64,000 bases of DNA from contig NC_068569.1 of assembly GCF_025698545.1 (NCBI RefSeq), positions 5,642,001-5,706,000 on the forward strand, written 5' to 3'. The notes under the pieces were generated by a model. The model did no database searches and was not told the DNA's origin. It saw nothing but the letters and a program-made list of their open reading frames with translations. The position numbers and the translations under genes were made by a program. Below, in pieces: positions 1 through 64,000 of this stretch; positions within the stretch are counted from its first letter, which is position 1; the number at the start of each line of letters is the position of its first letter. This stretch comes from Gossypium raimondii. Taxonomy: Eukaryota > Streptophyta > Magnoliopsida > Malvales > Malvaceae.

Positions 1-1003
1 AATAATAATTTACTTGTAATTGGATGGGTTAATAAATTAAAATAATATTTGTAATTTAATTTGATAGGGCAAATTTATTCTTTTGACAATGAGTGAGATA
101 ATTTTGTTTAAGATTATTATGCGTTGCTTTTCGGACACTTAATATCACCAGAAAGATGTTTAAATAGATTATATGTAGGAGACTTAAACTCAGATTAAAA
201 ATATGCAAAGCCGGCTAAATTTCGGCCAGAGAAAAAAGCTGTTTCACTTTGGTCGATATGTTGCCGTCGGCCGCCGCTAGAACCGGCAGCTACCGCGAAT
301 CCATTGCCATTGGTTCTTTTATTCTTCAAAACCAATATGTTTTACTTTCTTACCTTAAAAAAAAGGAAATCAACTTGTATTTTTCTTCTAAAAGATGTAT
401 ATATTCAAAGTTGAATTTATAGTTTTCAATTTGATTTTATGGAAGAAGGTTTTTTTTTTAAAAAAAAAAGAAGAATGATAAAATTAAATTAAAATTAGGA
501 GGAGGAGAATAGACAACAAAAAAGGGTATAGTTAGGAGGAAGTATTGATGAATAAATCCATGACTGAAGAAGAAAAACGGCATCGTAATAGTCATAATTG
601 CTAACTAATTAATTTTTACAGCCATGAAAGAAATGATAAAAACACCCACCTAACGTAACAAACATTGCATCTGACAGTCATTATAGACCAACAAATCCAT
701 CAACGCCAACAATACAACATTCATTGCCTTCTTTATTCTCATTCTCTTTCCCATGCTTCATTTTTAAAGGAAACAAAAAACCTTGAACAGAAATCAAATG
801 CAGCGTTAAGATTGTTTGGATTCATATTACATTAATTAATCCTTATGAACAAAACATGCAAAAACGATCATGTCCAATGATCTTTCCAATATAATAATTT
901 AAAAAAAAATAAAAAGAGAAAAAAATTCATAGCTTTAAGGAAAGAAGTAGGATTAAAATGTTCTCTCTTTTTTTTCTCCTTTTTTTTTTTAATTTTTTGT
1001 GAA
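1..1003. other. Gene-poor stretch left of the CLE gene
   Basis: This is AT-rich sequence with no convincing coding frame. A short GC-richer patch at about 245-310 (rich in GCCG and CCGC) stands out but encodes nothing I recognise. The part next to 1003 is probably the 3' untranslated region of the CLE gene, whose stop codon lies at 1004-1006 on the minus strand; it is poly-T and poly-A rich. Confidence 0.5.
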
Positions 1004-1312
1004 TTATCTATTGTGTAAAGGATTTGGACCTGTATGAACTTTTCTCTTTTCATCATCAAAAACTTGATTATCATCACCACCACCATCTTTACCTTTATGA
1101 TGGTCATGATTCCCTGCTTCAAAGCTACCATGGGATTGAAGAACAGGCGGCTTAAACTGTTGAGAAGAAGCTGAAATAGCTGGTTTGAAGCTGCTTCCAT
1201 GGCTTGAACTTGAACTTGAAGATTCTAACTGAAACAGCAAGAACAAAAGCAGTGGGAAGAGGAGACAAAAGCAAATGAACTTTTTGCTTAAACCCATTTG
1301 CTGCTTCAACAA
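1004..1312 (-). CDS. CLE-family signalling peptide precursor (CLE16/17-like)
   Basis: This single-exon frame encodes a 102-residue secreted precursor. Residues 12-28 form a strongly hydrophobic signal peptide (many Phe, Leu and Cys). A low-complexity Ser/His/Gly region follows, and the extreme C-terminus carries the CLE dodecapeptide RKVHTGPNPLHN plus one Arg. In this family the dodecapeptide is cut out after Lys/Arg residues, its prolines are hydroxylated, and it is read at the cell surface by leucine-rich-repeat receptor kinases of the CLV1/BAM type to control meristem or vascular cell fate. The V-H-T-G-P-N-P-L-H-N core matches what I recall for Arabidopsis CLE16 and CLE17. The start at 1312 is the first Met; Met6 is an alternative that would keep the signal peptide. 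Membership of the CLE family is close to certain; the exact orthologue is not settled. Confidence 0.93.
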   Translation of the reverse strand: MLKQQMGLSKKFICFCLLFPLLLFLLFQLESSSSSSSHGSSFKPAISASSQQFKPPVLQSHGSFEAGNHDHHKGKDGGGDDNQVFDDEKRKVHTGPNPLHNR

Positions 1313-4300
1313 TATTCTTCACAATCCAAACACCTACAAATCATGCATGGATTACCACTCCCTTTTAACCCAAAAACCTAGACAGCAAAAAAGGAAAGAA
1401 ACTCTCTTTGAAATCTGATACACTCAAGTCAAAGCTGGCTCCCTGGAGGAAACTGGTCGAAAAACGAAAACTCTATTAATGGCTTCTCTTCTTCTTTTTT
1501 TTTCCCTGATGAGAAAACCTAGGAGTGTGAACCCTGAACTGATAGTAATATATTAAGAAGAGGAGTCAAAATGCATAGGTTTTGGTGCCTAGTAAGTTGC
1601 AATAAAATGGATGGAGAAGGAGTTTGAGTTTGCAGTTTGAACCTTTGATATGTTTTACATGGGAAATAGGCAGAGAGAAAAAGATGAGATGCTGTTTTGT
1701 TTTTGGGTTGGCGAATTGGCTAAGTTTTTTTTATGATTCTGTTGGATATATTAATAGCTATTAATTTCATCTCTCACTTCGGTCTACCATCAATGCGTAT
1801 ATGGTTAAAGCAACACTAGTACTACATAAGTACTTCGTATATTAAAGAGTTGCTAGGAGCTATAAAGGAAAAAACTAAAAACCTAGAAATAGAACTAACC
1901 TCCCACCCGTAACTTTTGAACTCTCTCAATTTCGTATTTGCATTGATCTTTCTTTACAAATGGTTATTATATATAATTTTAATTGATATAATAATAAATT
2001 TAATATTCAATATTTATATATTCTATGCAAATATTGATAGAAGGTGTAAATGTTGTGAACTAAATTTATTAAACAATATGTACAATTGACTAAAAATATT
2101 AATATTATAATTAATTGTCTTTAATTGGTCATTTTAAAATTAATAGGATTAAATTACTCTAACTTCTTAAAATAAAATAATTTACTTAATATCAAAATTA
2201 AGATAAAAAATTCTTTTACCAATAAAAAACTAGAATTAGAAAGGAAAAGAAGTCACCAAAATAATTATCTTACCTAAAATTAGTTTAGGCTCAAACTTCA
2301 ATATAAATTTATAAGCACTTCAGGATTTATAATTGTAGGATAGCTGTAGGAGTTAGATTTATCGTTTAATTATAAATTTCATTTCTTCACTTTATAAATA
2401 TTAAAATATTAGTTTTTTATTTTAATTTATTAAAAAAACAAATAAGTTAACTTAATTATTAGTAAAAATATGAACTTAAATTGCTAAATTTTATTAAATT
2501 ATTATATATAAATTGTTGAATTGTTACTTATTATTATTATTAATTCATTACATATAAATGGTAGAATTGTTAATTACCATATCAACAACTAATAGCAAGG
2601 TCTGACAATATTACTCAATTGAATTAATTTTTAATATTTGAAAAAATTTAAATTCTGACAAATTAAAATTTTTAATTTTTGTAAAATAGAAAGATAAAAT
2701 TCATAATTACAGCTACAACAAACTCCAAAAGCTAAGGAGGAGCATACTGGAGTTAAAAATGTAAATTGTGAATTTAGATTCCATGTTAAGCATCGATTAA
2801 TTTTAAATTAATTGGCAATAGATTAAAATTTCAACTTATATATAGCCACAGATAAAGCTGCAATAAGCCCATTTTATCAAATTTTACAATTTTATCTTCT
2901 TCTTTTTAATAAAAAGTGTAAAGGTTGAAGAAAATATATTTTACAAAAATCAATAATAAAGATTTATATAAGTACAAATACAGTGAAAAGGAGGAAAAAA
3001 AAGGGGTGAAGTTTATAAATAATTATAAATCGTTCATATATTCGGGTGGAATGATTGAATTTTGTAAGCATGTACGTTATACATATAATCTAAATTTCTT
3101 CCAACCTCATGATTCCACTCTCTTTTTCACCTCGATTTTTTTTTCCCTCTCCATCAAACAAGCACTTTAAATTTTGGCTTCAGGAAGAAGCTTGCTATAC
3201 TAAAAAGAAGTGTGTTCCAAATTTGCATTCATTTTATGCATATCCATTACCTTATTTGTCTATTTCCTTTCTGTCTTAATTTCATCTGTTCAGCCACTTT
3301 ATTTGATTTTTTTATGGATTCAAATATAAAAGCCTTAAAGAGATGAGAAAAAATGATATTATGTTTTCAAAAATAAAAATGATACAATAATAATTATTAT
3401 TTAATTCCTCCATTGAATGGGTTCCTGATTTTTTGTTGTCCAAATCTATTAAAAAAAAGGAAAGAATTACCCAACTAACCAAATTATCACCTAAGGTTTG
3501 AAATTTCATCATCATATATAATTATAAATACCAAAGTTTTAGTGAAGAAAAAAAAATAGTCATATCAAAATAGTCAAACAGGTAGGAAATAGGAATTGAC
3601 AGATGGGCTGGAATGATAATTTTTTTCCAAGGAAAAAATGATGTTGTCTTCACTCACTTTTTTCCCCCTTAATATATAATTCAGGGAAAATAATAATTAA
3701 CCCTAGAACAACATGAAAGTCAGTCGACAATGGTGGATCGATTTTAGCAGTTAGGGGCCCAATTCCCTGAAAAACTAGGTAGAATATATGGAAAATCTTC
3801 TTTAACACCATCATTTCTTTTTGAACATCCAACTTATTAGTATTATTATTTGTTTCTGATATTTAGTGTAAATAATTATTTATAACAATTATACCATTTA
3901 TGAATCACATTCCATATAGATAAGGTGAGATTTTGGAAAATTTTCTGAATTTAACTTAATTGTTGTTGATTTTTTCCATCCCAAGAAAAATACCATTCAA
4001 ATTACATTGTAGCATATATATATGTGTGTCTTTCGTTATTTAAAATTTTTCATCTTTTAAATAAAACAATTGTATTTGATATTTATGTTTAATATATATA
4101 AATATATCTGAATCCAGAATCTGATAAGCTAATCATAATTGCAAGCTATTGTTGGGGCAGGCAGTGGTGAAAAGTATGTAGACGTGGAGTATAAAAAGGG
4201 CAGTAACCATCCTCAAGTAGTTGCTTTGGTTGGATACTTTCGGTTCCTACCATTCAAAGCCTCCTAGCTTGGCTAGCTACATGTTTCAGTTGCTCTTGCC

Positions 4301-5380
4301 TTGCACACCATGTATGATATCTATTGGATTTGGAGCTAATTGATATATCTAACACAGATTTCAGCCCCATGCACTAGAAAAGTAAAGTGTCTCGCCTCTT
4401 TAAATTTTCTCATAATTAGTTACACTCACCTCCACTCTTGATAGTGCTTTGATTTTGGGCTACTGGGAACAACTATGACAAATATTGGGAATGATTTCCA
4501 AAAATCTATTATCTTAATTACAGTCTTCATATTTTATTAAAAAAATTATTTAATTATTTATGTTGGGTTTATATTTTAATATGAATTAAAAATGAAAAAG
4601 ATATTTGCATCACATATATATATATAAATAGGTTGAATATTCATCTAAATAAGAGACAATGAGGTTAGGGGTACCACAGGCATCATTAAGGCTGAGAAAC
4701 ATATAAATTGGTGGGCAAGCAAAGAGAAAGGAGGAGAAAGGTTTCAACTCTTTAATTATTTTTCACTTTTTTGTTCTTTTTGTTCTCTCTTTTTTATATA
4801 TATATATATATATTTTTTTTACTGGTCAAAGTCCCCATGGTGCTCCACCATCATTTGGATATCTCAATAACTATGATTAGCTTAGAAAACCTTTGATTTT
4901 TCCCATTACTCATTGCTTCTTTGGTAATGTTATTCTTTATAAGAACCAATTTTAAAGAACAAAAAGGCTGTTTTTTTAATAGAATACAAGTATATAACTT
5001 CCCAATGAAGATTTTTTCTACGTACAAAAAAGAAAAAGGTTTAGGGAGAGCGGATGTGTTTGCAGGGGATTGATCTTCCTATGTTCAGGTTTAAGTGGAA
5101 ATAGCCAAGTAGGGTTGGTAATACTTTCACATGATGGAATTAAATTTAAATATTTTATTTATGATTTGAGATGGGTCGAACCGATTTTAAAATGTCATAA
5201 TGCCAATTAATTAGAGATATAAACTTGTTCTACTACTAGATAATACTTAATTTAATAAATCATCTATTACTAAAATAATAGTTACTTTTTATGGTGTGGA
5301 ACAATATACATTGTACAATTTAAGAGAAATGAATCATGCTCTTGATTTTTATTTTCTGTTAAAAGAGTTAGGTCCACTAG
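1313..5380. other. Gene-poor AT-rich intergenic stretch
   Basis: The first few hundred bases are presumably the 5' region and promoter of the CLE gene, which is read leftward. The remainder is very AT-rich with only short chance frames. A TATA-like TATAAAAAGG at 4190-4199 is followed at 4281-4343 by a 20-codon open frame (MFQLLLPCTPCMISIGFGAN); this could be a promoter of a non-coding or micropeptide transcript, but nothing else supports it. A TA microsatellite lies at about 4792-4815. Confidence 0.45.
4792..4815. repeat. TA microsatellite
   Basis: An uninterrupted run of about a dozen TA units is followed by a T-run, in intergenic DNA. Confidence 0.8.
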
Positions 5381-5408
5381 AGATCAGAAATTGTTGAAGA
5401 AAGAACAA

Positions 5409-5935
5409 GATGTTTCTTTTGTCCCTTCCAGGCGATCGGAAAATAAAGGGTTTTCCCTTCTTCTTCACTGTCAGCACGGCGGATTTTTGACATTTTGCTG
5501 CTGTGATTTGGGCCGACCCCTGCCACTGTGTGGGTTTCTGTATGCTTTTGCTTGGAGCATGGCTCTCTCTATGTCTTGTGCTTGTTTTTCTGTTCACTTA
5601 GGCTTGGTCCTTTTTGAGCATATGTAAGATGCCGTCGTTGCCAGGCTTTCTATCGATTGAATTTCGTTGGGCTTTGGACTCACTGCACCAATTCTGTTAT
5701 TTGGGGGCTGAGGCCACTTATGATGGTCGTGGCTCCACTCCTTTTGATGGTTTCGGCAAATTTTCACGGCAGTTTAGATGTTTGTTTCCTTTTTTGGGCC
5801 TTGTTGTGTCATGGTCTAGTTGCTGAAGGCATGCACATTGGTGATGGTACAACTATTTTGGCCCCGAACATCTTGACCGCTCACTCGTTCTTCTCCTTCG
5901 ATCACGACACCAACATAGTGTTTAGAGGCTAGGAT
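5409..5935. other. Unrecognised GC-richer island with open frames
   Basis: This block is clearly less AT-rich than its surroundings and has overlapping open frames on the plus strand (for example at 5614-5826 and 5657-5932), with many Trp, Cys, Gly and Phe codons. I do not recognise the translations. The flanks are plain AT-rich DNA. It may be a decayed piece of a LINE or another transposon, or a captured gene fragment. No terminal repeats were found at its edges. Confidence 0.3.
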
Positions 5936-6870
5936 TTGTTGTTTGTTTGGGAACCCACTTGCTATTAGAACCGTTATTGATATCACTATACTAATTACGC
6001 ATAAAATCATGGTATAAATATCAACAAAACAAAGCAACATATCAGAACATATACATCCAAAACAGTTCACAAAGCCATCTAGATGGGATTCCACCCATCC
6101 AGATGCCATTTAGCTAAAAATCAAATAAAATGACATATTATCATCAATACATACCACGTACCCTAAACAATGCAAAAACACAATTAATTCCATCAATAAT
6201 GGTCAATAATATATGCATTATATATATAGTTCCATTACTCAAGATGAGAAAACAAAATTAAAGGACATCATTAAACCACTAATGGTCTAATGCCAATCCC
6301 CATGCAAGCATTCATGTGTTCACTATAAAAAAATAATAATAAACACGCGTCGCCCTATAGATCATCATTATCATTAAAGAAAACAAGTGCAATGTACTCC
6401 TCAATGCCCTCAACTCTAAAGTTATAATAATTTCGTACAAACAAATAAGAGGAACCTACTGCTTTGAATGGAGATGTGAAAAGAGCATGAATTCAACTAC
6501 TAAGGAAAGGGGAGCTTTTAAATGGCGATGAATTATCAATGGAATGGAGCAAAGACTTAAACTTTGAATAATTATTGAGCTAATATAAAACCTATAAAGC
6601 TTATTCTGCCGATCACTAAGGATTCCAACTTCCAAACAATCATTGTAAGCTCAAAGCACCAAATTAAAGAACCAAAATCTAAGAAAACCCTTTTCTAATT
6701 TCATCCATTCCAAACAATTTTATTTAATTACACTAATAAGTAACGGCATAGCAATCTGAAAAAAAAAATCTTTCAATTTTTTGGTGCATTTTAAAGAGAT
6801 TATATATTCTTTAACCACTGTCAAAAAGGGAGGTCAAAATGAAAAAGAAAAGAGACAAGGAATTGAAAGA
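5936..6870. other. Intergenic stretch without recognisable features
   Basis: Sequence of mixed composition with short frames only. I see no gene, RNA or terminal repeat here. Confidence 0.4.
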
Positions 6871-6879
6871 TTACCCATT

Positions 6880-7215
6880 GTCAAAAGAGGGCGGGAACGT
6901 CGAGAGCAGTAAGCCCGTCCCACGGCGAAGAAGAGGAACGACCAAAATGCACCAATCGGAACCTACGGCACTGACGAGGCACTGGGCTTCGTTATTCATC
7001 GGAAAATGACAGACACGGCAACGATGTCCAGCGGGATCGGTCAGAACCGCGGTGAAGAAGAGGAAAGCATGGGATGGCATAAAATGTTGCCTTGAACAGA
7101 ACCTACGGCATTGATGATGTAGCGAGATTTTCCGACCGGCGTCGGAGAGTGGCAAACACGGCGGTGGCGTCGACCGGAATGGGTCTGGAGGAGGAACGGG
7201 GAACGGCGGCTTGGG
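6880..7215. other. GC-rich island with two diverged internal repeats
   Basis: This sharply bounded block is rich in CGG and CCG inside AT-rich DNA. Two imperfect direct copies begin with AACCTACGGCA, near 6960 and near 7100; each is followed by a CACGGC...TCGACCGG or GGGATCGG-like part. The longest frame (minus, 6871-7254) is Pro/Phe/Arg-rich and has no domain I recognise, so I do not call it a gene. It could be internal sequence of a transposon or a captured 5' exon or untranslated region. Confidence 0.3.
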
Positions 7216-8628
7216 GAAGAAATGTTTTTTTAACCTAAAGAAGAATTTTTTCACCTTTAGTGAATTTCTTTGATTACCTATAACCGGTAAATCCCGGTTT
7301 TGCTTTTATCCTTTTTTTTCAATCTAAAGGCTCCTACTTTTTGAAGCTTATGATAAGCTTTTTGTAAGAACTTTCTGTAGAATTTCCCAGATAGAGTTGT
7401 AGTAAAATTAATTTAAAATTCCAAAGTTTCATAGGAATTTAGCTTAACTCAATCGCCTCTTCCTTCAATCCATGTGCTTTGTTTTGACGCCAAAGACATT
7501 GATGAAGCATGATAACGGTTCCTTTCGAATTTTCTTTAACAAAATTCAGATTAATAAATAGTAGTATTTTTATTTTAATTATCAGTCCAATTGAAACCCA
7601 ACGACACTCAACACTACAATTGATATTGATATCCAATTTTCGGGGTTTTTCTTAGCCCTATAAATATTTTTGGTTCATTTTTTGCCTTTGGAGGCCCTAT
7701 TACAGATTAGATGTTCTAATTTTAAGCCCCTCATTTGGGGTTCAGCGGCCTACCTCCAATATGGAACCCGGCCATGGGGGACGTTATCGAATACCCAATT
7801 TCAGGTTCTATTTTCTATTTCTTTTATATAATCTTTGAATCAACAGCTTACAACAAGCTAAACCCAAATTCACTCTTTTAAGTTTATTTGAGTTCATTCT
7901 AATGGAATTACTAAGTTATTAAAATGATTTTAAATGTCAAATTATAAATTTTATATATTATATAATTATTTAAATATATGATAAAATTATACTTTTGTTC
8001 CTTAAATTTTGGCATAATGATATTTTGACTCTCCAACTTTATAAAAATGTTATTTTAACCTTTCATTTAAATTTTCACTTTTTTAGTTATTGAATTTGCA
8101 TTGTTTGTTAATTAAAAAATTAACGTTTGTTAACTTTACTAACGTGACATACACAAGGATTGGCACGTTAGCAATTAATTAAACTTTTAAAAATTAAAAT
8201 ATAATTTTTATACTTTTAAAATAATTTTATAAATTCTTTGATTTTTTAAAATTTAAAATTAATTAATTTTTAATGTGATGTGGATGCCATATCAGTAAAG
8301 TTAACAAATGTTTACTTTTTCATCTTTTTGGGTAATTTTGACAAATAATACAAGTTTAATGGCTAAAATGATAAAAAATTAAATATAGAGCTAAAATTAT
8401 TTTTAAAAAGTTGAAGGGCCAAATAAGTTATTATGACTAAATATTTTAATGTTTTATCATCTAATTAATATATTATTACTTAAATTAATGATAAAATTAA
8501 TACATTTTATTTAATTTTGTAGACTCATTCTTTTTGTTTACATTTTTTTTTTCACTTAAGAAGTTGCTCATATTTTCCAAGTCCAGACTCCAGAGTAGTC
8601 TTGATTTTTACAAACAAAAACTCAGAAA
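7216..8628. other. Intergenic stretch and promoter region of the SNAPIN-like gene
   Basis: No coding frame is supported. It contains the inverted-repeat element at about 7979-8450. The last 150 bases (8480-8628) lie just upstream of the SNAPIN-like start codon and are the likely promoter and 5' untranslated region. Confidence 0.45.
7979..8450. repeat. MITE-like inverted-repeat element
   Basis: The left arm runs from about 7979 and includes TTAACTTTACTAACGTGACA near 8131-8150. The right arm includes the partner ATCAGTAAAGTTAACAAATG near 8291-8310 and ends with a run that mirrors the left edge (AAAATTATACTTTTGTTCC against GAGCTAAAATTATTTTTAAA). Similar loose inverted repeats recur in the window (21.4-21.7 kb). 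No clear target duplication was found, so the superfamily is unknown. Confidence 0.5.
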
Positions 8629-9165
8629 ATGGAAAACGAAAACGAAAAGGAAATGGAAAAGGAAAACCAGGGTTCAAATCACAACGCCGCTACCATTGGC
8701 GGCGTTTCAGAGCAGGTAACTCCTTCCAATTCTTCAATCAGTCCACCCCCGGACCCAGAATCTGAATCCAACAATGATCTCAGCACCGAAGCTTTAGCCA
8801 AAGCTTTATCATCCATGCTTACTTCGCTCATCAAAGACTTCGACTCTAAAGCCCTCGATACTCTCGCCAGTCAAGACATCCTTAGCTCCTCAATTGATCG
8901 TCTTACCCGAGGTTAATCCCCCCCCCCTTTTTCTGGATTAAATTGAATATTGGTGCAAGATAAAACTGTTTCTAATGTTAGTTTATGAATAGAGCTTGAT
9001 CAATTACTCGAAGATGCTCCGTCACCATTCATAATGCAGCATGCTGTCAAGTTTTCTAATGTCAGAAAGAGAGTTTTGTCGTTGAATTTGCTTTTGAAAT
9101 CAATTCAGCGGCGTGTCGATAATATCGACCGAATGCTATCAATGGGATTGCAACATGGTAACTAA
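8629..9165 (+). CDS. SNAPIN: SNAPIN-like subunit of BLOC-1 (endosomal trafficking)
   Basis: Two coding exons, 8629-8911 and 8993-9165, join in phase (an Arg codon, then Glu split across a GT-AG intron) to give 151 residues. The first 60 residues are charged and Ser/Pro/Asn-rich. Residues from about 60 to 145 form an amphipathic helical region with a core (IDRLTR, ELDQLLEDAP, VRKRVLSLN, SIQRRVDNIDRML) that aligns with the coiled-coil core of animal Snapin. BLOC-1 works in endosome to lysosome/vacuole sorting; Snapin also binds SNAP25-type SNAREs. The stop comes three codons after a potential GT donor (9158), so a longer splice form ending in another exon cannot be excluded. The family call is good; the 3' end is less certain. 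Confidence 0.78.
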
Positions 9166-11777
9166 CATTTTCACCGCACTCTACTTTTGGTTTATTTAAA
9201 CCCTTTTATGCTCTCCAATAGTCTGATCAGTTCCATTTTTTTGAAAATTTGAGGAATGGTTATAATTAGCGAGATAGGGAAATGGTCCCAAAGTAGAGGG
9301 TTTTGGAATTAGTTGTGTATATTCGTCTCTCAGTTTGGCAAGCATGTTAGTTATCCTCTATTCGTAGTTTCAATTGTGGTCTTTGCTCTGGCTTTATAAG
9401 CAAGCCGTGTTAATATGCAAACTGAGAAAGTTATCATATCATTTAAGTGAAAGGTTGAACTAGTCATAACTAGAGGTGCCATCTCAATCAATTGGGAAAG
9501 CAAGAAGACCCTATGTTACCCTCGGAAGTGAGTGTCAGATATGAGGATCATAACCTCATACCTAGGTCCAAAAATGTGCCTGGCATAGGTATACTTTAGA
9601 AAAATGAAGAAACTCGGTAAAATAGCTTAGAAAGTGCCACCATAAGGAGATGGTTTTATGATTATTATTTTTAATATTGTTTGATTATCTTGCTATTACG
9701 GGTCATTGTCTTGTTAAAACAGCGGGTAGCTTGGAAAACTTGTTATTTGATTGAGTAGTATTTCCTAGTTCAAAGATATATATATGTGTGTGTCTATTTG
9801 GAGATTTGTCTCTCCATTTTAATTTAGCTTCTTTCTGCTCTGTTGTGCTTATGAGTTCTGTCTGACAAATTGAGATGCAATCACAGAGAAGACTGCCACA
9901 GAAGGTTCCTGACAACATCAACATTGGCTGTATGCTATTGGTCTTTCTAATGATTTTATCGGTATCTTCTTTTTCTTTCCTTTTCTTCTTTATCAAGTTC
10001 ATATCATAAATTTTAAACTGGCACCCATTGTACCCTAGTAATGAACTTTAAAATGATTTCTTGAAGATCTGACTGTTAACTATTTCAATCATTAATAAGA
10101 GAATATTGAACCAAAATATATGGTGTTTTACATTCTTCAAATTTGTTTGTTCTTTTGAATTGAAATAAATGAAATTATGTAATAAGATAACTTTATTTGT
10201 CTTGTCTGAACCTCTTTCAGCCTTCAATAATGTTAATGATGTGGAAAAAGTTTGATTGATTTATCTTGGAGTGAGTTTCCAAACTTCAGTTAACTAGTTC
10301 TTATGTAGACAATGACAAATTGGTTAAACTATTCCATCTTTTTGAGTTTTTGGAACAGTAATCTATACTAGCATAAGATTCTGTGGTCTCAAGGTATTAG
10401 CAATTTAGTGTAAGATATATTCCAAACACATTTGTTATAGGTTGGGTAAATTATTATTGCTGTTAGTACCTAACCAACCTCACCTGCTGGCCTATATATG
10501 TTGTAGTTTCTTTTTCTTTACACAAAGATAGAGTTCTCCGTTTTTCTTTTCTTATTCGATGTGGTTGAATTTTTTAGCCAACTTGTTAAAGAATATGTTA
10601 GGTAGGGGCTCAAAGTTTCAAAACATCAATGAAATGTTTCTGAAGGCTTGACCTGGAGATTTGAGAATGCCATGTAATTTTTCTGAAACAGAATAGTGAA
10701 CCTATCGTCATGAAAAGCTCACTGAGGATATTGCATTCTCATTTTTGCAAGAGTCAGAACTGTTATTATCTAATCCTGTGTTTTTCATGCTATACAGACT
10801 TATTAGAGTTAGGGAGCACGAACACAAGAAACGAATAGAGTATGCATTTCAATCTTATCTTGAAAATATGCAATGGCTAACCAGAGAAGCTACTATTTTC
10901 AGGTCTTCTTGCCAGAAGGTGTAGATTTCTGGTGTTTCCTGCATTCCCTTGACTCCTCGTGTTTTATTTTTCTTGAATGTCAAAGCTTCATGTACGTCCT
11001 TCTTACAAAATGGTGAACGGACCAGCAAGCAGTTATATGATTTAACCTTTGTGAGTCTTCCATTCTCAATCAGTTGATTTTTAGCTTTTAGCAACGCCTG
11101 GTGAGTACCTTAGAAGTTCAAGCTGACATGAAGATTTTGTAATTATTGTTTGTCAAGATTTAAGACCATGGTATCTTCAGTCTTCGTAGCGTTGTGTTTG
11201 ATTTGCATTTTGTACATGTTCGTCAAGGCTCAATACTTACTATGCTTGATGGGAAAAAAGTCACCTCCTTAGAGTCGACCCTTATTGAATATTAATTTTA
11301 AAATTTGAGCTTGATTTAAGATAAAGTTCAATCAGGCGTATTACCTAAAAAAATGCAGTTGATTAACCAGATACCAAGATTTGACAATGATAAGAGTTAC
11401 TTTTCTCTCAAATGCCAAATGCAAGTAATCATGGAATTCAGAGTGCCTTAGAACTACATTTAACATTAAAACCAACATCCACAGAAAGAAATTACTTTCA
11501 CTTGCATCTTAAGGATGGAACATGAAACTAAGTTGAAAACTTACGCTAACAGTCTAAAAGCAAAATTACATATAACAATAATGGATATCACTTCCACAAT
11601 GATAATATACAACTCCAGTCAAGCGAGCTTCCTCCCACCGAGCATAAGACATTAATTAAAGCTTTCCAAATGGAATATTCAATCAGCAGTCTATAATTTC
11701 CTATTTTCATACCATTCAAGTCAGCCAGCCTTAAGAGGATGGTTAACAGTCAAAAGTGCAGCAATGCAAAGATGGCA
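9166..11777. other. Stretch between the SNAPIN-like gene and MOC1
   Basis: It includes the 3' untranslated region of the SNAPIN-like gene and, at the right, that of MOC1, which is read leftward. At about 9505-9630 there is a patch (near GAGTGTCAG ... GAAGAAACTCGG) that resembles an abundant plant interspersed repeat. The minus-strand frame at 10855-11094 resembles no protein I know. No other gene is supported. Confidence 0.4.
9505..9630. repeat. Possible diverged interspersed repeat
   Basis: The segment runs from CTATGTTACCCTCGGAAGTG to AAATGAAGAAACTCGGTAAA and looks like decayed copies of a dispersed plant repeat built around gaGTGTCnGATAnG. It is recognised by style only; ends and class are unknown. 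Confidence 0.3.
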
Positions 11778-14092
11778 TTATTGAACTGATTTTTCCACAA
11801 GAAGTGATGGGTCTACCTTCATTCTCAGGCCTTTTCCATATGTGGCGATGAGAAGAGCCTCAGCCCTTCCTTAAAAAGCTCAAATAAAACAGAAGCCAAT
11901 GAGAATAGAATAATCAAGTTAAAAATGTCGAGAAGAGAATATCTACAAATACAGTTAGGGAGACCTTGCTTAAATCAAACTTTATCTTCCAATCTTGGCT
12001 CAAAACTCAAAATATACGACTAGACAGATCATTTGCTAAGAGTAGGTGAATAATGATGAGCATGCTTATTTGTCAAGGTTCAAAGGTAGCAGAGGTGCAA
12101 AGGGCTTGCTTAATAGCATCAACCAACAAGTCGATAAGTGGCAGTTTTGTTATAGCGAGTTTATCAGGAACAAGGCAGAGAACAAAGAGTCACATAGCTT
12201 TAGCAATTAGGAGCTTATAAACAGTTGTCTGATAACAAAATGAGATAAATGCCTAACTGGAAATAAGGGGGAAAGAAAATTAAGAATATGGACTGTAACT
12301 GCTACATTATAGCAGATGACAGGAAATTTTACGTAATGCAAATGGTGATTCTTTACAGTTTAAGTATTAACAATAACAAATAGAGATTAGAATGCTATAT
12401 ATTTGGAAACCAGAAGACGTACCATGATCCTTTTTCCTTTTCAACATATCACTTAATGAGGGAAACAAAGTTGATGCAAGTCTCCGACTATCATCCTGTC
12501 AAAAACCAGAATGATAACAAATACACTTAGAAAAATCACAATTGAGGCGGTAAGATAGCTTAAACTGTCGCTTTGAAACTTAAGACACATTCAGGCATGC
12601 AATGATTGAGACTGATACCTATGGGAAGAAAAACTTAAGACACCAGTATAACAGTTTTTTCCTTGTTTATCTCAAATTAGCAATTGGTCAATAGGCAAGA
12701 ACTAGTTATTAGATAATAACACTATTATACCAACCTTTGTAGAGCCAGCTCCAGCAAGTTCAAACTCTCTCTTCCACGACAAAGATGACACTGGAACTAC
12801 AGAAAACCCCGAGGCAACTAGTATCCCGATCCATAATCCATACCCAAATCCTCCACTCCACCAACCCTTGATTAAGAAATAAGAAAATTATATCAGCACA
12901 AACTATTGAAATCTTGGAGCAATTGATCCAACAGTTCTTTTCCAACAGATGAATGTATAAGAATACAGAAGGAAAGGTGCTAAAAAAGTCCACAAAGAGA
13001 TGCCAAATAGTTATTAAAGCTTGAGAATTCCACTCGAAGGTCTCAGGTCAGGACTTCGGGAAAGGGGAGGTTGAATTTTGCAGGACGGGAAAGGACTACC
13101 TCTCCTTTTTGCAGCTCAAGGCTAGTAGGCTTCCATAAGTACAGAAAGTAAAATAACTTGGAAAACATTTAAGGCAACAGAATTTGCAAGAGGAAACACA
13201 AGTGTGATAACACCAATAAAAAAAGCAAATTAGGGTTGCAAGAAAGAGACACAAATAATGGTAGCAATGATGATGATGATGACGATGACAAACAGGAATA
13301 ATAATAAAATGATTGGAAAGAGTCCAACAAAATTCAGTTATGGTAACAATGCTAACCTGTTTCCCATCTTTTGGAAAGGGAACAGATTGCTCTATATATG
13401 CAGCAGTACCTGGAGTAAAGACTAGCTCAATCAATGCACAAGTAAAAGTGGAGCTGAATCGACACATAAAGAGAAAGATTTAGAGAGGGATACCAATAGG
13501 AGCCTCCAAACTTTGAAGCAACCGAACAATAGACCGTGCATCTAAACGTTTTCGAACTCTGTTGCCAACTTGAACAGGCAAGTGCGGCGAATCAAATACC
13601 TAATATCGAACAATTTAACATAAGAAAATCCATGTCCTAACCCAACCCATTGCACCAATTAACAGGTAATTCGAGAATTTTATTTTAGCAATAAGCTGAC
13701 AAGAAAAAAGTGATATTTGAAGTGCTAGCAAAAAGTACCTGAGCAAAGGAACCAGACGAGTCACTTTTCAAGAAGGCCAAGGCACCAGAGAGGTCAGGGT
13801 CAATACCGATAACCCAAGTGGAATCGGCATTGGTCCGGGTGGGATCGTCAGCAGCGGCGTGAGGGGAAGGGCAAGACAAAGAATCCAACCAACCGGCCTC
13901 GAGAGGAGCAGCACAGAGCTTGAGGCTGTTGCTTGAAGAAACCCTTGTACTTGAAGATGAAAGAGAGGATGAGGAGAAAGGTACAAGTTTCGAAGAAGAA
14001 GAAAAGAGGAGGGGTTTATAAAGCTTGGAAGAGAGTGAAGCCATGCAATGGGTCCGAGGAAGAAGTTGGATTTCCATGGAACATTCATTCAA
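11778..14092 (-). CDS. MOC1: Chloroplast Holliday junction resolvase MOC1
   Basis: Six exons on the minus strand: 14092-13739, 13599-13494, 13409-13357, 12866-12735, 12495-12423 and 11869-11778. All have GT-AG borders and compatible phases, giving 269 residues. A Ser-rich plastid transit peptide (about residues 17-60) precedes a RuvC-like nuclease domain starting at [16 protein letters not shown], where Asp98 is the expected first catalytic acid. Glu160 (AYIEQS) and Glu243 (RAEALLIA) are the likely other metal ligands by position. The Gly/Trp-rich segment [10 protein letters not shown] follows at 172-181. MOC1 cuts four-way DNA junctions so that chloroplast nucleoids can separate. Met17 (14044) is an alternative start that gives a more typical transit peptide. 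The length is near that of other plant MOC1 proteins, and no disruption is seen. Confidence 0.94.
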
Positions 14093-15185
14093 TTCATTGC
14101 ATTATGTATCAACGTCAACCGGGGAAAATATTTGAGCACGGCAGCGGCTGTTTAACTTGGATAATATTATATACGGCAGCCTATCCAACGGCTTTAAATG
14201 TCAAAACTGAGCTTTTGTTTGGGATTTTTCCCCCTTCCATTTCAGCGGAGAGGCTTGTGAAAATATGAAGCGTAAAATGGGTCTCCTCTCATGTCAAAGA
14301 CCAAGACAGGCAAATGGTATCGTTGTCGTCGTCTAGTAATGCCCAATAAAAGCCTGCCAGAATCCAAAGGAGCTGAGCCCGGAACCAAGCCCAAATACAA
14401 GTTCAAGGCCTGATCTTCCTACATAGGCCACCTAGCTAAACTCATTCACTTATTTATAATGTAGAAATACAAGTTATATTCTATAGTTTTAAAAATAAAG
14501 TTATTATCTTATATATTTTATGATTGAATTGGAATAAAAATAATTAATTTTAATTTGGGTCAATTCAAACCAACCCGAATTAAAATTCACTCTTTTTTTT
14601 AAAATATTAATTGTGTACAAGAATAGCCTACCAAATTTATATAAACTTAAAATAAATTGAAATCGATTAAGCTGGGATAATATGATGGACTAAATTAGAA
14701 AAGAGGCTCCTCATAATGTATGAATGTTTGGTTTTAATAGGAAAAGTGATGCTCGGCTCAAGATTCCTTAAAAAAGAAGATACTGTTACCTCTTACGATG
14801 GAACTCGAGACACGTAACACAAATACAGTTGCATCTTTTTCCTTAAATAGTTGAGGCATTGCTTGCTTGTTAAAATGCACCTTCCTTAAATAACCCAATC
14901 TCAATGGCTGGAAAAGATAAAATAATTTACAATTTCAGAGCTCTAGAAGGTATACATATTTCTTCCATAATCAATGGGGTTTCCAATTCCAAATGGTTTT
15001 CAACAAAACCTTGGTAGTGGGATATACTATATTGGCATGTAAATATGGGAATTTTACATTCACTACGCACTCCACATTCATGCAACTTTCAACTTGATCT
15101 CAGTTTCCAAGAGCATCAATTTGTAGAGCAAAAACTAGATAATTTTTGCACAGAAAGGATGGTGACTTTTTCGCATGCAGGCTGC
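14093..15185. other. Stretch between MOC1 and the F-box gene
   Basis: The left part is the 5' flank and promoter of MOC1 (read leftward). The right part is the 3' region of the F-box gene. A moderately GC-rich frame at 13933-14268 on the plus strand is only the antisense of MOC1 exon 1 and its leader. No other gene is seen. Confidence 0.5.
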
Positions 15186-18068
15186 CTACTCCAGGATTTC
15201 AGATGGCCAAAGGCGCTTCCATGTGGAAATCTCCTCCTCATTGCAAAGTTTTCTGATTCCTCCATAAAATCCATCTGCCTCGTTTCCTTCCTCTCGGTGT
15301 TCTTTCCGATTGATTGTGGCACGCCTCCACCTTGAGCCTGCGGTGTACTGGTTGAATTCTAACACCACTGTATCTGTTAGAAACCACACAGTAACTCGAT
15401 CATCAATAATTAATTATGCTACACTGCACATTCAATTCAATACAAGAAACCCAACACCATTATAATTTAATTCCTGCAACTGTAAGAACCACATCGGAAA
15501 AAATCCCAAAACTGAATTAATCAACTTATCCTAACAGGTGGACACCCAGGAATACTTGTCTGCTTAAAGTATATTTATCCTTTTCAAGTTGAAAATGATG
15601 ACCAAAAGAGACCCTTTTCTTTCTTTTTTATGTTGATGGAGAAAGGATAGGAAATTAGTGCTGATGTAAGTCGACTAGTGGGGCATTTGAGCTCCGTTGG
15701 TATAAAAAACTAGTGAAAATGAATCAAAATGTTACAAGTGTAGAACAACCATTCCAGCCCCACACAGCTGAAAGATTCCAAATAAGCAAACAAACAGAGT
15801 CCACAGGAGACATTGGGTTCTTTTCAGTGTGGTTGGCCATAAATATTCTGCTGATATAGAAGTTATCAACATGCTGGTGGAAATTATGACATAATGAAAA
15901 CGATTCATCTTTTGGGACCAACACAACAGCGCAACTCATGAACCAAGTATTGCAAATATAAGATTCATGAAAGTGACCTGCCCTAACTTTGTGTGTCCTC
16001 CATGAAAGTTAACTTCATATTTATTTCATCCACAATTTCCTGACGCCTTCTTTCATGAATATTAAGCATAAGTATAGCAAATATCTAAACAACTCCTTTA
16101 CTCTCTCTCTCTCTTTCTCTCGTACGGTTAATTTCTTTAAAACAAGTTTAAACCATTCCACTTTGTATCCTCATCTAATATGCAGAAGATATGTCCCTTA
16201 GTCTATCTTCGAAGGCAGATAAAACAGGATGTTCACACTACGAAAGTAATCTTTCAAGACGAAATTGGTGGTTAGATTCTCATTTTAAAGGAAATCCCTA
16301 AGGAATATAATAGACTGCCATTTGAAAGAATAAAAGATGAGATAAAGTTACCACTATTATGGCATCGGCAATAATTATCATTCCCGTCACACGATTCCAA
16401 GTGACCGACTACACCATACCACCAACCTGCAACATATATGGCTACCATATCAGCTGTAAAATCATTAATATGTATTATTTAAAAGAATTTGTTGGCATAC
16501 AAATTGCATTAGAAGTACTTGTAGAAGGATGATTTCCACAATACTAGGGTAAGAATACTTATTATAACAAAGTAGTCTGCTGCTTAATTCTTAGCAGAGT
16601 ATATTTTTGTTCTATGGTTAAAAGCTTTCCTCTAGTCATCAGAGGAATTAAAGATGATATAGGGGGTCACTGGTGTTTTCTGAAAGTGAATAACACAGTT
16701 TCTTCTTCAATGGAAAGTTCCATATATGCAAGTCATGTTTTTTAACACTGCAGTACTTTCATGAACACAACTCTCAATCCTCTTCATCTTAAACCAACAG
16801 AAACTGTGAGGAAAGTTTTGGAGAGAAAGGAAACAGAACTTGTGAAATACTGCAAGGGACTGGTATGAAGAAGAACTAACCGTAAGGGAATTCTTTGTTT
16901 CTTCTCCATTGAATCTCGATGTTATCACCAGGGCGTAGCTCATTCAAGCAATCAGAAATGTGAAGATCATGTGGTGAAGTGTCGAAAGGCGGTGCTCGTA
17001 GCCTTTCCCATGGCACATCGCCCTCTTTGGCGACCGCCCTCCTTCCATGAGGAGGGTACCTAAAATTACCAAACCAATCTAAGATTAATTTCCAAGTATT
17101 AGGCCTATTTTGATCCTCTGAAGCAGAAAAAAATTATTTACAACCAACATACCAAAATCAAAAGTATGTTAATTATGTTCAACTCCCTAATTACCTGGCC
17201 TTGAAGGTGTCAATACGGGGATCATAACTCAGTTCTGCATCATAACATGACAACATAAACCCAACATGGCCATTCTACAGAAGTGCAGAACATAGAATTT
17301 TTAGAATCCAAAAAGGAAACAAAAAACAGCATATAGTTTGCTGGTTAAATTGGATTTAGCAGATGGGAGTTGGAGCTTCATAAGTACCTCACGGTTATAA
17401 ACCTGAGCAGGGAACCAGAATCTGCCAGTTTCAAGAGCAAGAAACCAAGACATGATTGAATCATCTGGCAAAGAACACTGCTTACTACTATCATCAACCT
17501 TTGATTTAATCCACCAAGATGGCCTAACAATTGACAAGACCCTCATCAGACCTTTTGGCTTCCCCTGCATCAAATGGCTTGAATCCTTTCTTGTTCTTAA
17601 AGCTATATGCCATTGCCACTCTCTATAAGCAGCAGGACCAATAATTCTACCCCACTTTTTTTTCATGTGTTTTTCCCAGAAATGGTCACTAATACACCTA
17701 CTCCTCAAAGAGCTGCAAACACCAGCCATACTACAAAGAGCAGCAGGTGGTAGCCTTTCAAGAATGCATTCCAAGACCAAATCTGGTAGGTCCAAAATTG
17801 ACATGGCACTTTCTTCAACCTCCTCAAAGTTATCAACTTTTGAAGTGAAAGACATCTTTTTGAGAGACATTTTGGAAACGACTGTGGTAAAATAAGCAAG
17901 ACCAAGAATGTTTTTGATCAATCTGGAACTGAGAAAAAAGGAAACGTCTTTCCTAAACCAGGGAGACAATAGTCTCATCTCAGCTGCCCATGGTGGGGGT
18001 GGTTTCAAAGTTAAGGACTTTATAAAGAAGATGATGGAGAAACAACTGATGAAGAGGTAAAGTAGCAT
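15186..18068 (-). CDS. F-box protein, At2g26850/At2g41170 type
   Basis: Five exons on the minus strand: 18068-17388, 17274-17195, 17059-16881, 16426-16352 and 15373-15186. Every splice junction is GT-AG with matching phase, giving 400 residues. A hydrophobic N-terminus ([15 protein letters not shown]) is followed by an F-box at about residues 90-135 ([20 protein letters not shown]), expected to bind SKP1 in an SCF ubiquitin ligase. The C-terminal two-thirds is a conserved plant-specific region with aromatic-rich blocks ([20 protein letters not shown]) and ends RLWPSEILE. The target is unknown. I took the first Met because the hydrophobic leader matches what I recall of this small family; Met67 (17870) would remove it. 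The hydrophobic leader is odd for an F-box protein and suggests membrane anchoring. The family call is firm; the function is not known. Confidence 0.9.
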
Positions 18069-19190
18069 TCCAAGATATAGGAGAAAAACAGAAAGAAATA
18101 AAAGGTGAATTCTTTTATGGGTCTAAATACAATGATGTATGGCAAAACAATATAATAATAATAATGGAAGAACTCAGTTGTCTCTCCTGTTCTCTCTCGC
18201 CCTACTTAACCTTCAAAAAATAGAAGTGGGATCTTCAAAACAACAACAGCAAAGACTAACTTTGATGAAAAATCAAAATCAAAATCAAAAAAGGGTTTTT
18301 ATTGGTAAATAATCAAAGCCCACCAAACCCCCCAAAGGTGGGCCTCCCTTGTCAATGACTAATCAGAACAAGGATTTGTAATTAATATAACAAGAAATTT
18401 TTGTTTGGTAACACAAAAGTTACCTCAGAGCCAATCTAAAACCCCTCCAATACAAAGCTTACCAAGTAGTACTGTAACAAAGAGCTCCTTCCCCCTTTTT
18501 TTTTTTAATGGAAGAGAAAAAAAACTCGGTCGTACAGACAACCTAAATAGCCGTCATGTAATGAGAGAAGATCTAGTGGATGCACCCAGAAACAGGAGAA
18601 TGAAGGAAGATGGTGGTGGTGGGGTTCCTGAGATCTGATATGGGTTTCTGACACCTGGAAAATTATGCCCCCAAAATAATATTTATCGATGATAAACACG
18701 TCTAGATACAAAGACCCATATCCATAAAATCTCTGAGAAACAGTACCCTTTTGCTCAGAAAAGAAAACGAAAAAACATAAATTTCTTTTCTTTTTGAATA
18801 TAATAAGGTGAAGGGAAAAAATTCCAAAACAATAAATCTGGGTTAGTTCGGAATTGAAAGAAAAGACGCCGAAAACAGAAAGAAAGAAAGAGATTGAGCA
18901 ATTTGATGAACAAGTAGATGAACTCACCTTTCCTCGCCAATTTTGGCCTTGTTCATCAAATTCTCTATCTCTTTTTTTTTTTTTTTGGTTCTTGGAAAAA
19001 GAAAATATGGGTAGGGATGGGGGACAGTTAGAGGAAGACTAGGAATGGGCGGTTAAGGTTAAAAGGAGTAATTAAATTTATGTGGATATTAATAAAGAGA
19101 AGCAGTGAAGTGAGAAAAATTATTATATTCATCTGATATTCTCTGATTTAGTCTTCGTTTTTACGAGTTAATGAAATGTGGGAGGACAAT
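18069..19190. other. Upstream region of the F-box gene
   Basis: This is pyrimidine- and purine-rich leader and promoter DNA of the F-box gene, which reads leftward from 18068. Several frames on both strands (18405-19042) are low-complexity, Ser/Phe- or Lys-rich, and are not credible proteins. A leader intron is possible, since a purine-rich strip with splice-like sites lies near 18600-18960. Confidence 0.4.
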
Positions 19191-19198
19191 CCGTTTAG

Positions 19199-19441
19199 CC
19201 ATACAAAGCAACCGTTGGGATAACGTATGTAGAAGGAATCTTGGATATTAAAAAGGCTTGGGATGTGTTCAAGTGGCCTGCCCACCTGTTATTTAGCGCT
19301 TTGGACCATTCAGGTTTCACCACCTGGCAGTTGAGTATTGGAGATGGTGAAGCCAATAGAAAGCCTTGGATAGCTGGTATTTTGGGTATTAACTTAGCTG
19401 CAATCTCCGCCATCTTTCAGTCAATTATTGATCGTATCTAA
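19199..19441 (+). other. Unassigned open frame, possible terminal exon
   Basis: A plus-strand frame opens right after an acceptor-like TTTAG at 19194-19198 and runs to a TAA at 19439-19441. The 80 codons have balanced composition, unlike the surroundings (PYKATVGITYVEG..., AWDVFKWPAHLLFSALDHSG, ending FQSIIDRI). The last 25 residues would make a hydrophobic helix (WIAGILGINLAAISAIF). I do not recognise it. No upstream exon was found. The opposite strand is also open (19195-19413), so the coding strand itself is uncertain. It may be a stray exon of a broken gene or a captured fragment. Confidence 0.3.
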
Positions 19442-21397
19442 AGGAAATTAGCTGGGTGAAAATCTTAATGGTTATCTCAGGGTGGTGACAACCTTCTCAT
19501 GTGCTAAGGCTCTTAATATCGTCACCTATAGAATTAATAAAATAATTCCTTTAGGCCTACGACTTGCAGAATATATATGAATGAGACTCTCCTTAGATAA
19601 TGCTAATTCAACCGAATCCATGCTTCTATCGAAATATTTTGCCACTTAGCATCCAATTTGATTCATGCTTATTCTAACAACTACAAATCACATTCAATTA
19701 GAAATTTTATAATAAAGTAAAATCAAACCATTATTAAACACAAATAAATTAATAATCTAGATAAGTCTAAACACTAAATTCAATATCAATGAACATAAAA
19801 ATTTAGTTTAAAATTGGACGCCAAAATGTCGGGCAACTGATAACAAAAATTACGGGTAGAAGCCCAATTATGGAACCTTCAAGCTGACCTAGAGATAATT
19901 ATTGTTTTAATTTCTTTTCATTGACAATTACACGTACTGTGAACTAGTTTATCTATACAAGTTATGTTCCTTCTCTACCTAAAAAATGATAACAAAAGTT
20001 AAGGTGGAACTGGGAAAGGACAGTTTTTTTTTTCTTTTCTGAAAGAAGGGAAAGGGCAGTTGAGCCACTAGCTTGTTAACACGTGACTTTCACGTGCTTG
20101 TTGCTTTTCTTTTACTTAAAAAAATTTTATCTCCTTTGTCTTGGTCCAATCGAAAAGGAGTTCCAATTTATAAGCTATTCTTTTATATTTTTAATAATAT
20201 TATACAGTATTTTTATTTTAGGGATAAAAGGTGTATTATGTGAAAGTATTAAAATTATAGTTTTTTCACTTTTTTATTTTTTGTAAATTAAAAAATTATA
20301 AATTATATATGTAACATATAAAATAAAATAGAATTACATCAACAAAATCATCTGCATGTGCTGCTAATTAAGCAAATAAAGGACATGCCATCATCATCAA
20401 CTGTTGAGCAAAGGACTTATTTGATGAAATTTAAAAGATCGAGTACTCGGTGCAATAAAACAACACGACTTCATTGATGTTTTTCATTATTTGTTCAGAG
20501 ACTTTACACCATTCAACTAAAATATATATAATCTCTCTTTAAAATATATATAATTATTTCTAAAGTCGAAAATGTTCCATTTGTTCTTAAATAGTATCTT
20601 CCGAAAGTATTTTTATTTCATCAATGAATGTCTTGATAGAATATATCAATTTTTAAAATTGAGTTTTATTCGTTTTTAAGCAATTCAACGAGAAATTTCC
20701 TTACTTGTCTAATTTATAATGAATCAAGATAATCATTCGTTCCACTATAAATACTTATAAGTTCTACCACCATAAGAGGAGTTGATTGAAATTGTTTAAG
20801 CAACTCACGTAATCATTGTCCTTGTGCAAATTGACTTCGAGTAACTTTATCGAGATCAGAAGTAAATTGCTTAAATGCATATAATTCGACGAATTGTATT
20901 AATTTCAATTTTGATTTACCAGTGACTCACGGCCTGTAAGTTTCAATAAATCCAACCCACAATTTTTCTTTTTTTCTTTTTTTCTTTAAGCAAGTTTTTT
21001 TTTTCAAATGTTTTAGTGAGTTTTTTTTTCATGTTCATTTTACGATCCATATTTGAGGTTCGTGGTGGTCCTCTAACATATTGTCTCTGATGTTTGAACT
21101 TGTATAATTTTTTAATAATGCAATATATCTTACCACTAAACCCAAAACTTATAAAATTTAACAAGTTTTTAATATTTAATATTAAGATATAATATAATTT
21201 TTTTAGTTGCAATTTAATATTTTGCATGTATTACTATAATTTTCTCTTAAATCCTAAAATCTTAAACTCTCATCCCTCAATCTTAAAGTGTTAAGTTTTA
21301 TAAAATTTTAAAACCCTAAACCCTACTCTTTAAATTCCTAAACCATCATCCATCAACCTTAAAATTCTAAATTTATTTATAAATTTTAAAATCTGCC

Positions 21398-21735
21398 ATC
21401 AGCCCATCTATTTTCCACAAATTTAAAATTTAATCCCTATACTTTTATTTTCAATCATTTAATCATTCTATTTTTCATATTTCAAAATTTTAGTCATTTG
21501 TTAACACCATTAAATTTTTACGCTAAAATTGTTAGTGTGACATCTTGAAATAAATAAAAAACTCACTTGATAATCATGTAACAAAAAATAACGTTTTAAT
21601 GAACTTAATTTAACAAAATAATTTTAAGTGTTAACAGTTAGATCTAAATTTTAAAATTTGAAAGTAGATGGGCTGATTTCCTAAAAGTAAAAGTATAAAG
21701 ACTAAATTTTAAAATTTTAAAACATAGGACTTATG
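21398..21735. repeat. MITE-like inverted-repeat element
   Basis: ATCAGCCCATCTATTTTCC near 21398-21416 and its near-exact reverse complement near 21660-21685 (AAAGTAGATGGGCTGAT) are each bordered by AT-rich sequence also shared in inverse (TTTAATCCCTATACTTTTA against TAAAAGTATAAAGACTAAA). The core carries TTGTTAACACCATTAAAT and its echo AAGTGTTAACAG. It probably belongs to the same loose class as the element at 8 kb. Confidence 0.5.
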
Positions 21736-22749
21736 ATACAGTTTAACTGAAAAATTGCAAGTAAAATTGTTCATGAAACTCTTAAGAGTTACAGACTGTT
21801 AGAAAATGTTTTTCCACAGAGGAGTCTGAATTGTTATATTTATTTTTAGAATATAATAAAATAAAAAATAACTGACATCAAATTAAATCCATTTGTGAAG
21901 TTTTTTTACTTCACTCTTTCGATCCTCTATTACCCCAACACTTACTCTTAACGCAATCAAGTGTTTTTTTTTAAATCAAATCATACTTCCCAATTTGGAT
22001 GGAAATTAATGATATCTTAAAGAGGAATTTTAAAATTTGAAATCACAATCTCACGTTTAGATAGGAATTTCAAAACCCGAAATTACAATCCACGTGATGC
22101 TTGCATAAAAAAGATTATTTGGCTAACAATACTAAATTTAGTAATATAGAAATAATCTCATTTTATTTGACTACTGAGGATTAAAGATGGAATGTTGAAT
22201 TTTTTTATTATATAATTTTGGCCCTTTTAACTCAAACAAAATGCAAAAAGAAATTCTAAGTTCCCCATTAGACGTTAAATTCCCTTGCACAAAAGGAAAA
22301 GAACATTATAATTAACAAATCACTATTTAAATTAAAATTTATATGATACATTAATTTAAGTTGACCTAATTATAATGAATATATATATTCGAAAAATCTC
22401 ATAAGTTCTAATCATATCTTTTTTTTACACAAAATTTAGAACTATTCATAGCTCTTCCTCAACTCATTAATAAAAAGATAATGTGCTTCAGCACACTTGA
22501 ACCTACTTTCTCCTGTATTGACAATAATGCGCATGCCAATTTATAATTAATATTTATATGTAAAGACATTTTTATAATTGGCACATTCCATTTAATTTTC
22601 ACATCTTTTAATCTTTAAACCTACATTTTTGTCAAATCACTCTAAAATGAATGAAAAAAACTAACTTTTGTTAACTTTGCTGACGTTATTATCTTCTAAT
22701 TTAAAAAAAGTTACTTTTTTTATATTATCAATCCGAAATTTAAATAATA

Positions 22750-22912
22750 GAATACATTTTTTGGGTGAATTATAAGAGGAGGTCAAAGCTCTAATAGCAA
22801 CGAGACTAGTGTGATTTGAATTCAGGTCACACCTAGGATGGTGACCACCCTGAATATCAGGCTAACACGCGGAGTTCGATAATTAACAGCTTGATCAGTG
22901 TTATTAATCATT
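22750..22912. repeat. Possible SINE-like fragment
   Basis: This GC-richer patch in AT-rich DNA contains AGGAGGTCAAAGCTCTAAT and TGATTTGAATTCAGGTCACA; the latter is reminiscent of a degraded polymerase III B box (GGTTCGANNCC). No poly-A tail or target duplication was confirmed. Confidence 0.25.
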
Positions 22913-23285
22913 GTCTCCTAAATTTTTTTAATTAAAATTATCCCTTAAAATGTTACTTTGCAAATGATTTTTACTCATGTACTATTTATTAAGAACAGGC
23001 TAGCAATTAAATAGTTTAGAATTTTTTAAAAAAATTCTTAACTTGGGTCAATTGAATAATAAAATTTATTATATTAAAGTCAAACAGAGGCGGAGCCTCT
23101 AAGGAGCTAAAGGGTTCAAGATTTGCGGAATTAGATTAAGTTGACCCGCTCAAAAAAAAGTGGGTTCATAATTGAATTAAGAAAACAAACTAAAACTCTA
23201 TTGTTATTTATGTTTTCTATATTTAAACGTTTCCAATTAATTGGATTATCAGTTATAATTAGGTCAACTTAAATTATTTTTTAAT

Positions 23286-23572
23286 GGGTCAACTACAAAA
23301 ATAGTCACTTTTGTTTGCCTCAGGTTACATTTTAGTCAATTATGTTTGAAATGTTACGTTTTAGTCACTTATGTTATTATTTTGTTACGAAGTGATCACT
23401 CTTCCGTTAAGTTTCGTTATCTCCTTAACGGTAATCCTACGTGGCAGTCTAACTAGATTTTAAGTGCCAACTTGGATTTCCTAATGGGATGAGAATTGAT
23501 TTTTAATTAAATAAATTTAATTAATTAAAAAATTTAAACCCTAAATCTTAGTTAAAAAACCGTTCATCTCCC
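23286..23572 (+). repeat. Left terminal inverted repeat of the Pack-MULE
   Basis: It is the near-perfect inverse of 24302-24588. It starts GGGTCAACTACAAAAATAGT and ends near CCGTTCATCTCCC, and contains the motif CTCCTTAACGGTAATCC. Confidence 0.9.
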
Positions 23573-24007
23573 GCACTTGGGTTTTTGCATCTTTAATTTC
23601 TTGATTAATTGGTGAGTTCTTTTCATTCTTCAATCACTTAATGCATCGTTTTGTTTCTTTAATGTTTAATGTTATATTGAATTCATTGTTAAAGATTGTT
23701 TCTTTGGTCTATTATTTGAATGAGAGACACATGGATTTTAAGTTTTGAATTCACTGTTAAAGTGTCTCAAAAGTTTGAATTTCCAATTATTTTTTTAACT
23801 TTATTGGGGTTAACAATTTTTTTAAAGCTTGAACTCCTGTTTTTTCCATTGACGTAGGGTGTTGGAATTCACTGTTTAAAGGTTCCCATTTATTAAAGCA
23901 TGAATTCACTGTTAAAGCGTCTCAAAAGCTATGAACTCTTTTTTTGCCATTGATGTAGGGTGTTGGAGATTCATACTAATTTACATGTGATTTAAGTTTT
24001 TAGAAAA

Positions 24008-24253
24008 ATGGGTAATTTTTTAGGGTCAGAATGGATCCCTCAAAGCAAGAAACAAACCAAAAAAAAAGCTTCTAAACCGATGGCTAGGAAGGAAACCCAA
24101 GAATTCCAATTTGTTGTTTACAATACCATGACTCAGCAAAAGAGGTTTTCAAACCCAAAACCCTGAAAAGTTCACATGTATGTCTCATGTGACTATGATT
24201 TCAGTCACCTTGGACATGCTCGTGCTGCCGTTTCCTTTGATGTCCTTTACAGG
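24008..24253 (+). pseudogene. Captured first-exon fragment of cytosolic cysteinyl-tRNA synthetase
   Basis: Read on the plus strand from about 24080, the sequence gives MARKETQEFQF, then VVYNTMTQQKRFSNPKP, a stop, KVHMYVSCDYDFSHLGHARA and AVSFDVLYR. This is the N-terminal catalytic start of CysRS: the first zinc-ligand Cys region and the HIGH-type motif (HLGHAR). It stops at TACAG followed by GTGCAT, an apparent exon-end splice donor, so the copy was taken from genomic DNA and includes the exon-intron border. Compared with the plant enzyme as I recall it, there is a stop after NPKP and a short deletion after MYV (the CGVTAYD region reads SCDYD). The aminoacylation domain is not present beyond this exon, so it cannot encode an enzyme. 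Confidence 0.88.
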
Positions 24254-24301
24254 TGCATAATTTGTCTTAGAGAAACCCCTTAAAGAAAATTAAAAAATGG
24301 G

Positions 24302-24588
24302 GGGAGATGAATGGTTTTTTAACTAAGATTTAGGGTTTAAATTTTTTAATTAATTAAATTTATTTAATTAAAAATCTATTCTCATCCCATTAGGAAATCT
24401 AAGTTGGCACTTAAAATCTAGTTAGACTGCCACGTAGGATTACCGTTAAGGAGATAACGAAACTTAACGGAAGAGTGATCACTTCGTAACAAAATAATAA
24501 CATAAGTGACTAAAACGTAACATTTCAAACATAAGTGACTAAAATGTAGCATGAGACAAACAAAAGTGACTATTTTTGTAGTTTACCC
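24302..24588 (-). repeat. Right terminal inverted repeat of the Pack-MULE
   Basis: It is the inverse partner of 23286-23572. Its outer end on the minus strand starts GGGTAAACTACAAAAATAGT and is followed immediately by the 9-bp duplication TTTTTTAAT. Confidence 0.9.
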
Positions 24589-24934
24589 TTTTTTAATAGA
24601 GTTTATCTAAGAATATCAAACTTTAATATTTTTGTCGCCTTTATACTTATATTTTTAACATTTTCTTATCTTTTAAATTCCAATTGAAGTCAAATTAAGA
24701 GGAGATTAAGGGTGTGTGTTTTTAATTTATCAAATAACAATTAAATTACAAAATTAATATATTGTATGTATATATGTGAGCACGTGAATAATAACAAAAT
24801 AGATTGGTTTATGAGGAATTCAGTTGAAAAGGTTACCGCAAATTAGCAATAATATGTTCCATCACTTCATATGGAATTGAAATATTTTTCTTGAGAATTT
24901 AGTATTTTAAATGCCCTGTTAAGATACGCCTCTG

Positions 24935-27900
24935 CTGCGATATGACATATTTGTGTTTCTTTATTTTAGAAAAACATATTTGTTATTTTAATTTTTATTA
25001 TGCAACATGACATATAAGATAAATAGTACCATATCAACATAACTATTATGCGGATTGTCATGTCAACATCGTTAAAAATATATATTGTTTTAGTTAGCAT
25101 TTATGTTAAAACTTGATTCGACACTTTTGAAAGGTTAACCATCAATTTTAGTTAAAAAATTAAGGACCAATTTGATAAAATATGTAAATGCCAAGTATAT
25201 ATTAAATTGTGAAAACGTTTAAATCACTTGTTAGATTTATGTTGATTTGCAACTAGATGAACTACTAAAAGTGGTTACGTAGGAGGATCTTACCAACATA
25301 ATCTATCATCAATCTAAAAATAAAATGTAATTTTACGTTCAACTTACCTAACGAGTTGCAACCTCACTTTTATACCTCGGTTAAAATATCTTTTTAATAA
25401 AATTTTCCTCTTGAAGACCTAGCTACAATTTGAACAAACAATAAGTTACTAAGAATAAGCATATATGTGCTATTTTTCAATAATTTGTCATTAAATAGGC
25501 GAGCTTTCTTTAGATAAGCATTATAGGGTTACAATTATTTATTTATTTAGTGTGAATGTATACTTTCTTAAATTATGCTTGAATAAATCTTCCATGTAAA
25601 ATTAAATAATCAAATATCTTTAAGAATTAGACTTTTATAGAAACTTTATTTCATTGCTTCAATGGTATTCAAGGCGAATCAATACATAAAATTATTACTC
25701 AAGAATTAAAACAAAATTTTTTATTAAAGTACGTCAACATATATGATAAATTAGCTACATCTGATCGTACAATTGATACTAACGAAAAAATTAATTAATT
25801 ATTTAAATGCACAAAACTCTTGAATATTTTATAATAATGGCATAACATTCTAGCCACGGCTAACATTTGCTTTGGGTCCACTACATCATAAAGATATGGA
25901 TTACAAATTTATTAAGCTACACATTTTCGGCTAAAACAATGATTTTGGATCTCGAATATTACAGGGAACATTGATTATTAATATAAGTTGTGCTCTTTTT
26001 GAAAAAGGTTAATAATAATGGTGGGTTGAAAAGTAGCGGATAAGGTTTTCAACCCTTTCCCTCTTTCATTTCTAATCACACTTGCAATTGCTTCGCCTTG
26101 TCGGGGCAACGTGTCTCAAAAGGAAAAGCAGTGACACTTCTTATTACCCATTAGCAATCGACACAACCCTCTAAATTATGCTTGAAAAATAGTCATGTAA
26201 TTATTAAAATTTGGTCATTCTTGGTTGGATTGATATAATAATATTTAGGATTTGGAAGTATGGATGGGTGGAAACGTTAAAAAGGTGTTGGAGAATGGCA
26301 TTAATTTGTCAATTATCATATCACTCAATGCCACCGATGAAATTAAGTCGTCGGTTTGTATCGCCTTTTATTTATTTAAATTATTTATAATTTCAATTAA
26401 ATATAATTCCTAACCCAAAGAAAATTAAATTGAAAAACATAACATGACCTTTAATCGTTACTTTGAATATATATTTTAAAATTTAGAGATTATTTGATTT
26501 AATTTAAGAAAATTTATAAATTAATGTTAAACATGAAGGATCAATATTGTTTTTCTTAAGATAATATAAATACTCAAAATTATTCCGAAGCATATACATT
26601 AAACTTAAATTTAATTTGATGAAATTATTAACGACATAAATTAAATTAAATTAATTCAGAATCAATTATAAACTTAGGCAGTAAATCAATCAAATCTCAT
26701 TATTTTATCCATAAAAACCAACTCTACTACATAGTTCTTCCCTAAGGGCTAGAAATGCCATGACGAGTTATTCTCGGTTCACTATCTAAGGTCCTACATT
26801 GCCATTATTTCTTTCCTTTTCCATACATTATGGAGCAATTTGCAGCAAAAATATTTTAAATTAAAAAAATGTTGTTGAATTAAAAAAAAAGATAATTATA
26901 AATAGAGTATATTAATTAAGTGTGGGGTTTAATTTTTTGGGGTTTTGGTTATCATTAGGAATTTGATAGGGTGATCAAAAATTTGATTCTGTGTCTCCTA
27001 AAGGTTAAGCAGCCCAGTGCATCGTAGTGCACTTATAATATGAACGAACCTAATTAAACCAAATGGATTGGGGTTTGGTGGCTATGCCAAGTCCAAGTTT
27101 TAGTGGCACCCTTTTCGTCCAAATAGGTCAAATTTAGTATTTATTATTTTATTTCGTTTAAAGCTTGGTCAAATGTTAAGGGCGCCAGTGTTCATTGATT
27201 AGTAGTATTAGGCGGCTTTTCATGCCGACATTTGAAAAAAATATAATTTCAGAGAATGAAGTTATTAAGAATGTAATTGTGGGAAAAGTTTGGTATAAAT
27301 AAGAAAATTATACCAATAAAATTTATAAGAACGTTGCACCTCTGGTTTAATAGAGATGTAGTGATTATTTTCCAAATTATTCTAATTAAATAAAATACAA
27401 ATGATCAGTCTAATACGTTTAATGATGTTCGATATTATTAAAAGAAGAAACTAATATATAGTTAAATGGAATACAATTGTTCAAAAGAATAGATTACAAA
27501 TTTTAAATATTTATTATATATTTGAATTAGAATGTAAATTAAGATTATTATTGAAAAAAGTGAGTAGTTTTGATTATACCAAATCTACTCTTGATTATTA
27601 ATAAAAAAAATAGTTGAGTGTGATATAAAATGATTTTATATTAATCATAAATAATAATTACAAGAAAAGGTTATGTTGATTCCTGGTAAACAAAGGTTGG
27701 GGGGTGGTTACTACTTGCTAGATATGGATTGTGGTGGATGAGAGGTATTGGGTTGAAAATGGAAATTTAAAGCCCATAAATGAGAAGAAATGAGGTGTCC
27801 CCAAGAAACAGAAAAAACGGTTTTCCAATATAAGGCTGAGAAATCCCTTTGTCTAAAAAACAAGGATTTCCAACATTTAGGAAGACAATCCTCCATAACT

Positions 27901-28101
27901 GTTTCAAGACAATGTTAGACAGGTTTCACCCTAAAACCCCGCACCATCAGTCCCTTCAATTTCTACACTAAAATCCAAGCTGGTCTACGCTATTCTTTCA
28001 ACCAACACCTTAATTCCTTGATTAACTTGAAAATTAATCTCCCCCTTGCTTAAGGCCTTCACCATCCCCCTCAACTTCCATCTCTCTCTCTCTCTCTCTC
28101 C
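24935..28101. other. AT-rich stretch and promoter of the CPK gene
   Basis: No coding frame is supported between the repeat cluster and the kinase. The minus-strand frame at 27711-27896 has no recognisable domain. The last few hundred bases (about 27700-28101) are the 5' flank of the CPK gene and end in a TC microsatellite that touches the start codon. Confidence 0.5.
28081..28100 (+). repeat. TC microsatellite in the CPK leader
   Basis: Ten TC units end one base before the ATG at 28102. Pyrimidine tracts are frequent in plant 5' leaders and may act in transcription or translation, but that is not shown here. Confidence 0.85.
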
Positions 28102-30410
<2,309 letters not shown>

Positions 30411-31149
30411 AAAAAAATATTAATACAAATGCTTTGTAATTTCCCATTCAAAATCAAGAGAAAAATTGGGAGAGGATACGATAAAATTTAGGACATGGCT
30501 AAGGTTTTTCTTTTTTAATTTTTAAGTTTGACGGGGATTTGAGGATTTCTAAGTCTAATGGATTTTTTATTTATTTCTTTTTGGTATAAAGAGGTAGTAT
30601 GAGAATACAAAACAAAGGGCCATTTTTCTTTATTGTAATTGAATGAGTTAAACTTGAAAATCTTGATTATTAATTTTTTGATTCTCCTTTTCATAAATAT
30701 TGTAATCACATTTTTAAAAATCAATAGAAAAGAAAGATGGTCCAATAACATTGAAAATATTCAAAATATTGTCTTAATCAGTCGTTGATAATTGCATCCT
30801 AATCTTACATTACCAAACAAATCAATCGATAATAACATCTTGACAATTCAAATGATGAGTGACATCTCTTACAACACATACGATTTAAGCCGGTTTGATC
30901 TTTATGCCAAATATTCCTACTTCATAATAATTTAAACACAACATGTACATGTTAAAAATTTAGAGAGCAGATTTGAGAAATAATAATAAGGCACATAGAA
31001 AATGGCAAAAGAGAATCACTATTAATATAGAAGCAATAAAGTACTTATATATGCACAGCAATTTAAGTTACAGAAGAAATTCACATGGTAATTTATACAA
31101 ATTGAATAAAGAAAATCCGAAAAGGAAGGTATAGTGTAAGCAGAAAAAG
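30411..31149. other. Convergent intergenic stretch
   Basis: The 3' ends of the CPK gene (plus) and the zinc-finger gene (minus) face each other across about 740 AT-rich bases. No gene is seen. The minus-strand frame 30515-30751 is Lys/Ile-rich low complexity. Confidence 0.6.
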
Positions 31150-32028
31150 TTATTGTTGGTAAGGGATATTAAGATCAAAATCCAGCATGGTCTTAGGATG
31201 ACTTGGATCAGGCTGTTGAGATAGATGAGGCAGCAGCATTGGGGTCATCATACAGGGTTCTTGTTTGGTTTTGCCCTGCTGCAATAACTCCACCTTGTTC
31301 TTCTTCACCCGATGATAGGTTTTGTGGCCACCAAGAGCCTGACCCGTTTCGAAAGTCTTGCCACATATCTCACATTGGTGCTCACTTTTCACCGCCTTAT
31401 TCTTCCTTGATCTTCTTGCATGGCATGGGTCCACTCCGCTCTCACTTTTAGTACCTCCCAGTTCAAACTCCATTGATGTATCTTCAGTCTTCATCTTCTT
31501 GTTTTTCCTTGTCTCCATGTGGGGGGGTCTCACCCTCAACTTCAAGGGCTGTGCATCCTGGCTAGTGATTCTGTTGGAGCCTCTTTTACCAGTTCGAGAC
31601 CACTTGAAATTAAAGTCTTTGAGCAAATCGATGGTGTGGGGGCCATTCCCTTGTTTGACAATGGTGTCAGCTCCGCTTGAAGAAATATTGCTTTCTTGAG
31701 ACGAATCCATATGACGATGGATGTTCGTATGCTGGCACAGCAACTTCATCGATGAAAAACTTTCAGTGCAAACCAAACAACTGAAGAAATCATCATCATC
31801 ATCATCATCATCATCTTCTTGTTGTTGTTGTTGGAGCTCAGTTTTTGAGGTGGGGTGATGGTGACTATGGATCCGAAGATGGCCGGCCATGGCCTTGTTC
31901 GACATGAACCCTTTGCCGCAGTATCTACAAAAGAAACTATTTCTTGAATCATGAGGGGTTTCCGCATGCTGGGTTTTCAAATACTTGCCACCCAAGAAAG
32001 GTAAGGAACAAGAGTCCGCAGGCACCAT
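31150..32028 (-). CDS. C2H2 zinc-finger repressor with C-terminal EAR motif (ZAT-like)
   Basis: This intronless frame encodes 292 residues. Three C2H2 fingers lie at about Cys34-His54 (CRYCGKGF...AMAGHLRIH), Cys84-His104 (CLVCTESF...LLCQHTNIH) and Cys219-His239 (CEICGKTF...QALGGHKTYH). Only the last has the plant hallmark QALGGH; the first is altered and the second has lost it. Between the first two fingers are a Gln run and a nine-Asp run encoded by an ATC/GAT repeat. Basic patches (TRKNKKMK, RRSRKNK) are likely nuclear signals. The protein ends with LDFDLNIP, a DLNxxP EAR motif that recruits TOPLESS corepressors. It should be a DNA-binding transcriptional repressor; its targets are unknown. 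The lack of introns fits the family. Confidence 0.93.
   Translation of the reverse strand: MVPADSCSLPFLGGKYLKTQHAETPHDSRNSFFCRYCGKGFMSNKAMAGHLRIHSHHHPTSKTELQQQQQEDDDDDDDDDFFSCLVCTESFSSMKLLCQHTNIHRHMDSSQESNISSSGADTIVKQGNGPHTIDLLKDFNFKWSRTGKRGSNRITSQDAQPLKLRVRPPHMETRKNKKMKTEDTSMEFELGGTKSESGVDPCHARRSRKNKAVKSEHQCEICGKTFETGQALGGHKTYHRVKKNKVELLQQGKTKQEPCMMTPMLLPHLSQQPDPSHPKTMLDFDLNIPYQQ
31791..31815 (-). repeat. ATC trinucleotide repeat coding for poly-Asp
   Basis: An uninterrupted CAT/ATC run inside the zinc-finger gene encodes most of its Asp run. Its length may vary between accessions without breaking the frame. Confidence 0.85.
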
Positions 32029-32738
32029 CTCACTTCTCTTATCGCTCCAATCACTTGCCTCAACTCCTCTTCACTATCATACATTATAAAATAATAAAAG
32101 GGGAAAGAAGATGAAATTACCACGGTAAATATATCAGAGGATCAGAAGAAAACACTGACTGTGTCGTGCGTATCTATATATATATATACATAGAGACAGA
32201 GAGAGAGTTACAGAAGAAGACAAATCCCTAATGACGTAGGATTTGGAGATTGTATCTTGACTCAAATTTAAAGAAAGCTTGATTAACAGGTAACTTTTAA
32301 TTATCCTTTGCTTTTTTAGGGATTATTAAGTCCTTTGCTAAAACCTACTTCTTTCTGACCTAGGAATTCTACATTTGCTTCGTGATATATATGACCAATA
32401 ATTAACTGAGTCATGCCTAATCTTAATATTATTTCAATAATTAACCAATTCACGATTTAATTAATGACACATATTTCATATTTTGATTTTGTATTTCCCT
32501 ACTCTTAGTATTATTTTATAGGGTGATATCAATTGGTTGAATTGAATTTTTAGATTTTTAAATTTACCATCTTTATTCAATTTATTTTTGATTTTTTCAT
32601 ATTAATTTTTATTTTTGAATTTTTAGACTTATTTTAACAACACGAGTTTTGTTTTATAAGTTTTGAATATTGTTTAAGAAAATTTCAAAAAAAAAATATA
32701 TTTTTGGTAAAGAAGAGATAAAAAGTATCAATTAAGAG
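32029..32738. other. Promoter region of the zinc-finger gene
   Basis: AT-rich 5' flank of the zinc-finger gene, with a TA-rich tract at about 32170-32190 and a short GA tract after it. No other feature is supported. Confidence 0.5.
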
Positions 32739-33183
32739 CTAATAGTAGGATCGTAGTTGGATAGCCTTATCATCAACCAAAGGAGGGGTAACATGAAAAA
32801 TTCTTACGCCAATGGAAAAACTTTTCATCAGATTAGCTAAAGTGTCCGCAACAAAGTTTGTCTCTCTAGGTATTTGCTTAAAGAGCACTCTCCACTCACG
32901 GTTGCATAGTTCTTGATTTCGCAAAATCAAAACCATGTTTGAAGGTCCTCTACAATCTCCAATAACACCTTTGATAACTAGAACACAGCCAGTTTTAATA
33001 ATAACATTTACCCAATTAGCTTCCCAAGCCACTTAGAGTCCATCATAAATAGCCTAGAGCTCGGCTTGTAACACACTATATCTCCCAACCAAGCAAGACT
33101 CGAATTCGGATTTTGAGCACCATCTGTATTCAGTTTAAAGAAACCAATGGGTGGTGGTGCGGGTGCCCATCTTTAATTCCGAG
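32739..33183 (-). pseudogene. RNase H remnant of a plant LINE
   Basis: Read on the minus strand, the segment gives KLNTDGAQNP, then AWEANWVNVIIKTGCVLVI, then RVLFKQIPRETNFVADTLANL. This is the reverse-transcriptase-linked RNase H domain found at the 3' end of many plant LINEs (TDGA and a DTLA-type C-terminal motif). It is broken: the first part is in another frame and there are internal stops near 33030 and 33140. The 97-codon frame at 32739-33032 covers only the C-terminal half. No poly-A tail or upstream reverse transcriptase is seen, so it is a short, old fragment, though the same domain also occurs as isolated genomic copies. Confidence 0.75.
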
Positions 33184-33979
33184 TTCACTATTTTATATAA
33201 AATGTTTATTTTTATATCATAAAAACTTAAAATTCAAAATATATTAAATAAAAAAATTCGATTAAATTCTGTGCAACTGCAGTTTTCAAACTTACATCAC
33301 ATAAAACCATTCAAATATCTCTCGAGTCAATTTTCAATTCAAATTTTCTTGTTCAGCCCTATTATCTTATATTAATTTGCAATGTTGACTTGAAATCCCT
33401 TAGCTCCTCCTTCTCTACTTTATTTTTCTGTACTTAATTTTATAGTGATTCAAACTAGAACCGTATTAGTTTGGAAAGGACTATATTTTATCGTAAGAAA
33501 AGAATGGTTGAATAAATGTTATCATTTGAGGAGATCATTGTACATAATAGAACTCAGTTTTGTTTTACTTTCTGCTTATGAAAGTAATTAAGGTACATTT
33601 GCATTAGTAAAAGCAAACTAGTCATCAAATTTACTCGATATTTACTTTCATGATATGATAATCTAATTAAATTGAATCTCTGGAGGATCTGTGAGTTCTT
33701 AAGGAAAAAACAGAGATTAACCCCCAAAAAATATTAGGTCAAGCCACAAACAAAATTTCATAACTAAAAGAATATTAAAAAAAATAAGAGTCAGATCCTA
33801 TGGTCTCTTATACTCCCCATTGAGGCCCACTTTTTGTTCATATGTGAATGCAAATCATCGCTGGTTTTGCCATTGTGTCTCCGTATATCAGTATTAACCA
33901 TGTGCAAAGGCAATCCATCATCACCCAAAGCTTCATTCTCACTTTTTTCTCAGCTGAAATGTCGACAACAGAAGATAAT
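33184..33979. other. Stretch downstream of GRIK
   Basis: AT-rich intergenic DNA; its right part is the 3' untranslated region of GRIK (minus). No gene or repeat is recognised. Confidence 0.5.
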
Positions 33980-36902
33980 CTAGTCAGTTTCTGTCAACTG
34001 AGTACCGGTTCTCCCATTAGATTCTTCCCTCGAATAGCTATTACGCGTACACCAACACAAGTACTGGGGGATCGGTCCATCTTCTCCAATAACCCAAGAA
34101 TGCTCTGCTAAAGCATTCAATGTCATCCTCTGTTTCGGGTCTGAAAAAAAACAAATGTTAACATTTTCACAACCATCAAGAATAGCACATCCATGGTTGG
34201 GTATGAAGGACCCTGAGCTCAGAAAGAACGATTTCACTAACCTTTGCAAAGAAGGCCTTCGAGTAAGTTCCTCAACTCTGGGTTCATGTCACTTGGCAGA
34301 ATTAGAGGATTATTAACAATCTGCAGAAAGAAAATGAGGGATGTTGTTGGCTGTGAGAGACATAATAAAGAGCAACCAGAGAGAATGCATGCATGGCTAA
34401 GTAAGTGCACAAGAGACGGAACGATCAAATTCCATACCTTGTCATATGTATCTTGTAGCGTTTCACCAAGAAATGGATATCTTCCGAGTATCATACAATA
34501 CAAAGTAACTCCTAGAGCCCACGTGTCTGCAGCTTTTCCTTGATATGTTAAACCTGTAGATTGATTTCAAAATGGTAAAATCAAGCTTATGATATGTTCT
34601 CTAATTATTTCTCCAAAAGCTAGAGAATAGTTTTGGCTAACAGAGGGAACACTGACCTACACAACACTCAGGCGCAGTGAAAACAGGAGTCCCGGGAGAT
34701 CGGCGAAGCTCATCATTATCATCCTATGAAAATAAAATGATTGAAAACAGTAATGATGAGCCTATTCACAAAATTTGTAGTTTAGATCAAACTATATAGG
34801 CCTGGCAATACTGGACATGACACAATTACATGATAAAAATACGATACGAGAAAAGTAATTAAAACATGGCACAAATCATAAAATGACACAAAATTAGCAG
34901 AAACATAGAACAAATTCACACGTCAAAATATGAGGATATTTATGAGGAAGTACCATCATTACCTCAAACACCTGGCTCACACTAAAATCTCCTATCTTCA
35001 CTGTACCCATGCTAGTAATCAACAAATTATCTGGTTTAATATCGCCATGCACAATATTCTGTTTTTAAAAGAAAAGACCCGAGTAAGCACAGAAATAATT
35101 GTATTGTCTATGGGACTATCACAGAAAACAAGATGCTGGATATAAAAATGTAAAATAAATATACACCGCACAGAAAATAAAAAGATTTCTGGATTGATAA
35201 ATTTCCTCATCTAAATGTCAAATTACAGAATATCAGACATGCAGGGACATGCTGCAACATATATCATAGATATCACAATTCACAACTAGCCAACTCTCTT
35301 CTTCAGGATGTTGCTTCAAACTGACAGCCTTAATTATTGTGTTTGTGTTTACACAAACAAGGAAAAACAGCATGCAAGAAAAAAAAAATGAAAGAACCGA
35401 AATGATGCACAAAGTTGGTTTTGTAAACATACATGAGCATGGAGGTACATAAGCCCAGATACTATATCTCGCACATACTTCCTAGCAGTATCTTCCCCAA
35501 GGCCTCTTGGAGGACCAGAATCCTCACAAACCCATTTGCCTTCAACATATTCAAGAACTGAACAAAATGAAAGGCCAAGTCAAATACTCTTTTAAGCACA
35601 TCACTCGCTAGAGAAAGAAAAGAAAAAGGAACTATAAATACCCATGTAGAATTGATCCATTGTTGGGTCATCAATCACCTCAATGAGATTAACTATATTG
35701 GGATGTTCCAAAATTTTCATAATTAGAACCTGTAAGGGAAATGCATATTATAAATATGTGGTTATCCCAAAAAGTAATTTAAAAAAGGTACTTCAAATGT
35801 CAACAGTAGATAACCAAGGCAGTTCTCTCCGCACAAAATATCAAGTCAATACCTCACGAAGAACATCAGTCATTGCAGTCTCGGATGGAGCAACCCGCAA
35901 CTTCAATAAGTGAGACTTATGAAAGGCCTGTATTTCAATGTAGAAGTAACTCATTATTGAAAAGTGAACCTTAATTTGTCATAAATTATACTAGATCCAC
36001 AAAGTGCAAAAGCAAACTTAAGCTATAAGAACGTAATAAACAAATCTTTCTCAAAATTTAAAAACTCTGGTTCTAAACAAATAAATGTAACTGAATTTCC
36101 TGAAAGCACTCGTTCTCAATTGTTACTGTCATTTTACACTTGAAGGAAACACTTTTCTCTACTGAAACAAGCTACTAACCTTAATAGCATAGTGTTTCCC
36201 ATCAACACTGTTTCGATATAGAACCTGCCACAAAAGCAAACAAATTAACATTTAAATCCTTTATGAAAAATTATGTAAAAAGTAACTTTCAACAACATCC
36301 TTACCACTTTTCCATAGCTACCAGAACCAATCTTATACTCCCTCACATACTCATTAATCATCTTATTCCCATTTTCATCCTGGAAAATGAATCAAGATTT
36401 CATGACTTCATAATCATAAGAGACAGGAACAATGAAATGAAGCTTACGGGTATAATTACAAAATAAAGAGGTGAAAAAGATTTTTCACATGCTGGAAATA
36501 CATCTGCAAGACAACAATATTAACATGCATGATAGCATTCAGTGACAATGAGGTCAAATAACTCATTTCAACACGTACCTCTGTGCGTACGATCATGTTG
36601 GTTTCCTTGACAGGAACCTGCCTGCAAACCAATCCATTGTTCAGTTTGAACCTCAAAATCTCTTCAGAACGCTTGCCACGGCCCAGAGAATCAACCTCAT
36701 CTCCATGAGCAGTGCGAGTAACTTCACCATTATATGAACAATCATCATCATCTTCTTCTATTTCTTCGTCTAACAAAAATTCCTGGGACAGTGGAAAATT
36801 TGACCTGCAATTGGGCCTAGTGGTTTGTTTGGGCTTTGTTGAGAAGCCGAAGCAACCAAAGCAGCCCATTGCTCTAGCAAATGAAAAGCTGTTACTAAAC
36901 AT
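33980..36902 (-). CDS. GRIK: GRIK/SnAK kinase that activates SnRK1
   Basis: Eleven coding exons on the minus strand: 36902-36579, 36379-36305, 36224-36180, 35927-35853, 35729-35642, 35557-35433, 35058-34963, 34723-34657, 34553-34438, 34320-34242 and 34140-33980. All are in phase, giving 416 residues. The N-terminus (MFSNSFSFARAMGCFGCFG) and the acidic run match GRIK1/2. P-loop GSGSYG at 126-131, Lys148, then HGD instead of HRD at 248-250 and DFS instead of DFG at 268-270; both variants are, as I recall, typical of this family. The activation segment RRSPGTPVFTAPECC is intact. GRIKs phosphorylate the T-loop Thr of SnRK1 (and SOS2), linking energy and salt signalling; they were found as partners of geminivirus Rep. 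A leader intron upstream of 36902 is likely. Confidence 0.95.
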
Positions 36903-38236
36903 TAGAACACTTGAAACCTTGAAAGTAGTAAGTTACAAATGAAGAACAAATCTTGAACCTGCAAAGAGAGCATAAGCCCAGATTAATAGACCCCCTATCA
37001 AGAAATTGCCCATAGAAATTTCAGATTAATATTAAAACTAACTTAACTAAACATACTGACTACATTACACTTGTGCTCCATTAGTTCACTAGATTTACTA
37101 CTTTCTCTTTTCTTTTATTTCTTTCTTTTTTTAACTTCGTTGAATTTGCTAAAGCCCCACACTGTATTTGATTAAAAATGAGAAAATCACTAAATTGCAA
37201 CATGCAATCAGACGTGATTGATTCATTTAAAAGCTAAAATTATTCAAATATTCAATTAGAAAAGCTCGTTTTTAATATTTTAATGCCTAAACTACATTGC
37301 TGCTTGCTTTTGTATATAACCCTTTTTTTTCATGAAATAACAAATAAGCATTAGAACTGAGATGAACCCATACGATACCACATTTCACCTTAGGCTCAAT
37401 TTATTTGATTCTTATTTTTGCTAGTAATGCCGCTTTTACTTCTTAACAAGTTGCTTGAAAACAAAAGTAAATAAAACGCAGGAAAATCTATTTGATAAAA
37501 ACAATATGCATAACAATATAACATCGAATCATTAATTCGAAATAGTAAAATGGAAACCTAAAATATAATTCAGTTAAAAATACCTGATTTAAATAAAAAA
37601 GGAGGAAGGAGGGCTTGAAGCCCTGATCAGCTTTACTATTCCAAAGGATGCCATTCAGCCAAATGAAAGGAACAACTTCCAACATTAAACCCACTACTAT
37701 CGTCACACAACATCGCTAAACCTCCAGTTTTTTACGTGGACCTTTTTTCTTCCCAAATAAATACCTAAAAAATAATTAAGAAAAAAGCCTATGTTTGAAT
37801 TTGATTTCTATTGTAAAAGATGAACCACTACGAAGAAGAAGAAGATAAGGGGGAATTTGATTAACCCTATTACAGAGAAATTTGAATCTTGAAAAACCCA
37901 GGGACGATTTTGGTTTCTATTTTTCAAAATCAAAACACGAATCAGAGAAATCAAAAGTTCGAATTCCTATCGATTTCTTCTTGCTTCTGCTTTTTGGGGT
38001 TGATTTCACAAAGTGAGAAAGGCGACTTGTGTAGACAAAAACAAAAATAAAAGAACAGGAAAACGATTTCTTTTAGGCCTTATGTTTACAGTAGGGTAAT
38101 TTTAGAAACTCGCAGTTATATTTTAAAGTGTAAATTTTTTAGATTATAAGTTTTAGGTCTAATCATGCCCCAGTCCTTGTACTTTTCAGATTTTTGAAAT
38201 TTATTCTCCTTACTTTTAATTCCAAATATTTTATAT
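36903..38236. other. Leader and promoter region of GRIK
   Basis: The probable 5' untranslated region and leader intron of GRIK lie here: donor- and acceptor-like sites near 36960 and 37580, and a mixed-composition leader at about 37820-38040. The frame at 37488-37706 (minus) has no recognisable domain. Confidence 0.45.
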
Positions 38237-38244
38237 ATTATCGA

Positions 38245-38923
38245 TAGAGGTGTGCATGGGCCGAGCCAGGCTCAACTAAAAATTTAGGCCCGTTTGCTAG
38301 GCTCGGGTACGGCCTGAAAAATGGGCCTAAAAGTTTGCCCAATCCCGGCCCGGATAAAAATACTACAACCAGGGCTAGACCTGGCCCCCCATATTAAATT
38401 TTATATTATTTTTATATAATTTTAAAATATATATAATACATTAAAAATACTGAAAACATCAAAATAAATATTTCCTAATAAATTGAAAATATATTTTAAA
38501 ATATACGTATACTTAAATAACACTAAGATAGATGCAACTTAACAAGCACATGCCTCTAAAATAATAATAAAATTAACAAATGTCTTTAAAATAATAACAA
38601 AATTAACAATAAAATAAGTTTTATACAATATTCAAATAATAACAACAAAATAGTAGCAACATAATAGTAAAATGGTCGCAAAATAAGGAGAAAACAACAA
38701 GAAAATAATATTAAAAACCAAAAAAAACAAACTTTTTTTGTCCTTTAGTGAATTTGGGTCGGGCTAGGCCAAAAATGCCTTACCCGAGGCCCTGCCCGTT
38801 TTTTAAACGGGCCTTATTTTTTGTCCAAGCCTATTTTTCGGGCCTATATTTTTGCCCAAACTCTTTCACATTTAAGCCGGGCTTTCGGGCCGAGCCGAGT
38901 GGCTCGACACATGAGCAGGTCTA
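38245..38923. mobile_element. Non-autonomous hAT-like element (GGCCCG-rich ends)
   Basis: The left end is TAGAGGTGTGCATGGG, and the inverse of the right end is TAGACCTGCTCATGTG. Inside both ends are GGGCC/GGCCC-rich arms and an AT-rich middle. The flanks ATTATCGA (38237-38244) and ATCATCAA (38924-38931) share six of eight bases, consistent with a decayed 8-bp hAT target duplication. No transposase is encoded. The GTGC(T)CATGGGCCG type of terminus is widespread in dicot genomes. Confidence 0.65.
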
Positions 38924-38939
38924 ATCATCAATAAGTTAA

Positions 38940-39860
38940 TGATTTTTTTTATATATAAAACAAGAGGGCAAATCCTTTACATTACATCTCAGTAACTCTA
39001 GTTCCAATTGCTTCCCTCGAAGCCTCTTGGACAGCTAACAGAACATCAATTGGTGATTCATCAAATGGTTACACGTAGACTTGATTATCATATCAGAAAA
39101 GTGAGGGGGTTTAAGTAAAAATATAGACTCAAAAATTGAGTTTGGGAAAAAAAATGCCCGTTCTCTAAATAGGCCGGGCCTCAAGTAAGTTTTTTTGGCT
39201 CAGCGCTGGCCTGGCACGAATTTGCAAAAAAAGGTTACTGCTTTTTGATGTTGTTTTCATTATTTTTGTTGTTGTTATGTCATTATTTTGTTGTGGTTTC
39301 GTTATTATATTACTACTATTTTATTGTTAAATTTGCTACTATTTTAAAGGTATTTATTTGTTAAGTTGTACTTATTTAAGTATAAATAATTTTTTAAATT
39401 TATTTTAAATTTACTTTGTTTTTCATGTATTTGATATACTATATTTTTTAAATTTATTTTTATATAAAAATAATAATATAAAAAAATTAATACGACTGGA
39501 TCAAGTCGGATTCAAGTTTTAACATTTTTATTCAAGTTAAGTTTGGACAAAATTTTAAACTTATTTTTCGTGCTGAATCAAACCCAAACCAATAAATGAA
39601 TTTAAATTTCTATTGAAATCCGACCCAAACTCGACCCGACTCATGAACACCACTAATTTCATCCCACAAAATCCAGCATCAATGATCTTCGCCATTTTAT
39701 TCACTACTTCATTTGCTTCTTTAAAAAAAATATGAGCCAAATGGACTTGCCAATCCCAAGAAGCCAGCTCCCTGATGCTCCGCTAGCAACAACTCCATCA
39801 TATACCGCCCACAATTCAACTAGCAAGACAGTGCCAATGCCTGGAAACACGTCTGAAACC
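38940..39860 (-). pseudogene. LINE-type RNase H remnant split by a later insertion
   Basis: On the minus strand, 39860-39660 gives a decayed RNase H piece (VELWAVYDGV, then ANEVVNKMAKIIDAGF). After a gap of about 570 bases, 39090-38960 gives SPIDVLLAVQEASREAI followed by a stop, which reads like the C-terminal tail of the same domain. The gap holds a diverged copy of the GGCCCG-type DNA element. The open part is too damaged to be coding. It is probably the same broad LINE class as the remnant at 32.7-33.2 kb. Confidence 0.55.
39100..39657. mobile_element. Diverged small DNA element inside the RNase H remnant
   Basis: The right end (TCGACCCGACTCATGAACAC, to about 39652) and the internal GGCCGGGCCTCAAG patch near 39172 resemble the element at 38245-38923. 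The middle is AT-rich. The left end is not clear and no target duplication was confirmed. Confidence 0.45.
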
Positions 39861-41208
39861 AACATCATTCCCTATTTGTGAAAAAAAATTGATTTTTTTT
39901 ATAAATTTTAAATTTTTAATTTTTTTTCATGTGTCAGAATGTAAAATTACCATGTGTTATAATGTTATTGATCACCATAGTCACATCAACATATTTTAAT
40001 AGTATTGGTCAATTACCTAAAAGATATTAAATTAGTTTAAATACAAAATAAATAAAACCTTTTAGTTGAATAGAAGAATTCAATTACCCACGCTTTGGCA
40101 AGAAATTTTATTTAAAAATGGTATCAAAATTTTAATTCAAATTTATAAAAGCTTCAATAAAGTAGAGCATAAGAAACCAACTACTTTTTTTATATTAAAA
40201 AGCTCTTACTTTTAAATCAAACTCAAATTTTTTAAAAAAATACTTACTTTAGCACTATAATATTTGAGGAAATAACTTAAATTAAATTAAGATAATCTTA
40301 ACAAGTATAAATTTTAATATTAATAAAACAGTACCATACCATGAAATTTTAAAGATATGCAAACAATGCTATACACTCATCTGTATATGGTATTTCCTCT
40401 AATTTAATTTAACTTCAATTTAAAAAAAAACAAATATGTTAGAACTATAGGCGAAAAAGATCATAAGAAAAAAATCAAAAATCTGAAATAAATAATTAAA
40501 AATTAAAAGAATAGAGAAAAGAAAAATGAAACCAACAATTAAAAAATAAAAAAAAAACGTTAGTAGGAAATTGAAAATTTATAGCCATCATTAATTGTAT
40601 TATAAATCATGTTATTTGATTAAAAGTTAGAAAAATGGAAATAAAAAATAAAAACAATTTAAAATGAAAAAAAGAAAAAATCGATCTCTTTAGAAACTAA
40701 AATTTTTGAACAAATTGATTGCACAAAAATAAAAATAGATATTTGTTTATTATTTAAAAATTAATTATCTTAAACAATTTAATTAAAATTAAATTAAGTT
40801 GGAGAAGATAATAAATTTAGATACCTTAAAAAGTAGATGATGTGGCAATATTTAAATGGTATCTAAAACTTATATTTTTAAGATTATTAAGTTATTTTGA
40901 TAATAATATTAACAAAGTTAAGAAAATAACAATTAATAAATAAGTGGAAAACTTTTTACTTTTACTATTACTTTTCCTTTTCATTTTTCCAAATATTTTG
41001 ATGTAGCTGTGGGTGGTGGGTTTGGTGGCGAATACGCCAACGGCGCAATAGCCTCCAGTTTTTTTTTTTTTTTAAACTTTCAATTATATTTTGATTGGTT
41101 ACCATTTCAGCTGCCGAAGAAATAAAATACAACCGTAGAAAGAAAAAGAAAGAAAAGAATTCAATTACTCGACGCCTCTGCTTCTCTCGTCGAGTGAAAG
41201 AAATAAGC
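39861..41208. other. AT-rich stretch and promoter of PDX2
   Basis: Long, very AT-rich DNA with no gene. The last 150 bases, a CT/GAA-rich leader, precede the PDX2 start at 41209. Confidence 0.5.
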
Positions 41209-44200
41209 ATGGCCGTGGTTGGAGTATTGGCTTTACAGGGATCTTTTAACGAACACATAGCAGGCAATAATCTTTCACTGATATTCCAATTGTTTTGTTC
41301 ATCAGTTTTTTATGTTTGGCTGAAAAAATTATATTATATGTTTTTTTTTTTGCAGCGCTAAGGAGGTTAGGAATGAAAGGAGTGGAAATAAGGAAGCCAG
41401 AGCAGCTTCAAAGTATCAGCTCTCTTATCATTCCTGGTGGAGAAAGCACCAGCATGGCTAAGCTTGCTGAGTTCCACAATCTTGTATGTTCTCTCGCTCT
41501 CTTTTTCATCTTATATATATATATATATATATATATTTGTTTTAGCTTTAGTCATATACTATAAGCGATTAAATTCTGATTCATTTCGAGAAAGTTGGAT
41601 TCTTTTTGTTTTCTCATTATTCTGGTTTTAAAAAACATGGATGACCCTAGACGCCGTTTTCGCTTGTTTTGTTGTTGCTTGCTTTTTGCTAGTAGTTAAA
41701 GCAAAAAATAACTGCTAAGATTTGAGATCATTTTGATCAGAAATGAGTGAATAATTAGAACGAAGTTATAATTCAAACAAAGATCTTCCATGGTAATATA
41801 AATTCATGGAATTTATCATCATGAATGTTAAATTTAGTTTCTATTGTTTGCTTTAGTCATTAGAAGGTAAAGGTGGCAATGGCATAAGATAAGGGCTACT
41901 TTGGTGGTGTTGATCTTGGCTATTTTGGACTTTGAGGTGCTTTGGTACTCACGATTGACCTTCTTTGATCTGTGAAAAAGGGTTGATGCATGGAGGATGA
42001 GTTTGGCACTGTTAGATCTTTTAAAGGATATATATATAACTGAAGACTTTGCTCATTAACAAAGAATTTCTAAACCTAATTTACTTGAGTTGTTTATAGT
42101 GATCTTGGCTATTTTGGACTTTGAGGTGCTTTGGTACTCACGATTGACCTTCTTTGATCTGTGAAAAAGGGTTGATGCATTGAGGATGAGTTTGGCACTG
42201 TTAGATCTTTTAAAGGATATATATATAGCTGAAGACTTTGCTCATTAACAAAGAATTTCTAAACCTAATTTACTTGAGTTGTTTATAGTGTTCAAATGGG
42301 TTCTTTGCAAAGAGTGACTGACAAAATCAACGCGTTTATTTCCTGTGTTATTGCTGGAGATGAATAAGATTTGGACTTTCCAATCCCATCTTGATCTTGA
42401 TTTTTAGTCTCGATGCACTCACTGGTCCAAACATTTTAGATGAGTCAGCAGTTGTCGTAGCATTCTCAGTTGAGAACATTGATAAATGTCTCCTTTGCAT
42501 TTATATGGTTAATATCTTTTTTCATTTATGGTCAGTTTCCAGCTCTGCGGGAATTTGTGCAAATGGGGAAGCCGGTTTGGGGGACTTGTGCAGGTCTTAT
42601 ATTTTTGGCAAACAAAGCTGTTGGTATGTTTCTGTTCTCCCCTCAGCCTCCTCCAGTTTTAGATTCTGCATATTAAATTTGTAGAGTGTATATAGTTTGC
42701 AGCAAGCTGTTTTTCAAAATGAGATCATTCAAAAAGTTTTGAATTTGAAATTGGTGGTGCAACTTTTTCAGGACAGAAAGACGGAGGACAGGAATTAGTT
42801 GGGGGTCTGAATTGCACTGTCCATAGAAATTACTTTGGGAGTCAGGTAATTACATATGCCTTCTGTTTTACTACATATGATGCTTATAAAGTGTATAGAG
42901 TGCTATATTGCATCGTTATTATTGAATAAAAAGACATGCATTTAGTTAAATTGGAATCCAAGAGAAATTGCAGAACTTCCAAGTTTGCTAATCAGCATTT
43001 TAAGATACAAATATGTTCTTTGAAGAAAGACCGCTCACAGAAAATGGGTCCAAAACCTTAAATGACTATGGGTATGATAATGTTATAGTGATGTATGGAT
43101 GTATTAAAAATGTTTATGTCAAATGGGTAGGGGAAGAATCAGAGCAGTCTAAAAAATGACCTTGCTTTCACTGATTTCACTAGGATATGGTAGTCACATT
43201 CTCTATCATGACTTAAGGCTTTGCATGTTGGTGGAGTTGTTATTACTTGAAGATATCAACTTTTTCGCCATTCCCATTTATGCTGATAAATTTGCTTAAA
43301 TAGGCTTGTCAGTTTCAAGAACTGAAATACAGACTTTAAGAAAACCTTCTGTCATGAAGGTTTCACATACTAGCTTTTCACTTTTTCCGTTTTTATATTT
43401 AGGAAGTAGAAACCTCTTCCACTTACTGAAATTAATTTCAAGTTACGAAGAAGATTTCAACTCCTCCTATCCTTTTGGTTTAAGCTTCTAACATTGAACT
43501 AAATTGTTTGTTTTTAACAAATCAACTTTTTTTAGATCCAAAGCTTTGAGGCAGAGCTCTTAGTGCCAGAACTTGCCTCCCAAGAAGGTGGCCCTGAGAC
43601 ATTTCGTGGTGTTTTCATCCGAGCTCCTGCTGTCCTTGAAGTGGGGCCAGAAGTTGAAGTGCTTGCTGATTATCCTATCCCATCAAATAAAGTTCTATAT
43701 TCAAGTTCAGCTGTTGAAATTCAAGAGGTATACCGGCACTCATCTATTGAATCCGTCTTCATCGGAATGGTCGAAAGTAAAACAATGAAATTTTATAGAC
43801 ATTCCTTCAACTAAATGAGTCTAGATTTGATGATCATGCTTTCCTATACATTACCAAATATCTCATTGCTGACCTATTTCGTTGTTTATTTCATTGTGTT
43901 TAACTTCAGCTATGTTAGTTCTTGTCATCTAAAAATTTTGGGTATTTCAGGAGTCTGCCGTGCCTGAAAAGAAAGTGATAGTTGCCATAAAGCAAGGAAA
44001 CTTGCTGGGGACTGCTTTCCACCCTGAGTTGACTGCAGATACGAGATGGTATAAAGAGATGTTAACTATCCTTTAAAATCTTCAATTTTGCTAATGATCT
44101 GAGGTTTTAAATGTTTCTCTTTTTTTGTTGCTAAGTCAAGGTTGTAAATGGTTGCTTGTGCAGGCATAGTTACTTTCTAAAGATGGTAAGAGATGTCGGA

Positions 44201-44290
44201 GAGGGAACCTCGAATGCCACTGTTGCAGTCAGTGAAGCGGCTTCAAGTTCTGACCGACAAACAAAATATGATCTTCCTATATTCCGATAA
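41209..44290 (+). CDS. PDX2: Pyridoxal 5'-phosphate synthase glutaminase subunit PDX2
   Basis: Seven exons: 41209-41263, 41356-41483, 42536-42623, 42772-42845, 43536-43727, 43951-44048 and 44164-44290, giving 253 residues. Only the first intron departs from GT-AG: it begins GC (CAG then GCAATA) and ends AG. PDX2 hydrolyses glutamine and passes ammonia to PDX1, which makes vitamin B6 from ribose 5-phosphate and glyceraldehyde 3-phosphate in the cytosol. The class I glutamine amidotransferase motifs are complete: PGGEST at 45-50, nucleophile Cys79 in GTCAG, His203 and Glu205 in AFHPEL, and the GSQIQSFEA and RGVFIRAPA blocks. Length and ending (DLPIFR) match other plant PDX2 proteins. Intron 2 is long and contains a tandem duplication. 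Confidence 0.97.
41512..41536. repeat. TA microsatellite in PDX2 intron 2
   Basis: About twelve TA units lie 29 bases inside the second intron. Confidence 0.85.
41912..42288 (+). repeat. Tandem duplication of 188 bp in PDX2 intron 2
   Basis: The unit from GATCTTGGCTATTTTGGACT to GAGTTGTTTATAGT occurs twice head to tail, starting at 41912 and 42100. I see only about two differences (ATGCATGGAGG against ATGCATTGAGG, and ATATAACTG against ATATAGCTG), so the duplication is recent. It is non-coding. Confidence 0.93.
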
Positions 44291-45311
44291 TCGGTGGCAT
44301 CAATGAGATTCTTTTCAAGTATTTTCAGTTTCTCTTTCATTTTCATTTTCTTCCTTTTGTTTCCTCCATGTTTGCAGATGTTTAATCTTTTTTGTCATAA
44401 GGTAAGTTTCTATTTGAAAAGTAATTTTTGTTCTTTCTAGGTGGCATTTACACACATATCACTATATAATTACAATCTATTGTTACCCTGATGTTTCATA
44501 TGTTTTTGGTATTCATGTTGGATACATATTTGTGTATAATATACGATCTTCTTAAAAATATAATAAAGCTACCTAACCTTCACAGAAGAGGGGGAATGGT
44601 TGGGGGTGAGGATTTCTAAAAAGCTTGAGCCACAATCTAAGTTTTGAAAATAAAAAAAGATGAAGTTATTGTAACAGCAAGGTTGACAATGGCAGTATCG
44701 TAAGTTCGGTTTTGGGGTTTTTTATTTCATTAAGGTGGACAGTTTAAAATTATTGGCGAAAGTAAAAAATTGTCGTTGATAATGGTAGATTAGAGTATTA
44801 ATAGCTTTTTGGTACAATATATATTATTAATAATTAAAAGGTTATGTTTATAAATTACACAATACTTCTAAATTATAAGACGGTTGATCACAACGTTATT
44901 GCTGTTAAAGCTTCTTAGAGGTTGTAAGTTAGAGTCGCGTAGTTTTCTTTCAAATTAATTAGTTAAATAATTACAAATTATTATAACTAAATAAAATAAT
45001 TAAATAAATGGGAAATTATCCCTCCACTCCGTTGGGGTGCAGGCCGATGTAGTTTTTATCATTATAGATATATATTGATAAAATTTACTTTGATATCGTT
45101 TCTTGGTACGGTGTTAAAAGATATACTGATGCAGAAATACCATTGAAGTGATAAACTACACTAATGTTTATTTCTCTAGTACTAGCAAGAACACGTTTCT
45201 GGTATGAGACGTCTTTTTCCCATTATCAGAAGAACTCATTGTTGAAAAGCTTATTTGATCCAACGCTTGCACTTCTCTCGCACCCAATAATCCATTCTTA
45301 ATCACATTTCT
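44291..45311. other. Convergent stretch between PDX2 and BGAL8
   Basis: The two genes end toward each other here. A patch at about 44875-44945 (GGTTGATCACAACG ... AGGTTGTAAGTTAGAGTC) looks a little like a decayed tRNA-derived SINE. Nothing else is recognised. Confidence 0.45.
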
Positions 45312-48300
45312 TCATGCACAAGAAACTTCTACAGCTAAGCTCTTCTTTACACCTTTGCAAGGGTCACCCAAAGTCTTGGTTGATACATCGATACTACAAC
45401 TTGTCGATCCAACACAAACCTGGACAGTTATAACAATTGTCATCAACAATGAACAAGGATGGTTTAGCTGAAACCGAAAATTTTGCATTCAGATATTACA
45501 GCAAGATCGCACCTTCTGTACAATGGAATGTGCTTTAGCACTGCTACACCTCCCATGGCTAAAACTGCCGCAAGTGCCAAGAGGAGTTCCAAAGCTGGCA
45601 AATTTGATTGAAGAAATAACCTGATTCGGAGATGGGCAACTGAGGGATAGCGTAGGGTTTGAAGCCCTTCTTGTTTTCGAATCCAAACCCCACATATCCA
45701 TGGGTAATGGGTGAGAGTCAGATACATGCGAGCACAAACTTCCCATCTTTCTGGTTGCAAAAGCAAGCTGTGTCGGATCCCCACCCATTTCCTCGAACAA
45801 TACAAGAATGTTGCCACTTGGTTTCAACCATGAACGAGGTACATGATACCTGCGAGAGAGACGGATATACCGGCATAAGAAATTTTGAAGGCATAGCAAT
45901 TTTCAAGTTTTCCCAACATAGGCTCTTTAGTACTCACAATTGCTGAGAAGGCTTCCCACAATTCTTGCGGCATTTGTTTGCACTATAAGGTCCTCTATAA
46001 TCACAAGAGTCAGTACAGCCACTGTTTGATGCGATATAGGCAGGCCAATATCGTCCAATGCTCTGTCCGTTGATCCATGCTTCACCCTTCCCCATCCCCA
46101 TGAAGTCTAAAGCAACAGGGTCATTCCCAGTAGGGGCATCAAAATTTGTCTGCATACAGAATATTGATCGGTAGTAGCTTAGAGTTGAGTCTACTGTGAA
46201 ATCCACCACAATAATTTTACAAATAATAAAAGACCATAGAAGGTTTAAACCTTAAAAATATATACATTCAGGCCAAAAATGGAAAATTAATTATATAGAA
46301 GTAAATGCAAGAAACTTAATTGAAATACCTTATCGAATATTTAATTTCCTTTAAATGCAATAAGTAAATTCAAAACTCGCATCTAATTTAAAGTTAAGCA
46401 TTACCTTGTACCATATCAGGGGTTGATTCTTCGGCAATGCGGGTTGTGAAACCCATTCCGATGAACTTCCACTTGGTAGACCCGAATCTTCCTCTTTAAG
46501 TCCAACCTGAATTCATGATTGCAAAATTTTCATCTTGGAGTCACCTTGGCTTAGGGATTTGGTTAATCTTCCACAAGAGTCTATATGCTATATATTAAGT
46601 GCCTTCTCACCACAAATAATAGATAAATGCTAAGATATCCGGAAAATAAATAGATTGTGTTCACTATTGCAATGGATACGATTCAAATCCAATTCTTATA
46701 TCCCATTTTCTCAGTTTGTAGGTTATAAAGAATTAGTGTTTTTATGCAAATATCGAATAATGTTGACAGCAGAGTGAAAGAGACACTGACCTGATACGTC
46801 CATTGCTGTGAGGAGAGATCAATACTGCTACCATTACTTAAACCATTTAGTTTCACTGGACCAGTTATCCCTGCCCCTGATAGGTCAAAGAAGGCCCCAT
46901 AGTTCTGGCATATATGTCTCCAGTTAGATGATACATATACCGAATTATATCTATTGTAGATAACATAATGACACTACATTTTGCGGATAAATATTTCCAC
47001 TTTTTAGTTAATGATCATGTGGACCCTAGTCAGGAGAACCAAACCTGCAGCCCTACGGTCAAACTAAGGAGATCAATCGTGTTCTTCCCAGGGACAACTG
47101 TGATGGGGATATCCACTTTAACCTTAGCATTGTCGCTATTACCAGTTCTGCTCCCTGCAGAAAGTTTCAAAGGATATGCACAAGCAATAGTGTTATAGTG
47201 GTAGATGAACATCACAATGAGGGAGCTAACCCACCCAAAATCCTATACTAGAATGTTTCAACTACCAAGTCTGGTATAACTCCCAACTGCAAGACGTCAA
47301 GGATTCTTGTGCATTTCACTTCCAAATAAGCAACACCGCAAGGACTTCAATGTTAATTTTATCAAGTCTATTGCAGTTTTCTGGTATTTTTATCCATAAA
47401 CTTGAACACCAATTTGGATTTTCATCATTGTCTGCATCATTTTCCTATTCTACCAATTATAATTATATAATCTAAGCCAAGCAATAAACTCATCGGACAT
47501 ACAAAAGAACAGTCCCTAGTTCTATCATCTTTACCCAAGATGCTAATCCTTTCATAAGTTCCATTCAACCCATTTCACTATAGAAACCCTATAAGTTCCT
47601 TAATAATATATCAGAGCAGAACTATAGGGCAAGTGAAAAAAAGAAATTTCTGTATATATATATATAAATATATATATTGTTTCCAGCTACCTGTAAGTTT
47701 CCCATTTATAAAAGCATGAAGGCCATGCCCAAGTGATTCCACATGAAGAACAGTTTGAGATCCATCTTGAAGGAAAGGCTCATCTCCCTTGATATTCATG
47801 CTGCCCAAAAGCATTCAATATATATTCCTTAAAACATTGTGAATATAATAAACTTGAAAACGGTAGCAATTATGTCCTCAGGAAACAACTTTTATAATAA
47901 AACACCAGCATACCTTAATGAATACCACAAGTAGTCACTTTTATCAGCAGTAGTGTTGATTTGCTCTAACAATCCAAGTTTGTTAAATGCGCTAGCCTTA
48001 GAGATGCCAACGGGTTCATTTATCCAACTCCAGCCTGACCCGATTGAGTCAGTTGAATCAGCATTTTTATTCAATGATTCATGTATGAAGCTTGGAATCA
48101 CACTCATAGAGTTAACCTGTCATGTTAAAAATAAAACAATACAGATTACAAATTTACAAGAAGAACAACTCAACGTAAGTAAGCGAATATAAATGCAAGC
48201 AATTCATAGCAGAGGCGGATGAAGCAGACACAGTTCATTGTACTTAAAAACTGATACGACAGTTCATTGCAGTTAGTTTGTTAAATATGTATCCCCCCTA

Positions 48301-51300
48301 CTCCATTAACTCTAAGGTGAAAGCCCATTGGTATCATAAAAAACTGACCTAATCCGAGGAAGAAATACATTGTTTGTACTTTGTACAACTGCAAGGGAGG
48401 TTCAGACGACCTATTTTGCAGAGTTAGGTTCATTGAACCCAAAACTAATGACAATTTGAATTTCCTACTATGGTCCTTTCGTAAGAGAAGATAGAAAAAG
48501 ATTAGCTTGACGTAATTCAATTATTTATTCAAATATTTCAAAGATTTTCAGCAAGAATCTTGACTAATGGCATAAAAATCTCAAAGAGCAAGCAAGGTGG
48601 TTAAGAGAAGGAACTTGAACCAAATCAAGCTATAGCATAACAATTTAATGGTGCCATCATTTCGACAAATCCATAATTGATGAAGCTAACACTAACTCGA
48701 AGTGGGAAGTGTATGTGCTAATGCAACATACCTTGGCGGTATTCAGAACTACATTCTTGCAGTCTGGTAAGATGCTGACAGACCATGCAGGCAAATGGTA
48801 TGAATTGCCATTGAAATTAACAGTCGCATCAGATTTGGTGTCTATATTGGCAAGAAAAGCAGAACATCCTCCCGATCCTGTTTTATATACAGCAGCCTGG
48901 GAAGAAAAAAGAAATACATAGATGAACGAGTTATTTTTTTAACAAGATCTGACAGAAGAAACTGTTGGACCTCTATTAGTTGATTTTCAACTATTATCTT
49001 TCAATAAGATCTGATCAAATTTTGCATTTAAGAAAAAGTGTGCAGTTTAAGAGTCTGTCAAAAAAGAATCACCAGAAAAAGTGATTTATTTGTTGTCATT
49101 TATATGAACAAAGTATTATGATCGTTAAGAATTCAACAGGATCCCTCCTCGCAAATCAGACAAAGAAGAAGAGGCAGGCCCCCTTTGAGTTCTTGTTCAT
49201 AACCCAAATAGAAGCAAAGAAGTAAGGTTCTCTTCAAAATGCTAAAGTAAGTGCCAATCAAGATAGGCCATACCTCCAAGTTTGGACCCAAAGAGGAAAT
49301 TTTAGGATCAGTGGCTATCAATGCTTCTTCACAAAGCTTTATAGCCTTATGGACATCTCTTAGGTGACCCCACTTTGGTTGTCTAACTTGTCCTGAAAAA
49401 TTAGTGAATCGGAAGACAGGTGTAACTTAGAAGACACTGTTTAGTCAACTGTAAACTGAATAATCCTGGATTAAACTATCTCATACTATCATTAATAAAA
49501 AACCAGCACTTTTAAAGTGCTTCCACAACCTTATCATCATCATCATAATAACAACTACCAATAGGAGTCAAGTTGCAAACAAATGATAGCCTCAGGTATG
49601 TTGCAGGCACTTATAGGGTCAAGTAGATGCTTAGAAATACTAACAATTTCATTAGATTGATTGGAAGCATACCATACTCATCAATCGGAGCATCATAATC
49701 ATAACTAGTAGCAATAAAGGGTCCACCTGTAGTCCTGTCAAAGTTTGTTCCACCATGGTACTGTTTTAAGAGCAACCAAGCAATTTTGACTCGTAAGTTT
49801 GGTTCAAAATGGGACTGTCCATGCACAAACACATTTTAAATTCCAATTATCATTACCATATAATAGTTTTGGAAAGTTCCACCTCTTTGGAAAAACCGCG
49901 CAACAGCAAATGCGAGGTCTTCTACAGGTCTGTAGGGAACGGTGCCACCAAATGAAAGGAACCTAGCATTTGGAATATGACGGGAAGTAATGAGGAATTG
50001 ATAAAAATTTGAAACAGGGAAGCAACTCAGCAAGCAATCAACATTTTGATGGAGACATGTAATCCATACAACCAAAACAGCTACCACGTAAAAGTCAGAT
50101 TAGTAAGTTATATTGGCAAGTCAGACATCCTACCATCCAGACCAATTCTCTGTCCACATTTTTGGTTTCTTATTAGAATTTGGGGTGAATTGGTCACAGT
50201 AGAATCCATTGCAGGTGTTAATCTGTCAATGCCAAGGTAAAAGAAGAAATTATATATGAAAACCCATCAATGCCTTGACAAAAACAAGAAACAACGTGAA
50301 ACCCCTTTAAATTAAAACATGGAAAGTCTGAGTGAATTGATTAACTACTACTGAAATTGTTATCAATCAAGAAAACCCAAACTTACAATGGGATCAGGAG
50401 CATCAGATTGCTGGCACATAACCCAGGGAACTCCTGTATCCAATGAAATAGCCATACCAGCTGCCCATTTAATATAGGGTTTTGCGGCAGCCCCATATGC
50501 TGAATCAATGTTTCCATACTCATTTTCAATCTGATATTTAAAAAAATAAAAACATAATAAATTTGTCTTCTAAAATAACCCCAGAAAACCATTAGAAAAT
50601 ATAAAGAAATTATAGCACCGACAATGGACAGGATTGTTTATAAGAAAGCGGGGGAAAGATGGTAGACCTGTGACAAAATAATGGGTCCTCCTTGTGATGC
50701 ATACAACTTCTCTTGCTTCATCATTTCCACAATCTTAGCCGTGAACCTCTGCATTTCTGCCTGAAAAAACCGACAATATTATAGTCACTTTTAATCATTC
50801 AGCTAACAGTCCTTCCAACAATTTCAGTGAACTTTAAGCAACAGAAGAAAAGGAAATTAAAAAATATTAGATTAATTAATTACATTATTATCTTATTATA
50901 TATTACCTTAAATGGTTCATTATCAGTTCGAAACTTGATTCCGGGTATAAAATGTAACCAAAGAGGAAATCCACTGCAAATATTTTATCAACAAATTATA
51001 AAAAAAATTAAACATACCCAAAAAAGAAAGAAACATTAATTAATTAAAATTTACCCATAATTCCATTCAGCGCAAACGTATGGACCGATGCGTAGATGAA
51101 CATAAAGACCAGCTTCTGCAACTAGCTTTACAAATTTAACCAAATCGTTTCTTCCTTCGAAATTATACTGTAAATATCAAAAATCAAGACCCAAAATAAT
51201 AAATCAATGGGATTCTTTTTTTTTTTTTTTTTTTAGTTCAGAATCTTCAGATGAGATTTTAGTAGGAATAAAGAGAGAGAGAGAGAGACAGAACCTGGTT

Positions 51301-51656
51301 TCGGACTGGTTCGTGCAAGTTCCAGAAAACGTAAGTTTCAATCACATCTAACCCTCCGTCCTTGGATTTTTGTATAAGGTCTGGCCACATCTGACAACAT
51401 TAAAAACATGAGCCATAACTTATACAGAGTTGTCCTAAAAACAGGGGAGGAGAAATGAAAGGGAAAAAAGAAATGACGAAAAATTGAAGCTTACTTCAGG
51501 GGTGCTGCGAGGGTAATGAATGGAGCCAGAGATCAAGACGCGGCGTTTCCCGTCGATGACAATCGCTCGGTGATCGTACGTGACGGTGGATGCAAACGAC
51601 GTCGTTACTATTACCAAACAAATAAGCAACACCAGAATCTCTGTTCTTCTCCTCAT
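45312..51656 (-). CDS. BGAL8: Beta-galactosidase, BGAL8 type (GH35)
   Basis: Nineteen exons on the minus strand, first 51656-51495 and last 45419-45312. The others start at 51390, 51167, 50973, 50760, 50530, 50222, 49962, 49760, 49392, 48896, 48116, 47800, 47154, 46904, 46506, 46149 and 45849. All phases close, giving 845 residues. After a signal peptide (residues 7-24) comes the GH35 barrel ([20 protein letters not shown]). The signature [14 protein letters not shown] contains the proton donor Glu181, and WTENWSGW the nucleophile Glu250. Beta-sandwich domains follow ([21 protein letters not shown]), and a Cys-rich SUEL-type lectin domain forms the end (about 757-845). It acts on beta-galactosyl residues of pectin or arabinogalactan side chains in the wall. 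The start at 51656 gives the cleanest signal peptide. It resembles Arabidopsis BGAL8 along its whole length. Confidence 0.96.
51272..51287. repeat. GA microsatellite in BGAL8 intron 2
   Basis: Eight GA units lie just downstream (in gene sense) of the exon 2 donor. They read as CT on the coding strand. Confidence 0.75.
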
Positions 51657-54039
51657 TTCCGGTAACTTACAACAACACAGCCACACACGTAAAGTTCCTC
51701 CCTTTTTTTCCTCTTTATCAAAAGAAAAATGTAGCTTCTTGATTGTAACAATTCTATTGCTTTTGCCTTTGGTTTGATGCCTTTTTCTACTTTTCTTCCC
51801 TTTCTTCTGATAATATTTGTTGCTTGGCCGCTTTGTGTAACAAAATCAACACTTTAAGCTACCAGAGAACAGCAGTGCACGTCACCGCTATTTCACCATT
51901 TTATCATCATCATCTTCTTCTTGTTGTTTAATTATTAATAATATCCTCTCTCTTTTTTGTTGTTTTGTTTTTTTAATCACAATAATGGCGTTTTTATAAG
52001 CCTTTTGCTGCAGTGGGGAGCAGTCATTGTGGTAAAAGCCAGCTAGCCAGCCAGCCAGTAGCTACGGGCAGTGAAGACGAAGTGAATGAAGTACTGGAGA
52101 AAGATATTATCAAGTGCTGCTTCACCATATGGCAAGGATAATGCACCTGCATTTCTCTTCGAACCACGTACTGGAACTCTTATACCGACACGTATATGAA
52201 CAAAATCGAAGGTTTATTTTCTTTTTATAAGAGAACAAAATCAAAGTTAGCACAACAGTTTGAGATTGAGGGTTACCTACGTAATCAAAGATTCCTCAAA
52301 TTGTTCACCGCTTCATCTTCATGCATGTATTCCATAAGGAAATTAAACTTTTTTTTTACTGGTAATTAAAATTTACGCGAGCTAAATTATTTCTTTTTAG
52401 TAATTACGTCTTCAAATAAAAAATTAATTAAAAAAGACAGGCCCTCTAATAATTATGTATTAAAATTAGCTATGCATCGACATATTACCATCAATTAAAT
52501 AGAACAATAATGTTAAAAATAAAATTATCTTCATTAAAAAGAAGTTAATGCAATTATGTATGAAATTTCTATCCTTTTCTTCCGAAGAAAAAATTTAATT
52601 TATCATTAAATGATAAGAATGACGTATACTTATAATTTTATAGCTAAGACATTAAATTGGTAAGGTAATGGGTGGGTGAGTATTTAACTCATAATTGATA
52701 ATACCACGCAGCGGTCCTAATCACGTAGTATTCCCACATATTGTTGCATTGCATGTCTTAATTCGATAAAATCTAGATTATTATGACTTTGGATTTAAAT
52801 TTTTGAATCTCAATTCTTTAAGTTTTAAAGTCAAAATAATTTAATTTTGAATCAGTTTAAATTTTAATTTTGAGTTCTATATATTAAAAATTAATAAAAA
52901 AATCGAAATTATAACCGAGATAGTGAAAAATATCATAAAATTAGTTAAAGGAAACAAAAAAATTCTACATCGACCTAAAATTGACCTAAATTTGCAGTTT
53001 GAAGAAAATAGTACTTGTTTATGATTAGCAAGCAAATGTGGACGGGAAACTTGCGCGTATAACATTTTAATATTATAATCAGTCAAATTCATTATTATTA
53101 TTATTATCTATCCTATGCTGTATAATAAGAAACATAAAATTTGACTATTACGTAAATGATCAAATTTACGTTCAAGTAATATCGACTTCAGTAAATTTTT
53201 AACGACAAAGGTCACGGTTGGCGCTGCCCTCGGGGCAAGCAAAGGACCACTTTGGACTTTGTATAAATTTCATTCAAATTTTAATTAATTAATTATGGAG
53301 GCCTAATCATTTTGTTTTGTTCTTCCATAACCATGGCGTGATACCAATGGGGTTCATATGATTATTGTGGATTAGGCAAAAACTCCAAATTAGGTTCAGC
53401 ATCGTCTTTTGTGGGAACTTCACGTGAATTGTGGTTAGAATCCACTCTAATATAAAATTATATATATATATATGAAATAAATAACATAAAATTAATATAA
53501 TAAATTCAGTACATATGTATTTAACACTATATATTTATATGTAAAAAGAAAACACTATATTAAAATATATTATATTTTTGTTTAGAATTTTGATGCAATT
53601 ACCAAAACCCTTGATTTGCGCCTTCAATTTACTAGTTATATGGAAAAAAATAAAAAAGAGATACGAAAATATGCAAGAATTTTTAAAGAGAAAATATAGG
53701 AGAATTGTTAGATTATTTGTAAAAAGAAAATTAAGAAATAAACATATAGCTTCACGACGACGACTAATTTTATAATAAAAATATAAACATCAAAATCTTT
53801 ATTAATTTGCTAATAATTTTTTTGTAGTATATGATAGCCATCAAATAAATTATTTTATAATTTTTTTGGGTAGTATACGACACAATTACATAAAACTAAA
53901 TTAATTTTATCTTACTAGAATATAAATTCACTTGTATTTATATAATTAATTTAAGTATTTACGGTTTAGTCGAATTTACATTACAACCTATTGAAAAGTT
54001 ATGAGTTAGGATAAAATATATTAAGAAAGAAATAAGGGA
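51657..54039. other. Promoter of BGAL8 and AT-rich intergenic DNA
   Basis: The first several hundred bases are the 5' flank of BGAL8. A short tandem of CCAG units (CCAGCTAGCCAGCCAGCCAG) lies near 52040. The plus-strand frame 53578-53775 is Arg/Lys-rich low complexity and not convincing. No other gene is seen. Confidence 0.45.
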
Positions 54040-54540
54040 TTTTTACTAAAATAATACAAAAGAAATAAAAAAATACCAAAATAATATAACAAAAAAATTA
54101 TTTACCAAAATAATACAAAAAAAAAGATGGTTGAAGGAGGGCAATGGAAAGGCGGCACCAAATGTGCCTTTCCTATAGGCGGCACAGGACTAAAATGTAA
54201 TAATCTGCAGTTTCAAGGACCTGACATGCAAATTTACCATTTTGAATTTTGAAAGTGAATTGGTGCCGCCTGTGAGTGTGGCGGCACTAAAGTTGAAACG
54301 TGGCTAATTGACTTCTGAGCCCTCCTTATTTATCATGTTCTTTTTATTCCCCTTCAACTCACTTTTTTATTTAAAAAACAAGCCCTCAACCTATTTTTGT
54401 AGTTAAATAAGCTCTTAATCTATGATTTTTACTCATAAAAGCCCTTTATTTTATTATTGAAGTAAATATATTTAAAAAAGTATAAACCAATTCGCATTTT
54501 ATGTATTATTTTGGTAATTTGATGAGAATAGTTTATTAAA
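54040..54540. repeat. Repeat with inverted GGCGGCACCAA motifs
   Basis: GGCGGCACCAA (54151-54161) and its inverse TTGGTGCCGCC (54260-54270) sit inside an otherwise AT-rich block, with further GGCGGCAC copies at about 54179 and 54280. Outer edges carry inverse AT motifs (TACCAAAATAATA near 54072 and 54103 against TGTATTATTTTGGTAA near 54501). It looks like a small non-autonomous element; the class is unknown. Confidence 0.45.
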
Positions 54541-57500
54541 TAAAAAATTTACTAAATTACTATTTTTTATTTACTAAATTCCAATTTCATTTTTTTATTT
54601 TGGGCAACTATTATTCGGATTTATTCAGCTGTTTGGATGTATTTTATTTTATTAATCATACATTATAATAATTTAATTATGATTATATTTGTAATTGCAT
54701 TTATTATTTTTAATGCGTTAGTCATTTTGGAATTTGGTAAAGCAATTAGAATTTAGGGTACCTAGGTGACAAATATATTTCAAAATGAGTGTTTTTTGGA
54801 GAGTACATTAGCAAAATTAACAAAGCAATCTAGGAACATGATAATGAAACAGTTTTGGCTAATGCTATATATCCTAAAACCTTAATAGGAGAGTTAAAGG
54901 ATGCTAACCACACGTAAACACAATTCTTATTTGGTGTTAGGTTGCTGAATCTCCTCAGAATCTACATATAAATGTAAAGAAGGTACATATCAAAATATTA
55001 TAGAAAGGAAAGGGGCAAAAGATTTTTTGGTTAATAAACTAGTAAATTATTTTCATAAATCTATTAAAAATATTATTATTAATACGTATAAATAAAATCC
55101 AAATCACTAATGACCAACATGGTAGTTAGCTCAAGTGTCGAAAACAAAACAATAATTGTTGGGAAAAAAAAGAAAGAGTAAAAACAATAGTTTTGTTTTT
55201 GTGATAGTCAGTCATATAATGACAAGTCAACACCATAGAAATAAGTCAAGCTAAAACTAGCGCAGGTTTTCAAATATTTGTTTCGCAGGTGTTGAAAGGA
55301 GGTGATGAGAGAGAAAGGATGAAATTATAACACGCCATGTGAACGCTGGACAAAATTCTCGGTATAATGTCGTTGACCCCTGCTGTGCTAGGGTGGCCAC
55401 CATTGGCTGGCTACTACTGCTTTTTGGTTAGGTTTTTGGTCCTTCCTTGCCAGTGACTTTTTGGGGCGGTGCATCTCCACTGCTTAAATATTCTTTTTAC
55501 TTTTATATATATGCTAATTGGTACATCCACTATGCTGTCAAATTCCCAACTCCATCTCCAATGTCAACAGCCTGAGAAAGTTGCCATTTCTGATGCTCAT
55601 TGGATATAATTTTCTAATTACATAAAGATGAAGCTAAACATTTTATTTGTTATCAAGATATAATTTTTTGACTTATTATCCATCTTTGTATGTATGCTGC
55701 TATATAAGTAAAATGGGATTATGAAAAACTCCAACTCTTGTTATAGTGTTAAATCAACTGAGTTAACTCATATTGGCAAGTGTCTATTATATTTGAATCA
55801 AATAATTAGCAGTGGCGAGTTGGTAAATATTATGCATGTAGTAGTGATCAAGTTTGGTACTATGAAAGATGGATCCAACACCTAAAAGATAAAATTAATT
55901 CAAATATGCTTGTTGGAATATCCCACGTCAATGCTCCAACTGTCGACGAAACAAATTTGGAGAGGGAAAAAAATGCATGTATGTTCTTTTTTAAAAGTAA
56001 AGTTTGGTATAAAATAATAATGGAGAGGAAAAAAGTCCAAAATGGAAAGTGGGAGAAAAAGAGGATATTTAATTAATTTTAATATCAATAAATGCTAATT
56101 TATATATAAGATTGATTTAACTACCTACTTTATTACATTGTCTTGTGGGTTGTTTTGTCGGTGGCTGCGCTACTCTTGTTTCGTTTATTGCAATCGATGG
56201 ATTAACACTCAAAGCATGCAATGCGATGCAAGGGGTTATAAATATCTGTCGATATCTTTACTCAAGTCTGAAGACAACTAAGAATTAGCAACAATGTGAA
56301 CCCAAGTGAATTGTCAAATATTATGTCTGATATTTTTGTCCACTTTAAAAACCAACAAAACCGATTAAAAGAGATATTTCAACGATTAAGATTTTTCAGA
56401 TTTTCTTTTTCTACAACTCAACATCGGTGGGACCTTGCATTCTACAATGGGGGCCATAATTTGATTCAATAACAATTTATTGGTGGTTAGTGATGACAGT
56501 GGGTTTTCCATGTAAGAAAGATGATCAAATTTGGTGAGGGTTGATATTAATATTGTAGTAAGGGATAACATTGATGGCCCAACTTTACGAACAACCGGAC
56601 ATGTGTAAACTTGTTTCTTAAGTTACCCAGTAGCAACCCAAACCAATGGTATTTTGCCCAGAGATTACATACCAAGTTTAAGCAATGCAAAGGCATCATC
56701 ATCGAACTCATCCATTTCTCCTTTATTTTCCCTGCTTTTCCAAGCAATCTAATTTCTGTCCCCCTGCTTTAGGTTCCGGTTATTTATTCTTTCAGTCCTA
56801 ATTAATATTTAATAAGCAGGAACAGGTAAGTCACGTTTTTGTTTTTCATGCTTTTCATTAATAAATTGTAATAACTCTTTGTCATGGATATTGAGAGCTG
56901 AAATATTTGCTGCAGAAGAGAGTCTGAAAATGAAGATTTGAGAAGATGTGGAAGGAGAAGTCCAAGGTTGGTGCCTTAATTGTAGTTTACTTGTTTCTAT
57001 TATTAATTTTGTCATGTATAGGTATTTGAACTTTGGAGAGCTGCTTCGGTTGGCATTTTGCTCTTGCTACTGGAAACCAATATTTAAGAGTATTTTTTAG
57101 TCTGAACCTTGACCTTGCGTTGTTCTCGCATGATACTACTAATCATGCTATACTGCACATCAGTGGTTTAATTTTATAGATATGTGTGTGCAAGAACAAC
57201 ATTAAAGACTATTTTTAATTTGAAACCTTGACCATGTTATGTAAGTTTGTGGCATTGACCAAAGCATGAAGCTGCTGCTGTTTCATTTAGAATGTGCATT
57301 GTTGTCTATTCTGAGCAAGTCTCCTCAGTCTCCCTTTTAAACACGAAACAAGAGCAGAACACATACCATGATGATTCGTAGCAGGAACCATGGGAATTAA
57401 GGTACTCTGAGCTTGATTTTTTTTTTTCCAGCTAAGGGAATGCGATAAACTTTAAGAAAATTTAGGGACTGTTGGTGTAATTTGACCATAAATATGATGA

Positions 57501-58242
57501 TAAATTTTAAAAAATTTATAAACCCGTTGAAGCAAACTTTGGAAACCCCTGCTTAATCTTGGTTTGAATTTGTACACAAAACACAGCGTGGCCGCCTTGT
57601 TTGTCTATTGGCTTGCATCATTCCTAAACTGTTGTCCGTGTTATTGACAAATGAACTGGAGTTTGATTCACCTAATCCAATGGCTGCTTCATTTGAAGAT
57701 AACCAACTTGACATTTTTCTTCTTCTTTTGCTCCTCGTGGCATCAGTGCACCTGGAAATGGAAATGATGCATCTGGGTACTTGGTGAGTTTGTGAATTAG
57801 CATGTTCATTTTTGGTATTTCCAAGTCAGGCAAGTAGTAGTTAATTACTACCTGTGAAAGCTAGCATAGGTTTCTCAGCTCTGAAATACTATCTACAAAA
57901 TTGAAACAAACTTGAACCGAACACGAGAAACTGTGCAAGCATGTACAAGTAGTTGTTATTAACAAGAAACACAAAGCTTTAGAGTAATTAAGAGAAAGGA
58001 CGTCCATGCAAGGGGCGGAGGCAACGCTTGGTGCATTCACGAGCATCCTCTGGCTGCGGATAAACAAAGTGAGCAATTGTGACGGAAACAATTTTGACAC
58101 TCAAACACAACACCGCGTAACACTGCCGACCCAGCATTCCAACCCATCTCTCCCCCATCTTCTCCATTGCGCAGCAAATGATTCTGATTAATATATCAGC
58201 AAATGTTTTCTACCATTTCCGGAATTGGTTTTCCCCATTTTC
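54541..58242. other. Gene-poor intergenic stretch
   Basis: Mixed AT-rich DNA with short frames on both strands (for example 56386-57015 and 57861-58100, minus). None shows a domain or a family resemblance, and none is called a gene. Confidence 0.4.
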
Positions 58243-58390
58243 CGGTGTTTGATTGGAGGAAAATGATTCCAATGATTTCCTATTGTAAAATATTTTACAA
58301 AACACGGGAAAAGGAGTTCTTGTTTGAGGAAACTGTCTTACCGTTTTGAATTCGGTAAGACATTTTCCGGAAAATGACCCATTCTTCTCC

Positions 58391-58436
58391 CCTTTCCCCT
58401 TCTCCTTCCCTTTCCCCTTCTCCTTCCCTTTCCCGT
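58391..58436. repeat. Pyrimidine-rich short tandem repeat
   Basis: Two to three copies of an 18-base unit close to CCCTTTCCCCTTCTCCTT mark the left border of the GC-richer captured segment. Confidence 0.75.
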
Positions 58437-58439
58437 TTC

Positions 58440-59145
58440 GAAGCCTACAATCGCCTCCAAGCCATGGCAGTGGCCTTCGGAGAGAAGTTGCCGATTCTCG
58501 AAAAGTGTAGCCCTCGGCAGTCAATCTGATGGAAAAAGCTCTCCTTGAAGCTTTGTTTGGATTCCATTTTGCTTTTGCCCAAAATCCATTCGATGCGTCG
58601 TTTTGCCCCCGCTATGGGAGAAGCTTTAGAGGGATCCCGGTTCTGGTAATGCCCGAGGCGTCGCAGCCTCAGTCTCTTAAGCCCAAGATGGCATCCATCC
58701 CCGTCCACTTCGTCGGTTCGGAGCGGGGCAGATCCGACTCGGCAATCAAGATCCAGAAGGGAGCAAGTGAATGACATCGAGCGTAGTGTTTCCAAGACAG
58801 AGACTGTGGAATTGATTCGGAATGACCCAAAGCAGAGATTGAAAGTGAACGAGAATCTGATGAGCTTGCTTTTCAAATTGACCCAAAGCAGAGATTGAAA
58901 ATAATGCGGAAGTAATTGACCAAAATCAAGGTATTATCGATTCTTCAGATAAAAGCAATCAAATTTTAGAGTGGGAAGCAACAGAGGATCTTGAATGTGT
59001 GGCTAATTTGAGTGAATCGGAAGGAAGTTTTACTTGTTGCGGTCGGAGGAATGAGGAGAAGATATTGGAAAGCAATGGGAATGAGAGTCAAAGCAATTGG
59101 TTAGGAGATGAAGAAGGTGAAAATAAAAGAGGCGGTCGATAATTG
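58440..59145 (+). pseudogene. Broken BAG-family cochaperone gene fragment
   Basis: The plus strand gives, in several frames, SIPVHFVGSERGRSDSAIKIQK (start of an IQ calmodulin-binding motif, about 58688-58756), then in another frame QVNDIERSVSKTETVELIRN and RLKVNENLMSLLFKL (a BAG domain, about 58765-58882), then LEWEATEDLECVANLSESEG (about 58968-59026). Together these match the plant BAG subgroup with an IQ motif before the BAG domain, which binds Hsp70 and calmodulin. Most of the IQ motif and the last BAG helix are missing, with a frame change at the IQ-BAG junction and a stop soon after LLFKL. The phrase TGACCCAAAGCAGAGATTGA occurs twice (58826 and 58880), so there was also a small local duplication. 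Not functional. Confidence 0.8.
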
Positions 59146-59645
59146 CTCTCTTTTGTTCTCGATAATAGAAGAGGCGGTCTGAAAATAGAAGTGGAATGAG
59201 AGTCAAAGCAATTGGTTAGGAGTCAAAGCAATTGCTCTCTTTTGTTCCAAAAAATCAAGAACGAATCATTGTATACACACCCTAGAATATCATGTCTTAT
59301 ATCCAACATCATCTTTTAGCATCACATATCCAAAATTATATCTTCAACCTCAAGTAAATTGGGCTTATTGGGATCCATCTAGAGTTTATAATTTCCCTTA
59401 TTACTTTTATAAGTAATATATTTTAAGAAATAATATTTAACTTTTATAATTTCCCTTATATTAATATATTAAAATTAACTTTTTTGGAAAATATTTTCAG
59501 GAAATCTGTCAAACAGCAAAAAATATTTTACACAGATTCAATTAAACACCAGAAAATATTTTCCAGTAAGTCATTTTACAGAAATGTAAAACATTTTCTA
59601 GAAATCATTTTACGGAAAATATTTTACTACCAATCAAACAGACCG

Positions 59646-61135
59646 TAATATACTCACGTAAGAATAGTTGGTTTTGTAAGAGAGGGAAAATTATAGAAAA
59701 CATGGGGTATATCAGCCGCTGGATATTGGATATTATTAAGGCGAGGATTGTCGTTTACTGGCACCCTGATAAAATATGTTCACTGTTAAAGCGCTGCCAG
59801 ACTTTAAAAACCGACTGCACCTGGGCCTGGTTTTAGCACTTTTATGCATTTTAGTCTCATCCTGCAGCCTTTTTATAGAACATTGCTCTTATAGGTTTAA
59901 AAATAAATAAATTTGAACCCAAAAAAAATAGTTCAACTTTAATTTAAGTTACGTATGGATTACAGTATTTGAATGGGATTGGATCACTTGATTGGATTAT
60001 CGATTCGAAAAATTGTATTAGATTAATTTAATCTCGAATCAATAAGGTTTCATGGAATTAACAGTTAAATTATGTATATTTAAAGTTTTTTTTATTTTTT
60101 ATAATTTTTTAATTGAATTATTTTAATAAGTAAACTAAGCCGGGCTATTTTAACCACCGGTCCAATTTTAAAAACAATGATAGATTGTCTCTAGATTGTT
60201 TTGATTTAATTCACATCTTGTGTGGATCCTTTTTCAAAGATATTCTAGTTTGGCTTTGAATATATTTCGATTATTATAACTTTTTCAGATATGTATTATT
60301 TATAGTTGTACTTGTAACTTAAAAAAATTGCTAACCAAATCTTAGTCGCACAATTTTTTTGTTTTAGAAAAAAACCCCAACTGTTCAACTTTCTCAAACC
60401 AAATTTTAGCTTTGCCAACAACGGGTCATGCCTTAGAGCGGGTTGCTAGTCGTGGCCTCTTCACTAGTTTACTTTTCTTTTTTAATTTCAGTCTATATTA
60501 TCGTGATTTTTGTCAACGTTTTTATGATTCTTGTTTTGTTCACTTTGTTTCCTTGAAAGCAATAGTTGGTTTAGTTTCAACTTTAGTTTTAGTTTTTAGG
60601 TATTAGTTTATGATTTCTAGTCGTGTTCTGACATATATATGAGATCCATCAAGTTAAGGCTATTACTAGATTTATTGAGAACCGTTTTTTGATGGTCTTA
60701 TTATGATAGAACACGAGGATGGTGTTCGTAAAATTGGAATCTGAGATAATTATAAAAATGATAGGCCATTTGAGACTTAGCCTTTTGTGCATCAATGATG
60801 CGATGAGTCTCTTGGAAGTGATTCGGAGTTAATCGTCACGTTGGTCTGATTATAGTGGAGCTTGGATGCAATTTTAAGCACTTAGATCAAAGCGATACAT
60901 CTCTTGTTTGTTTTTTTATTCTTCTAATGGTACATTTATTGTCAATTTATCTATCTTTTCTTTTGAGATTATTTTGCAACATGGTATTTGTGCATTAATT
61001 TACAGAGTCTTTTTATAGTTTATACTACATGTCATGTCTTTATATTCTTATTGTTGATGGTTACTTTTAATAATTATATTTTATTTAAAATCTTTAATTT
61101 AAGTTTCAACATTGAAGGTTGAATTTGACTCAATT
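59646..61135. other. Intergenic stretch, possibly with decayed repeat
   Basis: AT-rich DNA. A slightly GC-richer patch at about 60400-60880 has an open frame (60412-60606) that might be a decayed LINE tail, but I cannot support it. No gene is recognised. Confidence 0.4.
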
Positions 61136-61380
61136 CAGGGGCGAAGCTAAAAATAAATAAATTTAGGGGGGCTGAAATGAAATTTTAATTTTTAATAGTT
61201 TATATCTTTATAATTTTTAAATGATTAAATCAAATTTTTATAATTTTAGGGGGCCAAAGTGTAATTTTACCTTTACTAATTTAAAATTTTAAAAAATTCT
61301 AAAAGGCCTAAATAGTAATTTTTCATTTTAAAAGGGTCGGGGTCCCCTGCCAGCCCCCCAGATTTGCCTCTTACTCAATT
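61128..61380. mobile_element. hAT-type MITE with 8-bp target duplications
   Basis: The element itself is 61136-61372 (237 bp). It starts CAGGGGCGAAGCT and the inverse of its right end reads AAGAGGCAAATCT (nine of thirteen bases shared). It is bordered on both sides by the identical octamer ACTCAATT (61128-61135 and 61373-61380), the target-duplication length of hAT elements. It has an AT-rich core with GGGGGGCTGA and GGGGGCC patches and no coding capacity. The imperfect termini suggest moderate age. Confidence 0.85.
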
Positions 61381-61787
61381 TGGATTATTTTCTTATTTAA
61401 TAAAATATTTTTTTGATATATTGTGTAGTTTATTTTGTATGAAAAATAAATTAGTAATAATATGATGTAAGTAATAAAAAGTATGTTACTTTATCTATAT
61501 TTAAATTTTTATTTAAAAATAAATTAGAAAAAAATATAGCTAAGTAAATCTAAATAGAATTAGGTTGAAAGGAGTGAATTTAAGCATAATCCATATTTCA
61601 AGTTATTATTCAAATAAATTTAATAATAATGTTATTATTAAACATAATAAATTTAAAATTTTTTAAATCTCTAAGCCTCTTCATACACAAGAAAACAAAT
61701 TATACAAAAGAAGATTTTGTTAAAAAGTCCTGAAAAAATTAAAATAAAATTAAATGCTATACATGAAGATTCAAAATGCAGATATCG
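61381..61787. other. Stretch downstream of the MLO gene
   Basis: AT-rich DNA between the MITE and the MLO stop codon; its right part is the MLO 3' untranslated region. No feature is recognised. Confidence 0.5.
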
Positions 61788-63615
61788 TCATATATTGGTT
61801 CTTCTATCAAAAGAGAATTCTTTGGGCAAGATGTTGATGGCATGGTGTTCGGGTTCACGTTCTTCACTTGAACTCGCCTCGTTTATATCTTTATCAGTGC
61901 CTCCTTGTACTGGCTCCGCCATGTTAGGGTTGTGAGATGTTGAACCATCATCATAATAAGGGTGGTGGGAAGTGTATGGAGAATCCGTTTCTGAAGACTC
62001 GATATCGAAACTCGACCTATTTGGAGATGTATGGACGCTGTCCATTTCTCCCCGGTAGTGCTTCAAGAGGTGAATTGGGGAGGTGTGGTGCGATGGGGTG
62101 TTGGGTATGCTAGAGAATGGGGTCACCGTGGTCGAACCTTTGTTTCTAACGTGTTTTCTAGCCGTGTGGTGCCAATTCCTAAGAGCCGTCGCTACTCTTT
62201 CATTAAATATGGTAGGTTTCATGTTTGAACCCATCTGATCATATCAAAAAAGAAATATTACTTGGAATGTTCAAAATAATGATTGTATGTGATGGTAAAT
62301 ATATGTTTATTACCTGTGTAACAAGGGCATAAAGAGGAAGAGTGACATAGCTGCAAAGAATTTGAACGATGACCCTATTTAAGAAAAAAGAAAAAAGAGT
62401 TAGAAATACATTAGAGCTTTAATTCCAATAATTTTAAAGAATGAATGAGAATTTTTTTTTATAATATTGTTTTTTACCCCATTGAAATTGAGATGACTAA
62501 ATCTTCCACGTGCTCATGAAAGCAAGAGTGTATCCCAAATTCATACTGTAAAATTCAGCAATGAAGACAATAAATTTCATTAAAAATAATATATGAAAAA
62601 TCAAACCTCATTCATATAGTAAATAGTAAAATACATTATTACGTACCCAAGTATATACAAAGAATGCAAGTTGAAAAGCATTCTGTAAAACAAAGATAAA
62701 CAGAAGATTAATTTGGGAGTTAAAAGAATTATTCAATAATTACACAAGAAAGAAAAATGATATTTTAATCTCACTATATATGTTTGATATATCACTATTT
62801 ATTGTATTGTATGATAGGTTGGTGTTAAAAAAGAAATAATACCTGAAAAAGAACGAAGTTGATGAGAAAGAGGATGAGGCTGGGGCGGTTGAACCAGAAA
62901 AGATGGTCGCCCAGTTCAACCACTGGCACTCCTTTCACCACCTCTCCTCTCTCTTGAATTCTTAGCCCCATTTTTGTTATGATCACTTGCAGCTTTGTCC
63001 CCACTAACAGGACCACCTGCACGGTTATCACCAAATCACCATCTCTCTCACTCTTTAAATGTTGATCATAACACATAAGTCATTAAGGAATGGGTGCTTA
63101 CGATCAAAGGGAGAAATGGAAGCCACAGATACGAATACCATCCTATACCACAAATTGAATAAATCAATGAAAATAAAGAATCTGAAATCCCTTTTTCTTT
63201 ATTCTTTTATATAAATTTGTAAGACTTACCATGAGTGTTGAAGAGTAGGAAGAGTACAGCTAAAAACCATATTGGAGGGCTGGACAATTGATTGAAAAAT
63301 TGGAGTCAATTTATGTAAGTAAAAATAGAGACAACAATTGAAGTATATGGATAAAATTAATTACCTGATGCCAACAACAACACTGAAATCTTCTTCCAGT
63401 GATCTATTTATGTATTTTTGAAAATTAAAATGGTTTTGGCTTTGGGGTGCCAAGTGTGCCTGGGAAAACATAAATGCTTTTTAGTGGAATACTTTTAATA
63501 GTAGAAAACAATTTATATAAGAAATGAAGGAATTAAATACCATGATAAATCCATGTCGGAGGGTCAAGTAATCAACTTTAGGGACTGACCTAATAAATTG
63601 TCTAAAGAAACAAAC
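61788..63615 (-). CDS. MLO-family seven-transmembrane protein, 3' part
   Basis: Nine exons on the minus strand: 63615-63541, 63459-63365, 63279-63230, 63142-63102, 63016-62843, 62682-62647, 62545-62478, 62374-62314 and 62234-61788. They join in phase and encode the C-terminal ~348 residues; the 5' exons lie beyond 64000. Visible are [20 protein letters not shown], a membrane helix ([13 protein letters not shown]), [14 protein letters not shown], the loop [20 protein letters not shown], and [20 protein letters not shown]. The last exon has the calmodulin-binding helix ([15 protein letters not shown]) and a Ser/His-rich tail. MLO proteins are plasma-membrane calcium-channel-like proteins; some members condition powdery mildew susceptibility, others act in root thigmomorphogenesis or pollen. 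The clade was not determined from this part. Confidence 0.95.
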
Positions 63616-64000
63616 CTGAAAAAGGGAAAACAGAATATGAGTTGGAAATAAGGAAAATAAATTTTATCATCCAAAAATATGAAATGATTTTTCAAAATGT
63701 CATATTTTATTTTAAAACAATTTTATTTCAATAAAAACACATTACTTTTTTAATTTTCCATCCACAATATGTGGTGCAAATACTGAATTCAGAGAGGAGG
63801 AATTCCAGAAATTTTATTCACCATATCAAGATTAATAATTCAAAGTTAGTTTCCGATATATAGGAAATGTTTTAATTATATATTTTCATTTTTTTAAAAT
63901 ATGAGCCTTAATGTTTTATACTTTTAATTTATCCAATTTTATTTTTATTTAAATAAGTTGTTAACTTTAACTTATCAGTAAATTATTAGTTAATCTTGCA
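63616..64000 (-). other. Intron of the MLO gene running off the window
   Basis: No coding exon is visible upstream (in gene sense) of 63615. A normal acceptor (TTTTTCAG) precedes that exon, so this AT-rich stretch is intronic and the gene continues past 64000. Confidence 0.7.

Follow-up and report, generated by a model that had tools for sequence, protein, structure and literature searches.

Pack-MULEs, as known from maize, rice, Arabidopsis and tomato, are multicopy elements with long terminal inverted repeats (TIRs), a 9–10-bp target site duplication and a captured host gene fragment which retains intron sequence, and they have no transposase of their own. Some Mutator-like elements (MULEs) carry ULP1-like domains beside the transposase. 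In parts of the descriptions of two annotation pipelines (PMC8903248, PMC4858842), transposase-bearing elements are kept separate from the Pack or non-autonomous class, and a passage of the first of these assumes independent capture of the same chromosomal sequence to be rare. Gene acquisition by MULEs is described, in passages of three papers, as not understood or not settled (PMC3310237, PMC13317346, PMC8277862), the routes given in such passages including template switching with transposition (PMC8277862) and the fusion of neighbouring elements (PMC13317346). For Ssk-FB4, a multicopy Pack-MULE of Drosophila, part of one paper describes a gene captured together with its upstream region and spread with new 9–10-bp duplications, as is the case here, although the gene and the kingdom are others and nearly the whole gene was captured (PMC8277862).

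The Gossypium raimondii element analysed in this work, which carries the start of a cysteinyl-tRNA synthetase (CysRS) gene, shares all the features listed above for the plant Pack-MULEs. Nothing essential differs, although CysRS makes up the minor share of what was captured, the larger share coming from a repeat which is fused to the donor gene and forms its leader. A literature search found no paper combining Pack-MULE and cysteinyl-tRNA synthetase. The earlier note on this DNA had regarded the tying of a MULE to a named host gene as unusual, a view which could not be maintained, such cases being not unusual in the literature, as parts of three papers indicate (PMC8903248, PMC3310237, PMC4858842).

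Structure of the window element

The window, i.e. the whole stretch of 64,000 nucleotides that was analysed (C5:5642001-5706000), holds a 1303-bp element at positions 23286-24588. Its features, in window positions, are the following:

23277..23285, no strand: target site duplication, left copy TTTTTTAAT, perfect match to the right copy
23286..23572, plus strand: left TIR, 287 bp, 279/287 against the right arm; also found at the ends of the C13 element and of the other CysRS copies
23573..23576, plus strand: GCAC, 4 bp of filler between the left TIR and the captured piece; no donor match there, varies between copies
23577..24030, plus strand: 5' leader captured from the CysRS donor, formed by the front part of R, a dispersed repeat unrelated to CysRS; colinear with C12:53690488-53690943
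24031..24252, plus strand: captured first coding exon of CysRS, including a motif which we take to be HLGH; frame broken (net indel -8) in the donor alignment
24253..24282, plus strand: CysRS intron 1 up to nt 30, with the GT of the splice donor kept in the donor alignment
24283..24301, plus strand: inner edge of the family's right TIR, resembling the TIR edge of members without CysRS
24302..24588, minus strand: right TIR, 287 bp, 279/287 against the left arm
24589..24597, no strand: target site duplication, right copy, perfect match to the left copy

The TIRs align without gaps over 287 bp each, with 97.2% identity and eight mismatches, so that the length and the mismatches counted by eye in the earlier note proved exact. 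The 9-bp duplication it had proposed is also perfect, abutting both ends of the element. The same word occurs 13 times within the window and, for this reason, is weak evidence for a duplication when taken alone; when 9-mer pairs from the flanks of this element were compared at all offsets, 3 of 84,681 comparisons agreed. Element positions 997-1303 match many other family members, and no transposase is present inside, the interior being made up of donor DNA, the 4-bp filler and the TIR edge. The element is a non-autonomous MULE (Pack-MULE), a standard one of an already known kind: it lies outside the parent gene, has no transposase of its own and keeps intron sequence, and it shows the long TIRs of MULEs, in which hundreds of bp are common (287 bp here; 287–307 bp are shared by other members), and, like the other members tested, a duplication of 9–10 bp, within the 8–11 bp typical of MULEs.

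The peptide encoded by exon 1 of the donor gene (77 aa) matches CysRS in the PDB (E 3.5e-15) and the cysS family TIGR00435 (E 4.5e-17), the score of 62 bits lying below the whole-protein cut-off of 340 since the query is a single exon. The exon-intron border (TACAG, then GTGCAT) is identical in the element and in the parent gene, whose next exon continues the frame. A Pack-MULE with the first coding exon of CysRS, as had been proposed, is thus supported. The further reading of the interior as the CysRS N-terminus up to an intact border stands in part: the border is equal to that of the parent, but the CysRS exon is restricted to 24031-24252, the remaining 454 bp upstream (23577-24030) being the non-CysRS leader of the donor, and the exon cannot be read in one frame, translation from the ATG meeting a stop after 14 codons.

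Elsewhere in the window, a 189-bp unit is found as two tandem copies, 98% alike (41911-42290), and an AT-rich near-palindrome of ~440 bp (8006-8442; 66% in self-comparison) is perhaps an old fold-back element.

The donor gene

Element positions 292-997 (window 23577-24282) correspond, unbroken, to C12:53690488-53691203 (94.6% over 717 columns), which is the start of the CysRS gene g12b (C12:53.69 Mb); the nucleotide-level match to a CysRS locus of the same genome, on which the proposal of a capture depended, does exist. In the sequence examined, no TIR was found at the g12b locus, upstream of this gene or at g12a. The homology of g12b with the other genes begins exactly at the ATG, with 94.2% identity over 4451 columns to g12a and 91.1% over 4474 to g6, while the likeness between g12a and g6 runs 267 bp further upstream of it. 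The leader of g12b is the front part of repeat R, fused exactly at the ATG (L013 ~1272-1956, C12:53690259-53690943), a switch which makes g12b a chimeric gene copy. R was found at seven other loci, with no TIR within the ~1.5 kb examined on each side and with no CysRS after it and, among the places found, it is joined to CysRS only in g12b and in the elements of the family.

As read from the donor alignment, the leader, exon 1 and the intron piece of g12b were evidently copied together by the MULE. Since intron sequence is kept (30 nt of intron 1 with the splice donor), DNA and not spliced RNA was copied, which bears out the capture from genomic DNA that had been put forward. Exon 1 of g12b is itself intact, and its R leader is a possible candidate for a new promoter of a duplicated tRNA synthetase gene. 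Besides, C9:39252999-39253489 matches g12b upstream positions 753-1240 at 94%, and the next 500 bases at C9 (L086) do not match g12b.

Copies of the element and their target sites

The genome (751 Mb, 281 contigs) was searched with exon 1 (query window 24004-24285), which gave 16 matches, all 16 candidates being scored: 12 short copies, the window's included, three CysRS genes (g12a and g12b, 35 kb apart on C12, and g6 on C6) and a single long element, on C13. The exon-1 DNA search missed a fourth CysRS locus, on C10, which came to light by protein family; upstream of it there is a weak TIR-like match (96 bp, 75%; L078 123-217, C10:21619645-21619739).

A perfect 9- or 10-bp duplication was present in 11 of the 11 short copies with both ends covered, and also in the C13 element and in two members with other interiors, L019 and L020. 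This amounts to 14 of 14 members tested, a count which leaves out L011, whose right TIR is interrupted and has its outer end beyond the sequence examined, and L056, L082, L083 and L084, with one end only. When 9-mer pairs from the flanks of the members were compared at all offsets, 0 to 17 agreed of 67,512 to 84,681 comparisons. The perfect duplications of the short copies indicate that the CysRS capture was inherited and not remade in each of them. The capture, which had been placed in the window element, has to be moved elsewhere: the element does hold captured sequence, but it is one of 12 copies and the capture was not made there.

L019 (242-1806, interior of 1565 bp) and L020 (919-1807, interior of 889 bp) belong to the same TIR family, with duplications of 10 and 9 bp, respectively, and a Pfam search with the interior of L019, in six frames at E 0.01, had no match. 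The family is large, with 2010 first-look candidates to the whole element, 40 of which were scored. As regards an empty insertion site, no second full-length copy of the left flank (window 22700-23285) was found among the best 40 of 157 candidates, the other 39 of the 40 scored matches being a short dispersed repeat within about 22700-22896. Window ~22739-22896 is a short repeat with many 71–82% matches genome-wide.

Transposase-bearing relatives

The long element on C13 (C13:40858024-40869391, 11.4 kb) has TIRs 93–95% identical to those of the window element, an inverted similarity extending to 659 bp at 92.9%, and a perfect 10-bp target duplication. Three domains were matched in it: PF10551 (MULE; E 2.2e-7, 31.7 bits, cut-off 27.6), PF04434 (SWIM; 37.6 bits in an open piece, cut-off 19.6) and PF03108 (DBD_Tnp_Mut; 26.2 bits in the open piece alone, cut-off 25, and 21.7 when stops are read as X). 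MULE and SWIM lie in one frame only with stops read as X, and DBD_Tnp_Mut lies in another; Pfam had no match for a third open piece and, for a fourth, only a zinc knuckle scoring under the cut-off. By these matches, MULE transposase domains are present in a region which reads as frame-broken. A genome search with PF10551, in which the best 150 of 2055 candidates were inspected by eye, gave none at the transposase places of the family, the domain being later found directly in the C13 element.

The same element holds g12b positions ~740-3547 minus two gaps (1069-1154 and 1334-1731), so that the upstream region, a portion of the leader and the first exons are covered. Some of the upstream sequence copied sits within both TIRs, and acquired sequence inside extended TIRs has been reported for MULEs in a passage of PMC3310237. 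From the ATG on, C13 and g12b are 95.5% identical over 1573 sites, and 24 informative sites join C13 with g12b, against 2 and 2 for the alternatives. A further long element, on C7 (L056), has a left end as in C13 with a shorter leader piece, no CysRS exon 1 match in the genome search and, further along, a transposase-like stretch at C7:1523451. As in MULEs with a further gene, such as those with ULP1-like domains, both transposase domains and a foreign gene piece are found in C13 between long TIRs. In comparison with the ULP1-like elements, the extra piece of C13 is a decaying fragment with a living donor and not a conserved gene.

In four columns of the alignment the donor and outgroup are alike and C13 and the short copies both differ from them. 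At columns 470 and 636, one base is common to C13 and all 12 short copies, the donor and outgroups agreeing on another; at column 254 C13 and the short copies differ from each other, and column 263 lies in a T-run filled in seven of the 12 short copies, four of which have the C13 base. Columns 470 and 636 favour a single capture of g12b followed by deletions, from which both the short copies and C13 would probably descend. That the 12 short copies represent a separate capture from the same donor, and not from a C13-type element, is a tenable but somewhat doubtful alternative. It accounts for the differing junctions, given that in the short copies the TIR passes at 287 to donor position 1501 and C13 keeps ~740-1334 and is without 1334-1731, and it agrees with a maximum-likelihood tree which does not join the short copies and C13 against the donor. 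In this tree (17 rows: three R copies besides the donor, C13 and the 12 short copies, without the g12a and g6 rows, which hold the exon only), both supports are high in two of the 14 inner branches. The alternative has to face the two shared columns, and no column supports any other grouping of short copies, C13 and donor.

A probable second capture, from a different paralog

Six further places contain the 3' half of CysRS, in two cases split, with 86–91% identity to g12b; in five the match starts at one and the same query base, and in the sixth it starts three bases later. Three of them (C2, C5 and C13:7.17 Mb) lie ~0.7 kb from a stretch 92–95% identical to the C13 transposase region, and no transposase-like stretch was listed near the other three. 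In the C2 copy (L084), the one read of the six, the family TIR (90–91%) is followed by ~60–75 bp and then by CysRS, which runs past the stop codon from an exon that, read by eye, presumably holds the KMSKS motif. With gaps excluded, this copy is 95.7% identical to g6 and 90.6% to both g12a and g12b, and 53 informative sites join it with g6, against 0 and 0 for the others, a pattern which points to a different paralog, g6 on C6, as its donor. Their shared junction suggests the same TIR family and the same donor for the other five copies. Most likely, judging from these sequence patterns, one MULE family captured CysRS at least twice, from two paralogs.

The two captured parts are complementary, the 5' half with HLGH coming from C12 and the 3' half with KMSKS from C6, and both lie just inside the TIR opposite the transposase. 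A broken family TIR is found ~0.7 kb upstream of the g6 ATG (C6:28249673-28250170, L035 262-759), with a transposase-like stretch ~12 kb further upstream. In view of this TIR, a neighbour-capture route may apply rather than random template switching; however, in so large a family a TIR beside a donor gene may be due to chance. We consider it unlikely that CysRS loci are preferred donors, with two transposase-bearing lineages copying complementary halves into the same place and with capture perhaps following insertion beside the gene.

Three living genes underlie the assignment of two donors, a pattern which a paralog since lost could mimic. A single capture of a whole CysRS gene from such a paralog, 5' like C12 and 3' like C6, would leave the elements as halves after deletions, in keeping with the position of both pieces on the same side of the transposase region, beside the TIR, in the same orientation and without overlap. 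Nevertheless, each half has its own living donor by the site patterns (24:2:2 and 53:0:0) and, among the places found, C12 alone has a CysRS gene with the R leader, which makes this single origin quite improbable and leaves two captures as the preferred reading.

State and age of the captured exon

Exon 1 is open from the ATG throughout in one of the 12 short copies (L006), L003 keeps the frame with ATA in place of ATG, and in the other ten the frame is shifted, some of the shifts falling in A-runs, where an assembly error is possible. The splice donor GT is kept in all 12. Most likely, the captured exon is a passenger in decay from which no product is made. A role for it, e.g. through small RNAs damping the parent CysRS gene, is hardly to be expected, even though such a role would suit an element which has inverted arms, is present in 12 copies and carries, in sense orientation, the 5' part of a gene that has living copies, and even though part of PMC3310237 credits Pack-MULEs in general with a potential for regulating their parental genes; the loss of the frame in ten of 12 copies, and of the start codon in one more, counts against a protein role only.

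Among 11 copies compared by local alignment, the window copy shows the highest TIR identity (97.2%, against 87.3–96.5% in the others). Four of its eight TIR mismatches (alignment columns 5, 41, 55 and 278) are private to one arm of this copy, as judged against the same arm in other copies (12 left and 11 right, C13 included); the base at column 278 recurs in one other copy, but on the opposite arm. The other four (columns 34, 39, 190 and 213) are common to other copies and, therefore, predate the insertion in the window. With gaps excluded, the interior of the window element shows 97.2–97.3% identity with L002 and L003, and 95.7% with the donor. Substitution rates of 1.3e-8 to 3.5e-9, taken from general background, turn the Jukes-Cantor distance of 0.028 between the TIRs into 1.1 to 4.1 My, a dating which overstates the age of the insertion since half of the mismatches are older than it. 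By these comparisons, the window insertion is evidently young and the capture older, so that the word "recent", used earlier for the whole, fits the insertion more than the capture.

Origin and spread of the family

Taken together, the data are very probably explained by a Pack-MULE which arose by capture from g12b and whose short form spread in trans, with a separate capture from C6 and the exon as a passenger. An ancestral element of this TIR family would have copied genomic DNA from g12b, comprising the leader, exon 1 and more. The short form, two TIRs around a ~706-bp piece, would then have been moved in trans by the transposase of a MULE of the same TIR family to 12 places, its TIRs being recognised by this putative enzyme and the element being repeatedly cut out and reinserted with the CysRS piece as passenger. 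Another lineage of the family would have taken the CysRS 3' half from the C6 paralog, as suggested by the copy read on C2. The reverse direction, in which a MULE supplied the C12 gene with its leader and the elements carry nothing but their own sequence, could appeal to donor ~740-1334 lying also just inside the TIR of the C13 and C7 elements, but is very improbable, since there is no TIR at the C12 gene in the sequence examined, donor 753-1240 is also found at C9, including ~85 bp missing from both elements, and R stands at seven loci with no TIR in the examined flanks, which means that the elements hold a contiguous mosaic otherwise present only at C12.

Implications

The window element alone is one more Pack-MULE. 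It is of modest added interest that one MULE family is likely to have captured CysRS more than once and that a transposase-bearing member contains the captured gene. If the short copies were a separate capture, this family would have made three CysRS captures, counting that from C6. As regards the assumed rarity of independent capture, the family offers repeated capture from one gene family, although from two paralogs and of different parts. The C13 element bends the separation made in annotation directly: by the published definitions, as worded in parts of PMC8903248 and PMC4858842, a Pack-MULE has no transposase, and C13 falls outside the class on this feature, so that the published rules would set it aside. 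Finally, the family may be useful, since donors, short derivatives and transposase-bearing relatives are found in one genome, with junctions that can be read.
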